In this document: piece after piece, positions 1 through 64,000 of the stretch
Layout of the letters: every line of letters begins with the position of its first letter
Numbering within the stretch: position 1 is the stretch's first letter
Assembly (NCBI GenBank): GCA_019448215.1
Contig: CP080408.1
Span: forward strand, 744,001-808,000
Origin: Thalassovita mediterranea
GTDB taxonomy: Bacteria; Pseudomonadota; Alphaproteobacteria; Caulobacterales; Hyphomonadaceae
Direction of reading: 5' to 3'
DNA length: 64,000 nt
Translations under genes and position numbers: made by a program
Notes under the pieces: generated by a model
Seen by the model: the letters and a program-made list of their open reading frames with translations, nothing else
Told to the model about the DNA's origin: nothing
The model's database searches: none

Positions 1-1
1 T

Positions 2-3000
2 GAATGCAAGACGCTGAAAGATGGCGCGGACGCGACGCTGCGCGATGTCGCCATGGCGGTCGCCGACTTTGGCGAGATGCAGGCGCGCATGCAGGGTGAG
101 ATCGAGCGGCTGACGAATGATCCATCCTGCCAGAGCGAGACCTGCAAGGAGTCGATCGCCTTCCTCAACTGGCTGGCAGATGAGCATTTCGTCTTCCTGG
201 GCGTGCGCGACTACCGGTTTGAGACGGGCGAGGATGGCACCGTGCTGCCGGAAGAGCCGCTGATGGTTGAAGGTTCCAATCTGGGCCTTTTGCGCGATGA
301 AGACCGTAACGTGCTGCGGCGCGGATCCGAGCCGCTGATGCTGACGCCCGCCATCGGGGCCTTCCTGTCGGAGCCTGACCCGCTGATCGCGGCGAAATCA
401 ACGCTGACGTCCCGTGTGCACCGGCGTGCCCTTTGCGACTATGTCGGGGTCAAGCATTTCGACGCCAAGGGCAATGTCGTCGGCGAGACGCGCTTCCTCG
501 GCCTCTATACAGCTGAAGCCTATAATCAGAGCGTCCGGGATATTCCGCTGGTGCGCCAGCGTGTGGCCCGCGTGCTGGATGCGACGGGCGCCATTGAAGG
601 CAGCCATGACTATAAGGCGCTGTCGAACATCCTTGAGACCTGGCCGCGCGATGAGTTGCTGCAGGCGGACGCGGAAACGCTGATCCCGCTCCTGCAGGGC
701 GCGCTGCACCTTGTTGGCCGCCCGCGTACGCGTCTGTTTGTGCGCCGCGACCGGTTCAACCGCTTTGTCTCCGTGCTCGTCTTCGTGCCGCGGGATGGCT
801 ATGATTCCGGTGTGCGCGAGCGCATCAGCGCCCATGTCACCAAGGCCTTCAAGGGCAAGCTTATTTCCTTCCAGCCGCGCTTTGATGCCTCTCCGCTGGC
901 GCGCGTCCACCTGCTGATCGAGCTGCCGGACGCATCGGTGCAGCCCGATATCGGGCAGCTTGAGACCGATGTCGCAAACCTTGCGCGCACCTGGGACGAT
1001 GCTTTCCGTGAGGCGCTGGCCGGGCTCGGCGTGCCTGAAAGCGAGTTCGAGAAAGCGAACGCCTTCCGCGGCGCGTTCAATGCGGCCTATCGCGAGGCTT
1101 TCTCGCCTGCAGAAGCGCTGATTGATGTCGAGGCGATCCGAGATCTTGGGTCCTCCCGGCCAATCCGCCTGCGGGCCTTCCGCCCTGAAGGCGCGCCAGA
1201 GTCAGAGATTTCCGCGAAGATCTATTCGCGCAATGGTGCTATCGCCCTGTCGGACTGTGTGCCGATCTTTGAGAATATGGGCCTCTTCGTTGATTTCGAG
1301 ACCGGCTATCCGGTCAATCCGAAGCCAAAGCCTGCCGCCGACGGGCCGGACACCTACTGGGTGCATGCGCTGAAGATGCGCACGGCCGGACGCACGGCGG
1401 TGGACCCGTCGGATATTGCGGCGCGTTTTGAAGACGCTTTCGTCGCAATCTGGGATGGGCGCGCGGAGAATGACCGCTTCAACGGCCTCGTCTTCACCGC
1501 ATCTGCGACATGGCGCGAGGCGGCGCTGCTGCGCACGCTGTGTGCCTATCGCCACCAGACAGGCCTCGACCCTGCACGCGGGACGCAGATCGACGCCCTG
1601 CAGCGCCATCCCGGCCTGACCCGTGCCCTGCTGGAGCTTTTCGAGATCCGCTTTGATCCGTCGTCGGGCGAGGACCTCAAAGCCCGCGCCAAGCAGGCCG
1701 AAGAAAAACGCCTCGACATTGAAGCACGCCTCAATGAGGTCTCGTCGCTGGATGAGGACCGGGTGATCCGGCGCGTCGCGCGGCTGATCATGGCGATCCA
1801 GCGCACCAATTTCTGGCAGACGCGACCTGATGGCTCCTCGCATCCCTTCATCAGTTTCAAGATTGCGAGCCAGGAGATTTCAGACCTGCCGGCGCCGAAG
1901 CCGTTCCGTGAGATTTTCATGGCGAGCCCGCAGGTCGAGGGCGTTCACTGCCGCTTTGGCAAGGTGGCGCGCGGCGGCCTTCGCTGGTCTGACCGGCGCG
2001 ACGATTACCGCACCGAAGTGCTTGGCCTTGTGAAGGCCCAGCAGGTGAAGAATGCGGTGATCGTGCCGGTTGGCTCCAAGGGCGGATTTTTCCCGAAACA
2101 GATCCCGGCCACTGCCAGCCGTGAAGAACGCAATCAGGGCGGTATCGCAGCCTATCGCACCTTTATCAGCTCGCTTCTGGACCTCACCGGCAACCTGATT
2201 GATGGCAAGGTGCAACAGCCCGCCGATACGGTCGTCTGGGACGGGGATGACCCGTATCTGGTCGTTGCGGCAGACAAGGGCACGGCGACCTTCTCTGACA
2301 TCGCTAACGAGATCAGCCTCGAGCATGGCTTCTGGCTGGGAGACGCGTTCGCCTCAGGCGGCTCTGCTGGCTATGACCACAAGAAGATGGGCATTACCGC
2401 ACGAGGCGCGTGGGAAGCGGTCAAGCGCCACTTCCGAGAGATGGGCAAGGACATCCAGACAGAGCCTTTCACCGTTATCGGTTGCGGCGACATGTCGGGC
2501 GACGTGTTCGGCAATGGCATGCTGTTGTCGAAGCAGATCCGGCTGACGGCCGCGTTCAACCATATGCACATCTTCATCGATCCGGACCCGCAGGACCTTG
2601 AGCGCCTGTGGGACGAGCGCAAGCGGATGTTCGACCTGCCGCGCTCTTCCTGGATGGATTACGACCAGTCGCTAATCTCAGAAGGCGGCGGCATCTTTGA
2701 GCGCAGTGCGAAGTCCATCCCGCTGAGCGCGCAGATAAAGAAGATGACCGGCCTCAAATCCGATGAAGCGACGCCGGATGACCTGCTGCATGCGCTGCTG
2801 AAGAGTGAGTGCGAGCTGCTCTGGTTTGGCGGTATCGGCACTTATGTGAAGGCCTCGCATGAGACGCAGGGCGATGCAGGCGACCGGGCGAATGACGCGA
2901 TCCGCGTCAATGGCCGCGACCTGAAAGCCAAGGTCATTGGCGAAGGCGCAAACCTTGGCCTGACGCAGGCGGGGCGGATCGAGTTCGCGCTGCGCGGTGG

Positions 3001-4354
3001 GCGGATCAATACCGACGCCATCGACAATTCGGCCGGCGTCGACAGCTCTGACCATGAGGTCAACATCAAGATTCTCTGCTCTGAAGCGATGCGGCGCGGT
3101 TCGCTGCCACGTGGGCAGCGCAACCACCTGCTGGCAGAGATGACCGATGATGTGGCCGCGCACGTTCTGGCGCATAACTATTCGCAGACCGGTGCGCTGA
3201 GCCTTGCCGAAGCCACGGCCGCGCGTGACCACGAGGCCAATGAACGGCTGATGTGCTATCTTGAGGGCCGCAACGTCCTTGATCGCAAGGTCGAGGGTCT
3301 GCCTGCCACATCCGATATGACAGAGCGGGCGCAGAACAAGCAGTGGCTGACGCGGCCAGAGCTTGCCGTGCTGCTCGCCTGGTCGAAGATTACGCTGTTC
3401 GATGACATCGTGGCGTCAGACGTGCCGGATGACCCTTATTTTGTGCGCACGCTTGAGGGCTATTTCCCGAGCGAGCTGCACCAGTTCAGTGACGCCATGG
3501 CCGCCCACAGGCTGCGCCGTGAGATCATTGCCACGGTCCTCGCCAACCGGCTGATCGATGCAGGCGGCCCGCTAATGCTGCTGCGCCTGCGCGAACGTAC
3601 CGGGGCGGGCAATGCCGAAATCTGCCGTGCCTTCGAGACGGCGGCTGTCCTGATCGGCCTGCCGGGCTTCCAGCAGGAAGTTCACCGCCTCGACAATGAG
3701 GTGCGCGCCAGCCTGCAGACTGAACTGATGCAGATCGGGGCTGAGGCGGTTGCCGATACGGCTGCGGCGCTGATCCGGCTGGAGCCCGGCGCCCCCGTCG
3801 ACGAGACGGTGGAGCGGTATCATGGCGCGTTCCAGTCACTGGACGATACGCTTGAGGGCTCACTCGAAGGGTTCGAAGCGCAGCAGGCGCGCAAGCGGGC
3901 CACGGCCCTTGCCAATGCGGGCCTCGACAAGGCGTTTGCAAACCGGGCCGCGCTGATGCCGCTTCGTCCGGCGGGCGTGGAACTCTACGCGCTCGCAAAT
4001 GGGCCGGACATCTCCATCGAGGCGGCGCTGACGACCTATTTCAGACTGGGTGAAGCCCTGCGGCTCGACAGGCTACGCCATGACGCGCTCAGCGGTATGG
4101 AAGGCGCCAACTACTGGGAGAGGCTGGCCACACGCCGCCTCATCGAGGATATCCGCCGGCATCAGGCACAGGCCACCGCCATGGCGCTGAACGAAGGCGG
4201 GCTGGATAGCTGGCTCCGCGAGCATGAGAGCGAGAAGCGGGCGCTGGTCAGCCAGCTCTCAACGCTGTCATCAGCGAATGCCAACTTTGCCCAGTTCACG
4301 CTGGCAGCAGACGCCGTGCGCGGCTTCATGTCAGACGCGGCCAAGCAGGATTAG
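2..4354 (+). CDS. gdhB: NAD-specific glutamate dehydrogenase, large type (5' end outside window)
   Basis: Oxidative deamination of glutamate to 2-oxoglutarate with NAD in the cytoplasm. The reading frame is open from base 2 and the family is about 1600 residues long, so roughly 150 residues lie upstream; the ATG at 53 is internal. The catalytic core is recognisable: a GLRWSDRRDDYRTE stretch leading into VPVGSKGGFFPKQ (about residue 680 counted from base 53) is the lysine-containing glutamate site, and IGCGDMSGDVFGNGM about 130 residues later is typical of the nucleotide-binding part. The long N-terminal region and C-terminal helical domain fit the L-GDH1600 class of proteobacteria. It ends with TAG at 4352. 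A weak 7-bp hairpin at 4466-4490 lies in the gap before the convergent permease gene. Confidence 0.95.
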   Translation, partial: ECKTLKDGADATLRDVAMAVADFGEMQARMQGEIERLTNDPSCQSETCKESIAFLNWLADEHFVFLGVRDYRFETGEDGTVLPEEPLMVEGSNLGLLRDEDRNVLRRGSEPLMLTPAIGAFLSEPDPLIAAKSTLTSRVHRRALCDYVGVKHFDAKGNVVGETRFLGLYTAEAYNQSVRDIPLVRQRVARVLDATGAIEGSHDYKALSNILETWPRDELLQADAETLIPLLQGALHLVGRPRTRLFVRRDRFNRFVSVLVFVPRDGYDSGVRERISAHVTKAFKGKLISFQPRFDASPLARVHLLIELPDASVQPDIGQLETDVANLARTWDDAFREALAGLGVPESEFEKANAFRGAFNAAYREAFSPAEALIDVEAIRDLGSSRPIRLRAFRPEGAPESEISAKIYSRNGAIALSDCVPIFENMGLFVDFETGYPVNPKPKPAADGPDTYWVHALKMRTAGRTAVDPSDIAARFEDAFVAIWDGRAENDRFNGLVFTASATWREAALLRTLCAYRHQTGLDPARGTQIDALQRHPGLTRALLELFEIRFDPSSGEDLKARAKQAEEKRLDIEARLNEVSSLDEDRVIRRVARLIMAIQRTNFWQTRPDGSSHPFISFKIASQEISDLPAPKPFREIFMASPQVEGVHCRFGKVARGGLRWSDRRDDYRTEVLGLVKAQQVKNAVIVPVGSKGGFFPKQIPATASREERNQGGIAAYRTFISSLLDLTGNLIDGKVQQPADTVVWDGDDPYLVVAADKGTATFSDIANEISLEHGFWLGDAFASGGSAGYDHKKMGITARGAWEAVKRHFREMGKDIQTEPFTVIGCGDMSGDVFGNGMLLSKQIRLTAAFNHMHIFIDPDPQDLERLWDERKRMFDLPRSSWMDYDQSLISEGGGIFERSAKSIPLSAQIKKMTGLKSDEATPDDLLHALLKSECELLWFGGIGTYVKASHETQGDAGDRANDAIRVNGRDLKAKVIGEGANLGLTQAGRIEFALRGGRINTDAIDNSAGVDSSDHEVNIKILCSEAMRRGSLPRGQRNHLLAEMTDDVAAHVLAHNYSQTGALSLAEATAARDHEANERLMCYLEGRNVLDRKVEGLPATSDMTERAQNKQWLTRPELAVLLAWSKITLFDDIVASDVPDDPYFVRTLEGYFPSELHQFSDAMAAHRLRREIIATVLANRLIDAGGPLMLLRLRERTGAGNAEICRAFETAAVLIGLPGFQQEVHRLDNEVRASLQTELMQIGAEAVADTAAALIRLEPGAPVDETVERYHGAFQSLDDTLEGSLEGFEAQQARKRATALANAGLDKAFANRAALMPLRPAGVELYALANGPDISIEAALTTYFRLGEALRLDRLRHDALSGMEGANYWERLATRRLIEDIRRHQAQATAMALNEGGLDSWLREHESEKRALVSQLSTLSSANANFAQFTLAADAVRGFMSDAAKQD

Positions 4355-4536
4355 GTGGGGTAAAGTGCGCCGGACGGGCCCGCCAGACGGGGACGTGTCC
4401 GGCGAGCCCTACGGGCAGCTCCGCAGGCTGGGTGGGGGGACGCACGCGGAGGCCCGATTATCTTGCACGGGCTATGGGGTTGTGCCCGTGATCTGGCACA
4501 CGCGTTATATGTGAGTACCGTTGATATCTGCCAAGG

Positions 4537-5658
4537 CTAGTTGGCAGTCGTCTCTGCAGAATTCTGCGCGAGACTATCGGGTTTTCCGGTCAGTGTGCCT
4601 CCCGGATCACCATCGGCCGACAGGAGGACTGAAATCCACCGCGTCGTCTCTGACTGGGCGCACAGGATCATGATGAGAACGGTCAGCGGCGCAGACAGGA
4701 ACATGCCCGGAATGCCCCAGATCGCGCCCCAGATAGCGAGCGACAGAAGCACGACCAGCGCCGAGATATTGAGCGACTCGCCCATGATGCGGGGCTGTAC
4801 GAAATTGCCGATCATGAATTGCCAGAAACTGACGGCGGCAAAAACGATGGCCGCGAAGACATAGCCATCCTGCGCGCCGCCCGGGATCCATACCGGTACC
4901 TCCGGCTGGACGAGCGCGAACAGCATGGGCACGAATGCCGCGACAATGGAGCCGATGGTCGGGATATAGTTCAGGACGAAGATGAGACCTGACAGGAAGA
5001 TCGCGTTTTCAACGCCGAGCGCGACGAGCGTGATATAGGTGAGCACCGTAATCATCGCGGAGATAACCGTCTGCGTCCACAGATAGGTTTCGATCCCGCG
5101 GCGCGCCGCATGGCCGACCTTTCGAACTTGCGCGCGCGTCTCATCCTCCTTGAAGATCCTGTCTAGTTTCGGCGACCACGCGCTTTGGGCGAGAAACAGG
5201 AAGGCGACATAGATGAGAATGATTACGAGGTCGCCGGACAGGTCGCCCATCGCGCCCGCAATCGTTGCAAAGAAGCGCTGGCCACGCTCATCGAAAAGGA
5301 TTTCGGTAAGGGTCGGCGCCTGCCCCATATTCACGGTCTGATAGACATCGCCAATCAGCGTGTTGATCTTCTCCTCATACTCACCTGCCTGGTCGCTGAA
5401 CTGGGAGATGCCTTGCGCGAGCAGGCCGATGAATATGCCAAAGCCGATCAGCGTGCCGAGTATGGAAACGGCCCGGCTGGCATTCTCTGACATGAAGCTG
5501 ACGCGTTCACGGATGAGGCGTGTGAACCCCTCCATGACGAGGAAGAGAAACACTGCCAGGGCGAAGGGCGCCAGGATGGCGCGCGAAAGATAAAGCAGCG
5601 CAATGATGACGCCGATCGCAATGATCCAGAGGGCGACGATGCCCGATCGCATGCTCAT
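4537..5658 (-). CDS. AI-2E family transporter (PerM-like permease)
   Basis: Polytopic inner-membrane protein of 373 residues with about eight hydrophobic segments in the pattern of the AI-2E/PerM family: an N-terminal pair, a long periplasmic stretch, then a cluster containing GLIFVLNYIPTIGSIVAAF, which is the family signature region. Members export small molecules (AI-2, or sodium/protons in some); the substrate cannot be told here. The start at 5658 is preferred because it is 7 bases after the YrhK-like stop and avoids overlap with that gene; the frame extends 30 codons further upstream. Probably co-transcribed with the YrhK-like gene. Confidence 0.85.
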   Translation of the reverse strand: MSMRSGIVALWIIAIGVIIALLYLSRAILAPFALAVFLFLVMEGFTRLIRERVSFMSENASRAVSILGTLIGFGIFIGLLAQGISQFSDQAGEYEEKINTLIGDVYQTVNMGQAPTLTEILFDERGQRFFATIAGAMGDLSGDLVIILIYVAFLFLAQSAWSPKLDRIFKEDETRAQVRKVGHAARRGIETYLWTQTVISAMITVLTYITLVALGVENAIFLSGLIFVLNYIPTIGSIVAAFVPMLFALVQPEVPVWIPGGAQDGYVFAAIVFAAVSFWQFMIGNFVQPRIMGESLNISALVVLLSLAIWGAIWGIPGMFLSAPLTVLIMILCAQSETTRWISVLLSADGDPGGTLTGKPDSLAQNSAETTAN

Positions 5659-5665
5659 TTCTGTC

Positions 5666-5941
5666 TTACTTTCCCTGTGCTTCGCCGCTTTGCGGTAATC
5701 TGGCCATGTGGAAATCACGCGCGAGATGGACGCAAGGCCTGATCGCAAAAAAGACCGAGCCGATCAGAAAAAGCCATGTCGCTGCGGTCTGTGTGGCCTC
5801 ACTGAAGAACAGGGCAGAGCCAACCACGAAAGCGACAGCCGCGGCCGCATCTACGCCGTCATAGAGCTTCTGATAGTTTCCATAGACCTCACCATGCTTC
5901 TCGGTGTCGAAATTCATCCATTGGCGCGACTGTTGGCTCAT
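5666..5941 (-). CDS. YrhK-like small membrane protein
   Basis: A 91-residue protein with two hydrophobic helices; the C-terminal segment LFLIGSVFFAIRPCVHLARD resembles the YrhK domain of unknown function. The start is fixed by a near-perfect Shine-Dalgarno (AGGAGGATT) 6 bases before the ATG at 5941, although the frame stays open another 52 codons into the shared promoter region. It leads a two-gene unit with the AI-2E permease and is divergent from the HTH gene at 6080, so the 138 bases between them carry both promoters. Confidence 0.75.
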   Translation of the reverse strand: MSQQSRQWMNFDTEKHGEVYGNYQKLYDGVDAAAAVAFVVGSALFFSEATQTAATWLFLIGSVFFAIRPCVHLARDFHMARLPQSGEAQGK

Positions 5942-6041
5942 TGGGCAATCCTCCTTTCGTTCGTCTCTCGTCAAAGAAAGCATTCGGCGCCCAATCGCTC
6001 CAGCGCCCTGAATATGCGCCGATACCCAACTTACATATTTT

Positions 6042-6059
6042 TGTTGTGCATATACAACA
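6042..6059. promoter_or_regulatory. Palindromic operator candidate between divergent genes
   Basis: TGTTGT-gcatat-ACAACA is a perfect 6-bp inverted repeat with a 6-bp spacer, centred 29 bases before the ATG of the small HTH regulator. Its place over the likely core promoter suggests autorepression by that regulator. This is inference: no binding data are visible. Confidence 0.55.
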
Positions 6060-6079
6060 TTCTGGGTTATAAGACATAT

Positions 6080-6331
6080 ATGAGCGATAAGATACACAAC
6101 CGAATTGGGATGCTGAGAGCTGAAAAGGGCTTGTCCCGTAAGGCCCTGGCGGACGCCATTGAGGTGAATTACCAGACGATCGGCTATCTGGAGCGGGGGG
6201 ATTACAACCCCAGCCTGGAGCTCGCCCTGAAGCTGGCAGACTTCTTCGAACTACCGGTGGAGATGATTTTCTCGCGCCGGCCTTTCCCCACACTTTCAGA
6301 GCAACTGGTCAAACTTCAGCAAGGAGGCTGA
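6080..6331 (+). CDS. Cro/CI-type HTH transcriptional regulator (YozG-like)
   Basis: An 83-residue single-domain DNA-binding protein. It shows the five-helix xre/HTH_3 fold: RIGMLRAEKGLSRKALAD with recognition segment VNYQTIGYLERGDYNPSLE and the tail LADFFELPVEMIFS. Such short regulators usually sit in front of a membrane protein gene and control it. Here the stop overlaps the Shine-Dalgarno of the following membrane protein (AAGGAGG at 6319-6325), so the two are translated together. The start at 6080 lies 20 bases after the palindrome at 6042-6059; upstream codons in frame belong to the promoter region. Confidence 0.85.
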   Translation: MSDKIHNRIGMLRAEKGLSRKALADAIEVNYQTIGYLERGDYNPSLELALKLADFFELPVEMIFSRRPFPTLSEQLVKLQQGG

Positions 6332-6335
6332 ACTC

Positions 6336-6833
6336 ATGATCTATTTCCGGTCTTCAAAAGATGCCCTGCCCGGGCGTGCCATGTCGCAGACTTTGACGAG
6401 AATTCTCGCCACCCTGCCCCTTATCGCCTACCCGGCAGGCTGCATCCTGATGCTGAATGCCAATGACCGGGTTGCCATAGAGGTCGCCGGCTTCGGACTC
6501 ATCCTTGTTGCCCTTATCGGCTTTGCCATGATCGCCCCAAGCTGGATCCAGCGGATTACGGGTGAAGAAAAGGTCAAACTCGACGAGTTTGAGATGGACG
6601 TTCGCCGCCGCGCCTATAGCGCCGCCTATCACGGCTTCACGGCAATTGCCCTCATCTTCGTCGTCTATCTTGGAATCGTGTCAGACGCTCAGGCCAAGCT
6701 TGGATGGCTCTGGACGCCCTCCACATTTGATCACTGGAACGCGATCTTCTGGGGCGCCTTTCTCTACGCCACGCTCTTGCCGACCGTGTGGATCGCCTGG
6801 ACGGTCCGCGCGCCGGATGAGGACGTGGACTAG
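6336..6833 (+). CDS. Four-helix membrane protein downstream of HTH regulator
   Basis: A 165-residue integral membrane protein with four hydrophobic segments (about residues 21-43, 45-68, 93-115 and 134-157) and a charged cytoplasmic loop, GEEKVKLDEFEMDVRRRAYS, in the middle. The LDEFE-x-R pattern in that loop recurs in DUF2178-like membrane proteins that pair with YozG-type regulators. Function unknown. A strong Shine-Dalgarno overlaps the stop of the HTH gene 4 bases upstream, so the two form an operon. Confidence 0.75.
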   Translation: MIYFRSSKDALPGRAMSQTLTRILATLPLIAYPAGCILMLNANDRVAIEVAGFGLILVALIGFAMIAPSWIQRITGEEKVKLDEFEMDVRRRAYSAAYHGFTAIALIFVVYLGIVSDAQAKLGWLWTPSTFDHWNAIFWGAFLYATLLPTVWIAWTVRAPDEDVD

Positions 6834-6931
6834 ACCCAATCGAATTTCCGAAAACTGCGCTGCCTGCACAACTTTGCGGGCAGCGCATTTGCGTCTAGCT
6901 TCCCCAAAGCAGTGGAAGGGGATTTCAGGCC

Positions 6932-8437
6932 ATGGGCGACAGCATCTATATTGGTGGCGGCGGCGAAAATCAGAATGAGGCCCAGCGCCTTCTGCTGAAG
7001 CAGGCGAACCGCCACGGTATCGTGGCTGGCGCGACCGGTACGGGCAAGACCGTCACCCTGCAGATCATGGCTGAAGGGTTTTCCAGTGAAGGCGTGCCCG
7101 TCTTCTGCGCCGATGTGAAGGGTGACCTGTCTGGCATCGCCAAGTCTGGCAGCGAGACCTTCAAGCTGCACGAGGCCTTCTCCTCCCGCGCCTCCAAGAT
7201 CGGCTTCGAGGACTATAGCTATCACGATGTGCCAGCCGTCTTCTGGGACGTCTTCGCCGAGAAGGGCCATGCCGTCCGCTCCACGATCGCGGAGATGGGC
7301 CCGACGCTATTGTCTCGCCTCATGGACCTTAGCGAGACGCAGGAAGGTGTCCTGACCGTCGCGTTTGAATATGCCGATGATGAGGGCCTGCTTCTGCTGG
7401 ACCTCAAAGACCTTCAGAAGCTGCTCATCCATCTTGGGGACAAGGAAGTGCGCGAAGAGGTCTCGCTTCGCTATGGCAATGTCGCGACAGCCTCGCTGAG
7501 CGCCATCCAGCGCAACCTGCTTCGGCTGGAGCGTGAGGGCGCGGAGCTGTTCTTTGGAGAGCCCGCCCTCGACCTCTCCCATATCATGCGCAACGCAGAT
7601 GACGGGCGCGGCATCGTGAACGTGCTGGACGCAACGCGCCTCATCAATTCGCCGAAGCTCTATTCAACCTTCCTGCTCTGGCTCCTGTCTGAGCTGTTCG
7701 AGCAGCTTCCCGAAGTGGGCGACCCGGACAAGCCGAAGCTCGTCTTCTTCTTTGATGAGGCCCACCTCCTCTTCAAGGATGCGCCAAAGGCGCTGGTTGA
7801 GAAGATCGAGCAGGTCGTCCGCCTCATCCGATCCAAGGGCGTCGGCATCTATTTCGTGACGCAGAACCCGCGCGACCTGCCAGACAGTGTGCTCGCCCAG
7901 CTTGGCAACCGTATCCAGCATGCCCTGCGCGCCTACACACCGACCGAGAGAAAAGGTGTGCGCGCCGCCGCAGAAAGCTTCCGACCGAACCCCGCCTTCG
8001 ACACAGAAGAAGTCATCACCGCGCTCGGAACTGGCGAAGCGCTCGTCTCGACGCTGGATGCGAAATCGACCCCAGGCGTGGTCCAGCGCACGCTGATCCG
8101 CCCGCCTTCCTCGCAGCTTGGTCCCATCACGGATGAAGAACGCGCAGGCATCATGTCGGCGAGCCCTGTGGCCCGCCAGTATGACAAGCCGGCTGATCGC
8201 GAGTCCGCCTATGAGATACTGAGCGCCAAGGAAGAAGCCGCCGCGCGGCAGGCAGAGCGTCTTGCCGAGCAGGAAGAAAAGGCGAAGCGTGAGCTTGAAA
8301 AGAAGAAGACGCGCAGGCGCTCTTCGCGCCGCCAATCGGTTGGCGAAGCAGCGATGAAGACGGCGACCCGCACCATAGCGAGAGACGTTGCACGCTATGT
8401 CCTGCGCGGCATTCTAGGCGGCATGAAAAGGCGCTGA
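6932..8437 (+). CDS. HerA-like / DUF853 (YjgR) ATPase
   Basis: A 501-residue soluble P-loop ATPase. Walker A is GATGTGKT (about residues 33-40) and Walker B is LVFFFDEAHLLF (about 270-281), with IYFVTQNPRDLP downstream, the arrangement of the YjgR/DUF853 branch of the HerA-FtsK superfamily. Members resemble DNA-translocating helicases, but their biological role is not settled. The C-terminal tail (from about residue 430) is highly charged, with a likely coiled coil (EEKAKRELEKKKTRRRSSRR). Monocistronic, with GGAAGGGG upstream of the ATG. Confidence 0.85.
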   Translation: MGDSIYIGGGGENQNEAQRLLLKQANRHGIVAGATGTGKTVTLQIMAEGFSSEGVPVFCADVKGDLSGIAKSGSETFKLHEAFSSRASKIGFEDYSYHDVPAVFWDVFAEKGHAVRSTIAEMGPTLLSRLMDLSETQEGVLTVAFEYADDEGLLLLDLKDLQKLLIHLGDKEVREEVSLRYGNVATASLSAIQRNLLRLEREGAELFFGEPALDLSHIMRNADDGRGIVNVLDATRLINSPKLYSTFLLWLLSELFEQLPEVGDPDKPKLVFFFDEAHLLFKDAPKALVEKIEQVVRLIRSKGVGIYFVTQNPRDLPDSVLAQLGNRIQHALRAYTPTERKGVRAAAESFRPNPAFDTEEVITALGTGEALVSTLDAKSTPGVVQRTLIRPPSSQLGPITDEERAGIMSASPVARQYDKPADRESAYEILSAKEEAAARQAERLAEQEEKAKRELEKKKTRRRSSRRQSVGEAAMKTATRTIARDVARYVLRGILGGMKRR

Positions 8438-8562
8438 AGTAACAACCAGCCTGCCCGTCACATAAGCGTCTTCATAGCGTTACCAATCTGATACGAAATC
8501 GTCGCCATACTGACGCGGACGAATGCTAACCGCCCACTCTTGTTCAAGAGGGGTGCTTTTAC

Positions 8563-11400
8563 ATGAAATTCCGCTACAGCAAGCTTATTACGACCGCTCT
8601 GGTCAGCGCAGGCATCGCGCAGATCGCAGCAGCAGACATCGTGCGCGGTCAGGTGACCGACGCGACCGGCGAAGCGCCGCTCGAAGGCGCCATCGTGCGC
8701 ATCGAGGGGCTCGACCGCTCCACCACGACGGATCGCTATGGCGACTACCGCTTCACCAACATCCCAGCCGGTGAGTACACGCTTTCGGTCAGCTATATCG
8801 GCGCGGCGCCAGTCACCGAGACGATCAATGTCGTCGACGACACACAGGTCGACATCCAGCTTGGCGGTGACGTGCGCTATCTCGACAACGTGCTCGTGGT
8901 TGGCTCTGCGGCTGCGCAGGCCGGCGCGATCAACCAGCAGCGCGCCTCGAATGCGATCATCAATGTGATCGACTCCGATGGTCTTGGTAACTTCCCTGAC
9001 ACGACGGTCGCTGACTCGCTGGCCCGCGTGCCTGGCCTCTCTATCGAGACCGACCAGGGCGAAGGCCGCTATGTCTCCATCCGCGGCATCAATACCGACC
9101 TCATCTCTGCCTCGATCAACGGCGTGCGGACCCCGTCACCAGAAGACCGCCGCGGCGTGCTTCTGGACGGTGTGCCATCTGACCTGCTCGACGGGATCGA
9201 AGTCCAGAAGTCGCTGACCCCTGATGTCGATGCAGACAGCCTTGGCGGTGTCATCAACCTTACCACCATTTCTGCCTTCGACCGCGATGGCCGCTTTATT
9301 CGCGCCAAGCTGGAAGGCGCGTATAATGAGATTTCGCAGGAGCTCTCGCCGAAAGCCACGCTGACCTATTCAGACGTGTTCGGTGACCAGCTCGGCGTTG
9401 CAATCTCGCTGAACTATCAGGACCTGCGTATCGAGACACATAACAATGAGGCCGATGAGTGGGCCCAGCTCGCCAATGGCGACTACTATCTCAATGACGG
9501 CTATGAGCATCGCTGGTACGGCCTCAACCGTGAGCGCATGGGCATCGTCGCCAATTTCGACTGGCGCCTCAATGAAACGACCGACCTCTACCTGCGTACC
9601 CTGTTCAACAATTACGAAGACGATGAAGTTCGCAACGTCCTCCAGTTCCGTGATCTGGACGATGTCGCTGACGAAGACGCCAATGGTGACGACGTCGTCG
9701 CTGACGGCTCGCAAATCACCCGTTTCACCGCATCGCTGCCGCTCAATGAGATGGGCGCAGAAGTCCGCGTGCGCCGTGAGGTTCGCCAGATCCAGACGGT
9801 CGCGCTTGGCGGCCAGTCCATCTGGGGCGACTGGGAAGCCGATTATGAGCTGTCCTACGCCTATGCCGAGGAAGACGACAGCGACAATCACGACGCGACC
9901 TTCCGCTATGAAGACATTCAGGACGATGTGCCGGAGAACGCGACCATCGACTTCTTCAAGCCAGAGCGCCCCGTCTGGTCCGGCGCGGCCATCCTCGACG
10001 CGATCTATGACCCGGCGAACTACAATCTCGATTCCTATGAGCGTGAGTTCACGGTCAATGAGGACACCGAGTTTGCGGGCCAGTTCAACGTCTCCCGCGA
10101 CAGCCTGATCGGCGACACGCCTGTCACCTGGAAAGCGGGCCTCAAGGTTCGTGACCGCGAAAAGATCCGCGATGTGAACATCCTCATTTACGAGGACAGC
10201 TCGATCAACCTCGCCGACTATGCCCGCGACAGCTTCATCGACAATTGGCGTCTCGGCAATCAGCAGCCGACCTGGCCGGATCCGGCCCTCACCCGCTCGC
10301 TTCGCGGTGCCTTCGGCCCGGGTGACCTCGACGAGGAAGGCAGCTTCTTCGACTCCAATGGCGAAGACTATGAGATCGATGAGCAGATCTATGCTGGCTA
10401 TGTCATGGGGACGTTCAACCTTGGCGCCCTGACGCTGGTGCCGGGCGTGCGTATCGAGCAGTCGAATATCGACCTTCGCGGCCGTGTCGTGCTGGAAGAT
10501 GACCTCACCGCATCCGTCACGAACTTCAGCAATGACTATACCAACGTCCTGCCGAGCGTGAACGCGAAGTATGAATTCAATGACCGGCTGATCGGGCGCG
10601 CGGCCTATTATGCCGCCGTGGTCCGTCCGGCCTTCGGTGAGATGGCGCCGTTCGTGTTCATCAATGATGACCGCGACGAAGCAGAGATTGGCAATCCAAA
10701 CCTCGACGCGCTCGAAGCGAACAACTTTGATCTGGGGATCGAGTTCTACCCGACCCAGCTGTCGGTTCTTTCTGCGGGCGTTTTCTACAAGGACATCTCG
10801 AACGCAATCTTCCCGGCGACCTTCGATATTGGCGACGTGCCCGGCAATGTGGACCTCTCTGCCATCCCGGCTGAGTACCTCAATGGCGACGATACGGATG
10901 CTGGCGAGATCGGTGAGGTCTCGACCTTCATCAATGTCGGCTCGAGCGAAATCTACGGCCTCGAGCTCAACTATGTGCAGGACCTTGGCGACCTCGCAGG
11001 TGCGCTTCAGGGCTTCCTCGTTTCGGCAAACCTGACGCTGACCGAGAGCGATGCGACGCTGCCGGATGGCCGCGATGTACGCTTTCTCAAGCAGTCGGAC
11101 ATGATCTGGAACGTCGCGCTCGGCTATGACCGCGGCCCTTGGGACCTTCGCGTCTCGGCGAACTATCGCGGTGATTATCTGGACGAGCTGGTCGATGCCA
11201 ATCTGGACCGCACGACCGATGACCGTCTTCTGGTCGAGGCTTCCGCCAAGTATGACGTGAACGACAACCTCCAGATCTATCTGGAAGGCAAGAACCTCAC
11301 CGATGAGCCGGAATACTATTATTTCGGCGACGAGCGCCGCCTCTCGCAATATGACGAGTTCGGCACGACAGTCGTCTTCGGCGCCCGCCTGACCTACTAG
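8563..11400 (+). CDS. TonB-dependent receptor with N-terminal carboxypeptidase-regulatory-like domain
   Basis: Outer-membrane receptor of 945 residues. A signal peptide (residues 1-24, ending AAA) is followed by a CarboxypepD_reg-like beta domain (about 26-100, VRGQVTDATGEAPLEGA), a plug domain (NFPDTTVADSLARVPGLSIE... VSIRGI) and a 22-strand barrel ending in a C-terminal aromatic residue (LTY). This architecture is typical of energised uptake of organic ligands in alphaproteobacteria. The phytase immediately downstream suggests the ligand is phytate or a product of its hydrolysis. Shine-Dalgarno AAGAGGGG lies about 12 bases before the ATG. Confidence 0.93.
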   Translation: MKFRYSKLITTALVSAGIAQIAAADIVRGQVTDATGEAPLEGAIVRIEGLDRSTTTDRYGDYRFTNIPAGEYTLSVSYIGAAPVTETINVVDDTQVDIQLGGDVRYLDNVLVVGSAAAQAGAINQQRASNAIINVIDSDGLGNFPDTTVADSLARVPGLSIETDQGEGRYVSIRGINTDLISASINGVRTPSPEDRRGVLLDGVPSDLLDGIEVQKSLTPDVDADSLGGVINLTTISAFDRDGRFIRAKLEGAYNEISQELSPKATLTYSDVFGDQLGVAISLNYQDLRIETHNNEADEWAQLANGDYYLNDGYEHRWYGLNRERMGIVANFDWRLNETTDLYLRTLFNNYEDDEVRNVLQFRDLDDVADEDANGDDVVADGSQITRFTASLPLNEMGAEVRVRREVRQIQTVALGGQSIWGDWEADYELSYAYAEEDDSDNHDATFRYEDIQDDVPENATIDFFKPERPVWSGAAILDAIYDPANYNLDSYEREFTVNEDTEFAGQFNVSRDSLIGDTPVTWKAGLKVRDREKIRDVNILIYEDSSINLADYARDSFIDNWRLGNQQPTWPDPALTRSLRGAFGPGDLDEEGSFFDSNGEDYEIDEQIYAGYVMGTFNLGALTLVPGVRIEQSNIDLRGRVVLEDDLTASVTNFSNDYTNVLPSVNAKYEFNDRLIGRAAYYAAVVRPAFGEMAPFVFINDDRDEAEIGNPNLDALEANNFDLGIEFYPTQLSVLSAGVFYKDISNAIFPATFDIGDVPGNVDLSAIPAEYLNGDDTDAGEIGEVSTFINVGSSEIYGLELNYVQDLGDLAGALQGFLVSANLTLTESDATLPDGRDVRFLKQSDMIWNVALGYDRGPWDLRVSANYRGDYLDELVDANLDRTTDDRLLVEASAKYDVNDNLQIYLEGKNLTDEPEYYYFGDERRLSQYDEFGTTVVFGARLTY

Positions 11401-11421
11401 TCACTGGCACACTGGCCAGAA

Positions 11422-11457
11422 GGCGGGCCGGAGCGCAAAACGCGCCTCCGGCCCGCC
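11422..11457 (+). terminator. Strong intercistronic hairpin between TonB receptor and phytase genes
   Basis: GGCGGGCCGGAG pairs perfectly (12 bp) with CTCCGGCCCGCC around a 12-base loop. There is no T-run after it, so it is more likely an mRNA-stabilising or attenuating element than a full terminator. Lower phytase than receptor expression, or a stabilised receptor transcript, would follow. Confidence 0.6.
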
Positions 11458-11494
11458 GCTATTTCAACCGGTACCCTTCAGGAGAATTTCCCAC

Positions 11495-12529
11495 ATGACT
11501 TTCCGTATCCTTCTGCTCGCCGGCGCAGCTGCTGCGACGCTTGCTGCCTGCGCAACCGATGATGTCTGGGTCGACGACGGCATCGTGGCCCAGCCCATTG
11601 CCGCCGCCTTTGAAACCGACCCGATGACCGGCATGGGCGACCGCGCCGACGACCCGGCGCTGTGGGTTCATCCATCTGACGTTTCGAAAAGCCTGATCCT
11701 CGGCACGAACAAGGATGAGGGCCTGCACGTCTATGACCTTTCGGGCGCTGAGCTTCAGTTCCTCGATGTCGGTCAGGTCAACAATGTCGATGTTCGCGGC
11801 AATGTGGCCGCCGCATCGAATGATGAGTTCAACACCATCACCATGTTCAGCATCAATGCCGACACCGGCGAGGTTTCTCACACCGGCGATGTGCAGACTG
11901 GCAAGGCAGAGCCTTACGGCATCTGTATGGGCGAGGTGGACGACACGGTGCTGATCATCCCGACCTACAAGGATGGCTCCATCCAGATCTGGGAGAGCAC
12001 GGATGCTGGCGTCACGCTCCAGCGGAGCTTACAGGTTGGCCAGTTCGGCCAGCTGCAGCTTGAAGGCTGCGTGGTCGATGATGCTGCAGGTATCGCCTTC
12101 ATCGGTGAGGAAGAGCACGGCATCTGGAAGCTGGACCTGCGCCAGCCAGAAAGCACACCTGAGATCGTCGATACGATCGAGGCCGGCAATGGCCTCGTCG
12201 CTGACGTCGAAGGGCTCTCGCTGTGGGTTGGAGAGGGCACGGAAGGCTATCTCGTCGCTTCGGCGCAGGCCGCTGATCGGTTCGTCGTCTATGACCGCGC
12301 GGCTCCGCATGCGGTACGCGGCATCTTCACGGTCACCGCCAGCGAGGATGGCAGCGTCGATGCGGTCAGCCACACCGACGGCCTGCATGTCTCCTCGACC
12401 GCCCTGCCCGGCTATCCGCGCGGGATCGTCATCGTTCAGGACGATGCGAATCCGACGCCAGAGGTCGACCAGAACTTCAAGATCGCAGACTGGGCTGACG
12501 TCGAAGCCGCTCTCGGCCTGACCGACTGA
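11495..12529 (+). CDS. phy: Beta-propeller phytase, lipoprotein
   Basis: A 344-residue 3-phytase of the beta-propeller (BPP) class, releasing phosphate from phytate in a calcium-dependent reaction. The signal peptide ends in the lipobox LAAC (Cys20), so the enzyme is probably anchored to the outer membrane. The hallmark DDPALWVHPSD (about residues 49-59) supplies calcium/phosphate ligands, followed by LGTNKDEGLHVYDLSG, YGICMG and EGCVVDD, all characteristic of BPP blades. It follows the TonB receptor by 94 bases and very likely belongs to the same uptake system. Confidence 0.9.
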   Translation: MTFRILLLAGAAAATLAACATDDVWVDDGIVAQPIAAAFETDPMTGMGDRADDPALWVHPSDVSKSLILGTNKDEGLHVYDLSGAELQFLDVGQVNNVDVRGNVAAASNDEFNTITMFSINADTGEVSHTGDVQTGKAEPYGICMGEVDDTVLIIPTYKDGSIQIWESTDAGVTLQRSLQVGQFGQLQLEGCVVDDAAGIAFIGEEEHGIWKLDLRQPESTPEIVDTIEAGNGLVADVEGLSLWVGEGTEGYLVASAQAADRFVVYDRAAPHAVRGIFTVTASEDGSVDAVSHTDGLHVSSTALPGYPRGIVIVQDDANPTPEVDQNFKIADWADVEAALGLTD

Positions 12530-12556
12530 TTGCGCGGCCTGCGCATGCTGAACTTG

Positions 12557-12586
12557 AAAGGGCTGGCCGTAAGGCCGGCCCTTTTT
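12557..12586 (+). terminator. Rho-independent terminator after phytase
   Basis: AAAGGGCTGGCC-gtaa-GGCCGGCCCTTT (12-bp stem, one G.T pair, tetraloop) followed by a T-run. It ends the receptor-phytase unit. Confidence 0.88.
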
Positions 12587-12649
12587 CTTGCGCCGCCTCC
12601 GGCCCGCGACTAGCGTTAAGGATATGCCAGCAGGAGGATATGCGACGTC

Positions 12650-13792
12650 GTGCTCAATGCTTCTTTCAAGACATTTCTCGCCGCTGCGGCGCTATGCGCC
12701 CTGCCCGCCCACGCCATGCCTGAAGAGAGCGAGACCGGCATGAGCGAGACCACAGATGCCACGCTGTCCCTGTCCGACCGGTTTGCACGTCTTGCGCTGG
12801 ACTGCGTGCACCGCGAATACCCGAACAAGATCAGTCACGTCATGCAGTCGGACGAAGATGCCCGCACGCCGCGCGAACTGACGCCCGCCTTCTATGGCTG
12901 CTTTGACTGGCACTCGTCGGTGCATGGCCACTGGCTTCTGGTGCGCACGCTGAACACCGCCCCGGACAGCACGCTCAAAGACGAAATCCGCACCAAGCTG
13001 GCGCAGAGCTTTACGCCAGAAAACATCGAAGGTGAGCTTGCCTATTATCAGGGTGCGGACCGGGCCTCATTCGAGCGGCCCTACGGCATTGCGTGGTTCC
13101 TGCAGCTGATCGCAGAGCTGGAAGAGAGCGACGACCCGCAGCTTGCTGAATGGCGCGAGACGCTGCGCCCGCTCGAAGCCGAGATCGTCGCCAATATGAT
13201 GGACTGGCTTCCGAAGCTCTCCTACCCGATCCGGCTTGGCACGCATAACCAGACCGCTTTCGCCTTTGGCCTGATGCTGGATTACGCCCGCACCGTTGGC
13301 GACGACGCGCTGGAAGAGGCACTGACCGACAAGATCAGCAGCTTCCATCTGGAAGATGTCAACTGCCCCATCGGCTATGAGCCGTCAGGTGAGGATTTCC
13401 TGTCGCCGTGCCTCATGGAAGCTGACCTGATGCGCCGCATTCTGGAGCCGCAGGAATTTGCCGCCTGGCTTTCAGGCTTCCTGCCAGACCTGCCCGAGGA
13501 CGGCAGCGCAGACTGGCTCGCGCCTGGCATCGTGCTGGACCCGTCCGATGGCAAGCTGGTGCATCTGGACGGGGTAAACCTGTCGCGGGCATGGGCGCTT
13601 GAGGGCATGGCGGCTGGCCTGCCAGCAGATGACCCGAGACGTGCTGGTCTGCTGGCCGCCGCCGAGGTTCACAAGGAAGCCGGCATCGTCGCCGTTTCAG
13701 ATGAGCACTATTCAGGCAGCCACTGGCTGGCGAGCTTTGCGACCTATCTGGAAACGCGCCGGGGCCTGACCGGGGCTGGCAGCGCCGACTGA
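12650..13792 (+). CDS. DUF2891 family protein, exported
   Basis: A 380-residue protein with a cleavable signal peptide (residues 1-22, ending AHA). The mature part matches the DUF2891 pattern: CVHREYPNKISHV near the start, YGCFDWHSSVHGHW, RPYGIAWFLQL, LGTHNQTAFAFGLMLDYA and DEHYSGSHWLASFATYL. The repeated Trp/His/Tyr blocks suggest an alpha/alpha-toroid enzyme fold, but no activity is established for the family. The start codon is a GTG at 12650 with an AGGAGG-like site about 15 bases upstream. Confidence 0.82.
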   Translation: MLNASFKTFLAAAALCALPAHAMPEESETGMSETTDATLSLSDRFARLALDCVHREYPNKISHVMQSDEDARTPRELTPAFYGCFDWHSSVHGHWLLVRTLNTAPDSTLKDEIRTKLAQSFTPENIEGELAYYQGADRASFERPYGIAWFLQLIAELEESDDPQLAEWRETLRPLEAEIVANMMDWLPKLSYPIRLGTHNQTAFAFGLMLDYARTVGDDALEEALTDKISSFHLEDVNCPIGYEPSGEDFLSPCLMEADLMRRILEPQEFAAWLSGFLPDLPEDGSADWLAPGIVLDPSDGKLVHLDGVNLSRAWALEGMAAGLPADDPRRAGLLAAAEVHKEAGIVAVSDEHYSGSHWLASFATYLETRRGLTGAGSAD

Positions 13793-13900
13793 CACTAAAC
13801 TCGAATTCACAAGGGTGACGGGGCGATAGCGCTTTTAATTACGCGCCGCGGCGCTTAGATACGTGGCAACAGACAAGAACCAAGTGAGAGGAACGGGACC

Positions 13901-15337
13901 ATGCAGGACTATCTCAAATTCTATATCAATGGCGAATGGGTCGACCCGGAAACGCCGCGCACCCTCGAGGTTGAGAACCCGGCCACAGAAGAGCCGTTTG
14001 CCCGCATCTCGCTCGGCTCAGAAGCCGATGTGGACAAGGCCGTCGCTGCCGCGAAAGCCGCATTCGAATCCTTCTCGCAGACCTCTGTCGAATTCCGCGC
14101 AGAACTTCTGGAAAAGATCGCCGCGGGCATCCAGGAACGCGCCAGCGACATGGCAAAGGCGATCTCTGACGAGATGGGCGCGCCAATGTGGCTCGCGAGT
14201 GCCGCCCAGGTGCCAGCCGGCATGGGTCACTACATGACCGCCGCGAAAATCCTGCGCGAATATCAGTGGGAAGAAGAGCGCGGCGCGACCCTGATCCGCA
14301 AGGAGCCAATCGGCGTCTGCGGTTTCATCACCCCATGGAACTGGCCGCAAAACCAGATCGCCTGTAAGGTTGCGCCTGCAATCGCAACGGGTTGCACCAT
14401 GGTGCTTAAGCCTTCTGAAATCGCACCGCTCGACGCGATGATTGTTGCAGAAATCTTCCATGACGCAGGCGTGCCACCGGGCGTCTTCAACCTCGTCAAT
14501 GGCGATGGCCCAGGCGTTGGTGCCTACATGTCCCAGCACCCTGGCATCGACATGATGAGCTTCACCGGTTCGACCCGCGCAGGCGTTCTCGTCAGTCAGG
14601 CCGCTGCCCCGACCGTCAAGCGCGTCGCGCTGGAACTCGGCGGCAAGTCCCCGAACATCGTCCTGCCGGATGCGGACCTGAAAAAGGCTGTCGCTGGCGG
14701 CGTCATGCAGATGATGACCAATACCGGCCAGTCCTGTAATGCGCCGTCGCGCATGCTCGTCCAGAAGGACCAGCAGGAAGAGGCGATCGCGATTGCCAAG
14801 GCCACCGCGGAGCAGGTCAAGGTTGGCGCAGGTGACGAAGCTCCTCGCGGTGCGATGGGCCCGATCGCCAATGGCAACCAGTGGAACAAGGTGCAGGACC
14901 TGATCCAGAAGGGCATCGACGAAGGCGCAACCCTCGTCACCGGTGGTACCGGCCGTCCGGAAGGCTTCAACAAGGGCTACTTCACCAAGCCGACTGTCTT
15001 TGCGAACGTCACCAATGACATGACGATTGCCCGCGAAGAAATCTTCGGCCCGGTTCTCTGCATCCTGCCTTACGAGACCGAGGAAGACGCGATCCGCATT
15101 GCAAACGACACCGTCTACGGCCTGTCGTCCTATGTGCAGTCGTCGGACCTCAACCATGCCCGCAAGGTCGGCAACCAGATCCGTGCAGGTAACGTCCACA
15201 TCAATGGCGCAGGTCCTGACTTCGCGACCGGCGCATTCGGCGGCTACAAGCAGTCGGGTATCGGCCGTGAGTGGGGCGATTATGGCTTTGAGGAATTCCT
15301 CGAAGTGAAAACGGTCTTTGGCAACGCGCCAGCCTAA
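13901..15337 (+). CDS. NAD(P)-dependent aldehyde dehydrogenase
   Basis: A 478-residue cytoplasmic ALDH superfamily enzyme oxidising an aldehyde to its acid. The catalytic cysteine is Cys279 in NTGQSCNAPSR and the general base is Glu245 in LELGGKSPNI; FTGSTRAG marks the Rossmann turn and PWNWP the N-terminal anchor. The closest substrate class cannot be read from sequence; the overall pattern resembles the broad-specificity betaine/aliphatic group. Shine-Dalgarno AGAGGAACGGG precedes the ATG. Its own terminator follows at 15366. Confidence 0.92.
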   Translation: MQDYLKFYINGEWVDPETPRTLEVENPATEEPFARISLGSEADVDKAVAAAKAAFESFSQTSVEFRAELLEKIAAGIQERASDMAKAISDEMGAPMWLASAAQVPAGMGHYMTAAKILREYQWEEERGATLIRKEPIGVCGFITPWNWPQNQIACKVAPAIATGCTMVLKPSEIAPLDAMIVAEIFHDAGVPPGVFNLVNGDGPGVGAYMSQHPGIDMMSFTGSTRAGVLVSQAAAPTVKRVALELGGKSPNIVLPDADLKKAVAGGVMQMMTNTGQSCNAPSRMLVQKDQQEEAIAIAKATAEQVKVGAGDEAPRGAMGPIANGNQWNKVQDLIQKGIDEGATLVTGGTGRPEGFNKGYFTKPTVFANVTNDMTIAREEIFGPVLCILPYETEEDAIRIANDTVYGLSSYVQSSDLNHARKVGNQIRAGNVHINGAGPDFATGAFGGYKQSGIGREWGDYGFEEFLEVKTVFGNAPA

Positions 15338-15365
15338 AATCGGCCTTTCTTGGCTAGAAATCATG

Positions 15366-15397
15366 AAAGCCCGCGGCGTCAAACCCGCGGGCTTTTT
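15366..15397 (+). terminator. Rho-independent terminator after aldehyde dehydrogenase
   Basis: AAAGCCCGCGG pairs with CCGCGGGCTTT (11 bp) around an 8-base loop, followed by a T-run. Confidence 0.88.
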
Positions 15398-15475
15398 GTC
15401 GCGCGGCGCTGTCCCAAACGGAACGCTGACAGGCTTCGTCTGTTGGCTTCTGGTATCGAACAGACAGGAGCGCAC

Positions 15476-15994
15476 ATGACGCAGATCAAGCCCGGCCAGG
15501 ACGCAGGCCCCCTTTCCCTCAACCTCATCAACGGCACGAACTGGACGCTGAGCGAGCAGGACGACAAGGCCCATCCGTGGCGGATGATCGTCGTCTATCG
15601 CGGCCTGCATTGCCCGCTCTGCAAGAAGCAGCTGACAGAGCTGACGGGCAAGCTGAAGGATATCGCCGGCAAGGGCATCAGCGTTGTCGCTGCGACGATG
15701 GAAGAAAAGTCGCGCGCAGACAAAGCGCACAAGGAATGGAAGCTGGACCAGCTGCCCATCGCCTATGAGATTGGCGAGGACTTCATCGAGAAGTTCGGCC
15801 TGTTCACCTCCAGCGCCATCAATGAGGATGAGCCTGACGTCTTCGCCGAACCCGCCATGCTGGTCTTCAAGGGCACCGACTATCATATGGGCTGGGTGCA
15901 ATCGGTCCCGTTTGCCCGCCCCGCGCTCGATGATGTCATCGACACGATCGAGTTCGTCGAGAGGAAGGACTACCCGCCCCGCGGCACCCGCTAG
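15476..15994 (+). CDS. Peroxiredoxin-like (AhpC/TSA fold) protein
   Basis: A 172-residue thioredoxin-fold protein of the peroxiredoxin-like family. The active-site loop reads YRGLHCPLCKKQ (Cys46 and Cys49), a CxxC in place of the single peroxidatic cysteine context of classical AhpC, so it may reduce peroxides or act as a thiol oxidoreductase. The later EPAMLVFKGTDYHMGWVQSVPFARP is the strand-turn region that closes the fold. The start at 15476 has ACAGGAG 6 bases upstream; an in-frame extension upstream crosses the terminator and is rejected. Confidence 0.85.
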   Translation: MTQIKPGQDAGPLSLNLINGTNWTLSEQDDKAHPWRMIVVYRGLHCPLCKKQLTELTGKLKDIAGKGISVVAATMEEKSRADKAHKEWKLDQLPIAYEIGEDFIEKFGLFTSSAINEDEPDVFAEPAMLVFKGTDYHMGWVQSVPFARPALDDVIDTIEFVERKDYPPRGTR

Positions 15995-16099
15995 GATCAT
16001 GAAGGGCCTGCAGCAATCACAGCAGTTTGATCGCGCGGTTGTATGGCATTCAGCTTCACCCGATATAGTTCTGATAGGAACAGTTCAGGGTTCAAAGCC

Positions 16100-16657
16100 A
16101 TGACCAAGACATATCTCATCCCGGCCCTCGCATCGCTCGCGCTGCTTGGTGCCTGCGCCACAGCAACGCCTTATCAGGCGGCGACACCATCGGACCGCGG
16201 TTACACCGAACAGCAGATCGAACAGAACCGCTGGGTGGTGAATTTCTCGGGCAACAGCCTGACCGACCGCCAGACGGTGGAGACCTATCTTCTCTACCGC
16301 GCGGCAGAGCTGACGGTGCAGACGGGCTATGACAATTTCCGCATGGTCCGCCGCACAACGGATGCTGACCGCAGCTTCGTGCCTGTCGGTGGCTCCTACA
16401 GCCATTTCAGCCCGTATTATCGCTTTTACGGGCCGCGTGGCCGCGCCGTTGCCTACTACCCCTATCACTGGCGCGGCGCAGGCGCGCACGATCCGTTTTT
16501 CTCGCGCGCACCTGACTACCGTGAAGTGACCAGGTTTGAGGCGTCCGCAGAAATCATGATGGGCCGCGGACCATCGCCGGATGACCCGGCTTATTTTGAT
16601 GCTCAGGATGTGCTGGCGAACCTGTCAGGTACGATCATGCGGCCGCAACCGCGTTAG
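16100..16657 (+). CDS. Caulobacter-type (CC0125/CC1285-like) lipoprotein
   Basis: A 185-residue lipoprotein: signal peptide with lipobox LGAC (Cys16 of MTKTYLIP...). The mature sequence carries NRWVVNFSGNSLTDRQTVETYLLYRAAELT, which fits a small family of alphaproteobacterial lipoproteins named after Caulobacter members; a Tyr/Arg/Pro-rich stretch (YYRFYGPRGRAVAYYPYHW) follows. Function unknown, presumably in the outer envelope. The start at 16100 is chosen because it begins the signal peptide. Confidence 0.75.
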   Translation: MTKTYLIPALASLALLGACATATPYQAATPSDRGYTEQQIEQNRWVVNFSGNSLTDRQTVETYLLYRAAELTVQTGYDNFRMVRRTTDADRSFVPVGGSYSHFSPYYRFYGPRGRAVAYYPYHWRGAGAHDPFFSRAPDYREVTRFEASAEIMMGRGPSPDDPAYFDAQDVLANLSGTIMRPQPR

Positions 16658-16684
16658 GCGGCTGATCTGATATTTCGCCACAAA

Positions 16685-16713
16685 AAAAGCCCGCCTTAGT
16701 CAGGCGGGCTTTT
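16685..16713. terminator. Bidirectional terminator between convergent genes
   Basis: AAAAGCCCGCC-ttagtca-GGCGGGCTTTT: an 11-bp stem with an A-run on one side and T-run on the other, placed between the lipoprotein and the convergent SDR gene. Confidence 0.9.
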
Positions 16714-16734
16714 CTGTGAGCGAGAGGCAGGCGC

Positions 16735-17514
16735 CTAGCGCGGTGCCATCCGGATGGCGCCGTCGAGGCGGACATCTTCGCCGTTGAAGTAGGCGTTGGT
16801 GATCATCTGCTCTGCGAGCGATGCGTACTCTTCCGGGTTGCCGAGGCGGGCCGGGTTCGGCACCTGCGCACCGAGCGCCTGCTTGACGTTCTCCGGGGCG
16901 CCCTGCAGCAGCGGGGTGTTGAAGATGCCCGGCAGGATCGTGTTGACGCGGATCAGTTCGCGCGACAGGTCGCGTGCGATTGGAAGCGTCATGCCGACAA
17001 CGCCGCCTTTGGAAGCGGAATAAGCTGCCTGACCGATCTGGCCGTCCTCAGCTGCAACCGAAGCAGTGTTGACGATCGCGCCGCGCTCACCGTCGATCGG
17101 GTCCAGCGTCATCATGCCAGCGGCAGACTTCGCGATGCAGCGGAAGGTGCCGACGAGGTTGATCTGGATAATGAGGTCGAACTTGTCGAGCGGGAAGTGG
17201 CTGATCTCGCCGCTATTCTTGTCACGGCTTGCGGTCTTGATCGCGTTGCCCGTGCCGGCGCAGTTCACGAGGATACGCTCCTGGCCGATGGCTTCGCGCG
17301 ACTTCTTGAAGCCTGCGTCGACAGACGCTTCATCGGTGACGTTCACCTTGCAGAAAACGCCGCCGAGTTCCTTGGCGAGGGCTTCGCCCTTTTCCTCGTT
17401 GAGGTCGAACAGAGCGACCTTCACGCCGTGCGAGGCGAGTTGTCTTGCAGTGGCCGCGCCGAGGCCCGATGCGCCGCCTGTGATAACCGCGCTGATGTCT
17501 GAGCTGAGTTTCAT
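16735..17514 (-). CDS. SDR oxidoreductase, HSD10-like (3-hydroxyacyl-CoA dehydrogenase type 2)
   Basis: A 259-residue short-chain dehydrogenase. The cofactor loop is GGASGLG (13-19), the aspartate FDLNE (36-40) favours NAD, and the catalytic set is Ser152 (NTASVAAEDG) with Tyr165 and Lys169 (YSASK). The GQIGQAAYSASKGG context and the LPGIFNTPLL block are those of HSD10-like enzymes acting on 3-hydroxyacyl-CoA in branched-chain or fatty-acid breakdown. The C-terminus YFNGEDVRLDGAIRMAPR agrees. Transcribed alone, divergent from the DUF1232 gene. Confidence 0.88.
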   Translation of the reverse strand: MKLSSDISAVITGGASGLGAATARQLASHGVKVALFDLNEEKGEALAKELGGVFCKVNVTDEASVDAGFKKSREAIGQERILVNCAGTGNAIKTASRDKNSGEISHFPLDKFDLIIQINLVGTFRCIAKSAAGMMTLDPIDGERGAIVNTASVAAEDGQIGQAAYSASKGGVVGMTLPIARDLSRELIRVNTILPGIFNTPLLQGAPENVKQALGAQVPNPARLGNPEEYASLAEQMITNAYFNGEDVRLDGAIRMAPR

Positions 17515-17582
17515 GTCTGATAGGTCTCCCTTGAACGTTCGGCTGATGCGAGCGATCTATAGAGGCAAGAAAGGCTGTGCCA

Positions 17583-17987
17583 ATGCGTCACCCAACGGAA
17601 ATTGTGATCGAGAACGGAGAGGACGGGCCACGCGCCCTGCCGCTATCGCTTGAACGCGACCGCAGGCGCACCCGGAAAGGCTTCATGCCGAAGCTTTTGC
17701 GGGTCGCTGGACGCGTCCCCTTTGCCGATGATCTGGCGGCTGCGTATTACGCGGCAGTCGATCCTTTGACACCGCGCAAGGCCAAGGCGGTCTTGTTCGC
17801 TGCACTTGGTTATTTCGTGCTGCCAACCGACTGGGTGCCGGACTTTGTCGTAGGCTTCGGCTTTGCAGACGATGCGACGGTGCTGGCAACGGCGCTGTCG
17901 ATTGTCGGGGCGCAGGTGCGCGAACGTCACCGCCGGGCTGCCCGCAGGCTGCTCGACCTTCCGGAACCTGAAAATGACGAGGCCTAG
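17583..17987 (+). CDS. DUF1232 (YkvA-like) protein
   Basis: A 134-residue protein with a central DUF1232 segment: ALGYFVLPTDWVPDFVVGFGFADDATVLATAL. The PxDWxPDxxxxxGxxDD pattern and the short hydrophobic helices around it define the family, whose role is unknown but which is often membrane-associated. An upstream GTG at 17577 is also possible; the ATG at 17583 has better spacing to AAGAAAGG. Confidence 0.8.
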   Translation: MRHPTEIVIENGEDGPRALPLSLERDRRRTRKGFMPKLLRVAGRVPFADDLAAAYYAAVDPLTPRKAKAVLFAALGYFVLPTDWVPDFVVGFGFADDATVLATALSIVGAQVRERHRRAARRLLDLPEPENDEA

Positions 17988-18002
17988 GCGCGGCGCAGCC
18001 GT

Positions 18003-19334
18003 CTAGCTGGTGCCCGGGTCAAAGGTCTGTGCAGCCTTGTTGATCTCAACGGCGCCCTGCGAGCCTGCAACCTCATAGATCGAGAGGCGGCGCTCAGTCG
18101 TGCCGGAGCGGTCAAACCGGAAGACACCATTCACGCCAAGATATCCATCCCGCGATGAAATCTCTTCGCGCGTGACTTCGCCGTCTGCGCCGAGCTGGCT
18201 GACGAGGGCGGCCGCGTCATAGGCGGTGGAGGCGAGCGAGCTTGGGCCCGTTCCATAGATGCGCTGGAACTTCGTATTGAAGGCCTGAACGTCATCACGC
18301 GATGGCGCAACGAACCACCCGCCCCGCAGCGACGGCTCACGCCAGATCGACTGATCGTCCCAACCGGACAGTCCCATCATCTGCACATTACGGCTCATGC
18401 CATAATAGCTGAGGAGCGGGCCGACGCGGCGAAGCTGGGTGCCCCGCTCCGGGATGAGGATGGCGACCTTGCCGCCGCTCTCCTGCGCGTTGTTCACTGC
18501 ATTCGCGATATAGCGCGCCTCGGAGTCCGGGGACTGCGTGCTTTCAGGATAGAAGCCACTCGCGGCAACGCGGCCGCCAATACGGCTCGCTTCGCGCTGG
18601 AGGGCGGTTTCGATACGCTGGCCGAGGTCGCTCTGTGGCCCGAAATAGGCAAACTGCCGATAGCCCTGCGACACGGCATAGCTGACCAGTGCGGCCACTT
18701 CCTGCTCAGGCGTGATGGAGGCAAGCCAGGTGTTTCCGCCCGCGACGCTGCTGTCATTCGAGAAACCGATGATTTGTGTTTCGGAGCCCAGACCCTCACG
18801 GTTGAGCGCCTCGATATTGGTGCCAAAGAGAGGACCGAGGATGACATCTGCACCTTCATCCAGCACTTCCTGCGCCATGGCGATGGCCTGGCTTTGCGAG
18901 CCGGCCGTGTCTTTCGGAAGGACCAGCATATTCTCGCCTGCATGGTCGAAGATCGCCATTTCTATACCGGCCAGCATGCCTTCGGCTTCGGCGCGCACGC
19001 CGGAATTGGGATGCGAGAATGGGAGAAGCACACCGATGCGGAACAGGTCGCGGTCGCCCATGAAGTCCGGCGTGAAGTAGCCCTTCTCGGCTTCAGGCAC
19101 ATTGTCGGCTGGTGTGATGCCTTCATCGTCGTGGAGGCCGTCGAGACCTTCTTCCTCGACGCCCTGGTCAGCGCGATCTGTGCGGTCATTTCCGCGGTCG
19201 CCGCGGCTTTGCCCGGTCTCGATCGGGGCAGGCGGACGCGTCGGACCGGTCGCGCAGGCTGTCACCAGCAGAAAACTTGCCAGCACAAGGCTTGGCGCAA
19301 GACGCGCAAAGCGCGATGGTAGACCAGATGTCAT
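18003..19334 (-). CDS. Penicillin-binding protein activator, LpoA-like lipoprotein
   Basis: A 443-residue lipoprotein whose mature part is a type I periplasmic binding fold (LpoA C-domain/LppC family). The signal ends in lipobox VTAC (about Cys27), then an Arg/Asp/Glu-rich low-complexity linker (about 35-75), then FRIGVLLPFSHPNSGVRAEAEGMLAGIEMA and DVILGPLFGTNIEAL, which are the hallmark blocks. In gamma-proteobacteria LpoA activates PBP1A from the outer membrane; here the N-terminal TPR domain of E. coli LpoA is absent, as usual in alphaproteobacteria. The ATG at 19334 has GAAGGA 8 bases upstream; a TTG one codon earlier is less likely. Divergent from rsmI with overlapping starts. Confidence 0.85.
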   Translation of the reverse strand: MTSGLPSRFARLAPSLVLASFLLVTACATGPTRPPAPIETGQSRGDRGNDRTDRADQGVEEEGLDGLHDDEGITPADNVPEAEKGYFTPDFMGDRDLFRIGVLLPFSHPNSGVRAEAEGMLAGIEMAIFDHAGENMLVLPKDTAGSQSQAIAMAQEVLDEGADVILGPLFGTNIEALNREGLGSETQIIGFSNDSSVAGGNTWLASITPEQEVAALVSYAVSQGYRQFAYFGPQSDLGQRIETALQREASRIGGRVAASGFYPESTQSPDSEARYIANAVNNAQESGGKVAILIPERGTQLRRVGPLLSYYGMSRNVQMMGLSGWDDQSIWREPSLRGGWFVAPSRDDVQAFNTKFQRIYGTGPSSLASTAYDAAALVSQLGADGEVTREEISSRDGYLGVNGVFRFDRSGTTERRLSIYEVAGSQGAVEINKAAQTFDPGTS

Positions 19335-20251
19335 CAAGTTTTCCTTCTTCTCGATCGAGCGACCAGAGGTCTGGCGAGACTAGTGCCGGGCCGAGGCCCG
19401 CGCAACATGAAGTCACGCGTCTTGATCCCGGGCTCTACATTGTGTCGACGCCAATCGGCAACCTCAGAGATATTACACTTCGCGCTTTGGACACGCTCGC
19501 CGCTGTGGATGAAATCCTCGCAGAGGATACGCGCGTTGCCCGCAAGCTGCTTGATGCCCATGGCATTCACGCGAAACTGAGCCCCTATCATGACCATAAT
19601 GGGGCCGAGCGCCGCCCCGGCCTGATCGAGCGCCTCGCAGACGGCGCTCGCCTGGCGCTTGTCTCGGATGCTGGCACGCCGCTTGTGTCTGATCCGGGCT
19701 GGAAGCTGGTGCATGAAGCACGGGAAGCCGGTGTGCGGATCGTTCCCGTACCGGGTGCCTCTGCCATGCTCGCTGGTCTTGTCGCTTCCGGCCTCGCCAG
19801 CGACCGCTTTATGTTCTGCGGCTTCCTTCCGCCAAAGACGGGCCCGCGCAAGCGCGCCGCAGAAGAGCTGAAAGCGGTGCCGTCGACCCTCATCTTCTAT
19901 GAAGGTGGTTCACGGCTGGCCGCGTCGCTGGCTGACCTTGCAGAAACGCTTGGACCGCGGCGCGACTGCGTTGTCGCTCGTGAGCTGACCAAGCTGTTCG
20001 AGGAAGTGCGCAGCGGCACGCTGGAAGAGCTGGCGGCTCACTATGAAACCAATGGCGCACCGAAGGGTGAGATCGTTGTTCTGATCGGCCCGCCAGAGGT
20101 GCAGGCGGCTGAGGCAGGCGATATCGATGCCGCGCTTCTGGACGCCATGCAGCGCCTGCCTATGAAGGCGGCCGCGAATGAGGTGGCCGATGTCTTCGGG
20201 CTTTCGAAGCGCGACCTCTACCAGCGCGCACTGCAGCTCAAGAATGGCTAG
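19328..20251 (+). CDS. rsmI: 16S rRNA (cytidine(1402)-2'-O)-methyltransferase
   Basis: SAM-dependent enzyme that 2'-O-methylates C1402 in the decoding centre. The core begins LYIVSTPIGNLRDITLRAL and continues EDTRVARKLLDAHGI, LVSDAGTPLVSDPG and VPGASAMLAGLVASGL, all diagnostic of RsmI in the tetrapyrrole-methylase fold. About 34 residues of unconserved N-terminus precede the core. The exact start is uncertain (ATG at 19328 or 19316); either one overlaps the divergent LpoA-like gene. The 3' end overlaps yraN by 8 bases. Confidence 0.92.
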   Translation: MSSSFPSSRSSDQRSGETSAGPRPAQHEVTRLDPGLYIVSTPIGNLRDITLRALDTLAAVDEILAEDTRVARKLLDAHGIHAKLSPYHDHNGAERRPGLIERLADGARLALVSDAGTPLVSDPGWKLVHEAREAGVRIVPVPGASAMLAGLVASGLASDRFMFCGFLPPKTGPRKRAAEELKAVPSTLIFYEGGSRLAASLADLAETLGPRRDCVVARELTKLFEEVRSGTLEELAAHYETNGAPKGEIVVLIGPPEVQAAEAGDIDAALLDAMQRLPMKAAANEVADVFGLSKRDLYQRALQLKNG

Positions 20252-20630
20252 GAAGGGACGGCGCCAGGCAGCAGAAACGCGCGGGCGCCGCGCCGAAACG
20301 CTTGCGGCCCTGTGGCTTCGCCTGAAGGGCTATCGCATTCTTGCGAAGCGCGTGCGCCTGCCTGTTGGTGAAATCGACCTTATTGCCCGCAAGGGCGGCG
20401 TCCTCGCCATCGTCGAGGTGAAGGCACGCGCTGACTTCACAACCGCCGCGAATGCGGTCACTGCTTCTTCCTGGAAACGCATCAATCGCGCAGCTGACAG
20501 CTGGACGGCGCGCCGGCCTGACCTTCGCGCGCTCAGCTGGCGCTTTGACCTGATGGTGATCCAGCCGCGCCGCAGGCCCGTGCACCTGGCTGACCAGTGG
20601 CGCCCAGATTTCGCCCCAAGCGGACGCTAG
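20244..20630 (+). CDS. yraN: YraN family protein (UPF0102), endonuclease-like
   Basis: A 128-residue member of UPF0102, a small PD-(D/E)XK nuclease-like family of unknown substrate. Key blocks: RGRRAETLAALWLRLKGYRILAKR, GEIDLIARKGGVLAIVEVKAR (Glu-Asp ... Glu-x-Lys catalytic-type residues) and WRFDLMVI. The ATG sits inside the last codons of rsmI, so the two are translationally coupled, as in E. coli. Confidence 0.9.
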   Translation: MARKGRRQAAETRGRRAETLAALWLRLKGYRILAKRVRLPVGEIDLIARKGGVLAIVEVKARADFTTAANAVTASSWKRINRAADSWTARRPDLRALSWRFDLMVIQPRRRPVHLADQWRPDFAPSGR

Positions 20631-20668
20631 GGCGGTTACAGACTAGAGTAAGAACCGAAGAGGCTCAC

Positions 20669-21304
20669 ATGGCTATCACACGTCTCATGGCCCCGCTCCT
20701 TCTGAGCACGTTTGCGCTAGGCGGCTGCGTTGCCGCCGCGGTTGGTACCGCAGGCGCGGTAGGTGTCGCCGCCGTTCAGGACCGCACGGTCGGCGAAGCG
20801 GTCGACGACGCATCTGCCTCGAATGAGATCAAGGCAAAGCTGCTCAGCGAGGGCGGTTATGGCGAAGTGGATGTCGAGGTGTCCAACGGGCTCGCCCTGC
20901 TCTCCGGCCGCGTCTCCAGCCCGGAGATGCGCGTAAAGGCCGAGGATATCGCCTGGAGCTCGACCCGTGTGACAGATGTCGCAAATGAGATCCAGATCGA
21001 AGCGCCCGGCGGCTTTTTCGCCAATGCGTCAGATGAGATCATCACGGCGCGGGTACGCTCTTCGCTCATTGCTGCCCGGAACATCAAGAGCGTCAATTTC
21101 AATGTCGAGACGTATAACGGCGTCGTCTACCTGATGGGCATCGCCCGCTCTGACGCAGAGCTTGAGGCCGCCGCAGAGAAAGCAAGCCTCGTCGGTGGTG
21201 TGAACCGGGTCGTCTCTTATGTGCGCGTGCGCGAAACTCCGCGCCGGGCAGGCGCCGTCACGCGCGCACCTGACGACGAACTGCTTGGCGGGAACGTCTA
21301 TTAG
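20669..21304 (+). CDS. BON-domain lipoprotein (DolP/YraP-like)
   Basis: A 211-residue lipoprotein with lipobox LGGC (Cys20) and two BON domains: about 50-115 (ASNEIKAKLLSEGGYGEVDVEVSNGLALLSG) and 125-195 (ITARVRSSLIAARNIKSVNFNVETYNGVVYLMG). This is the architecture of DolP, which binds phospholipid and keeps the outer membrane intact. The neighbours rsmI and yraN are those of E. coli dolP, which supports the assignment. The C-terminal tail is short and basic. GAAGAGG precedes the ATG. Confidence 0.87.
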   Translation: MAITRLMAPLLLSTFALGGCVAAAVGTAGAVGVAAVQDRTVGEAVDDASASNEIKAKLLSEGGYGEVDVEVSNGLALLSGRVSSPEMRVKAEDIAWSSTRVTDVANEIQIEAPGGFFANASDEIITARVRSSLIAARNIKSVNFNVETYNGVVYLMGIARSDAELEAAAEKASLVGGVNRVVSYVRVRETPRRAGAVTRAPDDELLGGNVY

Positions 21305-21317
21305 ATCGCGGGGCAGC

Positions 21318-22127
21318 CTAGCGGGCCGTCAGCGTCTCGCCCCAGTCCGACGTCATGGTGAGAAGGCCGGTCTCGTCGATCTGCATCTGTGAGACATTCT
21401 CCATCAGGTCGAGGAAGAAGGCTTCCTGCTCCATGACTTTGGGCATGCAGGCTTTGCGCGTCAGGGCAATCGGCCCGATGGTCAGGATGCTGTCCTCAAT
21501 CGTGCCGCTTGCCGTGTAGGCATTGCAGGAGGCATTGCCGCTGATCTGACCCTTCTCATCAAAGCGCAGAACGATCGGCGCGGATGTCATCACCGGCTCT
21601 CCATTGAGGCGCGCAATCATCCAGTCGCGACCGGCAACATCAGACAGGGTCACCTCATCGCGCCCGGCTGGCGACAGCATGACCATGCCAAGGTCATTGC
21701 GCGCCGCATCGGCAACGAAGCTGAGTGCGTCTTCGGTCTGCCAGAGAAGCTCGCCTGCATTATCGAGAACGGTGGCGGTAAAGCTGAGGCTTTCACTACC
21801 TCCAGGCTCGCCTTGGTCTGAGACTGTGATCTCGAACGGGATGGGCACCTGGCGGCCGTTGAGCGCAAAGCTCTGTTCGGCGAGCGTCTCGTCGCCAGTT
21901 GCCTCGACGCGCATCACCGAAAGGTTTGCGACCGCGTCCTGAGGCAGGGCGATCCGCTGGCGGTAGGTCAGCGAGCCGAAGACGCTTTTTTCCTGTACGG
22001 TCATTTCTGCTTCCGGTGCCGCGACCTCGCCTGTGGGCACGGGTGCGGGCGCAGGATCTGCCAGATTGGTCTGCGCACACGCTGTCAGCAGGACCAGGCC
22101 GCAAACCGCAATCGACATTCTATCCAT
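21318..22127 (-). CDS. Lipoprotein with YbaY-like and META/HslJ domains
   Basis: A 269-residue lipoprotein (lipobox LTAC, Cys17). The N-terminal half (about 45-145) has the YbaY pattern, SLTYRQRIALPQDAVANLSV with ISFT-like strands; the C-terminal half (about 165-260) is a META domain: DWMIARLNGEPV, FDEKGQISGNASCNAYTASGTIE, TRKACMPKVMEQEAFFLDLM. META/HslJ proteins are linked to heat and novobiocin resistance; YbaY to envelope glycan-binding. The fused form suggests an envelope-stress role, but no activity is known. Confidence 0.82.
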   Translation of the reverse strand: MDRMSIAVCGLVLLTACAQTNLADPAPAPVPTGEVAAPEAEMTVQEKSVFGSLTYRQRIALPQDAVANLSVMRVEATGDETLAEQSFALNGRQVPIPFEITVSDQGEPGGSESLSFTATVLDNAGELLWQTEDALSFVADAARNDLGMVMLSPAGRDEVTLSDVAGRDWMIARLNGEPVMTSAPIVLRFDEKGQISGNASCNAYTASGTIEDSILTIGPIALTRKACMPKVMEQEAFFLDLMENVSQMQIDETGLLTMTSDWGETLTAR

Positions 22128-22385
22128 GGGAAACCTTTCGTCTGGCGTTGCTGATCTTTATCGCCAGGCGGGGCCCTTCATCAAGCTTGCACCCGCTGAC
22201 CCGGTAGGGGATCGCGCTACGAGGCCATGAATTCACGGTTGAGTGATCCATAGAAACCTCAATGCCGTATTCATGGGACAGGGCCGGTTTTACCTAAATT
22301 AAGACATTGAAAAATATATAATTTTTAATGAACCGCTAGGTCTTCCGGCGCGTAACTATGGCTCCACACACAAAGGAGACCTCCC

Positions 22386-22892
22386 ATGAAAAAGATCTTT
22401 GCATCCGTCGCAGCCACTGCTCTCTTTGTTGGCGGCGCTGGCGTTGCCTTCGCTGACCATCACTCGGAAATGTCCGACAAGAAGGACATCGTCGAGACGG
22501 CATCCTCCAAGGAAGACTTCTCGACCCTCGTGACCGCAGTGTCTGAAGCCGGTCTGGTCGAAGCCCTTCAAGGTGATGGCCCGTTCACGGTCTTCGCACC
22601 GACCAATGACGCGTTCGCAGCCCTGCCTGACGGCACGGTCGAGACCCTGCTGATGGACGAGAATATCGAACAGCTTCAGGCAATCCTGAAGCTCCACGTC
22701 GTTGCCGGCAAGATCAAGTCCAAGGACATCGCTGAAGGCACGACCGAAGTCGAAACACTTGGCGGCGAAACCATTGAAGTCGTCAACACCGGCGGCACGA
22801 TCACGGTCGGCGGCGCAGAAGTCATCATGGCAGACGTCTACACCTCGAACGGTGTGATCCACGCCATCGACGGCGTCATCCTGCCAGAATAA
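22386..22892 (+). CDS. Fasciclin-domain secreted protein
   Basis: A 168-residue exported protein: signal peptide 1-23 (ending AFA), then one FAS1 domain with the two conserved boxes GPFTVFAPTNDAFAAL (about 66-81) and SNGVIHAIDGVILP (about 154-167), joined by the LKLHVVAGKI strand. Fasciclin domains mediate adhesion or matrix contacts. AAAGGAG lies 6 bases before the ATG; the 258-base upstream gap is AT-rich (ATATATAATTTTTAATG region) and probably holds its promoter. Followed by a terminator. Confidence 0.9.
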   Translation: MKKIFASVAATALFVGGAGVAFADHHSEMSDKKDIVETASSKEDFSTLVTAVSEAGLVEALQGDGPFTVFAPTNDAFAALPDGTVETLLMDENIEQLQAILKLHVVAGKIKSKDIAEGTTEVETLGGETIEVVNTGGTITVGGAEVIMADVYTSNGVIHAIDGVILPE

Positions 22893-22916
22893 ATCCCCTT
22901 CCTCCCAGGGATTGCG

Positions 22917-22951
22917 AAAGCGCCCTCTCCTTCATGGAGGGGGCGCTTTTT
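22917..22951 (+). terminator. Rho-independent terminator after fasciclin gene
   Basis: AAAGCGCCCTCTCC-ttcat-GGAGGGGGCGCTTT with one wobble pair, followed by T-run. Confidence 0.88.
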
Positions 22952-23049
22952 ATGCCTGCCGCCAAAGCAATGCCCGCTAGGCGCTTATCAAAGCAGGCAA
23001 TCATCTTCATATAGCCAGTCAGAAGAGATTTGATGGAGGGCAAGGCGCC

Positions 23050-24000
23050 ATGAGCTTGCGGATCGCGATCCAGATGGACCCGCTGGAAGAGGTCAATATC
23101 AACGCCGACACCACTTTCGCCCTGGCTGAGGAAGCGCAGGCACGTGGCCACAAGCTGTTTGTCTATGGCCCGCAGCATCTGAGCTTTGACACCGGCAGGC
23201 TGCTGGCGCGCGCGCGTCCGGCAACGGTCCAGCGCGTGAAAAAGACGCCGGGCGTCTTTGGCGATGAGACCGTGCTCGACCTTGCGAGCGACATCGATGT
23301 CGTTCTGATGCGTCAGGACCCGCCCTTCGATATGTCGTACATCACCGCCTGCCACCTGCTTGAGCTTCTCAAGGGCCAGACGCTGGTGCTGAACGATCCG
23401 GAATTTGTCCGCTCGGGCCCGGAAAAGCTCTTCCCGCTCCTCTTCCCGGAAATCATCCCTGACACGCTTATCTCACGCGACCTGAAGGCGATTGAGGCTT
23501 TCCGCCAGCGCCACCGCGACATCATCATCAAGCCGCTCTACGGCAATGGCGGCGCGGGCGTCTTCCGGATGAAGGAAGATGACAGCAACTTCTCCTCCCT
23601 GATGGAAATGTTCCTCGAGCGCACCCGCGAACCGCTGATCGCGCAGGCTTTCCTGCCGGCTGTCAGCAATGGCGACAAGCGCGTCATCCTCGTGAACGGT
23701 GAGGCGGTCGGCGCGATCAACCGCCGCCCGAAAAAGGGCGAGACCCGCTCCAACATGCATGTTGGCGGCACGGCAGAACCGACAGAGCTTTCCGACATTG
23801 ATCGCCGCATCTGTGATATCATCGGCCCCGAACTGCGCCGGCGCGACCAGCTCTTTGTCGGTATAGATGTGATCGGCGACAAGCTCACCGAAGTAAATGT
23901 GACCTCGCCGACCGGCATACAGGAGCTGAAACGCTTTTCTGGTATCAATGCGGCCGCCATTTTCTGGGATTGTGTGCAAGATAGAGTTGCCAAATCCTGA
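23050..24000 (+). CDS. gshB: Glutathione synthase
   Basis: A 316-residue ATP-grasp ligase joining gamma-glutamylcysteine and glycine. Conserved blocks: IAIQMDPLEEVNINADTTFA at the N-terminus, MRQDPPFDMSYITACHLLE, IIKPLYGNGGAGVFR (ATP-grasp glycine loop), NGEAVGAINRRPKKGETRSNMHVGG and EVNVTSPTGIQE at the C-terminus. Length matches the family. GATGGAGGG is the Shine-Dalgarno. Its position between the yraN/dolP cluster and comM is a common alphaproteobacterial arrangement. Confidence 0.96.
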   Translation: MSLRIAIQMDPLEEVNINADTTFALAEEAQARGHKLFVYGPQHLSFDTGRLLARARPATVQRVKKTPGVFGDETVLDLASDIDVVLMRQDPPFDMSYITACHLLELLKGQTLVLNDPEFVRSGPEKLFPLLFPEIIPDTLISRDLKAIEAFRQRHRDIIIKPLYGNGGAGVFRMKEDDSNFSSLMEMFLERTREPLIAQAFLPAVSNGDKRVILVNGEAVGAINRRPKKGETRSNMHVGGTAEPTELSDIDRRICDIIGPELRRRDQLFVGIDVIGDKLTEVNVTSPTGIQELKRFSGINAAAIFWDCVQDRVAKS

Positions 24001-24027
24001 GGTCGCGCACACTCTGGAGGAATGAAT

Positions 24028-24450
24028 ATGAAAGCTCTCTCGCTCGCCGCAGGCCTCGCCATTGCTCTGGCAGGGACTGCCTGTTCAGAGCAGGTGCCTG
24101 CTGAACCGGAAAATGTCTCCGCTGAGACGACCGCGCCAGCAGCCGTTGAGACGCCTGCCGCAAACACGTCCAGCCGCTCGCGCTTCAATCTGCGCATGCC
24201 GGGTGGTGGAACAGCGTCGCCGCCGCAGCCGCAGACATCAGGCGGCTTCAATCTGCGCACGCCTGATGCGCCTGCGCCCACCAACGACATCCCGATGCCG
24301 GCTGGCTCTGCTTCGAGCACTCTGGCGGATGTTCCGGAGGTGGCTGTTCCCGGCCTCAATAATCCAGCGACGGATATTGCCAACCGCAGCCGGACGGAGC
24401 CGCGTGAGGTCAACACCGAGGATGATGACGACATCATCCGTCTCGACTAG
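24028..24450 (+). CDS. Small exported protein with FNLR repeats
   Basis: A 140-residue Ala/Pro/Thr-rich protein of unknown function. The N-terminus is a signal peptide with a possible but imperfect lipobox (AGTAC, Cys19). The mature part is low-complexity, with two copies of a short motif, RFNLRMPG (about 52) and GFNLRTPD (about 73), and an acidic tail DDDDIIRLD. The second ATG (24028) is chosen since GGAGG is 7 bases upstream; the ATG at 24022 is too close. It lies 27 bases after gshB and may be in its operon. Confidence 0.65.
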   Translation: MKALSLAAGLAIALAGTACSEQVPAEPENVSAETTAPAAVETPAANTSSRSRFNLRMPGGGTASPPQPQTSGGFNLRTPDAPAPTNDIPMPAGSASSTLADVPEVAVPGLNNPATDIANRSRTEPREVNTEDDDDIIRLD

Positions 24451-24536
24451 GCCTTCTCTAATTTAAACCTTCGGGCGATATTGTTCTTTCTTTGTTCTGT
24501 GCCTCATGCTAGGCCGGACAATGAAAGGATATTGCC

Positions 24537-26087
24537 ATGGTCTGCCGCGTCACGACTTTTGCCTTCGAGGGTATCGAGGCCAAGCCTGTCGACGTTCAGG
24601 TCCAGATCAGTTCTGGCAATCCGTTTTTCACCATCGTTGGCCTGCCGGACAAGGCCGTTGGCGAGAGCAAGGAGCGCGTGCGCGCAGCTTTTTCCGCCAT
24701 AGGTCTTGCCACGCCGCCCAAGCGGATCACCGTCAATCTTGCGCCCGCTGACCTTCCCAAGGAAGGCAGCCATTATGATCTTGCTATCGCGCTCGCCATG
24801 CTGGCGGCCATGGGCGTCATCGCGCACGATGCGCTGGATGGGCATGCCGCGATCGGAGAGCTATCGCTGGATGGTGCGCTGGGGCCCACATTAGGCGTCC
24901 TTCCAGCCGCCATGGCCGCACAGGCGATGGATCTGCGGCTCATCTGCCCGGAAGTTTGCGGCCCGGAGGCTGCATGGGCCGGTGAGGGGACGCTCGCCGT
25001 GCCGAGCCTCATTGCCATGATCAATCATTTCGCGGGCCGGGTCAGCCTTCCCGCGCCTGTCGCAGGAGAGCTCGCGCCGCCGCAGGCCGTACCGGACTTA
25101 TCTGACGTAAAAGGGCAGGATGGCGCAAAGCGCGTGCTGGAGATTGCCGCCGCCGGGGGCCACAATCTGCTGTTCTGCGGACCACCCGGATCAGGAAAAT
25201 CCATGCTGGCACAACGCCTGCCCGGTCTGCTGCCGCCGCTATCGGCGACGGAGCTTCTTGAAGTCTCGCAGATCCAGTCGGTTGCCGGCATGCTGGAGCG
25301 CGGCAAGCTTTCGCGTCAGCGCCCTTTCCGCGCGCCGCACCATTCGGCCTCCATGGCGGCCCTTGTCGGCGGCGGTATCAAGGCAAGGCCGGGCGAGGTC
25401 TCTCTCGCCCATCACGGCGTCCTCTTCCTTGATGAATTACCGGAGTTTCCAGCCCAGGTTCTCGATAGCCTTCGCCAGCCTCTGGAGGATGGCGCCGTGG
25501 TGATCTCACGCGCCAACCGCCATGTGAAATACCCGGCCCGCTTCCAGCTTGTTGCGGCCATGAACCCCTGCCGCTGCGGCGGTGGGCCGGGTGACGGCGC
25601 TTGCAGGCGCGGACCTGCCTGCGCACGCCAGTACCAGTCCCGTATATCTGGACCGTTCTTTGACCGGATCGACCTGTTCTTCGACACCCCGCCTGTGACC
25701 GCGATTGACCTGACCCTGCCCGCCCCGACCGAAGGTACGGCTGAAGCCTCTGCCCGCGTACAGCAGGCACGCGACATCCAGACCGACCGGTTCGAGAGAC
25801 TGGGTGCAAGCGATGGCCGCCGCCCGATCAATGCCGACGCCCCAACCCGCAGCCTGACAGACATCGCCTCACCGGATGAGGCGGCCAGCGCACTGCTCGC
25901 GGATGCGGCGGCCAAGCTTGTTCTGTCGGCGCGTGCCTATCACCGGGTCCTGAAAGTCGCGCGCACGATTGCAGACTTGGATGGCGCAGGCGGGGTGAGG
26001 CGCGTCCATGTGGCTGAAGCGCTGTCCTATCGCCGCCGTCCGCCCGAGGGCGAGACGGTCAACAATGCCCGCTCGCTCGCCCACTAG
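24537..26087 (+). CDS. comM: YifB/ComM family AAA+ ATPase (Mg-chelatase-like)
   Basis: A 516-residue hexameric helicase that promotes branch migration during natural transformation in species where it has been studied. N-terminal Lon-protease-like domain (VTTFAFEGIEAKPVDVQVQ..., GLPDKAVGESKERVRAAF); Walker A GPPGSGKSMLAQRLPG (about 214-229); Walker B GVLFLDELPEF (about 293-303); and the Cys cluster AMNPCRCGGGPGDGACRRGPAC (zinc-binding type). The C-terminal Mg_chelatase_C helix includes LSARAYHRVLKVARTIADL. Full length. Confidence 0.94.
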   Translation: MVCRVTTFAFEGIEAKPVDVQVQISSGNPFFTIVGLPDKAVGESKERVRAAFSAIGLATPPKRITVNLAPADLPKEGSHYDLAIALAMLAAMGVIAHDALDGHAAIGELSLDGALGPTLGVLPAAMAAQAMDLRLICPEVCGPEAAWAGEGTLAVPSLIAMINHFAGRVSLPAPVAGELAPPQAVPDLSDVKGQDGAKRVLEIAAAGGHNLLFCGPPGSGKSMLAQRLPGLLPPLSATELLEVSQIQSVAGMLERGKLSRQRPFRAPHHSASMAALVGGGIKARPGEVSLAHHGVLFLDELPEFPAQVLDSLRQPLEDGAVVISRANRHVKYPARFQLVAAMNPCRCGGGPGDGACRRGPACARQYQSRISGPFFDRIDLFFDTPPVTAIDLTLPAPTEGTAEASARVQQARDIQTDRFERLGASDGRRPINADAPTRSLTDIASPDEAASALLADAAAKLVLSARAYHRVLKVARTIADLDGAGGVRRVHVAEALSYRRRPPEGETVNNARSLAH

Positions 26088-26139
26088 GCGCCCTGCCAGT
26101 TAAGTCATTGCTCAATCTTTGGCAGTAGAACTTGGCGCC

Positions 26140-27612
26140 ATGACAGAGAAGAATGACGCCCCGTCGGCCGAGCAGGCCTTTCTGGCAACGACCAGCCACG
26201 AGATCCGCACGCCCCTGAACGGCATTCTCGGCACGGTCTCGCTGCTTCTGGAAACAGAGCTCGACCCGGCCCAGAAAGAATATGCCGAAGCGATCCGCGC
26301 ATCCGGCTCCCGTCTGCTCGATCTGCTTAACAACATTCTCGACTATGCCCGCCTCGATACGGCCGCGCCGGAGCTTGAGCCAGAAGTCTTTTGCGTGCGC
26401 GATCTCGCCCGTGAAGTCACAGAGCTTCTTTCCCCGCGCGCCCATGCAGCAGGCCTCGACCTTGGCGTTCTCTGCCGCCCGGGTGTGCCCGCACGCATGA
26501 AGGCTGACGCAGGCAAGCTCCGCCAGATCCTGTTCAATCTCGTCGGAAATGCGCTCAAATTCACCGAGAGCGGCGGCGTCCTGGTCGATATGGACTACCG
26601 GAACGGCAAGCTGATCTTCAATGTCCGCGACACCGGACCCGGCATCGCGGCGGCAGACCAGACCCGACTTTTTGATGCTTTCCGGCAAACCTCTGCCGAC
26701 GATGCGCGCAAGGATGGCGGTGTGGGCCTAGGTCTTGCCATCGTAAAACGCCTCAGTGAGGCGATGGGCGGCTCGATCGCCCTGCAAAGCGCGCCGGGCG
26801 ACGGCACCTGTTTTCGCGCCGAAGCGCCCGCCGATATCATCGAAGACGCAGACACGATCCGCTCAGACAAGCTTGCCGGCATCCATATCGCCTTTGCAGG
26901 CCTTCCGCCTGCAACCTCGCTCTCTGCATGGGGCGCGCTGGATGAACACGAGGCGCGCGTCTCACTTGTGCATTCAGCCGATGAAGCCCGCCGCGCCAAG
27001 CCCACACTCATCATTGCCGCCGCAGAACTGCCCGAACGCAGCCTGAAAGCGCTGACCGCATTCGCGCCTGTCCTCGTCGTCGTACGTCCAGCAGACCGCG
27101 GCCTTCTCAGCCGTTTCCACAAGATGGGCGTTACGGGTTGGCTTGTGCGCCCGCTTCGCGACTCCTCCCTCGTCGAACGTATCCTGCTGGTTTCAAAAGG
27201 CGGCAAGGGGGGTGAGGAAGAGCTTGCCGCATCCGCCGATGGCCGCGTCCTCATCGCGGACGACAATCCGGTCAACGCGCTCATTGCACGACGTGCCTTG
27301 GAATCGGCCGGTTTCAGCGTCACAGTCGCCTCGACCGGGCGCGAAGCCGTCGACGTTGCCGAAACAATTGCGCCTGCCCTGGTATTTATGGATTTGCGCA
27401 TGCCGATCATGGACGGCTATGAAGCAATGAAAGCCCTGAGAGAGGCCGGACAGACCATGCCGATCATTGCGATCTCTGCTGAAATTAACCCTGAAATCGA
27501 GCGCCGGGCGCGCAAATGCGGCGCCGATGGCGTCGCCGCCAAACCGCTCGATGCAGAAGCCCTCCGCCGTCTCGCCACTGACTGGACCGCACGCCGGCAA
27601 GGGGCCGCATGA
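26140..27612 (+). CDS. Soluble hybrid histidine kinase with C-terminal receiver
   Basis: A 490-residue cytoplasmic hybrid kinase lacking any sensor or membrane segment. HisKA starts at the N-terminus with TSHEIRTPLNG (His20); HATPase boxes are QILFNLVGNALKFT, DTGPGIAAAD and GVGLGLAIVKRL; a degenerate receiver-like stretch (about 250-345) is followed by a full receiver with VLIADDNPVNAL and phospho-acceptor Asp418 in FMDLRMP, ending AAKPLDAEA. This kinase-receiver arrangement resembles Caulobacterales cell-cycle hybrids. No strong Shine-Dalgarno is seen. Its stop overlaps the start of the AmpG-like gene (ATGA), so the two are coupled. Confidence 0.88.
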   Translation: MTEKNDAPSAEQAFLATTSHEIRTPLNGILGTVSLLLETELDPAQKEYAEAIRASGSRLLDLLNNILDYARLDTAAPELEPEVFCVRDLAREVTELLSPRAHAAGLDLGVLCRPGVPARMKADAGKLRQILFNLVGNALKFTESGGVLVDMDYRNGKLIFNVRDTGPGIAAADQTRLFDAFRQTSADDARKDGGVGLGLAIVKRLSEAMGGSIALQSAPGDGTCFRAEAPADIIEDADTIRSDKLAGIHIAFAGLPPATSLSAWGALDEHEARVSLVHSADEARRAKPTLIIAAAELPERSLKALTAFAPVLVVVRPADRGLLSRFHKMGVTGWLVRPLRDSSLVERILLVSKGGKGGEEELAASADGRVLIADDNPVNALIARRALESAGFSVTVASTGREAVDVAETIAPALVFMDLRMPIMDGYEAMKALREAGQTMPIIAISAEINPEIERRARKCGADGVAAKPLDAEALRRLATDWTARRQGAA

Positions 27613-29429
27613 GCAACACCGCCCTACCGACTGCGGGCAACCGCACTGTCGGCGAAACGCTGAAGCAGTTCGCACAGCCAAAGATGGCGATGATGCTGGT
27701 GCTGGGCTTCACCGCTGGCCTGCCATTCCTCCTCTACTTCTCGACGCTCTCGGTCTGGCTGAAAGAGAGCGGCATTGAAGAAGCCCTGATCGGTTTCTTC
27801 TCCTGGTTTGGCCTCGCCTATTCCTTCAAGTTTGTCTGGGCGCCGCTCGTCGACCGGTTCGACCCGCCCGGCCTTGCCAAGCTGTTCGGCCGCCGCCGCG
27901 CCTGGATCTTTGTCGCACAAATCGGCATCGCGCTCTCCATGGTCGGCCTCGGCTTTTCCAATCCGACGTCGAGCCTCGCTGTGACAGCGCTCTTCTCATT
28001 CCTGATCGCTTTCAGCTCCGCGACGCAGGACATAGGTATCGACGCCTGGCGCATCGAAGCGGCTGCCAATGATGATGAACAGGCGACCCTCGCCGCCGCC
28101 TACCAGTATGGCTACAAGGTCGGCATGGTGATCTCGGGCGGCGTGGCGCTTGTGATCGCCGGCGTCGCCAGCTTCCCCGTCGCCTATTGGGTCATGGCCG
28201 CCACCATGGGCCTTGCTGCCTTCGTGTTTGCCATCTGGGATCGGCGCTATGGCATACATGCCGCCGCTGCCGCAGGCCTGATCCTTCTGACGGTCGGCTT
28301 CGCTTCCGCCTTCGGCTCATTCGCTGGCGTTCTGGAAGATGGCACGGTCGGCCACACGCTGATGGTTGGCATTTCGTGGCTCTGCTATCTCGTTGCCGCC
28401 GCTGCCGCTGTCGGCTTTGTCATCGCCGCGACACTCGCCCTGAAAAACCCGCCTGACGGTGTCGAGTTTTCCGCCAGCAGCCTGTTTCTCGGCATTGGCT
28501 TTGCCGTTGGCGCTTTCCTCGTGGTGGCGGTTATCGCTGCCCTACTCGGCGCGGGCCTGCCAGCGGCATTCGGCGCGCTTGGCATTGAGCTGGAACGCAG
28601 CACCGTCGCGCAGGCCGCCATCTATATTGCGGCGGCCCCGATTATCGCCTGCGCCATCGCCATCCCCTTCATCCGCCGCCTAAAGCCGGATGCACCGCAG
28701 CTGCGCAACCCCACCATGGCGCCCTTCCTTGATTTCTTCTGGCGTCACGGCTGGATCGCCCTGTTGATCCTGCTTTTCGTGTCCTCCTACAGGCTCAGCG
28801 ACATCGTCATGGGCATCATGGCAAAGCCCGCCTACACTCATATGGGCTATGACGCTGAAGCCATCGGCATCGTCAGCGGAACCTATGGCCCGTGGATCAT
28901 TTTTGTCGGTGTCGCGCTGGCGGGCTTCTCCGCCGTGAAGTTCGGGCTTCGCACCTCGCTCATCATCGGCGCGATCGTTTCGGTGCTCGGAAACCTCACC
29001 TTTGCCTGGCTGGTCAACCAGCCCTCCAGCAGTCTCGTCCCGCTCTTCATCGCGGTGACAGCGGACAATATTGCGGGCGGCTATGCCGGCACCGTGTTCG
29101 TCGCCTTCATGTCGACCATGGTCGCCAAATCCTTTGCCGGGACGCAGTACGCCATTTTCAGCTCGGTCTACTCGCTCGGGCCTAAACTGGTGGCGGGCAC
29201 GTCCGGCGTAATGGTGCAGACCTTCAGCGGCGGCGTCGATGCGGCAGCGACCGTCGAGGGCTATTCGAAGTTCTTCCTTTTTGCCGCCGTGCTCGGCGTG
29301 CCAGCGATCCTGCTCTCATGGTTTGCGCACAAGATGAAGCCAGACCGGGAAGCCGTCCTGCAGAGTGCGCCGCCTCCGGGTGTCGATACGGGCACAGGCG
29401 GCTCATCGGACTCCACCGAACGCGCCTGA
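27609..29429 (+). CDS. AmpG-like MFS permease (muropeptide transporter)
   Basis: A 606-residue membrane protein with about 14 hydrophobic segments. The N-terminal MLGFTAGLPFLLYFSTLSVWLKESGIE and SFKFVWAPLVDRFDPP are the AmpG signatures, as is ATQDIGIDAWRIEA in helix 4. AmpG imports anhydro-muropeptides for cell-wall recycling and indirectly controls AmpC beta-lactamase. It is longer than E. coli AmpG, with an insert of extra helices around residues 220-350. Coupled by ATGA overlap to the hybrid kinase upstream. Confidence 0.88.
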   Translation: MSNTALPTAGNRTVGETLKQFAQPKMAMMLVLGFTAGLPFLLYFSTLSVWLKESGIEEALIGFFSWFGLAYSFKFVWAPLVDRFDPPGLAKLFGRRRAWIFVAQIGIALSMVGLGFSNPTSSLAVTALFSFLIAFSSATQDIGIDAWRIEAAANDDEQATLAAAYQYGYKVGMVISGGVALVIAGVASFPVAYWVMAATMGLAAFVFAIWDRRYGIHAAAAAGLILLTVGFASAFGSFAGVLEDGTVGHTLMVGISWLCYLVAAAAAVGFVIAATLALKNPPDGVEFSASSLFLGIGFAVGAFLVVAVIAALLGAGLPAAFGALGIELERSTVAQAAIYIAAAPIIACAIAIPFIRRLKPDAPQLRNPTMAPFLDFFWRHGWIALLILLFVSSYRLSDIVMGIMAKPAYTHMGYDAEAIGIVSGTYGPWIIFVGVALAGFSAVKFGLRTSLIIGAIVSVLGNLTFAWLVNQPSSSLVPLFIAVTADNIAGGYAGTVFVAFMSTMVAKSFAGTQYAIFSSVYSLGPKLVAGTSGVMVQTFSGGVDAAATVEGYSKFFLFAAVLGVPAILLSWFAHKMKPDREAVLQSAPPPGVDTGTGGSSDSTERA

Positions 29430-29445
29430 TCCCGGCGCCCTAAGC

Positions 29446-29486
29446 AAAAAAGCCCGGCCGCATCGCACTGATGGGCCGGGCTTTCC
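29446..29486. terminator. Bidirectional terminator between AmpG-like and malic enzyme genes
   Basis: AAAGCCCGGCC pairs with GGCCGGGCTTT (11 bp, 14-base loop). The T-run is longer on the minus side, so it best serves the malic enzyme gene. Confidence 0.85.
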
Positions 29487-29506
29487 ATTTCAGTTGAACG
29501 TTCGCC

Positions 29507-31795
29507 CTATTCGGCAGCCTTGATGTGGCCGAGCTTGTCGATGTCGAAGGCTGCGAAGGTCGCAAGGTTCACGATGTCGTTCACCGTGGCGCCCAGCGAG
29601 GCGATCTGGACCGGCTTTTCGAAGCCGAGCAGGATCGGGCCGATCACGGTTGCGCGGCTCATCGAGGTCAGGATCTTCGTCGCGATCGCCGCCGAGTGGA
29701 TGGCTGGCATGACGAGCACGTTGGCTGCATCAGTGAGGCGCGAGAACGGATAGACCAGCTTGTGGCCCGGGTTCATCGCGACGTCGACCGAGATGTCGCC
29801 TTCATATTCGAAGTCGATGTCATCGCGCGCGTCCAGCATGGCGACCGCTTCGCGGACCTTCTCTGCGCGCTCACCCATCGGGTTGCCGAAGGTCGAATAG
29901 GACACGAAGGCGACGCGCGGTGTAAAGCCGAGGCTTTTCACAGAGCTGGCCGCCTCGCAGGCGATACCGACAAGGTCTTCTGCCACAGGCAGTTCGGTGA
30001 TCGAGGTATCGGCGATGAAGATCGTCTTGCCGCGGTTGATAACCATGGACATGCCGATGACCTGCTTGCCCGGAATCGGGTCCAGCACGGTCTGCACGTC
30101 TTTCAGGGCGACGTCATAATTACGCGTCACACCCGTGATCATGCCGTCTGCATCGCCGAATTTCAGCATGCAGGAGCCGAACACGTTGCGATCCTGGTTG
30201 ACGAGACGCTGGGCGTCGCGGCGCAGGAAGCCCTGACGCTTCAGGCGGTCATAGAGATAGTCGGTATATTCCGGATTGCGGTCCGACAGGCGCGCATTGA
30301 TGATCTCGAGCGAGCCTTCCGGCACCCCCATCTGCTGCATGGTGCGCGTAACCTGCTCCTCGCGGCCGATCAGGACCGGCTCGCCAAGACCCTGGTTCTT
30401 GAACGAGAAGGCGGCGCGAACGACGGATGGCTCTTCGCCCTCCGCAAACACGATACGGGCCTTCTTCTCGCGGACGGCAGCCTGAACGCTCTGCACGAAG
30501 GACGCGGTCGGGTCGAGACGGCGCGCCAGTGAGCGGCGATACTCGTCCATGTCCGGGATTTCCTTGCGCGCGACACCCGTATCCATCGCGGCCTGCGCCA
30601 CGAAAGGCGGCACAAAGCTGATCAGACGTGGGTCGAACGGCGTCGGAATGATATAGTCGCGGCCAAATTGCGGGCGCGAACCGTGATAGGCAGCGGCCAC
30701 TTCGTCCGGCACGTCTTCGCGGGCGAGCTCTGCGAGCGCCTGCGCCGCGGCGACCTTCATTTCCTCATTGATCGAGCGGGCGCGCACGTCGAGCGCGCCG
30801 CGGAAGATGTAAGGAAAGCCGAGGACGTTGTTGACCTGGTTTGGATAGTCAGAGCGGCCCGTTGCGATGATCGCATCGTCGCGCACCTGCTTGATCTCTT
30901 CCGGCGTGATCTCCGGGTCAGGGTTCGCCATGGCAAAGATGATCGGGTTTGGCGCCATGCTGGCGACCATTTCCTTGCTGACGGCACCTGCGATGGAGAG
31001 GCCGAGGAAGACGTCTGCGCCGTCCATGGCTTCGGTCAGGGTGCGCTTCTCGGTTTTCACCGCGAAGGCCGACTTGAACTGGTCCATCCGTTCGGTGCGG
31101 CCCTCATAGACGACGCCGGTGGAGTCGCACATGAGGATGTTTTCTGCCTTCACGCCGAGGTGCCGGATCAGGCCTGCACAGGAAAGACCTGCCGCGCCTG
31201 CGCCAGAGATGGCGACTTTTACGTCTTTCAGCTCGCGGCCCGTAATGTTGCAGGCGTTGATCAGGCCAGCAGCGGCGATGATCGCGGTGCCGTGCTGGTC
31301 ATCGTGGAAGACCGGAATGTCGAGTTCTTCGCGAAGGCGGCTCTCGATGATGAAGCACTCAGGGCTTGCGATGTCCTCGAGGTTGATGCCGCCCCAAGTC
31401 TCACCAATGTTGCGGATCGTGGTGATCAGCTCTTCGGTGTCCTTGGAGAACACTTCGACATCGACGGAATCGACGTCAGCAAAGCGTTTGAAGAGTACAG
31501 ACTTGCCTTCCATGACCGGCTTCGATGCCATCGCGCCAAGGTCACCAAGGCCCAGAATGGCGGTCCCGTTCGAGATAACGGCGACCATATTGCCCTTCGA
31601 GGTGTACTCGTAGGCAAGGTCCTTGTCTTCTGCGATGGCCTTCACAGGGACAGCTACGCCAGGACTGTAGGCAAGCGACAGGTCGCGCTGCGTTGCCATT
31701 GGCTTGGTCGGGGTAACCGACAATTTGCCCGGCGTTGGCTGACTATGGAAGTCGAGCGCTTCCTTGTCTGTAAAGGTTGGACGCTTGGACGTCAT
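29507..31795 (-). CDS. maeB: NADP-dependent malic enzyme (malic-PTA fusion)
   Basis: A 762-residue two-domain enzyme converting malate to pyruvate and CO2. Malic domain about 1-430: YSPGVAVPVKAIAEDKDLAYEYT..., FHDDQHGTAIIAAAGLINA, AISGAGAAGLSCAGLI (Rossmann loop) and ATGRSDYPNQVNNVLGFP. Residues about 430-762 are a phosphotransacetylase-like domain (FAEGEEPSVVRAAFSFKNQG; NMSMVINRGKT-like; PRVAFVSYSTFGNP), which regulates rather than catalyses in this family. Divergent from mutS across 130 bases. Confidence 0.95.
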   Translation of the reverse strand: MTSKRPTFTDKEALDFHSQPTPGKLSVTPTKPMATQRDLSLAYSPGVAVPVKAIAEDKDLAYEYTSKGNMVAVISNGTAILGLGDLGAMASKPVMEGKSVLFKRFADVDSVDVEVFSKDTEELITTIRNIGETWGGINLEDIASPECFIIESRLREELDIPVFHDDQHGTAIIAAAGLINACNITGRELKDVKVAISGAGAAGLSCAGLIRHLGVKAENILMCDSTGVVYEGRTERMDQFKSAFAVKTEKRTLTEAMDGADVFLGLSIAGAVSKEMVASMAPNPIIFAMANPDPEITPEEIKQVRDDAIIATGRSDYPNQVNNVLGFPYIFRGALDVRARSINEEMKVAAAQALAELAREDVPDEVAAAYHGSRPQFGRDYIIPTPFDPRLISFVPPFVAQAAMDTGVARKEIPDMDEYRRSLARRLDPTASFVQSVQAAVREKKARIVFAEGEEPSVVRAAFSFKNQGLGEPVLIGREEQVTRTMQQMGVPEGSLEIINARLSDRNPEYTDYLYDRLKRQGFLRRDAQRLVNQDRNVFGSCMLKFGDADGMITGVTRNYDVALKDVQTVLDPIPGKQVIGMSMVINRGKTIFIADTSITELPVAEDLVGIACEAASSVKSLGFTPRVAFVSYSTFGNPMGERAEKVREAVAMLDARDDIDFEYEGDISVDVAMNPGHKLVYPFSRLTDAANVLVMPAIHSAAIATKILTSMSRATVIGPILLGFEKPVQIASLGATVNDIVNLATFAAFDIDKLGHIKAAE

Positions 31796-31925
31796 GGCAA
31801 TTGGCCTTCAGGTTTAAACTACGACTTTCGACTGTGTCTAAGCCGCTGCGGAATTGCCGACAACCCGCGTAACACTGGTTATTTGGGTTGCACACCTCCC
31901 ATGCGAATCCGTTAAGTTTCATCCG

Positions 31926-34607
31926 ATGCCAGACACCGCCGCCCCACCCGTGCCTGAGAAAAAGGCTCCGACGCCCTTCATGGCGCAATATCTCGACATC
32001 AAGTCGGGCCATCAGGACGCCCTGCTCTTCTTCCGCATGGGCGACTTCTATGAGCTGTTCTTCGAGGATGCCGTACGCGCGGCAGAGATTCTCGACATCA
32101 CGCTGACCGCGCGCGGCGAGCATGATGGCAAGCCGATCCCGATGGCGGGCGTGCCCTATCACGCGTCAGAGGCTTATCTCGCCCGCCTCATCAAGTCCGG
32201 TGAGCGCGTTGCTGTCTGCGAGCAGACCGAAAGCCCGGCAGAGGCGAAGAAGCGCGGCTCCAAATCCATCGTGAACCGCGAAGTCGTGCGCGTTGTAACG
32301 CCCGGCACGATCACCGAAGACACGATCCTGTCTTCACGTCAGGGGCAGGTACTGGCCGCTATCGCACTCGCGGCGGGCGGTACGGAAGCCGCCATTGCAG
32401 CCTGCGACGTGTCCACTGGCGCATTTGAGATAATAGAGGTTTCGCCCGAAACGTTGGGTGAGAAAGCCGCCAGCCTGCCGATCAGCGAACTGCTGGTGAC
32501 TGAGGATGATGAGGCCCGCCCGCTCGTGCGTCAGGCGCTCGCGTCCCTGCGGATGCCGATCACGCGTCGCCCGTCGCGTGCGGCGAGCGTTTCCTCCGGT
32601 GAAAGCGCGCTGAAATCTGCCTACAAACTCGCCGCGCTGGACGGGTTTGGCGGTTTCACCAGGGCAGAGCTCTGCGCATGCGGCCTCCTGCTCGACTATC
32701 TCAGCCTGACGCAGGCGGGCGCTGACATCCGCCTCGATCCGCCAAACCGGCGCGGCCAGTCTGCAAGCCTGTCCATCGATCCGGCGACGCGTGCGAGCCT
32801 AGAGATCGACACTGCCATGAATGGCGGCAGAAAAGGCACGCTGCTCGCCACCGTCGACCGCACGCTGACGGCCCCGGGCGCACGGCTTTTCGCTGACCGG
32901 CTGTCACGCCCTGAATGCGCGCGTGAGACGATTGAGGCGCGCTATGACGCGGTCTCTTTCTTTCTTCAGGAGAGCGACCTTCGCAGCGATGTCCGCGCCT
33001 GCCTGAAAGCCACGCCGGACCTTGAGCGCGCCCGCACCCGCATCCGGCTGGAGCGCGGCGGCCCACGTGACCTCAAATCCATCGCGGTCGCCATCAGGGA
33101 AGGCGCATCGCTGGCGTCCATGCTGGCGGCGCTCCAGACGGGACTGCCTGCGCTACTTGGCGATGCCGTCTCTGCCCTCGACCCGGCGCGCCATGAAGAC
33201 CTCGCCCAGCTTGCCAGCGACCTTGAAAACGCGCTGGCCGAGGACCTGCCGACACTCGCCCGTGATGGCGGCTTCATCGCCGATGGCTGGGACGGCGCGC
33301 TGGACGAGTCACGATCGCTGCGCCGCGATAGCCGCAAGATCATCGCAGAGCTTCAGGCCCGCTATTGCGATGAGACGGGCATCAGCGCGCTGAAGATCAA
33401 GTTCAACAATGTGCTTGGCTATTTCATCGATGTGCCGGCCCGCCACGGTGACGCATTGCTGAAGCCGCCGCATGCCGAGACCTTCATCCACCGCCAGACG
33501 CTCGCCTCCAATATGCGTTTCTCGACGCCGGAGCTGTCGGATCTCGCAGGCCGCATTTCCCGCGCCGAAGAGGCCGCCCAGACGCGTGAGATTGAACTCT
33601 TCCGGGAGCTTTGCCTGCGCGTCGAAGGCGTAAATGATGCCATCTCTGCTGCCGCCCATGCCCTGGCAGAGATTGATGTCGCTGCCGCCGCTGCTGACTG
33701 GGCAGATGCCAATGATGCTGTGCGTCCTGTCCTCGCTGACGAGCCAGTGTTCGAGGCCGAAGCCCTGCGCCACCCGGTGGTGGAAGCCGCCTTGAAAGCG
33801 TCAGGCGAAGGCTTCACCGCGAACAATCTCAGCCTCGATGCGTCCGGCGCGCTGGCGCCGCGCCTCGCGCTCGTTACCGGGCCAAACATGGCGGGTAAGT
33901 CGACCTATCTGCGTCAGGCCTGCCTTGCCGTCATCCTCGCGCAAGCAGGGCTCTTTGTACCGGCCCAATCTGTCCGGCTCGGCATTGCAGACCGCATCTT
34001 CTCGCGCGTCGGCGCGTCAGATGACCTGTCGCGTGGGCGCTCGACCTTCATGGTCGAGATGGTTGAGACCGCCGCCATCCTGAACCAGGCGACCGAACGC
34101 AGCTTCGTTATTCTGGACGAAGTTGGCCGGGGCACGTCGACCTATGACGGCCTTGCCATTGCCTGGTCAGCGGTCGAACACCTCCACAACACCAATAAGT
34201 GCCGTGCCCTGTTCGCCACCCACTATCATGAGCTGACGGGGCTTGCCGAAGAGCTTGCTTACGCGGCCAATCTCTCCCTTCGCGCCAAGGAGTGGAAGGA
34301 TGAGCTTGTCTTCCTGCACGACATTGCGAGCGGGCCGGCTGACCGCTCGTACGGGGTGCAGGTTGCACGTCTGGCGGGCCTCCCTGCCCGAGCCGTGCGC
34401 CGCGCCGAGCAGGTTCTGAAGAAACTCGAAGCCAAGCCGGATGCGGTGGATGCCCTGCCGCTCTTTGCCTCTGTCGCCGAGGAGCCCGAAGCCTTCGCCC
34501 CGGCTGAGGATCACCCTGTCCTCAAGCTGCTCGACGCGGTCAGCCCTGACGATCTGACACCGCGCGAAGCCCTCGACCTTCTCTATCGCCTGAAATCAGA
34601 GCGATAG
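31926..34607 (+). CDS. mutS: DNA mismatch repair protein MutS
   Basis: An 893-residue mismatch recognition ATPase. Mismatch-binding motif [11 protein letters not shown] with Phe41-x-Glu43; connector and lever domains with [21 protein letters not shown]; Walker [14 protein letters not shown] (about 651); RSTFMVEM; Walker [17 protein letters not shown]; and the His loop [12 protein letters not shown]. The ATG at 31926 is used; 24 upstream in-frame codons reach into the shared promoter with maeB and are unlike MutS. Full length for the family. Confidence 0.96.
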
Positions 34608-34738
34608 CGCAACGAGCAGACCCGCCAGCCATGCATTCAGACATACTCCGCATCAGGAGTTCTTCTAAATTGACGGTTGCGTTGACCCCGCCTCTAGACA
34701 TCTATCGATAGAGAGAAACGACCGGGGCCTCGCCATTT

Positions 34739-36550
34739 ATGCCTGACATTGTCCTGCCGCAGGAATTACAGATCGCGCTCGTCTTCGTGCTGCTGATCGC
34801 TGTCTTCGTCAGCTTCGTGCGCGAGAGATTTCCAGCCGATGTCGTTGCCCTGCTTGCCATGTCAGCCTTGCTGCTGACCGGCATTCTGTCCGTACCAGAG
34901 ACGCTGGGCGTCTTTTCCAATGCGGCGCCGGTCACCATCGCGGCCATGTTCGTCCTGTCGGCCGCGCTTGAGCGCACAGGCGTCATAGCCGCCGCCGGTA
35001 ACTGGGTGATCCGGATTGCCAAGAACTGGACGCCGCTCGTCGCGGTCATCGCCCTCATGGCCATTGTGGTGGCACTGTCGGCCTTCATGAACAACACACC
35101 GATCGTGGTTATCCTGATCCCCGTGGCCATCAGACTTGCCCAGACGATCGGCACCTCAGCCTCGCGCCTTCTTATACCGCTCTCCTTTGCCTCCATCTTT
35201 GGCGGAATGACGACGCTGATCGGCACATCGACCAACCTTCTCGTAGATGGCGTTGCGCAGAAGGCGGGCCTCGCCGCCTTCGGCATTTTTGAGATTACAG
35301 GTGCGGGCATCATCATGGCGGTCGCAGGCGTCCTCTATATGGCGCTCGCCAGCCGCTGGCTGCTGCCTTACCGCGATACGCTGGCAGACCTACTGCCGAC
35401 CACGAAGAACCGCCGCTTCATTGCGCAGGTGCTCGTGCCGGTGGATTCCGTGCTCATCGGAAAAACGATCAAGGAAACCGGCTTCACGCCTGAAAAGGGC
35501 TTCACCGTGATCGACGTCATGCGGGCCAACCGCTCACGCCGCGAGGAGCTCGCCTCGCTCGTCCTCGAAGCGGGCGACCGTCTCGTGGTGCGCTCTCCCG
35601 TCTCCGAAATGCTCAGCCTGCGAGAGGCAGGTGATGTTGCCATCGGGTCCGGCAGCGAAACCCAGCGCCACGCCATCGAACCAGTGCAGACGAGCGAAAC
35701 CGTTCTCATGGAAGGTGTCGTCGGCCCTGAATCGCGCCTCGTCGGCCGCCCGATTGTTGGCGCGGGCCTTGTGCGCCTCTACGGCGTCTACGCGCTCGCC
35801 ATTCATCGGCGCGGTGAAAATATCAGCCTCGAAGGACGCGGCATCCGCTTCAATCTCGGCGACACGGTTCTGGTCGAAGGCCCGCCTGCCGGCATGCGCC
35901 AGATGTTCGACGATCTGATGCTGAGCAATCTCACAGAGACGTCTGAACGCCCGCTGCGCCGTGACAAGGCCCCGATCGCCATTGGCGCCGTCATCGCCGT
36001 CATGGTGCTGGCCGCGCTTGGCATCATGCCGATTGCCGGGCTTGCCCTTATCGCTGCGGCGCTCGTGATCGCGTTCGGCTGTCTTGACCATCAGGAGGCC
36101 TATAAGGCGATCCAGTGGGACATTCTCATGCTCATATTTGGCATGCTGGCGCTCGGCATGGCGATGGAGAATTCGGGCGCGGCCGCGCTTCTTGTGAACT
36201 CGATTGCGGCGCCGGTGGGCGTCTTCGGCCCGCTTGCGGCCCTCGCCGTCGTTTACCTGCTGACCTCAACCATGACCGAGATCATCTCTAACAATGCGAC
36301 CGCCATCCTGATGACGCCCATCGCCATCGGTCTCGCAGAGAGCCTCGGCGTTGATCCGCGCGCCTTCGTGGTCGCCATCATGTTTGCCGCGAGCGCCAGC
36401 TTTGCGACGCCGATCGGCTATCAGACGAACACGCTGGTCTATACCGCAGGCGGCTACAAATTCAGTGACTTTGCCCGCATCGGCCTGCCGCTGAACCTCG
36501 TCTTCTTTGCCGTGGCAATGTTCGTCATCCCGCTCTTCTGGCCGCTCTAA
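34739..36550 (+). CDS. SLC13/DASS family anion permease with two RCK_C domains
   Basis: A 603-residue inner-membrane transporter with about 11 helices split by a cytoplasmic module of two TrkA-C/RCK_C domains (about 215-300, LVPVDSVLIGKTIKETGF, and 315-400, VVGPESRLVGRPIVGAGL). The SNT-type anion motifs are FMNNTPIVVILIPV in the first half and ISNNATAILMTPIAIGL in the second; FGGMTTLIGTSTNLLVDG is also typical. Members move sulfate, dicarboxylates or similar anions with sodium; the substrate cannot be assigned. Single gene. Confidence 0.88.
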   Translation: MPDIVLPQELQIALVFVLLIAVFVSFVRERFPADVVALLAMSALLLTGILSVPETLGVFSNAAPVTIAAMFVLSAALERTGVIAAAGNWVIRIAKNWTPLVAVIALMAIVVALSAFMNNTPIVVILIPVAIRLAQTIGTSASRLLIPLSFASIFGGMTTLIGTSTNLLVDGVAQKAGLAAFGIFEITGAGIIMAVAGVLYMALASRWLLPYRDTLADLLPTTKNRRFIAQVLVPVDSVLIGKTIKETGFTPEKGFTVIDVMRANRSRREELASLVLEAGDRLVVRSPVSEMLSLREAGDVAIGSGSETQRHAIEPVQTSETVLMEGVVGPESRLVGRPIVGAGLVRLYGVYALAIHRRGENISLEGRGIRFNLGDTVLVEGPPAGMRQMFDDLMLSNLTETSERPLRRDKAPIAIGAVIAVMVLAALGIMPIAGLALIAAALVIAFGCLDHQEAYKAIQWDILMLIFGMLALGMAMENSGAAALLVNSIAAPVGVFGPLAALAVVYLLTSTMTEIISNNATAILMTPIAIGLAESLGVDPRAFVVAIMFAASASFATPIGYQTNTLVYTAGGYKFSDFARIGLPLNLVFFAVAMFVIPLFWPL

Positions 36551-36557
36551 TCCAGGA

Positions 36558-36908
36558 CTATAGTGGCAGGCCAAACCGCGGGCCGATCCATGTCATCAGC
36601 GCGTAGAGGGCGATGGTAAGCAGACAGCCTGCACCAAGCGCAGGCCAGAACCCCGCCCCATGGCGCATCAGGTAGGGGATCAGAAGAAACATCGGAAGCG
36701 ACGGAATAACGAACCAGAATGTCGCCCCGGCGTGTTCAGCCATATTCTCGGCGTCGGGTTTCTCGCTCCACAGCCAGATCATGCCAAGGACAGAGACAAG
36801 CGGCAGTGATGCGATCAGCGCACCGAACCCCGGATACCGTTTTGCGAATGTGGAAGCGAGCGCAATCAGAATGCCTGAAATGGTGGCTTTGAGGATGAGA
36901 TAGAACAT
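36558..36908 (-). CDS. DUF3147 family membrane protein
   Basis: A 116-residue protein with four hydrophobic helices filling nearly its whole length. The pattern KATISGILIALASTFAKRYPGFGALIASLPLVS is the DUF3147 signature. Function unknown. Convergent with the anion permease (7-base gap). Confidence 0.78.
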   Translation of the reverse strand: MFYLILKATISGILIALASTFAKRYPGFGALIASLPLVSVLGMIWLWSEKPDAENMAEHAGATFWFVIPSLPMFLLIPYLMRHGAGFWPALGAGCLLTIALYALMTWIGPRFGLPL

Positions 36909-36961
36909 CGCTCCATCTCATCCCAAGCAAGCCTGATTGCAATCCTTCAGGGGGAATGGGT

Positions 36962-38857
36962 CTAGAATCCGCCTGCGGTCCCGTCCTTGCGCATCTCGGT
37001 CGCAGCAATCCAGGCGCCGGACTCAAAGTCCTTCATGATCGCCTGATAGCCGCCGCCATTGGCGCTGCAGCACTCAACCGTGTAGCCGCGCGCTTCCAGC
37101 TCGGCGCGGGTTTCAGGCGGAATACCGCTTTCCAGATGCACGGTACCGATGTCATTGATGCAGGTATCACCGGCATAGTCGTCGGTCGGCTCGCAGCCGC
37201 CCGTATGCTCCCAACGCGCCGCATCGCCAGCTTCCTGAAGGCCCATATCATAGTCGATCAGGTTCAGGATGATCTGGACATGGCCCTGTGGCTGCATACC
37301 GCCTCCCATCAGGCCAAAGCTCATCCATGGCTGATACTCCCCTTCGACCTGCTTGTAGGCAAAGGCCGGAATGATCGTGTGGAAGGGCCGCTTGCCCGGC
37401 TCGAATGCGTTCGGGTGCTCGGGGTCGAGGCTGAAGAGCTGGCCGCGATCCTGGAACATGAAGCCGAGACCGTCCGCGACGAGGCCCGCGCCCATGCCGC
37501 GATAGTTTGACTGGATCAGCGAGACCATCATGCCGTTCTGGTCAGCGACCGTCAGATAGGTCGTGTCGCCGTCTTCCAGCGTCTCGTCGGCCGCCATTGC
37601 GGCAAAGTCCATGCCCGCATCAACCTGAGACATCGGCGCCGTCAGACTTATTGCCTCCGCACGTTCGGCATTATACCCGTCGCGGATGAAGACCTCCGGG
37701 TCGATGCCGCTGAATTCCGGGTCGGCATAGCCCTTGGCGCGATCGGCGAAGGCAAGACGCTTGGCCTCGACCTGCGCCATGATGGAGTCCGGCGAGCCAA
37801 AACCCATGCCGCGAAGGTCAAACCCTTCCAGCATCTCAAGCATCTGAAGCGCGGCGACGCCCTGCGTGTTCGGCCCAAGCTCACAGAGGCGGGTTTCGCG
37901 GTAATCGACGCAAAGCGGCTCGGTCCACTCGCCCTCATGGGCAGCAAAGTCCTCATAGCGAAGATAGCCGCCAATCCGCTCGAAATAGGCACCCATGGTG
38001 CGCGCGATGTCGCCCTCATAGAAGGCAGAGCGGCCTTCAGCGCCGATCGTTTCGAGCGTGTTGGCAAGGTCCGGATTGGTAAAGAGAGAGCCTTCGCGCG
38101 GCGTGGGCGAGAAGAACGTCTCCCGCGCATTGTCGAATTCCTCGATCATGCCGCTTTCAGCATAGCGCGGGAAGTTGGCGGCACTGCGGCCCCAATAATA
38201 AGCGATGACTTCCGGGATCGGCGCGCCTTCGCGGGCATAGCTGACGGTTGGAGCGAGCAGCTCGTCCATGCCGACGCTGCCGAACTTATCATGCAGGGCA
38301 AACCAGCCATCCACCGTGCCGGGCACAGTCACCGGCGCGGCGCCATATGGCGGAATTTCCTCGCCGTCCATGAACTCGTCAGCCGCCGCCTGCATATCTT
38401 CCAGTGTCGCGCCCATCGCAGAGCGGCCAGAGCCATTATAGCCGTAGAGCGTGCTCGTTTCCGGGTCCCAGACAATGGCGAAGAGATCACCACCAATGCC
38501 ATTGCCGGTCGGCTCAACAAGGCCCAGCATCGCATTCGCCGCAATCGCCGCATCAACGGCGTTGCCGCCATCTTCCATCACGTTGAGCGCGATGCGCGTC
38601 GCCAGTGGATGGGCCGTCGCCGCCGCCGCATGCGGGGCCACAACAGAGGAGCGCGTGCCGATATCGCGGCCTGATGGCATCCGGTCGCCTTCTGCCGGGT
38701 CACTATACTCAAACGGGGCTGGCGCAGGCGCCGCATCCGCGGTGTCAGCGGCTTCGGACTGGCCCATTGCCGCCGGGCTGAATGCCGTCATTGCCGCCAG
38801 GAGGAAAGCGCCTCCACCCACAGAACTCTTCAGGCTTGTCATTGTCATGCTGGTCAC
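36962..38857 (-). CDS. ggt: Gamma-glutamyltransferase, secreted
   Basis: A 631-residue periplasmic enzyme of glutathione breakdown, matured by self-cleavage. The signal peptide ends near residue 32 (AMG). Core blocks: [45 protein letters not shown]; the predicted cleavage point is before Thr432 in [13 protein letters not shown], the nucleophile of the small subunit; later [18 protein letters not shown] and [15 protein letters not shown]. The Tyr after TT (His in E. coli) is a common variant. Transcribed alone. Confidence 0.93.
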
Positions 38858-38950
38858 TCCCTATCGACGCGCGGTCTTTCTTACCCTATCCCTCCCCAAC
38901 TTGCGGCACTGACCGCGAAAGGCAAGCAAGCACAGGAACCAGATCTTATC

Positions 38951-39727
38951 ATGGCCTATGAAACGCTTTTGACTGAGGTGGATGAGGCAGTCGCCATCAT
39001 CACGCTGAACCGTCCCGACGCGCTCAACGCATTCAACAATGCGCTCATGGATGAGCTGACCGAAGCGCTCGACCGGTTCGACAATGACGCCTCAATCGGT
39101 TGCATCGTCATTACCGGCTCCAAGAAGGCATTCGCTGCTGGCGCCGACATCAAGGAAATGCGCGAGCAATCCTATCTCGACGCCTATTACGCAGACTTCA
39201 TCACCCGCAACTGGGAGCGCGCGTCGCGCATGCGCAAGCCGGTCATCGCGGCGGTCTCCGGCTATGCCCTTGGCGGCGGCTGTGAGCTTGCCATGATGTG
39301 CGACTTCATCCTGGCCGCAGAGAACGCAAAATTCGGCCAGCCGGAAATCACCATCGGTGTGTCACCGGGCGCAGGCGGCACGCAGCGGCTGACCCGCTTT
39401 GCCGGCAAGTCCAAGGCAATGGAAATGTGCCTCACCGGACGCATGATGGACGCTGAAGAAGCTGAGCGCTGCGGCCTCGTCTCCCGTATCGTGCCAACCG
39501 ATGACCTCATGGACGAAGCCCGCTCTGTGGCGCGCAAGATTGCGTCCCTCCCGCGCGCGACCGCGATGATGACCAAGGAAATGGTCAACGCCGCCTACGA
39601 GACGACGCTCAGCCAGGGCGTCATGTTTGAGCGCCGCCTCTTCCATTCCCTCTTCGCCACCGAAGACCAGAAGGAAGGCATGGAAGCCTTCGTCGAGAAG
39701 CGCGAGCCGCACTTCAAGAACCGGTAG
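38951..39727 (+). CDS. Enoyl-CoA hydratase
   Basis: A 258-residue crotonase that hydrates 2-enoyl-CoA in beta-oxidation. Oxyanion-hole glycines in [11 protein letters not shown] and [10 protein letters not shown]; the catalytic glutamates sit in [13 protein letters not shown] and [19 protein letters not shown]. The C-terminus [17 protein letters not shown] is the classical FadB/EchA ending. Divergent from ggt (93-base gap). Terminator follows. Confidence 0.93.
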
Positions 39728-39751
39728 GCCGATACCCCTAGACAAGAAGAG

Positions 39752-39786
39752 AGGGCGCGCCCGGATTTACTCGGCGCGCCCTTTTT
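39752..39786 (+). terminator. Rho-independent terminator after enoyl-CoA hydratase
   Basis: AGGGCGCGCC-cggatttactc-GGCGCGCCCT (10-bp stem), then TTTT. Confidence 0.9.
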
Positions 39787-39972
39787 CTATCTGGCGCGAC
39801 ACATGCGGAAAGACGCGGCCTCGCAGTTTTGATCGGCTTTTCAGGGCATGCCCCCGCCTTTTGGCAGACTGGCTGCGCTTTCTTCAGCCGTTGCAGCCCA
39901 TCACAGTTGACGACAAGGGGGCCTTTGGGTATGTCCGCCGCTTGCGTCCGACGGGACACTCAGGAGTTTTTG

Positions 39973-40236
39973 ATGGCGAACACACGCTCAGCCAAGAAGA
40001 TGGTGCGCAAGATCGCGCGCCGCACGGAAATCAACACCGCACGCCGTTCGCGGATGCGCAGCTTTATCCGCAAGGTCGAGGAAGCGATCGCATCGGGCGA
40101 CAAGTCCGCTGCACAGACCGCTCTCCAGGCCGCCCAGCCGGAAATCATGCGCGCTGCTGGCAAGGGCATTCTTCACAAGAATACGTCCTCGCGCAAAATC
40201 TCGCGCCTGAGCGCGCGCATCAAGGCGATGGGCTAA
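39973..40236 (+). CDS. rpsT: 30S ribosomal protein S20
   Basis: An 87-residue basic protein, [17 protein letters not shown]..., which binds 16S rRNA in the body of the small subunit. Lys/Arg-rich helices throughout, with the conserved [16 protein letters not shown] near the C-terminus. CAGGAG 8 bases before the ATG at 39973. Placement immediately before dnaA is a conserved alphaproteobacterial linkage. Confidence 0.96.
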
Positions 40237-40271
40237 GACAACCCCCTAACGGGCTGTCTCTGAAAATTTGC

Positions 40272-40305
40272 AAGGCCTGCATGAGCGATCATGCAGGCCT
40301 TTTTT
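40272..40305 (+). terminator. Rho-independent terminator after rpsT
   Basis: AAGGCCTGCATG-agcgat-CATGCAGGCCTT: a perfect 12-bp stem followed by a T-run. It isolates rpsT from dnaA. Confidence 0.93.
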
Positions 40306-40702
40306 CATTGCTTAAACATTGATTGAAAATTGCATATTTTTGGTATCAAAAATCGTGTTTTACACAGCAATTCGAAGCCGATTCCGTTGACAGAACATAA
40401 TCGGAACATCAAGCTGTAAAAACGGCACAAATCGTACCTATATTTTTTTACACAAGCTTATGAGTTTGATTCATCGCCGCTTTTTCGGTGACAGAAATGA
40501 GTCAACTCCAGAAGTGCCGAAGATTCCCAAAAAGGCTTGTAGACAGGTTTGGAAGCCCTGTGGTTAACTTCGGCCATCGACGGAATTTGATCTCTGTACG
40601 GCAGGTTTTTGGACGGGCCCCCATTAGGCCCGAACACCCGAGCTATGATCTGAGTCGACGCGTAGAGAATAGGACAAAGAACAGAAAAAAGGGGAAGTTC
40701 CT
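40306..40702 (+). promoter_or_regulatory. dnaA upstream region with GANTC cluster (397 bp, no gene)
   Basis: No convincing gene here. The first 170 bases are AT-rich. A TTGACA box (40387-40392) is a possible -35, with no clear -10 at ideal spacing. Five GANTC sites occur at 40380-40384, 40468-40472, 40499-40503, 40522-40526 and 40652-40656, with a sixth just inside dnaA at 40718-40722. TGTGGTTAA at 40559-40567 differs at one base from the DnaA box complement. Methylation-linked control of dnaA, as shown in Caulobacter, is plausible by analogy. Confidence 0.5.
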
Positions 40703-42172
40703 ATGGGGCTGCAGGAAGAATCTGGCAGACACGAGAGTGAGAAAAACACTGAGACCCGTCGCGGCGATGATCACAGGGGCATGGATCTTTGGCGCACCGT
40801 TCTGGAAGACGCGCGTCACGAAACCTCTGCACACGACTTCGACAAATGGATTTCAGACCTGCGCTTTGTCGCCGACGACAATGGCACGGTCCTGATCGCG
40901 GCACGCGACCAGCTTGCCTATGAGCGCATCAACAGCCAGCATCGCCCGATGCTGCGCCGTGCATGGCGCAAGGCCGACCCACGCGGCCGCGCGCTGAAAA
41001 TCGCCTGCTGGAAGGATATTCCAGAAGATACACGTGACCTCGTCGGCTATCCCTGGACCGGCAACACCGAAACCGTCAGCAAGGCAGACGCCGCGGCGCC
41101 TGAAACGTCCTCCGCAACCCCGGGACGTCATGGCAGCGCGATGAGCTTCGAGACGCTGATCGTCGGTGACACCAACCGCGCCGCTGTCCGCCTCGCCGAA
41201 GTCACAGTCGAGAACAAGCAGGTCCACGCTGACGTCGCCCTCATCTATGGCCGTCAGGGCACCGGCAAGACGCACATCCTGCGCTCGATCGAGAAAGCCG
41301 TCATCCGTCAGGACGATGGCCGCCGCGTGACCTATATGTCTGCCGAAGAATTCATGACCGCCTTTGTTGACGGCGCGCGTGATGGCGACACCCGCCGCCT
41401 CAAATCACAAGTCCGCGACAATGACCTTCTGCTGATCGACGACCTGCAGTGGATCGCGAACAAGAAGAAGACCGATGAGGCATTCTTTGCCTCCCTGCGC
41501 GCCGTAACGGCCGAAGGTGGCCGCGTCATCCTGACCGCTGATGAGGCACCGGGCGACCTCAAAGGTTTCTCCGCACGTATGCGCGGTGAGCTGATGGGCG
41601 CCGCTGCCGTCGAGGTTGGCCTTCCTGATCAGGAAATGCGCCGCCAGATCGTCAGCCTTCACGCGAACCTCATCCAGCAGGGCCAGCCGAACTTCGAGAT
41701 TGACGAAGAGATGCGCGAAAAGATCGTCGCCACCGTTCGCGGCCCGGGCCGTGACCTTTGCGGCGTGCTCTACTCGCTGCAGTCGGAAACCCGCTATGGT
41801 GAGATTGCGCCGACCTTCGAAATGCTGTGCACGGTCCTTCGCCGCCAGCAGGGCGAGTATCAGGCGCCATCGCTCGACAATATCAAGCGGGCCGCCATGC
41901 GCAGCTACAACCTGTCGAAGTCAGAGATCGAAAGCTCCAGCAAGTCGCGCAATGTCTGCGCACCGCGCCAGGTCGCCATGTATCTCTGCCGCGAGATGAC
42001 CGACAAATCGCTGCCGCAGATCGCCCGCTCTTTCTGCAAGAAGGACCACACCACCGTCATCCACGCATGGCGCAAGGTGAAAGGCCAGCTGCAGACCGAT
42101 CCGGAAATGGTCCGGCAGGTTGAACAGGTCCGCGAGGCGGTCTTCGACATCCAGTCTGAAGGTAACGGCTGA
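40703..42172 (+). CDS. dnaA: Chromosomal replication initiator DnaA (divergent motifs)
   Basis: A 489-residue replication initiator in the canonical locus before dnaN. Domain I about 28-90 (LWRTVLEDARHETSAHDFDKW), a short linker, AAA+ domain III from about 150 and domain IV in the last 95 residues. Walker A is GRQGTGKT (183-190) where most DnaAs read GxxGLGKT; Walker B is LLLIDDLQW (Asp246, Asp247). Domain IV has CAPRQVAMYLCREMTDKSLPQIARSF followed by CKKDHTT (445-451) instead of the usual GGRDHTT; the base-contacting Asp448, His449 and Thr450 are kept. The arginine-finger region ARMRGELMG is unlike the usual SRFxxGL. Confidence 0.93.
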   Translation: MGLQEESGRHESEKNTETRRGDDHRGMDLWRTVLEDARHETSAHDFDKWISDLRFVADDNGTVLIAARDQLAYERINSQHRPMLRRAWRKADPRGRALKIACWKDIPEDTRDLVGYPWTGNTETVSKADAAAPETSSATPGRHGSAMSFETLIVGDTNRAAVRLAEVTVENKQVHADVALIYGRQGTGKTHILRSIEKAVIRQDDGRRVTYMSAEEFMTAFVDGARDGDTRRLKSQVRDNDLLLIDDLQWIANKKKTDEAFFASLRAVTAEGGRVILTADEAPGDLKGFSARMRGELMGAAAVEVGLPDQEMRRQIVSLHANLIQQGQPNFEIDEEMREKIVATVRGPGRDLCGVLYSLQSETRYGEIAPTFEMLCTVLRRQQGEYQAPSLDNIKRAAMRSYNLSKSEIESSSKSRNVCAPRQVAMYLCREMTDKSLPQIARSFCKKDHTTVIHAWRKVKGQLQTDPEMVRQVEQVREAVFDIQSEGNG

Positions 42173-42254
42173 ACGCATTCCACCTGAGGCCAGATTTCTA
42201 CGCAGCGTTTGGCCGCACAGGGCTTGCAATTTCAGCGATTTTGACAAGTGTACT

Positions 42255-42283
42255 CGGCCCGTCTCCCCTCAGGAGGCGGGCCG
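42255..42283 (+). promoter_or_regulatory. Hairpin in the dnaA-dnaN intergenic region
   Basis: CGGCCCGTCTCC pairs with GGAGGCGGGCCG (12 bp, one wobble) around CCTCA. No T-run follows, so it is not a clear terminator. A TTGACA at 42241-42246 just before it could be the -35 of a dnaN promoter, but no -10 is seen at proper spacing. An attenuator or stabilising element is possible. Confidence 0.45.
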
Positions 42284-42357
42284 ATTCGAGTTTAACGCCC
42301 GTGCAGACGGGCAGGAAAGGATGCGGCCTGAACCGGGTCGTTGTAATGGGCTGACGC

Positions 42358-43476
42358 ATGAAGCTGACGATTGAACGAAGTGACCTGCTCAACGCGCTGT
42401 CGCACGTGCAGAACGTGGTCGAGCGCCGCAACACCATTCCGATCCTTTCCAACGTCCTGATGGAAGCAAAAGGCGGCGAAGTCACCTTCGTTGCGACCGA
42501 CCTCGATATCGAGGCCGTCGATAGCGCCGACGCGACCATTGCCAGCGAAGGCGCGGTCACCGCGCCTGCCGGCACACTGTTCGACGTTGTCCGCAAGCTG
42601 CCATCCGGCGCCGATGTCGAGCTGGAGCTCAACCCGGAAAACCGCCGCCTGACGATCCGCTCTGGCCGCGCAAACTTCGCGCTGCCAACGCTCCCGGCCA
42701 GCGACTTCCAGACCATGACGGGCGATGATGGCGCCGTGACCTTCGATGTTGAAGCCGCAGACCTTCGCCGCCTTATCGACAAGACCCGTTTTGCAATCTC
42801 TACCGAAGAGACGCGCTACTATCTGAACGGCGTCTATCTGCACACCGCCGATGGCGACAAGGGCAAGGTGCTCCGCGCCGTTGCAACCGATGGTCACCGT
42901 CTCGCCCTCGCTGACTGTGACGCGCCATCGGGCGCCGAAAGCCTCGACGGCGTCATCGTTCCGCGCAAGGCCGTTGCCGAAGTGCGCCGCCTGATCGACA
43001 GCGCTGACGGCGATGTATCGGTCTCCGTGTCCGAGACGAAGATCGTCTTCCGCGCAGGCCGCGCCGTGCTGACATCCAAGCTCATCGACGGGGCATTCCC
43101 GGACTATCAGCGCGTCATCCCGAAGGGCAATGACAAGCGCCTGGTTATCGACAACAAGGCGTTCGAGTCCGCTGTCGACCGTGTCTCGACCGTTTCGGCA
43201 GAGCGCTCGCGCTCGGTCAAACTCTCGCTCGACGATGGCCGCCTCGTGCTCGCCGTGAACTCAGCCGAAACCGGTCAGGGCCACGAAGAGATTGAGTGCG
43301 ACTACAGCGCTGACGCGATGGAAATCGGCTTCAACGCCAAATACCTGCTCGACGTGACGGCACAGATCGAGGCTGAAGACGCCGAGTTCATGCTGAACGA
43401 TCCAGCTTCCCCTGCCCTCATTCTTGACCCTGCAGATCCGGCTGCACGCTATGTGCTGATGCCGCTTCGGGTTTAA
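42358..43476 (+). CDS. dnaN: DNA polymerase III beta subunit (sliding clamp)
   Basis: A 372-residue clamp with three repeated domains. Start MKLTIERSDLLNALSHVQNVVERRNTIPILSNVLM is the standard alphaproteobacterial N-terminus; VATDLDIE, FDVVRKLPSGADVEL, RAVATDGHRLALAD and the C-terminal PADPAARYVLMPLRV close the ring. Function: tethers polymerase and repair enzymes to DNA. Confidence 0.97.
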   Translation: MKLTIERSDLLNALSHVQNVVERRNTIPILSNVLMEAKGGEVTFVATDLDIEAVDSADATIASEGAVTAPAGTLFDVVRKLPSGADVELELNPENRRLTIRSGRANFALPTLPASDFQTMTGDDGAVTFDVEAADLRRLIDKTRFAISTEETRYYLNGVYLHTADGDKGKVLRAVATDGHRLALADCDAPSGAESLDGVIVPRKAVAEVRRLIDSADGDVSVSVSETKIVFRAGRAVLTSKLIDGAFPDYQRVIPKGNDKRLVIDNKAFESAVDRVSTVSAERSRSVKLSLDDGRLVLAVNSAETGQGHEEIECDYSADAMEIGFNAKYLLDVTAQIEAEDAEFMLNDPASPALILDPADPAARYVLMPLRV

Positions 43477-43485
43477 ACCGATGAC

Positions 43486-43779
43486 ATGCCGGACCTGACG
43501 ATTGTCTCAGCATCGCTGTTCTTTGGCCTGATCGGCCTTCAGGTCATTCTGCGCGGCTTCTTTCTGAATGAGTTCTGGCAAAGATTTCCAGAGCAAGCCA
43601 AGGGGCGGGCTGAAAAGCTTTATTTTAGAAGACCCTATTACTTGAAGAACGGAGCAGCATCACTGACGCTTGATGCAGAGGCTGCCAGACATGTGGTCGC
43701 AAGACAACGCGTGCTGCTCGTGATCCATCTTCTCACGATCATCGCCGCTATTCTGTACTTATTCGCGGCATTCAGATGA
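43486..43779 (+). CDS. Small two-helix membrane protein between dnaN and recF
   Basis: A 97-residue protein that I do not recognise. Two hydrophobic segments: residues about 7-27 (SASLFFGLIGLQVILRGFFL) and 76-95 (LLVIHLLTIIAAILYLFAAF), with a basic/polar stretch between them. Its stop overlaps the recF start (ATGA), so it is translated with recF. The region around 43600-43680 is AT-richer than its flanks, which may reflect recent gain. Confidence 0.65.
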   Translation: MPDLTIVSASLFFGLIGLQVILRGFFLNEFWQRFPEQAKGRAEKLYFRRPYYLKNGAASLTLDAEAARHVVARQRVLLVIHLLTIIAAILYLFAAFR

Positions 43780-44888
43780 CCGCCCTTACCCGCCTGCGCC
43801 TCAAGGATTTCCGTAATTATGAGAGCCTGTCGCTCGATCTCGACGGGCGCCATGTCTGCCTGTTCGGGTCAAATGGCGCGGGAAAGACCAATCTGCTGGA
43901 AGCCATCTCCCAGCTTGGGCCGGGCCGCGGGCTGCGCAGCGCATCACTGTCTGAGCTGACACGCCATGGCGCAGAAGGCGGCTGGACCGTCTCTGCCAAC
44001 CTTGATGACAGGCGCATCGGCGTTGGCCTTGAGACAGATGGCAACTCTGCCAAGCGCGTCATCCGCATCGACGGCGCCCCGTCACAGGCGGGTGACCTCG
44101 CAGAGCTTGTCCGCATCGTCTGGCTGACCCCTGCCATGGACTCCATCTTCCGAGGCGGCGCGTCTGACCGGCGCCGCTTCTTTGACCGACAGGTCATGGC
44201 GCACATCCCTTCACACGGCACCGCGGCAGCCCGCTATGAGCGCGCCATGCGAGAGCGCAACGCCCTGCTCGAACGCGGCCATGTCGACCCGGCCTGGGCC
44301 GACGCCATTGAGACCCGCATGGCGGAAGCAGGCGCCGAGCTTGCGATCAACCGGGCGAGCGTCCTTGAAGGGCTGCAAGCGGCGGTCGATGCGCGGCCCG
44401 AGGGCTATTTTCCCAAAGGCGATCTCTCGCTGGAGGGCGAGGCTGAAACCTCCGCCGCCGCTGGCGAAGACTTCAAGACCATCTTCGAAAGCCTCGCCGA
44501 GACCTATCGTACCATGAGACGGCGTGACGCCGCCGCTGGCCGTACCCTAAGCGGCCCCCACCGCAGTGACCTCAAAGTCATCCACCGGCCAACCGGCATG
44601 GTTGCAGGCGACGCGTCGACCGGGCAGCAGAAGGCCCTGCTCATCGGCCTCATCCTTGCTTCCGCGACGGCTCTGGCCCGAGATGGCGGCGGCCCGGCGC
44701 CGCTCCTCCTGCTGGACGAGGCAGCCGCGCATCTCGATGCCGACCGGCGCGCCGCCCTTTTCGATGAATTGAGCGCGCTCCCAGGCCAGAGCTGGCTGAC
44801 CGGCACAGAACGCTTTCTCTTCGACGCTTTTGGTGACCGCGCCCAGCACATTGAAGTCGACGCAGGCGGCGCGGTAATTACAGCCTAG
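43776..44888 (+). CDS. recF: DNA replication/repair protein RecF
   Basis: A 370-residue SMC-like ATPase loading RecA at gaps with RecO and RecR. Walker A GSNGAGKTNLLEAI near residue 30; FFDRQVMAH and LSGPHRSDL in the middle; signature AGDASTGQQKALLIGLILA; Walker B LLLLDEAAAHLDADRRAAL. Start overlaps the preceding gene by 4 bases. Confidence 0.95.
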   Translation: MTALTRLRLKDFRNYESLSLDLDGRHVCLFGSNGAGKTNLLEAISQLGPGRGLRSASLSELTRHGAEGGWTVSANLDDRRIGVGLETDGNSAKRVIRIDGAPSQAGDLAELVRIVWLTPAMDSIFRGGASDRRRFFDRQVMAHIPSHGTAAARYERAMRERNALLERGHVDPAWADAIETRMAEAGAELAINRASVLEGLQAAVDARPEGYFPKGDLSLEGEAETSAAAGEDFKTIFESLAETYRTMRRRDAAAGRTLSGPHRSDLKVIHRPTGMVAGDASTGQQKALLIGLILASATALARDGGGPAPLLLLDEAAAHLDADRRAALFDELSALPGQSWLTGTERFLFDAFGDRAQHIEVDAGGAVITA

Positions 44889-45028
44889 ACCTCTTTCCCG
44901 TCATTTCTTAACTTCAAGCAAGTGCTCGTCTGACGCCGCGGCCTTGTAATCGCGCGGCAGACTGAACACTTTTAGGGCGAGTTTAATGGAGACACACCCG
45001 CCTTGATTGCGCGGGCGCGTTGGGGACT

Positions 45029-46129
45029 ATGAGCGAAGCAGAGCGACTGAAGGCGCTAGCCGATACCAACCTGCTCGACAGCAAGCAGGACGAGCGCTTT
45101 GACCGGCTGACCCGTCTGGCTGCCAATTCGCTGGAGGCCGAGACCGCGCTCGTCTCACTCGTCGGCAGTGATCGCCAGTGGTTCAAGTCCTGTTATGGCT
45201 TCGACGGCGAGGAAACCAGCCGCGACATTTCCTTCTGCACACACGCGATCGAGAGCGCCGATATCACTGTTGTCCTCGACGCGACGAAGGATCCCCGATT
45301 TGCTGACAACCCGCTTGTTACGGGTGAGCCGCATATCCGCTTCTATGCTGGCGCTCCGCTCATCACGGGCGATGGCCATGCGATCGGTACGCTTTGCGTG
45401 ATCGACTATGAGCCGCGCGAGACCTTTGACGAAACTGACCGCGAAATCCTGTGCGATATCCGCGACAGCGTGATCGGCCTGATCCAGCGAGATGAAAAGC
45501 TGCGCGAGATGAGCGAGCTTTCCGTCATCAACCGCGAGCTGCAGCACCGCATGGGCAACATGTACGCCCACGTCTCATCGCTCATCTCCCTGCTCGACAA
45601 GGCAGACCTCGAGCACGAGGAATATGTCTCGCGCCTTCGCGAAAAGGTGAACGCCCTCGCCCTCACCCAATCGCTTATTGCCTCAAGTGGCACCGAGTCC
45701 GTTTCCATGCGCGAACTCGCTCAGCAGACGCTTGCCGCCTTCGAGGCTGGTGCAGGCGAACCTGTGGTCAGCGTAGAGGCCGAGGAAGACTTCGAGATTA
45801 CCCCGCGCGCAGCGTTCGCCATGTCGCTGATGCTGCATGAGCTTGGCATCAATTCGGTCAAGCATGGCGCGCTGGGCGGCGAAGGCGGCACTGCCCGCTT
45901 TGGCTGGTCCACCGACGACCAGCTCCATTTCTCCTGGGAAGAAAACCTCAAGACGCCGCGCGTGGATGCGAGCGTGAAGAAGGCGAAGGGCGGCTTTGGC
46001 AGCGTGATCCTCAAACGCATCGCGCCCAAGACGTTCGGCGGCGAAGCCGAGGTCGACATTCAGCCTGGCAGCTATCGCTACTCCGTATCGGCGCTGCCAG
46101 AGCGCGTGCTGGCCTCAGAACAGGTTTAG
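45029..46129 (+). CDS. GAF-domain sensor histidine kinase (HisKA_2/HWE type)
   Basis: A 366-residue soluble kinase. GAF domain about 20-155 (ETALVSLVGSDRQWFKSCYGFDG, SFCTHAI, FYAGAPLITGDGHAIGTLCVID). The dimerisation helix contains LQHRMGNMYAHVSSLISLL, a HisKA_2/HWE-type H box (His about 175), with the usual K of HRxKN replaced by G. The ATPase part has LMLHELGINSVKHGAL and GGFGSVILKRIAP. Such kinases often feed the general stress response of alphaproteobacteria (PhyR-type partners), but no partner is nearby. ATG 45029 follows GGGG; a TTG at 45020 is also in frame. Confidence 0.85.
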   Translation: MSEAERLKALADTNLLDSKQDERFDRLTRLAANSLEAETALVSLVGSDRQWFKSCYGFDGEETSRDISFCTHAIESADITVVLDATKDPRFADNPLVTGEPHIRFYAGAPLITGDGHAIGTLCVIDYEPRETFDETDREILCDIRDSVIGLIQRDEKLREMSELSVINRELQHRMGNMYAHVSSLISLLDKADLEHEEYVSRLREKVNALALTQSLIASSGTESVSMRELAQQTLAAFEAGAGEPVVSVEAEEDFEITPRAAFAMSLMLHELGINSVKHGALGGEGGTARFGWSTDDQLHFSWEENLKTPRVDASVKKAKGGFGSVILKRIAPKTFGGEAEVDIQPGSYRYSVSALPERVLASEQV

Positions 46130-46231
46130 GATCACGTCTCCAGCTGGCCCCCCGCAAGGGAAGTGCTTGCCTCAGGCACGCTGCCTGCGCCAAAAGCGTG
46201 CTGCAACACAGCCAAAGCGGAGCCGCCAGCC

Positions 46232-46996
46232 ATGAGCGAGCATATCAAGACCCATCTTGAGACCTACGTCCTGACGATCACCATTGCGCGTCCGGAGCGC
46301 AAGAATGCGCTGACGCAGGCCATGTACGGCGCAATGGCCGACGCGGTGAACGGCGCCAATAGCGACAAGTCGATCCGCGCCATCGTCTTTACCGGCGAAG
46401 GTGACATGTTCACCGCTGGCAATGACCTCTCAGACTTCGCCTCGATCGAGGAACGCGAGAGCGGCACGCCGCCGGTCACCCGCTTTCTCAACGCCATCCG
46501 CGACGCTGAAAAGCCGCTGATCGCCGCTGTAAACGGCCCGGCCATTGGCGTCGGTCTCACCATGCTGCTCCATTGCGACATCTCCTTTGCTGCCGAGAGC
46601 GCCAACTTCCGCGCGCCCTTCACCCAGCTGGGCCTCGTGCCAGAGGCAGGCTCCTCGCTCACCCTGCCAGCCGTTGTGGGCCGCTCCATGGCCAATGAAG
46701 TCCTGCTGGCCGGCCGCATCCTCAGCGCCAATGAAGCCCTCGCCTGCGGACTTGTTTCACGCGTGGTCGCAGACAGCGATCTTATGAAAACCGCCATGGA
46801 CACGGCCCGCAAGATCGCAGCCTCGCCGCCAAATGCGGTGCTGAAGTCCAAGGCGCTGATCAATCATTCGCGCGAAGCCATCGCCAACCAGATGCGCGCC
46901 GAGGGCGAGATTTTCGCCGCCCAGCTCCAGTCCGCCGAGTTCGCCGAAGCCGCTGCCGCCTTCCGCGAGAAGCGCGCACCCGTCTTCAAGGACTAG
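46232..46996 (+). CDS. Enoyl-CoA hydratase/isomerase family protein (crotonase)
   Basis: A 254-residue crotonase. Oxyanion-hole segments TAGNDLSDF and GPAIGVGLTMLLHCD; the usual GGCEL is replaced by GVGLTML, and RAPFTQLGLVPEAGSSLTLP carries the conserved Pro-Glu. This pattern matches isomerase-like PaaG/Eci types rather than the hydratase at 38951. The ATG at 46232 follows GCGGAG. Confidence 0.88.
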   Translation: MSEHIKTHLETYVLTITIARPERKNALTQAMYGAMADAVNGANSDKSIRAIVFTGEGDMFTAGNDLSDFASIEERESGTPPVTRFLNAIRDAEKPLIAAVNGPAIGVGLTMLLHCDISFAAESANFRAPFTQLGLVPEAGSSLTLPAVVGRSMANEVLLAGRILSANEALACGLVSRVVADSDLMKTAMDTARKIAASPPNAVLKSKALINHSREAIANQMRAEGEIFAAQLQSAEFAEAAAAFREKRAPVFKD

Positions 46997-47003
46997 GCGA
47001 GGC

Positions 47004-47579
47004 CTATTGCGGGGCTGGCGGCGGCGTGTAGCTGGGGTTCGGCGCACGGACGATAAAATTGACTTCGCCGCCGCTGCTCCGGCTGCCCCGGTACTCCTCT
47101 CGCTCGACAGCCACCTGCACGCCGGTCTCCGGGTTCGTCCAGCTTTCCTCAACCGTCGCATAGGTCTCGAATTCCGGCAGCTTGAACACCCACCCGTCAA
47201 GCGCCTCGCAGGTCCCCAGTATGCCGGCGACATAGGTCCGCCTTTCGTCGAGCTGGGCGCGCGACACCTTATCGCCGGACATGGGGTACCAGACCGTGCA
47301 CTCGGCGAAATTCCACTGCCCGCCGCCGCGAATGCCTTCGGTCGTACCTGCGATATAGGTGCGGCAGTTCTTGCCCGCATCCGGCCCAAGCGAGGCCAGC
47401 CCCGGAATGACACCATTGGGCGTCAGTGAATTCAGCGCGAGGAAGGGCGTCGGCTCCTCTGCCGCCGCGAGCAGCGGCTTGATGTCCTCACAGAGCGGCC
47501 ACTTGTAGGCCTCTTCCGCTGCGGCGTGCAGGGCCGGCAGGCCAGCGGCGAGCGCGGCCAGCGCAATGGATCGTTTCAT
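47004..47579 (-). CDS. Secreted protein of unknown function
   Basis: A 191-residue protein with a signal peptide (1-21, ending AAA) and four Cys in the mature part (LCEDI, KNCRTY, AECTVWYP, GTCEAL), perhaps two disulfides. No domain recognised; the C-terminus is Pro-rich (SYTPPPAPQ). The convergent crotonase ends 7 bases away. Start supported by AAAGGGGACATTT upstream of the ATG. Confidence 0.7.
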   Translation of the reverse strand: MKRSIALAALAAGLPALHAAAEEAYKWPLCEDIKPLLAAAEEPTPFLALNSLTPNGVIPGLASLGPDAGKNCRTYIAGTTEGIRGGGQWNFAECTVWYPMSGDKVSRAQLDERRTYVAGILGTCEALDGWVFKLPEFETYATVEESWTNPETGVQVAVEREEYRGSRSSGGEVNFIVRAPNPSYTPPPAPQ

Positions 47580-47776
47580 GAAATGTCCCCTTTCAATGAG
47601 CGGTTCGGTTGCCCCCCGGCCCGCCTATCAAAGCGCTTCCGGAAGGCGCGTCAATCGCCCGCGGCGGGGCAATTTCCAGAGGCTTTCGGCAAGGGTGCCG
47701 GCAACTTTTTGCAGGTCTACTCGCGCCCCCTCGCAAGCCCCTGAAAACACACCGGAATACCGGGCACCCAAACGGC

Positions 47777-47813
47777 GCCCTGATTTCCCTTTTCAGGGCA
47801 AATCCTCTATAAT
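47777..47813 (+). promoter_or_regulatory. gyrB promoter candidate with inverted repeat
   Basis: TATAAT at 47808-47813 lies 39 bases before the gyrB ATG. Just upstream, GCCCTGA (47777-47783) and TCAGGGC (47793-47799) form a 7-bp inverted repeat across the -35 position. Possible supercoiling-sensitive or repressor-controlled promoter; inference only. Confidence 0.4.
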
Positions 47814-47828
47814 TTCAGGCAATTGTGA

Positions 47829-51063
<3,235 letters not shown>

Positions 51064-51229
51064 TAATTGCCAACTTTGCTATTCGACCATAGCCAACTTC
51101 GTTTAGTCTGTTTGAGGCAATAAAGGCTCCCGCAGGCACGGTTTCCTTCGAGAGCCTCAGAATGAAAGACGCATGGCCTTTTAAGCCTAAAATAGACCGG
51201 AGGCTCCTCCCCTCTCAGTCAAGCTCCTC

Positions 51230-51364
51230 CCCCTCTCCCGATTGCGGGAGAGGGGTCAGGGGTGAGGGCTCCGGCGCTGGTGGGATTCATCAACGCAGCG
51301 CCAAGTCCAACTCTCATAGCCCTCATCCCCGACCCTTCTCCCGAGGCCGGGAGAAGGGAGCGAT
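51230..51364 (+). repeat. 135-bp double-hairpin repeat, copy 1
   Basis: Left hairpin CCCCTCTCCCG-attg-CGGGAGAGGGG (51230-51255, perfect 11-bp stem), right hairpin CCCTTCTCCCG-aggc-CGGGAGAAGGG (51333-51358, perfect 11-bp stem). Between them, 51256-51270 can pair with 51318-51332 (two weak positions). Together with a second copy in the same orientation 542 bases downstream (119 of 135 bases identical, no gaps) it brackets the DUF559 gene. The gap 51064-51229 before it holds a weak 6-bp hairpin (51124-51157) and nothing coding that I trust. Confidence 0.9.
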
Positions 51365-51410
51365 AGCCACAAGGCTTGCGAGTCCTCTCAACCGAAACGA
51401 TAGTCGTTCG

Positions 51411-51767
51411 ATGAGCGAATACCCATCAACCCGGCGCGCACGGTCGCTTCGCCGACGCGCGAACGCGCCTGAGCAGAAGGCCTGGGAGACACTTCGCCAG
51501 CTGCGCGCCGAAGGCTATGCGGTCAGGCGGCAGGTCAGCGTCGAAGGCCTGACCGTCGATTTCGCGATCCGGTCCCTGAGGCTGGTCATCGAAATAGATG
51601 GCGCGATCCATGACATCGAAGCGGTACGACAGAACGATGCCGAACGCGATGCCAGGCTTCGCTCGGCCGGTTGGCATGTGGTGCGCGTCCCAGCAGAAAC
51701 TGCGATGAGCGGCAATCATCTTATTTCGTTGGTGAGAGATGAAATCGCCAAACGCCTGCAGGAGTGA
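51411..51767 (+). CDS. DUF559 (Vsr-like) endonuclease-fold protein
   Basis: A 118-residue protein of the DUF559 family, related to very-short-patch-repair nucleases (PD-(D/E)XK). Core: EQKAWETLRQLRAEGYAVRRQ, VDFAIRSLRLVIEIDG (Asp, then Glu-x-Asp: the likely metal site), then RDARLRSAGWHVVRV, as in the family. The ATG at 51411 starts this protein; the frame stays open 83 codons further upstream through copy 1 of the repeat. Copy 2 starts 4 bases after the stop. The gene thus forms repeat-gene-repeat. Function unknown; DUF559 genes with repeats of this kind are, from memory, found scattered in proteobacteria. Confidence 0.85.
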   Translation: MSEYPSTRRARSLRRRANAPEQKAWETLRQLRAEGYAVRRQVSVEGLTVDFAIRSLRLVIEIDGAIHDIEAVRQNDAERDARLRSAGWHVVRVPAETAMSGNHLISLVRDEIAKRLQE

Positions 51768-51771
51768 CTTT

Positions 51772-51906
51772 CCCCTCTCCCGATTGCGGGAGAGGGGTCA
51801 GGGGTGAGGGCTACAGCGTTGGTGGGATTCATCAACGCGGCGCAAAGACCCAACCTATCAGCCCTCATCCCCAACCCTTCTCCCGCTGCCGGGAGAAGGG
51901 GGCGAT
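51772..51906 (+). repeat. 135-bp double-hairpin repeat, copy 2
   Basis: Same length and orientation as copy 1, starting 4 bases after the DUF559 stop. Both terminal hairpins are intact: CCCCTCTCCCG-attg-CGGGAGAGGGG and CCCTTCTCCCG-ctgc-CGGGAGAAGGG. The differences from copy 1 are concentrated in the central part and in the right loop, outside the stems. From 51907 to 52086 I see no gene, only a short tandem TGCACCGTC pair near 51990. Confidence 0.9.
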
Positions 51907-52086
51907 TGATTCACCGGCATCGAATTTCCTGAAAACGACCAAGTTTTCTCCCCCCTTTTCAAAAACACCGCCCACACACCGCCAGTGCACCGTCACTGCA
52001 CCGTCCAGACGCCCGGGTTTCCCCCACACCATCCGACCGGAAAATCGAGATTGACCCGCCGGGGCTTCCACGCGAGTTTCCGCCTC

Positions 52087-52497
52087 ATGCATCCCTTTCA
52101 TCTTGCCTTTCCAGTCCATGACCTTTCCGCCGCGCGCAGCTTTTACGGGGAGCTCTTGGGCTGCCCGGAAGGCCGATCGAGCCCGGAATGGGTCGATTTC
52201 GACTTCTATGGGCACCAGATCGTCGCCCATCTCGCGCCAGAGCTGTGCGGAACGGCGCAGACAAACCAAGTTGACGGCAAGGGCGTGCCTGTGCGCCATT
52301 TTGGGCTGATTCTCGACATGGAGAGCTGGCAGGCGCTTCGCCAACGCCTTGAAGGCAAAGTGGAATTCCTGATCGAGCCCTATATCCGCTTCAAGGGTGA
52401 GCCGGGCGAGCAGGCGACCATGTTTTTCACCGACCCGTCGGGTAATGCCATTGAAATCAAGGCGTTCGCCGATATGGGCCGCCTGTTTGCGAAGTAG
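52087..52497 (+). CDS. VOC superfamily protein (glyoxalase/dioxygenase fold)
   Basis: A 136-residue metal-binding-fold protein: [24 protein letters not shown] and [11 protein letters not shown], then [15 protein letters not shown]. The paired betaalphabetabetabeta modules and His/Glu positions fit VOC enzymes, possibly a dioxygenase-type metal site (His in FHLAF, Glu in IEIK). Substrate unknown. The ATG at 52087 begins the first beta strand; upstream in-frame codons are rejected. Confidence 0.85.
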
Positions 52498-52593
52498 TTT
52501 TTCTTAATTCAAGTTAAGGCCGCTCACGGGAACCGCCTGTTCCCCATGTCCGTTTCAATGGCGTGCAGAACGCATCGAAAGGACAAGAAGCTC

Positions 52594-52980
52594 ATGAAAA
52601 AGCTCATTAAATTCGGCGCTTATGGCGCTGCCGCCGCGGCCTTTGCAGCCACCGCCACCCCGGCCTTTGCCGACCCGCAGCATTGCCCGCCGGGCCATGC
52701 GAAGAAGGGCTGGTGCACCCCAGGTGTTGATCGCAGCGACTATCGCGACCGGTATGACGACCGCCGCGATGAGCAGCGCGCTTACAATGAAGGCTATCAG
52801 GACGGCCAGCGCGACGCCATTCGCTATAATGGCCGCACCTATAATGACTACCGCGTGATCCGCGACTATGACCGCTATGGACTGCGCGCACCGCGTGACG
52901 GCTATTATTATGCCGAAGTCGATGGCGACATCGTCATGGTCCAGCTGGCCACCCAGCTTGTGACGCAGCTGCTTAACTAG
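52594..52980 (+). CDS. RcnB family periplasmic protein
   Basis: A 128-residue exported protein: signal peptide 1-27 (ending AFA), a Cys pair (HCPP...GWCTPG), a charged Arg/Asp/Tyr-rich centre (RDRYDDRRDEQ), then the RcnB C-terminal pattern YRVIRDYDRYGLRAPRDGYYY-x-EVDGDIVMVQLATQLV. RcnB modulates nickel/cobalt export in E. coli; many alphaproteobacterial homologues have no shown metal role. AAAGGAC precedes the ATG. Terminator follows. Confidence 0.82.
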   Translation: MKKLIKFGAYGAAAAAFAATATPAFADPQHCPPGHAKKGWCTPGVDRSDYRDRYDDRRDEQRAYNEGYQDGQRDAIRYNGRTYNDYRVIRDYDRYGLRAPRDGYYYAEVDGDIVMVQLATQLVTQLLN

Positions 52981-53002
52981 GCAGCTACTAGCCAGACACA
53001 GG

Positions 53003-53035
53003 AAAGCCCCGGCCTTGAGAAGCCGGGGCTTTTTT
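53003..53035 (+). terminator. Terminator between rcnB-like and lipoprotein genes
   Basis: AAAGCCCCGGC pairs with GCCGGGGCTTT (11 bp) around CTTGAGAA, followed by a T-run. Convergent genes lie on both sides. Confidence 0.9.
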
Positions 53036-53055
53036 AATGCCGTCCAGACTGGGGG

Positions 53056-53583
53056 CTAAGGCGCGCCGGCCTCCTGAACCCGCTCTTCGAGGCCTTCGCA
53101 TTCGGCAGGCTCCAGCATGATATCTAGCCCGTCCGGGACGGCGCCTTCGGCGGCGAGATACCAGATCGCGCTGCCGCGCTGGCTGTCGCCATCGACCTCT
53201 GTCTGGGTATCGAACATCACAGCCGCAGTCTCATCAATCTGGCCGCTCGTCAGGACGGTCGAGAAGGCCGCGTAATAGCCAGCCGCCTCCTGGTGGATGA
53301 TGCCCCAATTATCGCCGCTCACCGTGCCGTCGTCATTGACCATGACTTCGAGGCCTTCGGTGACATTCTCGTCGTCGCGGAAATAGCAATAGGTGCCGGG
53401 CGTCAGAGGATCAGCGTCTGCAAGCGGCGAAACGATCTCTGGCAGCGGCTGCTGCTCAATCGGGACGTCATCGCCCGCCATCGGGCCAGCTTCGATCGGG
53501 GTATTTTGCGCCTCTTCGTCAGGCGTATCGCCTCCGCAGGCGGAAAGCGCAAGCGCGCCAGCTAGCAGCAAGAATCTCATCAT
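53056..53583 (-). CDS. Acidic lipoprotein of unknown function
   Basis: A 175-residue lipoprotein: signal MMRFLLLAGALALSAC (lipobox LSAC). The mature chain begins with an acidic Pro-rich linker, then GTYCYFRDDENVTEGLEVMVNDDGTVSGDNWGIIHQ, suggesting a small beta-sandwich. No family recognised. GGGAGG precedes the start. Two adjacent ATGs (53583 and 53580) are possible. Confidence 0.72.
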   Translation of the reverse strand: MMRFLLLAGALALSACGGDTPDEEAQNTPIEAGPMAGDDVPIEQQPLPEIVSPLADADPLTPGTYCYFRDDENVTEGLEVMVNDDGTVSGDNWGIIHQEAAGYYAAFSTVLTSGQIDETAAVMFDTQTEVDGDSQRGSAIWYLAAEGAVPDGLDIMLEPAECEGLEERVQEAGAP

Positions 53584-53691
53584 CCGGACCTCCCGCAGGC
53601 TTGATGCCTGCTCCTGAGGGAAACGTCTCACCACAGGGTGACCAAGACAAGCCCTAAACCGGGCGAGCAGGGGGCGGAAATTCTTTCTGCC

Positions 53692-53725
53692 AAAAAACAG
53701 GGCCCCACCGTGTCGGCAGGGCCCT
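53692..53725 (-). terminator. Terminator of the DUF4168 gene
   Basis: Read on the minus strand, AGGGCCC pairs with GGGCCCT around 13 bases, followed by a run of six T. It lies 30 bases after the DUF4168 stop. Confidence 0.75.
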
Positions 53726-53754
53726 ATCTGGAAAAATCACGTTATATCATCGTT

Positions 53755-54147
53755 CTAGCTGTTCATTTCCGTGCGGATCTTGGTGGCAAGCTCAGCATCG
53801 ACCTGTGCCAGCTGTACGATCTGCGTGAAGCGCTGCGCGGTCAGGCCTTCTGCCTTGATGGCTGCGATCATGTCAGCTTGCGCTGCGGCCTCGATCTCCT
53901 GAGCGGCGGCCTGATCTTCTGCGGCCTGCAGCTTCGGCGTTGCTTCTTCAGCAATCTTGGTCAGCGCGCCATTGGCGGCGACGAACTGCTCGATCTCTGC
54001 ATCGCTGACCGGGTCGATCTCAGGCTGCTGCATCTGCGGCTGAGCCTGCTGCGGCATGCTTTGCTGTGCGACGGCTGCACCGCCTGCAAGGGTCATGGCT
54101 GCTGCAAGAGCGGCGCCAGCACCGAAACGAAATCTGTTGAGAGACAT
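53755..54147 (-). CDS. DUF4168 family exported protein
   Basis: A 130-residue exported protein with a signal peptide (about 1-28, ending AVA), a Gln/Pro-rich spacer and a helical DUF4168 domain (DAEIEQFVAANGALTKIAEEATPKL ... FTQIVQLAQVDAELATKI). The family is of unknown function and is often membrane-peripheral. The ATG at 54147 has AAGGAG 7 bases upstream; the longer frame upstream is rejected. Confidence 0.8.
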   Translation of the reverse strand: MSLNRFRFGAGAALAAAMTLAGGAAVAQQSMPQQAQPQMQQPEIDPVSDAEIEQFVAANGALTKIAEEATPKLQAAEDQAAAQEIEAAAQADMIAAIKAEGLTAQRFTQIVQLAQVDAELATKIRTEMNS

Positions 54148-54327
54148 GGAGGTCTCCTTTCCTTGTTTGCGCGAAGGAGCCAATCAGATCGAAAGCTCTG
54201 GTTCAACCCGTTGGGCGCGGATGTGATCGCTTTGTAATTTAATGGTTTTTCATGAAGGCACTGTCATTTACGACACGCCCGAGCCGCTGTGGCGGGCGAA
54301 CGCGCATTGCCCCTGTTCAAACCCCAC

Positions 54328-54469
54328 CCGGCGCATTATCTCATGGGATAGCACAAGGGCTGCGGCGTTCGAGGAAGCCAGCTGTCCGCCGACCTTACGT
54401 TCCGTCAAGGGAGCTGGCGCTGGGACTGGCCGTGGCCTATCCTAACCGGCACCCACCTAGTTACTAGGT
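54328..54469. ncRNA. Candidate structured RNA in a 424-bp gap
   Basis: The gap 54148-54571 holds no convincing gene. Nested helices are seen: CCGG (54328-54331/54446-54449); GGATA/TATCC (54346-54350/54438-54442); GGCTGCGGC/GCCGTGGCC (54358-54366/54429-54437, two wobbles); a 10/10-base internal loop; GCCAGCT/AGCTGGC (54377-54383/54412-54418); then a terminal loop. A further perfect hairpin ACCTAG-tta-CTAGGT follows (54455-54469). The rod-and-bubble outline resembles 6S RNA, but the known conserved sequence is not visible, so strand and family are open. Confidence 0.25.
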
Positions 54470-54571
54470 CGACGGGACACGAGCGCTAAGACGGCGCATG
54501 TGGTCCTTGTGCATTCCTTTCGCGCGCATCCAGCTTGACAATCAGGCCGCTCCAGCCCGACAGGGCAGGCC

Positions 54572-55432
54572 ATGTCAGCGACCACGCTTCCCCTGCTTCT
54601 CTGCCTCTTGTCCGCTGTGACAGTCGCGCTTGCCAATTTTGCGGTAAAGCGCGGCGGCGACGTGCTCAGTGCGCGCATGGTGCTGTCGATCACCTCGGCG
54701 CTCTGCGTCCTGCCTTTTGCCTTCTTCGTCCCGTTTCCAGAAGCCGAACTCTGGCCAGCCATTGCGATGGCGATCGGCGCGCACTGGGTCTATCAGTTCT
54801 TCATGATCCGCGCCCTGCACCGGGGTGACCTGTCGCTGGTCTTTCCGGTCATGCGCGGGCTCGCACCATTGGCGACCGCCGTCATTGCTGTCTTTGCGCT
54901 GCAGGAAATGCCTACCCTGCTGGGCTGGGCGGGTCTGGCGCTCGCGACACTGGCACTGATTGTGTTCGCCCTGCCTGCTGGCAAGTCGCTGGATCAGGCG
55001 TCTCTCGACCGCATTGCGCTGATGTGGGCGGGACTGACCGCGCTCGGCATCGGCCTCTATTCAGTGACGGATGCGTATGGTGTGCGGCTCGCAGAGAACC
55101 GGTTCACCTTCATTGTCTGGCTCTTCATGCTCGACTGGCTCGGCACCACAGCTGTGACCGTCTGGACGCGGCGCGGCCAGCTTTTCAAGCGCCTGCGCCC
55201 GCAGCTTGTTGGCGGCGCCGTTGGCGGAGTCTCGTCGGTTATCTCCTATGGCGCAGCGCTGCTTGCCTTTTCGATGACGGACGCGGCCACTGTGACCGCC
55301 ATGCGCGAAACCTCTGTCGTGTTCGGGGCGATCTTGGGGGCGGTCTTCCTGAAGGAAGGGTTCGGCCCGCGCCGGATCGTGGCCGCCTGCGTCCTCGCAG
55401 CGGGCCTCCTCCTGCTTGAGACCAGCCTTTAA
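54572..55432 (+). CDS. EamA/DMT family transporter
   Basis: A 286-residue membrane protein with ten hydrophobic helices in two EamA repeats (about 5-135 and 145-285). The segments ALHRGDLSLVFPVMRGLAPLATAVIA and AATVTAMRETSVVFGAILGAVFLKE are typical of the drug/metabolite exporter family. Substrate unknown. Its stop lies 36 bases before the flippase. Confidence 0.87.
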   Translation: MSATTLPLLLCLLSAVTVALANFAVKRGGDVLSARMVLSITSALCVLPFAFFVPFPEAELWPAIAMAIGAHWVYQFFMIRALHRGDLSLVFPVMRGLAPLATAVIAVFALQEMPTLLGWAGLALATLALIVFALPAGKSLDQASLDRIALMWAGLTALGIGLYSVTDAYGVRLAENRFTFIVWLFMLDWLGTTAVTVWTRRGQLFKRLRPQLVGGAVGGVSSVISYGAALLAFSMTDAATVTAMRETSVVFGAILGAVFLKEGFGPRRIVAACVLAAGLLLLETSL

Positions 55433-55467
55433 TCCTCCTTTCGGATATAGCTGCTAGGGGCAGCTAT

Positions 55468-56928
55468 ATGAAACTCGCCCGCCATCTTGCAGGCTATCTG
55501 CCGGCCAACCTCGCCAGCGCGCTCGCCTCCTTCGGGGCGGTCTATGTCTTCACGCGCCTGCTTGGGCCGGAAGAGTATGGCCGCTACGCGCTGATGCTGT
55601 CTGTGATGGCGCTGATCCACACGCTGACGCTGGCGCCGGGCGAAGCGGCTGCCTACCGCTATACCGCCAAGGCGCGCGCAGAAGGCGAGGATGCCCTCAC
55701 CGAGCATTTCGCCACGGTACGCGCCCTTCTGCTGCGGTCTCTTTTGCTGGCGGCACTGGTCATGATCGTACTGGCCGCGGCCGTTTCCCATCTGCCGCGC
55801 TACCTCCACATCCTGCCATGGATCGCGCTCTCCATGCCGATCGGCACGCTGGTCCAGGCCACGCTGGAAGCGCATCGCGCGAGCCAGGAGGTCCAGCGCT
55901 ATGTGCTTATCTATTCGTTCAAGCTGCTTGGCGGGTTTGCGATCGGGGCTCTGATCGCCTGGCTGACTGATGCTGGCGCCGCGGCCCCATTCATGGGTCT
56001 TGTGATTGCCGGCCTTATCGTCGGCATTCCGCAATTACTCTGGCTGCAAAATCAGGCGAAGGGCGGCGCGCCAAATCCTGCAAAAGTCCGGACCTACTAC
56101 GCTTACGGCCTGCCGATTGCGGCCGCCTTGTCGCTCGACCTTCTGCTCTCGGTCGCTGACCGCTTCCTCATCTCGCTGTTCATCGGGGAGGCCGCCGTCG
56201 GCGCATATGCTGCGGGCTATGGCGTTGCCGACAAGACGATCCTGCTGCTCTGCGCATGGGCGGCCATGGCAGGCCAGCCGCTCGTCCTTGCGGCCTTCGA
56301 AGAGAAGGGAAAGGAAGCGGCCCGCCACGAGGCGCGGGGTCTGGTCTCGACCATGCTGCTTATCGGCCTTCCTGCCGCAATGGGCCTTGCCCTGGTTGCA
56401 GAACCTCTCTCAGAGGCGCTGATCGGCGAAGACCTTCGCGAGCAGGCGGCGCGCATCATTCCCTGGATTGCATTCGCCGGGCTGATGAATGGCCTTTTGA
56501 TGCACTATTATACGGACGCCTTTCAGCTGGCGCAGAAGACGGGCGAGCAGGCACTGCTCATGCTGATCCCGGCGGGCGTAAATATTGTCGCGAACCTGAT
56601 ACTGATCCCGCAGTTCGGCATCATTGGCGCCGTCGCCGCCACCATTATCAGTTATGCGATCGGCATCCTGGTGATCGCCGGGCGCGGCAGGCGGTATGTC
56701 GCTTTCCCATTTCCCTTCGTGCCATTCCTGAAGATCCTTGCAGCGTCTCTCGCCATGTGGCCGGCCATCGCGATTATTCCGGAATTTGGCGGCTGGCTGG
56801 AGCTCATCGCTAAAGCCATCGCGGGCGCCATTGTCTATGCCGCAGCCGCGCTTGCGATTGATGCTGGAGGTGCCCGGTCATTCGTGCAAGACAGGCTCAA
56901 CGCATCCAACGAGCCCCCAGCTACGTAA
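55468..56928 (+). CDS. Oligosaccharide flippase (Wzx/polysaccharide biosynthesis family)
   Basis: A 486-residue inner-membrane protein with about 14 hydrophobic helices. The N-terminal LASFGAVYVFTRLLGPEEYGRYALMLSV matches the Wzx/MVF-type fold start; SVADRFLISLFIGEAAVGAYAAGYGVADKT in the middle is the MATE-like hallmark. It would move lipid-linked oligosaccharide across the membrane. No glycosyltransferases are adjacent, so its substrate is unclear. Followed by ispZ after 8 bases. Confidence 0.85.
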   Translation: MKLARHLAGYLPANLASALASFGAVYVFTRLLGPEEYGRYALMLSVMALIHTLTLAPGEAAAYRYTAKARAEGEDALTEHFATVRALLLRSLLLAALVMIVLAAAVSHLPRYLHILPWIALSMPIGTLVQATLEAHRASQEVQRYVLIYSFKLLGGFAIGALIAWLTDAGAAAPFMGLVIAGLIVGIPQLLWLQNQAKGGAPNPAKVRTYYAYGLPIAAALSLDLLLSVADRFLISLFIGEAAVGAYAAGYGVADKTILLLCAWAAMAGQPLVLAAFEEKGKEAARHEARGLVSTMLLIGLPAAMGLALVAEPLSEALIGEDLREQAARIIPWIAFAGLMNGLLMHYYTDAFQLAQKTGEQALLMLIPAGVNIVANLILIPQFGIIGAVAATIISYAIGILVIAGRGRRYVAFPFPFVPFLKILAASLAMWPAIAIIPEFGGWLELIAKAIAGAIVYAAAALAIDAGGARSFVQDRLNASNEPPAT

Positions 56929-56936
56929 CAGGCTTC

Positions 56937-57710
56937 ATGACAGACAAAAGCTCCGACCTGGACACTGCCGCCAACAAAGCCAACCAGATCTGGGGTGAAC
57001 TGCTGCCCGTGATCGCTTTTGTGGCGGTCTACAATCTGATCCGGCTGCTCGGCATCGACGTCGAGACCTCGATCGGCGGCGTCAATATGGCCATCAATTC
57101 CGATACGGCGCTCTATTGGGCGACCGGCGTGCTGATCGTCCTCACCGTCGGTTTTATCGCCCGCAGGCTGATGACCGGCGGGCGCGTGCCGCTCTTTACG
57201 CTGCTCAGCGCAGGGATCGTCGGCTCCTTCGGCATCATCGGCATCGTTCTGCAGGACAAGGGCTTCATCTATGCAAAGCCGACCATCCAGCAGCTGATCC
57301 TAGCCGCCTTCATCTTCGGCTCGCTCGCTTTCGGCACGAATATCTGGAAAGTGATGTTTAAGACGGTGTTCGACCTGCCAGACCATGCCTGGACGCAGCT
57401 TGCGATCCGCTGGGGCGGTTATTTTGTCTTCATGGCGGCCGCCAATGAGTTTGTCTGGCGCTATTTCGTGCCGCCACTGGAAGAGCCGCTCTATATTGCA
57501 GGCCTGCTCTGGGCCCCGGCGGGGGAGTATGACTTCCTCGGCATCACATTCGGCGCGCGCAATTTCGAGGATGCCTGGGCCACCTGGTGGAAGCTTGGCA
57601 CCTGGGTCATCACGCTGGCCTTCGGCGCGGCAAATGTGCCCTATACGATGAAGCATCTTCGCGACAGTGATGACGACACCGCCAAGGGCGAAAGCGAAGC
57701 TAGCGCGTAA
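56937..57710 (+). CDS. ispZ: Inner membrane-spanning protein YciB/IspZ
   Basis: A 257-residue membrane protein of the septation-protein-A family. Key stretch: FKTVFDLPDHAWTQLAIRWGGYFVFMAAANEFVWRYF (family hallmark W..L..RWG..F...A..NE..W). Five or six helices; implicated in intracellular septation and envelope synthesis. It is longer than E. coli YciB by a C-terminal soluble insertion (ITFGARNFEDAWATWW). Its last bases overlap the convergent Nudix gene by 11. Confidence 0.9.
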   Translation: MTDKSSDLDTAANKANQIWGELLPVIAFVAVYNLIRLLGIDVETSIGGVNMAINSDTALYWATGVLIVLTVGFIARRLMTGGRVPLFTLLSAGIVGSFGIIGIVLQDKGFIYAKPTIQQLILAAFIFGSLAFGTNIWKVMFKTVFDLPDHAWTQLAIRWGGYFVFMAAANEFVWRYFVPPLEEPLYIAGLLWAPAGEYDFLGITFGARNFEDAWATWWKLGTWVITLAFGAANVPYTMKHLRDSDDDTAKGESEASA

Positions 57711-58236
57711 CCTTGTCGGTATTCGGCGGGTTGCCGTAAGGCACGAAGTCCGCCTTGCCACGGGTCTCAGCATAATGCGTCAGCGCCCAGACGACCGTCG
57801 GGAAAGCAAGCTCTGACCAAGGAATATCCTTCCAGTCGAAGAGCTGCACATCAATGCTTTCCGGCCCCGCTTTGAAGTCTGACACGAGACGCGCGCGGAA
57901 CATGACCTGGACCTGCCCGATGCGCGGAATGGAATAGGTCGCCAGCATACGGTCGATATCGATGGTCGCGCAGGCTTCCTCGCGGGCCTCTCGCTGCGCG
58001 GCCTCCTCAACGGTTTCGCCAAGCTCCATATATCCGGCTGGCAGCGTCCAGAAGCCTTTGCGCGGTTCGATCGCGCGCTTGCAGAGCAGGATCTGGTCGC
58101 CCTTGGTCACGACTGAGCCCGCCACGATGCGCGGATTGCGGTAATCGACGAAGCCGCAGGTCTGGCAGATCCGGCGTTCGCGGTCATCGCCGTCAGGAAC
58201 GCCAAGCTCAAAATTCTCGCTCACTGTCTGTGTCAT
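57700..58236 (-). CDS. Nudix hydrolase with zinc-ribbon-like N-terminus
   Basis: A 178-residue Nudix hydrolase. A N-terminal zinc-ribbon half ICQTCGFVDYRNP is followed by the Nudix box GYMELGETVEEAAQREAREEACA, with the normally conserved Gly near its end replaced by Cys. The catalytic Glu residues are present. Substrate could be a nucleoside diphosphate derivative such as NADH (NudC-like ribbon) or ADP-ribose. The 3' end overlaps the tail of ispZ; the divergent MarR gene is 112 bases away. Confidence 0.87.
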   Translation of the reverse strand: MTQTVSENFELGVPDGDDRERRICQTCGFVDYRNPRIVAGSVVTKGDQILLCKRAIEPRKGFWTLPAGYMELGETVEEAAQREAREEACATIDIDRMLATYSIPRIGQVQVMFRARLVSDFKAGPESIDVQLFDWKDIPWSELAFPTVVWALTHYAETRGKADFVPYGNPPNTDKVTR

Positions 58237-58348
58237 CAGCCTGTTATTGTGTTGGTTTATTGCGGATTCACATTGATCCGCACACGGTTTGTTTCCAGAT
58301 ACTGTCTAAGAACAGGCTGGATAAAGTGAAAAGCAAGGATAGATCGAC

Positions 58349-58948
58349 ATGGCTGACCAACAAGACGCGCAGGGCTTCGATCTGTCCACATCGCCGAGCC
58401 ATCTGCTGCACCGCGCCCAGCAGGCCGCCGTCAATCTTTCGACCGAAGCGCTGGCAGCACAGGGGCTGACCCTTCGCCAATTTGCCGTCCTCGCCGCGCT
58501 CGCGAGCGAAGAAGGCCAGAGCCAGTCCAGCCTTGTCGACCGCACAGGTATTGACCGCTCCACGCTGGCCGAGATGGTCCGCCGGATGGAGGCTTCGGGC
58601 TATATCGAGCGCACCACCTCGCCAGAGGATGCCCGCGCCAAGGCGGTCTCTCTCCTTGCCAAGGGACGCGAAGTCTACGAGGCGGCGCTACCGGGCGTAG
58701 AAGCGGCTGATAAAGAATTGCTCGCCATGATCCGTTCCAACCGCCGCGCCGGCTTCATCCTGTCGCTTGCGGCCATTGGCGCACCGGAAGAAGAGCCGGA
58801 GATCGAGGAAGCCGAGACCGAAGACGCTGCCGACGCTGGCGCGGACACGTCCAAGAAGAGCAAGCCGAAGAAGTCCAAGAAGGACAAAGCGGCCAAGGCG
58901 GAAAAATCAAAGTCCGACAAGAAGAAGAAAAAGAAAAAGAAGAAGTAG
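58349..58948 (+). CDS. MarR-family regulator with lysine-rich C-terminal tail
   Basis: A 199-residue winged-helix protein. MarR core about 15-135: LTLRQFAVLAALASEEGQSQSSLVDRTGIDRSTLAEMVRRM, with wing RTTSPEDARAKAVSLL. After about residue 150 it becomes an acidic stretch (EEEPEIEEAETEDAADAGAD) and then about 40 residues rich in Lys (KKSKPKKSKKDK...) ending in nine lysines. The tail is unusual for the family and could add non-specific DNA or RNA binding. The (AAG)n-like DNA is slippage-prone. Alone between Nudix and ccmG. Confidence 0.85.
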   Translation: MADQQDAQGFDLSTSPSHLLHRAQQAAVNLSTEALAAQGLTLRQFAVLAALASEEGQSQSSLVDRTGIDRSTLAEMVRRMEASGYIERTTSPEDARAKAVSLLAKGREVYEAALPGVEAADKELLAMIRSNRRAGFILSLAAIGAPEEEPEIEEAETEDAADAGADTSKKSKPKKSKKDKAAKAEKSKSDKKKKKKKKK

Positions 58949-58955
58949 CCCCGGC

Positions 58956-59477
58956 CTAGCCGCCAAGCGCTTCTGCGACCTGCTGGCTACGCTCGACGTC
59001 CAGCGGACCGCGCACATGCAGGATGATCTGCCCATCTTCGCTGATCACGAAGGTCTCAGGCACGCCGGTCAGGCCAAAGTCGAGACCGCCCTGCCCTGAC
59101 GGGTCGACGCCGATCTGCTCGAACGGGTTTCCAAGCTCTTCCAGGAAAGCGCGCGTTGCTTCGGGTGCATCCTTGTAGGCAAGGCCGTAGACCTGCCCGG
59201 GAAACTGTTCAGCGAGCGAAGTGATATCGCCATGCTCAGCCCGGCAGGGCGCGCACCAGCTGGCAAACAGGTTCACCATGACCGGACCATCGCCCGGCGG
59301 CGTGGCGAAGCTGATCTCCTGCTCTGGCGCATCCAGCAACGTGAAGGCGCGCTCAGGGGCGCTGCGGTCAGCCTTGGCGACAAAGCTCTCATCATCCGGC
59401 TGCATCAGCTGGTAGGCGCCAAGCACGCCCAGCCCGAGCAGGAGCGCAACTGGGATGACGAGAAGCCAGCGTTTCAT
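58956..59477 (-). CDS. ccmG: Thiol:disulfide interchange protein CcmG (DsbE)
   Basis: A 173-residue membrane-anchored periplasmic thioredoxin. One N-terminal helix, then NLFASWCAPCRAEHG (Cys pair of WCxxC) and GLTGVPETFVI (cis-Pro loop). It reduces apocytochrome c heme-binding cysteines. ATG overlaps the ccmD stop by one base. Confidence 0.93.
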   Translation of the reverse strand: MKRWLLVIPVALLLGLGVLGAYQLMQPDDESFVAKADRSAPERAFTLLDAPEQEISFATPPGDGPVMVNLFASWCAPCRAEHGDITSLAEQFPGQVYGLAYKDAPEATRAFLEELGNPFEQIGVDPSGQGGLDFGLTGVPETFVISEDGQIILHVRGPLDVERSQQVAEALGG

Positions 59478-59632
59478 CAGCCCTGCTCCCGTTCGGCCTG
59501 CAGACGGTCCAGACGGCGCTTGGCGATCCGCGCGCGGATGAGCGCATAGACAAACAGCCCCACCGGCACGACCGCGCCGATCGCGTAGATGGTCCAGATA
59601 AAGGCGGCATTCTGTTCAAAGACTGGAAGCAT
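59477..59632 (-). CDS. ccmD: Heme exporter subunit CcmD (small protein)
   Basis: A 51-residue protein, easily missed by length cut-offs. One transmembrane helix (AFIWTIYAIGAVVPVGLFVY, about 9-28) followed by a basic tail (RARIAKRRLDRLQAEREQG), the typical CcmD layout. It tethers CcmABC to CcmE and releases holo-CcmE. Between ccmC (3-base gap) and ccmG (1-base overlap), in the standard order. Confidence 0.88.
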   Translation of the reverse strand: MLPVFEQNAAFIWTIYAIGAVVPVGLFVYALIRARIAKRRLDRLQAEREQG

Positions 59633-59635
59633 GGA

Positions 59636-60367
59636 TCAGGACCCCGACAGCTTGCGCGCGATGAGAACATCGCCGCGGCGGCTCCAGACCTCTGCGCGCA
59701 TCAACATCATGGTGAGGCCTGCAAAGAAGATCATGTGCGCCAGCCCGCCAATCAGGAGCGGTGTCAGATAGACAGGCGGCATGGCCGGTCCGTCGAGGCG
59801 CAACACGCTCGCATCCTGATGGATGGAGGACCAGATATCGACCGAGAACTTGATGAGCGGCACGTTGACGGCGCCGACCATGGCGAGGATTGCGCCGGCG
59901 CGCGCTGCCTTCTGGCGCGTCTCCATGGCTGCACGTAGCGCCATATATCCAAGGAACAGGAAGAACATCACCAGCACCGACATCATGCGGGCATCATCCC
60001 AGAGCCACCATGTGCCCCAGGTCGGCTTGCCCCAGATGGAGCCTGTTGCAAGGCACATTGCCGTATAGGCCGCGCCGAGCGGGGCGATGGATTTGGCCGC
60101 CATGTCGGCGAGCTCATGCCGCCAGACGAACCAGATGAGGCTGGTTGCGGCGAGGCCCATATAGCTTGCCATGGCGAGCCAGGCAGACGGGACATGGACG
60201 AACATGGCGCGCATGATGTCGCCGCCCTGATAGTCATCTTGCGGCACGACCCAGAGGCCCTGCCAGACGCTCCACACCATCAGCAGCGCGCCAACACCCA
60301 GGCAGGCAGGCGCAAGCCAGCGCGAAAGCGCCATGAAACGATGCGGATTGGCAAAAGCCCTGATCAT
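59636..60367 (-). CDS. ccmC: Heme exporter subunit CcmC
   Basis: A 243-residue membrane protein that loads heme onto CcmE. The tryptophan-rich periplasmic loop WGKPTWGTWWLWDDAR (the WWD heme-handling domain) is present, with the flanking His residues of the family. Six helices. ATG at 60367 follows GGGGAG; the longer upstream frame is rejected since it runs into ccmB. Confidence 0.93.
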   Translation of the reverse strand: MIRAFANPHRFMALSRWLAPACLGVGALLMVWSVWQGLWVVPQDDYQGGDIMRAMFVHVPSAWLAMASYMGLAATSLIWFVWRHELADMAAKSIAPLGAAYTAMCLATGSIWGKPTWGTWWLWDDARMMSVLVMFFLFLGYMALRAAMETRQKAARAGAILAMVGAVNVPLIKFSVDIWSSIHQDASVLRLDGPAMPPVYLTPLLIGGLAHMIFFAGLTMMLMRAEVWSRRGDVLIARKLSGS

Positions 60368-60389
60368 GGCTCCCCCTGATAAAGGTCTC

Positions 60390-61052
60390 TCAATCGACCG
60401 CCAAGCGCAGCGCCGCAGATGCGGCGAAAGGTGCAATCGAGAGCGCAAATAGCGTCGTGGCGCCAAGGAAAAGCAGGCTCGGCCCGCCCGGCCCCTCGAT
60501 TGTCGCAAGCGCCCCGAAGATCGCGGTCGGCACGAAGAGCGGCAGTGCGAGCAGCGAAATAAGAAGCCCGCCGCGCGCCACGCTTGCGGCGAGGGCCCCG
60601 GCAACACCGCCCCATAGGAAGAAGGCCAGACCGCCAAGCCCATAGGCCAGCATGGCAGGCACAAGCGCGCCCGGGTCGACCTGAAGCGCGATGCCGATGG
60701 GCGGGGTCAACAGGACAAGCGGCAGACCGGAGACGAGCCAATGCGCGACGATCTTTGCTGCGGCGACGAGGAAGAGCGGCGTCTCTTCCTGCGCCCAGAG
60801 TTCCAGCACGCCGTCTTCAAGGTCGGCCTGAAAAACCCGCTCCATCGAAACAAGAGAGGCAAGCGCAAGCGCAACCCAGAGAATGCCTGTGCCGATAGAT
60901 GAGAGCTGGCTCGCCTCGCTGCCTACCGTGAACGGCACCAGCATGGCCGCGCCAGCAAAGAAGCCGATTGGGAGCAGCACGCCTGCGCCGCCCGCCCAGG
61001 CCTCACCAAGCGCCTGACGAAAAGCGGCTCGAAGGGGAGATGGGCTTTTCAT
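60390..61052 (-). CDS. ccmB: Heme exporter subunit CcmB
   Basis: A 220-residue membrane component of the CcmAB ABC transporter. Six helices; PIGFFAGAAMLVPFTVG near the start and FQADLEDGVLELWAQEETPL with the usual cytosolic segment. Start overlaps the ccmA stop (ATGA). Confidence 0.92.
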   Translation of the reverse strand: MKSPSPLRAAFRQALGEAWAGGAGVLLPIGFFAGAAMLVPFTVGSEASQLSSIGTGILWVALALASLVSMERVFQADLEDGVLELWAQEETPLFLVAAAKIVAHWLVSGLPLVLLTPPIGIALQVDPGALVPAMLAYGLGGLAFFLWGGVAGALAASVARGGLLISLLALPLFVPTAIFGALATIEGPGGPSLLFLGATTLFALSIAPFAASAALRLAVD

Positions 61053-61624
61053 AGCTGCACTTCGCCGCTCGCCTGAAACGGCGCTTCGCCGTGCAGCGCT
61101 GCGATCACGGCGCCGCCAGAGGCGCGGTGCTTGTCGATGAGACCGGTAACGAGCGTCTTGCCTTGAGTATCCAGTGCAGAGAAAGGCTCATCCAGCAGCC
61201 AGAGCGGGCGATCTGCCAGCAGCAGGCGTGCAATTGCGGTGCGGCGCTTCTGCCCGGCTGAAAGAAGACGGCCCGCCACATCGAAGGGTCGCTCAATCCC
61301 CATCTGGCCCGCAATCTCTTTTGTATCTGCGCTGCTGCCCCACACCCGGCCCCAGTGCGACAGGTGCGCGCGCGGCGTTTCATGCGGCTTCAGCCCGTTG
61401 CGATGGCCGATCCAGTGATGGCGGACCGGGCGCTCCACCGTCCCCGCATCCGGGCGCGACACGCCGCCCAGCATACGAAGAAGGGTCGATTTCCCCGCCC
61501 CATTTGCCCCGCGCAGCACCAGCGCCTCACCGGCTTTCACCTCAAGCGAAAGGTCCGAGAAAAGGACGCGTTCACCCCGGATTGCGCCGAGGCTAGCTGC
61601 CCTGATGAGAAACTCAGGCGTCAT
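61049..61624 (-). CDS. ccmA: Heme exporter ATPase CcmA
   Basis: A 191-residue ABC ATPase. Walker A GANGAGKST, signature LLSAGQKRRTAIA, Walker B LWLLDEPFSALD, H-loop AALHGE. It powers release of CcmE from CcmABCD. ATG at 61624; a TTG at 61642 is possible. Divergent from acnA. Confidence 0.93.
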   Translation of the reverse strand: MTPEFLIRAASLGAIRGERVLFSDLSLEVKAGEALVLRGANGAGKSTLLRMLGGVSRPDAGTVERPVRHHWIGHRNGLKPHETPRAHLSHWGRVWGSSADTKEIAGQMGIERPFDVAGRLLSAGQKRRTAIARLLLADRPLWLLDEPFSALDTQGKTLVTGLIDKHRASGGAVIAALHGEAPFQASGEVQL

Positions 61625-61759
61625 GGCTGCGTTTTCTGCCAAGAAGTCTCATCCCCGTGCAATTGCGTATGCCGCACATCGACTATATGAGACAGGCAAA
61701 CCAGCGCAGCGCACCGGCGCGCGCCCACCGGACACATGCAAGAAGAGGTCACTCCCACG

Positions 61760-64000
61760 ATGCCATCCCTCGACAGTTTTAATTCACGCCGCACACTCGA
61801 TGTCGACGGCAAGTCATACGTCTACTACTCGCTTTCCGCCGCTGGCGAAAACGGTCTGGGCGATGTGTCACGCCTTCCTGCCTCGCTCAAGGTGCTGCTG
61901 GAAAACATGCTGCGCAACGAAGATGGCAAGACGGTCACCAAAGCCGACATCCTCGCCTTCAAGGAATGGCTCGAGACCAAAGGCGACATGAGCCACGAGA
62001 TCGCCTATCGCCCGGCCCGCGTCCTGATGCAGGACTTCACCGGCGTTCCGGCTGTTGTTGACCTTGCTGCCATGCGCGACGCGGCCGAAAAGCTCGGCGC
62101 CGATGCAGAGGCCATCAACCCGCTCGTTCCTGTCGATCTCGTCATCGACCACTCGGTCATGGTCGACTTCTTCGCCGGTCCGGACAGCTTCGAGAAGAAC
62201 GTGAAGGTCGAGTATGAGCGCAATTTGGAGCGTTATGAGTTCCTGCGCTGGGGCTCCAAGGCCTTCCGCAATTTCCGCGTTGTCCCGCCGGGCACCGGCA
62301 TCTGTCACCAGGTGAACCTCGAATATCTTGGCCAGACCGTCTGGACCAAGGAAGAAGACGGCGAGACGGTTGCCTATTTCGACACCTGCGTCGGTACCGA
62401 CTCCCACACCACCATGATCAACGGCCTCGCCGTTCTCGGCTGGGGCGTTGGCGGTATCGAAGCTGAAGCAGCGATGCTCGGCCAGCCGGTGTCCATGCTG
62501 ATCCCGGAAGTCGTCGGCTTTAAGCTGACCGGCAAGCTCGCAGAGGGCGCAACTGCGACCGACCTCGTGCTCACCGTCACCCAGATGCTGCGCAAGCACG
62601 GCGTCGTCGGCAAGTTCGTCGAATTCTACGGCCCGGGCCTCGCAAACCTGACCCTCGAAGACGAAGCCACCATCTCCAACATGGCGCCAGAATATGGCGC
62701 GACGTGCGGCTTCTTCCCGGTCGACGAAGAGACGATCCAGTACCTCTCTGACACGGGCCGTGACCCGGAACGCGTGAAGCTGGTCGAAGCCTATGCAAAG
62801 GCACAAGGCTACTGGCGCCCGGAACAGAAAGACCCTGTCTATACCTCCACGCTCGAGCTTGATCTTGGCAGCGTCGTTCCATCGCTCGCTGGTCCAAAGC
62901 GTCCGCAGGACCGCGTTCTGCTGACCGAGGCCGACAATGCCTTCCGTGACGCTCTCAGCGAGATCCGCGGCGGCAAGAAGGACCCTGACACGACGCCAAG
63001 ATCGGAAGGCGAATCCCGTTTCGTCGATGAGGGCGCACAGAACGTCTACACCGACCCCGAGGCCTATGGCGTCTCCATGCACGCGGTCGAAGGCACGGAC
63101 TTCCACATCCACGACGGCTCTGTCGTCATCGCAGCCATCACGTCCTGTACCAACACCTCAAACCCGTCGGTCATGCTGGCCGCTGGCCTTCTGGCCCGCA
63201 ACGCGCTTGAGAAGGGCCTTGGCCGCAAGCCTTGGGTGAAGACCTCTCTCGCACCGGGCTCCAAGGTGGTGACCGACTATCTTGAGCGCGCAGGCCTGCA
63301 GGACGACCTCGATGCGATGGGCTTCAACCTCGTTGGCTATGGCTGCACGACGTGTATCGGTAACTCCGGTCCGCTGCCGCCAGCCATCTCCAAGGCTGTG
63401 AACGAGAACGACCTCGTTGTCGGCTCCGTCCTCTCGGGCAACCGCAACTTTGAAGGCCGTATCAGCCAGGACGTGCGCGCGAACTATCTCGCTTCGCCGC
63501 CACTGGTTGTTGCCTATGCGATCGCTGGCTCCCTGCACGTGAACCTCACCAAGGATCCGCTCGGCAAGGACAAGGACGGCAATGACGTCTATCTCAAGGA
63601 CATCTGGCCATCCTCGAAAGAGATCGCCGAAGTCATGCGTGAAGCTGTGACGCCTGAGATGTTCTCTGAGCGCTATGGCAACGTGTTCGAAGGTGACGAG
63701 CACTGGCAGAACATCTCTGTCACCGGTTCGAAGACCTATTCCTGGCCGGAATCGACCTATGTGCAGAACCCGCCATACTTTGACGGCATGACGGTCGATC
63801 TCGACAAGGCAGAGGACGTCAAGGATGCCCGCATCCTCGGCCTCTTCGCTGACTCCATCACCACCGACCACATCTCGCCGGCTGGCGCGATCAAGCCGTC
63901 CAGCCCGGCTGGCCGCTACCTGCAGGAGCACGGTGTGGAAGTCACTGACTTCAACTCCTACGGCTCTCGCCGCGGTAACCACGAAGTCATGATGCGCGGC
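61760..64000 (+). CDS. acnA: Aconitate hydratase A (3' end outside window)
   Basis: The visible 747 codons encode most of a monomeric aconitase that interconverts citrate and isocitrate. The family is about 890 residues, so roughly 145 are missing. The 4Fe-4S cysteine ligands are seen in [10 protein letters not shown] and [10 protein letters not shown]; further blocks are [32 protein letters not shown] and [28 protein letters not shown]. The start [13 protein letters not shown] matches family openings. AGAGG lies about 12 bases upstream. Divergent from ccmA, a common linkage. Confidence 0.95.

Follow-up and report, generated by a model that had tools for sequence, protein, structure and literature searches.

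A DUF559 nuclease gene framed by BoxC/triplex-motif palindromes in Thalassovita mediterranea is a probable REPtron-like mobile unit

A small DUF559 gene in the genome of the alphaproteobacterium Thalassovita mediterranea lies between two copies of a palindromic repeat. We found that DUF559 genes and such repeats are linked throughout the host family, that the repeat type diverges together with the enzyme lineage, and that genomes contain more repeats where the matching gene is present. Dispersal was observed in single cases, namely one REPIN insertion polymorphism and one repeat–gene–repeat duplication within a genome. We therefore consider it probable that the locus is an autonomous member of a REPtron-like mobile family, in which a DUF559 nuclease replaces the HUH transposase and the repeat is a palindrome of the BoxC/PIT/triplex-motif (TM) class. 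An earlier note on this DNA had proposed that DUF559 operates with its own palindromes in the manner of RAYT transposases and REP elements, and this idea came through most of the comparisons described below, whereas two full direct copies as the unit and a recent movement of this unit found no support.

Results

The locus and its two repeat copies

The window, as we call the whole stretch of 64,000 nucleotides that was analysed (contig CP080408.1), contains the DUF559 gene at 51411..51767 on the forward strand. From ATG to TGA it encodes 118 residues with a predicted Vsr/I-Bth0305I-like nuclease fold, and the protein matches Pfam DUF559 (PF04480) with 76.4 bits at a cut-off of 20.6. Two repeats of 135 nt, both on the forward strand and in the same orientation, surround the gene: copy 1 (51230..51364) is separated from the ATG by 46 nt, and copy 2 (51772..51906) begins 4 nt past the stop codon. 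They align without gaps and are identical at 119 of 135 positions (88%), with 542 nt from start to start and 407 nt between the copies; the earlier note had described the pair correctly.

Repeat comparison and folding place the hairpins, all given on the forward strand, at 51230..51255 and 51333..51358 in copy 1, and at 51772..51797 and 51875..51900 in copy 2; the first of them has an 11-bp stem and a 4-nt loop. When folded as single-stranded DNA, the copies reach −48.3 and −46.6 kcal/mol (z = −7.9 and −7.2), a stability equalled by none of 200 shuffles. Of the 16 mismatches between the copies, nine fall into the centre (positions 43–86), two into the loop of hairpin 2 and none into hairpin 1, which agrees with the previous observation that the hairpins are preserved and the differences central. 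The description as a double-hairpin repeat needs a correction, as the hairpins are real but each copy is in itself an inverted pair, in the way of a REPIN: two BoxC/TM-type palindromes, one inverted relative to the other, enclose a variable centre, and the segment of copy 1 that comprises hairpin 2 and its tail matches, as reverse complement, the hairpin 1 segment of copy 2 with the tail included (43 nt, 81%). In copy 1, pattern matching found a G-rich TM motif at 51246..51268 on the forward strand, GGGAGAGGGG-TCA-GGGGTGAGGG, which comprises a stem arm and a putative third strand, and the second motif lies on the reverse strand at 51320..51342, reading CCCTCATCCCCGACCCTTCTCCC on the forward strand.

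A recent movement of this unit was not borne out. The unit lies near gyrB or the glyoxalase gene also in five Henriciella genomes (G004, G006, G007, G008, and G014), and it has thus mostly been inherited vertically. An empty-site comparison gave no clean empty site for the unit: homology returns at window position 51961 in G009 and G015, with other sequence filling the gap. The open reading frame after gyrB, at 50277–51063 (listed as 50101–51063), has no Pfam match, and the stretch 50277–51063 does not align with the corresponding gap in G004, G006, G009, and G015.

The enzyme

Across an alignment of 32 proteins, thirteen residues do not vary, among them D50, E61, D63, G64, H67, D76, R79, and R92, with E61-x-D63-G-x-x-H67 as the invariant stretch, and the conserved acidic and histidine residues presumably have catalytic roles. 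In a profile search, the window protein matched Neisseria gonorrhoeae NGO0050 (PDB 3hrl) best (2.8e-32), followed by PvuRts1I (2.3e-6) and the catalytic domain of I-Bth0305I (1.8e-5), with Vsr matching weakly (0.069). When the AlphaFold model (pLDDT 84.5) was used for a Foldseek search, I-Bth0305I (3r3p) was the best match (1.7e-4), ahead of 3hrl (4.3e-4) and Vsr (1cw0; 4.5e-3), and two Toxoplasma mitoribosomal proteins ranked between 3hrl and Vsr (2.4e-3 and 2.8e-3). Profile, alignment, and model thus agree on a Vsr/EDxHD-like fold with conserved acidic and histidine residues, EDxHD being the family name of I-Bth0305I.

The active-site residues are conserved and under purifying selection. Among the Henriciella orthologues, dN/dS was 0.06–0.17 in the 12 of 21 pairs for which it could be computed; dS was below 0.5 in only three of these 12 pairs, and there dN/dS was 0.16–0.17. 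Weakly similar domains are found in the long anti-phage proteins Hhe, PDC-S37, and ProA. Viral contigs contained no relative of the window protein.

The repeat class and its copies in the host genome

By its sequence, the window repeat is a member of the known BoxC/PIT/TM class, as pattern matching finds the purine stem arm, the loop, and the purine third strand. The TM pattern occurs in 62 of 105 genomes of the host family, with 23 matches in the host itself, and a backward-read control gave 0 in every row. In the parts of PMC4666352 that we consulted, the motif is described from more than 260 genomes, the E. coli repeats having been known since the 1990s, with 23 copies in MG1655, five pairs of them inverted. 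It is described there as intergenic and its sites as unusually variable (hypervariable). The authors found neither a transposase nor an integrase near the motif, offered horizontal transfer as a guess, called the mechanism behind the local variability unclear, and cited earlier work in which PIT elements blocked DNA polymerase in vitro and had no effect in vivo; the consulted text mentions neither DUF559 nor ycjD.

In the host genome, a single contig of 3.22 Mb, the 135-bp repeat gave 20 BLAST matches in about a dozen places. The count of solitary copies that the earlier note had proposed cuts both ways, as most copies stand alone, with no DUF559 gene alongside, which that note would have read against a dedicated unit; however, non-autonomous derivatives would give just such a picture. 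Of the four PF04480 matches in this genome, three are small genes, and the fourth, in a 767-aa frame, is weak. Each of the small genes sits between palindromic repeats, and the repeat type differs among the three: the window type with its 11-bp stem, a short-stem type, and one of the form CCCCCTCCGCCC...CCTCCCCCG. At the group-A DUF559 gene that carries the last type, the centre of the upstream REPIN (L009, 1425–1480) has been swapped for another dispersed repeat (TCCTTCGACAGGCTCAGGATGAGG). At another host locus (L004; 1847.5–1848.8 kb of the host genome, G000), two REPINs about 1 kb apart (1501–1630 and 2630–2787) enclose a 168-aa ORF unrelated to DUF559; another short repeat is inserted into the second of these REPINs.

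Mobilisation by a RAYT in the host was rejected, as a search of its genome for PF01797 (HUH Y1 transposase) at the permissive threshold of E ≤ 1 was negative, while 10 of 14 control genomes were positive. By eye, no GTAG was seen at the foot of the window's four hairpins; a CTAC lies in the centre of copy 2.

Linkage of DUF559 genes and repeats

PF04480 was found in 58 of the 105 genomes of the host family; the analysis used the family matches other than the 25 weakest, which score at most 51.6 bits and many of which are partial or belong to long ORFs. The enrichment of DUF559 genes beside such repeats that the earlier note had expected is pronounced. Repeats shared between the two flanks, direct or inverted (400-nt flanks, E < 1e-5), were found for 64 of 99 DUF559 genes and for 4 of 301 control genes from these loci, with 99 of 102 loci used and three with short flanks excluded. 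Two of these loci (L090 and L091) are probably one gene of G012 on overlapping contig ends, which was counted twice here and once in the later comparisons. In the hairpin test, for which 99 of 101 family loci were taken, an all-pyrimidine-stem hairpin within 150 nt accompanied 74 of 99 DUF559 genes, 31 of them on both sides, compared with 12 of 512 controls (1 on both sides); 25 of the 99 genes have no such hairpin within this distance. The hairpins occur upstream in 58 and downstream in 47 of 99 cases. These two comparisons rule out a coincidence of gene and repeats. In three loci (L023, L026, and L046), the C-terminal tails of the DUF559 proteins (..LPPPTGSAGHLPRKRGRS..), as judged by eye, may be encoded by the repeat.

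Gene and repeat are also linked in other phyla. In a class and phylum sample of 56 loci, which is biased toward the best match per genome, 26 share flank repeats and 43 have a hairpin; one alphaproteobacterial genome in our collection (G116) has ten PF04480 matches. Outside the family, 13 named loci were compared, and eight of them share flank repeats (E ≤ 1.3e-5): all four from Deinococcus, two of four cyanobacterial plasmid loci, and those of Sinorhizobium and Azospirillum. No shared flanks were seen at the remaining five (two Synechocystis loci, Sphingomonas, Photobacterium, and E. coli), some of which have a one-sided repeat. From 39 plasmid matches, 14 were taken and 13 tested, one long fusion protein being dropped. 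On three Deinococcus plasmids, the DUF559 gene stands at differing points of the hpaB–hpaE region, and the DUF559 sites observed differ from one another. The two Synechocystis plasmid genes with unshared flanks (L287 and L291) lie in DUF1156 or BREX-PglX neighbourhoods and perhaps represent a defence branch of the DUF559 family.

In E. coli, ycjD (b1289), annotated as DUF559, is followed by one clear and one degenerate BoxC/TM-type repeat, on one side only, in contrast to the window gene. At least 80% of the ycjD-locus query was found in 3364 of 5426 E. coli genomes. Between sapF and fabI (L219, 4690–5261), ycjD and its BoxC repeats stand where other phylogroups have eefRABCD, an alternation by phylogroup that is reported in the consulted part of PMC12817139.

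Repeat type follows enzyme lineage

Similar enzymes carry similar flanks. Among between-genome, non-syntenic pairs, a flank match of more than 40 bits occurs in 0.3–0.8% of those with protein identities below 40%, and this share rises through 16% and 43% to 81% at 60–70% identity (n = 85) and 100% above 70% (n = 16). Of 44 same-genome pairs whose proteins are 30–40% alike, only one has common repeats. The correlation between enzyme and repeat similarity is r = 0.542, compared with 0.189 (sd 0.043) when flanks were permuted among the DUF559 genes of each genome with syntenic pairs masked, and none of 1000 shuffles reached the observed value. As within-genome shuffles never attain it, it is the enzyme lineage and not the host that the repeat type follows. 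Each side alone behaves likewise, with 0.459 against 0.150 downstream and 0.208 against 0.087 upstream (0 of 1000 in both cases). An earlier shuffle statistic, the sum of products, was flawed in that its permutations could take in scores from syntenic pairs, and it was reached by 973 of 2000 shuffles; a second one, the mean flank score of pairs more than 55% alike, was reached by 0 of 2000. The synteny filter let through at least one pair (L075/L078), which has 3.2 kb of upstream sequence in common.

Layout and movement of the units

The supposition that the unit consists of two full direct copies did not hold as a rule. At 16 loci with TMs on both sides of a group-B gene, the DUF559 lineage of the window, the nearest motifs point inward (REPIN-like) in nine, both have the C orientation in five, and point outward in two, so that one inward-pointing repeat per side is the commonest layout. 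The window unit is of the outward-pointing kind, with a complete REPIN on either side.

A 162-bp REPIN is present in G004, while the same gap, otherwise contiguous, has no REPIN in G000, G015, G009, and G006 (29, 21, 26, and 61 nt, compared with 203–210 nt in G004). Both ends of this REPIN recur in copies elsewhere in the genus; it is sharply bounded on the left, while its right junction is altered or rearranged, and at this single resolved insertion no target-site duplication was seen. At the site of a solitary REPIN in G000 (832 kb), the relatives have about 550–1130 nt of other sequence. The DUF559 unit of L113 is unaligned beside an orthologous gene in G004, G006, G008, G009, and G015, and its far side is unaligned too, so that these are no clean empty sites.

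In G012, two units at two loci encode proteins that are 97% alike, and their DNA is about 93% identical over about 1.4 kb with REPINs on both sides; the duplicated segment extends past the outer REPs. Among the four flanking REPINs (loci L090, L091, and L098), three have a short palindromic insert in the TM stem that is absent from the fourth, a difference suggestive of conversion between repeats. In addition, several non-syntenic pairs have REP–gene–REP blocks of about 440–600 nt in common. Among the non-syntenic pairs with at least 60% protein identity, 74 of 106 align across the gene, only 12 of them for more than 25 nt past the gene on both sides.

Copy number of the motif

All 31 group-B genomes contain TMs (median 10), compared with 31 of 74 other genomes (median 0; p = 5e-10), and the two largest genera, each taken alone, give p = 0.0015 and 0.0002; membership was assigned by eye, and these raw counts include motifs beside the gene. 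After subtraction of four local TMs per group-B genome, the median is 6 (p = 1e-4). Of the 47 genomes with no DUF559 match at all, 20 have at least one TM, and seven of them (G057, G039, G086, G068, G015, G017, and G021) have 10–24, for which gene loss, assembly gaps, or another mobiliser could be responsible. In E. coli, a full-length ycjD-side match goes along with a median of 22 places compared with 6 in 59 sampled chromosomes (60 of 5422 records, one plasmid record dropped), carriers being recognised not by the gene but by whether a 71-nt query from beside ycjD matched over its full length. This association is confounded by phylogroup, as ycjD alternates with eefRABCD.

Discussion

The elementary layout of these units would be REP, gene, and inverted REP, and the solitary REPIN, consisting of REP, short spacer, and inverted REP, can be understood as the same layout with the gene swapped for a spacer, that is, as a MITE-like, non-autonomous derivative moved in trans. 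We think it rather likely that DUF559 cuts at or for its own repeat and that repair then copies the REPIN. The nuclease would recognise its own hairpin or triplex once it is extruded, for example in single-stranded DNA at replication, it would nick or cut at the repeat or at a target that has none, and host repair would copy the REPIN into the break. Such copying would explain why the G004 insertion shows no target duplication and why the sequence at one of its junctions is changed.

The unit can be compared with several known systems. With REPIN–RAYT systems or REPtrons, as far as the consulted parts of PMC3116915 and PMC8266576 describe them, it has in common the inverted REP pair, the dedicated gene beside its own repeat type, the coexisting families, and the solitary copies, and the enzyme lineage is matched to the REP type; in contrast, the window enzyme is a Vsr-like nuclease and not an HUH Y1 enzyme, and the hairpin foot has no GTAG. 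Because both the Y1 enzyme and the GTAG tag are missing, the unit is REPtron-like in its working and not a member of that family. The likeness to the BoxC/PIT/TM elements in the consulted text of PMC4666352 comprises the purine stem arm and purine third strand (GGGAGAGGG-TTA-GGGTGAGGG in E. coli, GGGAGAGGGG-TCA-GGGGTGAGGG in the window), the intergenic position, and the inverted pairs, five of which are described for MG1655. However, that text ties the motif to no mobility gene, and the link to DUF559 comes from the present analysis. The CGTC REPs (PMC3733652, in the part consulted) are likewise palindromic, common in alphaproteobacteria, and described without a dedicated transposase, but they differ by an 8–9-bp stem, mostly starting with AT, and by their CGTC tag. 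In contrast to classical IS or MITE elements, the G004 REPIN, the one insertion resolved, shows no target-site duplication. On the enzyme side, I-Bth0305I is the closest structural relative of the model and also a profile match, but the DUF559 gene lies between palindromes beside ordinary genes, and no intron or interrupted gene was seen. The predicted fold is of the same class as that of Vsr, and a paper naming DUF559 presents Caulobacter VsrA as Vsr-like (PMC12907096, as far as consulted), the difference from Vsr being that the recurrent neighbour of DUF559 is a repeat. The open-licence literature, searched by titles and abstract starts, yielded no work that links DUF559 or ycjD with REP, REPIN, BoxC, PIT, or TM elements, and among the papers listed by a search of it with DNA words, none was on bacterial repeats by title.

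Selfish or defence DUF559 genes could also spread as cassettes by homologous recombination through common intergenic repeats, which would then be landing sites and not substrates. REPs are indeed found genome-wide, one host REPIN pair frames another gene, ycjD and eefRABCD alternate at one locus, some cyanobacterial copies lie in defence-like plasmid loci, and the long anti-phage proteins contain the weakly similar domains mentioned above. However, generic landing sites would not make the repeat type track the enzyme lineage inside single genomes, nor would common repeats be so rare in the same-genome pairs that are 30–40% alike, and we regard this explanation as improbable. About equally improbable, in our opinion, is that DUF559 acts as a structure-specific repair nuclease for hairpins or triplexes that stall replication, kept beside its substrate while the repeats spread by other means. 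The predicted Vsr-like fold would suit such a role, as would the PIT polymerase block seen in vitro and absent in vivo (cited in the consulted part of PMC4666352) and the proposal that Caulobacter VsrA is a repair enzyme (PMC12907096, as far as consulted), but by itself it leaves unexplained the joint repeat–gene–repeat blocks at non-syntenic loci and the presence of three lineages in one genome, each with its own repeat.

We give still less weight to another transposase, a RAYT or an IS, mobilising the repeats with DUF559 as a passenger: the terminal inverted repeats of the REPINs are long and MITE-like and several TM-rich genomes have no DUF559, yet the host has no PF01797 match even at the permissive threshold. 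Least probable of all is a regulatory role, with the palindromes beside the gene acting as its terminators or mRNA stabilisers and their likeness to dispersed REPs being secondary. Copy 2 does follow the stop codon by only 4 nt, and some C-termini seem by eye to run into the repeat, but the hairpins are upstream as often as downstream, free REPINs with identical ends exist, and the repeats differ by lineage.

A mobile unit driven by the DUF559 nuclease therefore remains our preferred explanation for the window locus. The lineage-specific repeat types suggest that the nuclease spreads a widespread repeat, the E. coli BoxC among others, for which no mobility gene had been named in the consulted text of PMC4666352; the CGTC REPs, without a dedicated transposase in the consulted part of PMC3733652, pose a neighbouring question. 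Whether the point can be generalised seems to us evenly balanced: DUF559 nucleases may be the missing mobilisers of the BoxC/PIT/TM repeats and thus a new class of mobile elements that uses neither HUH nor DDE chemistry, with each lineage copying its own hairpin type and YcjD as the K-12 representative. The findings suggest at least two origins of REP-like mobility, based on unrelated enzymes, and linking DUF559, a widespread family, with the BoxC/PIT/TM repeats gives each of them a testable role.
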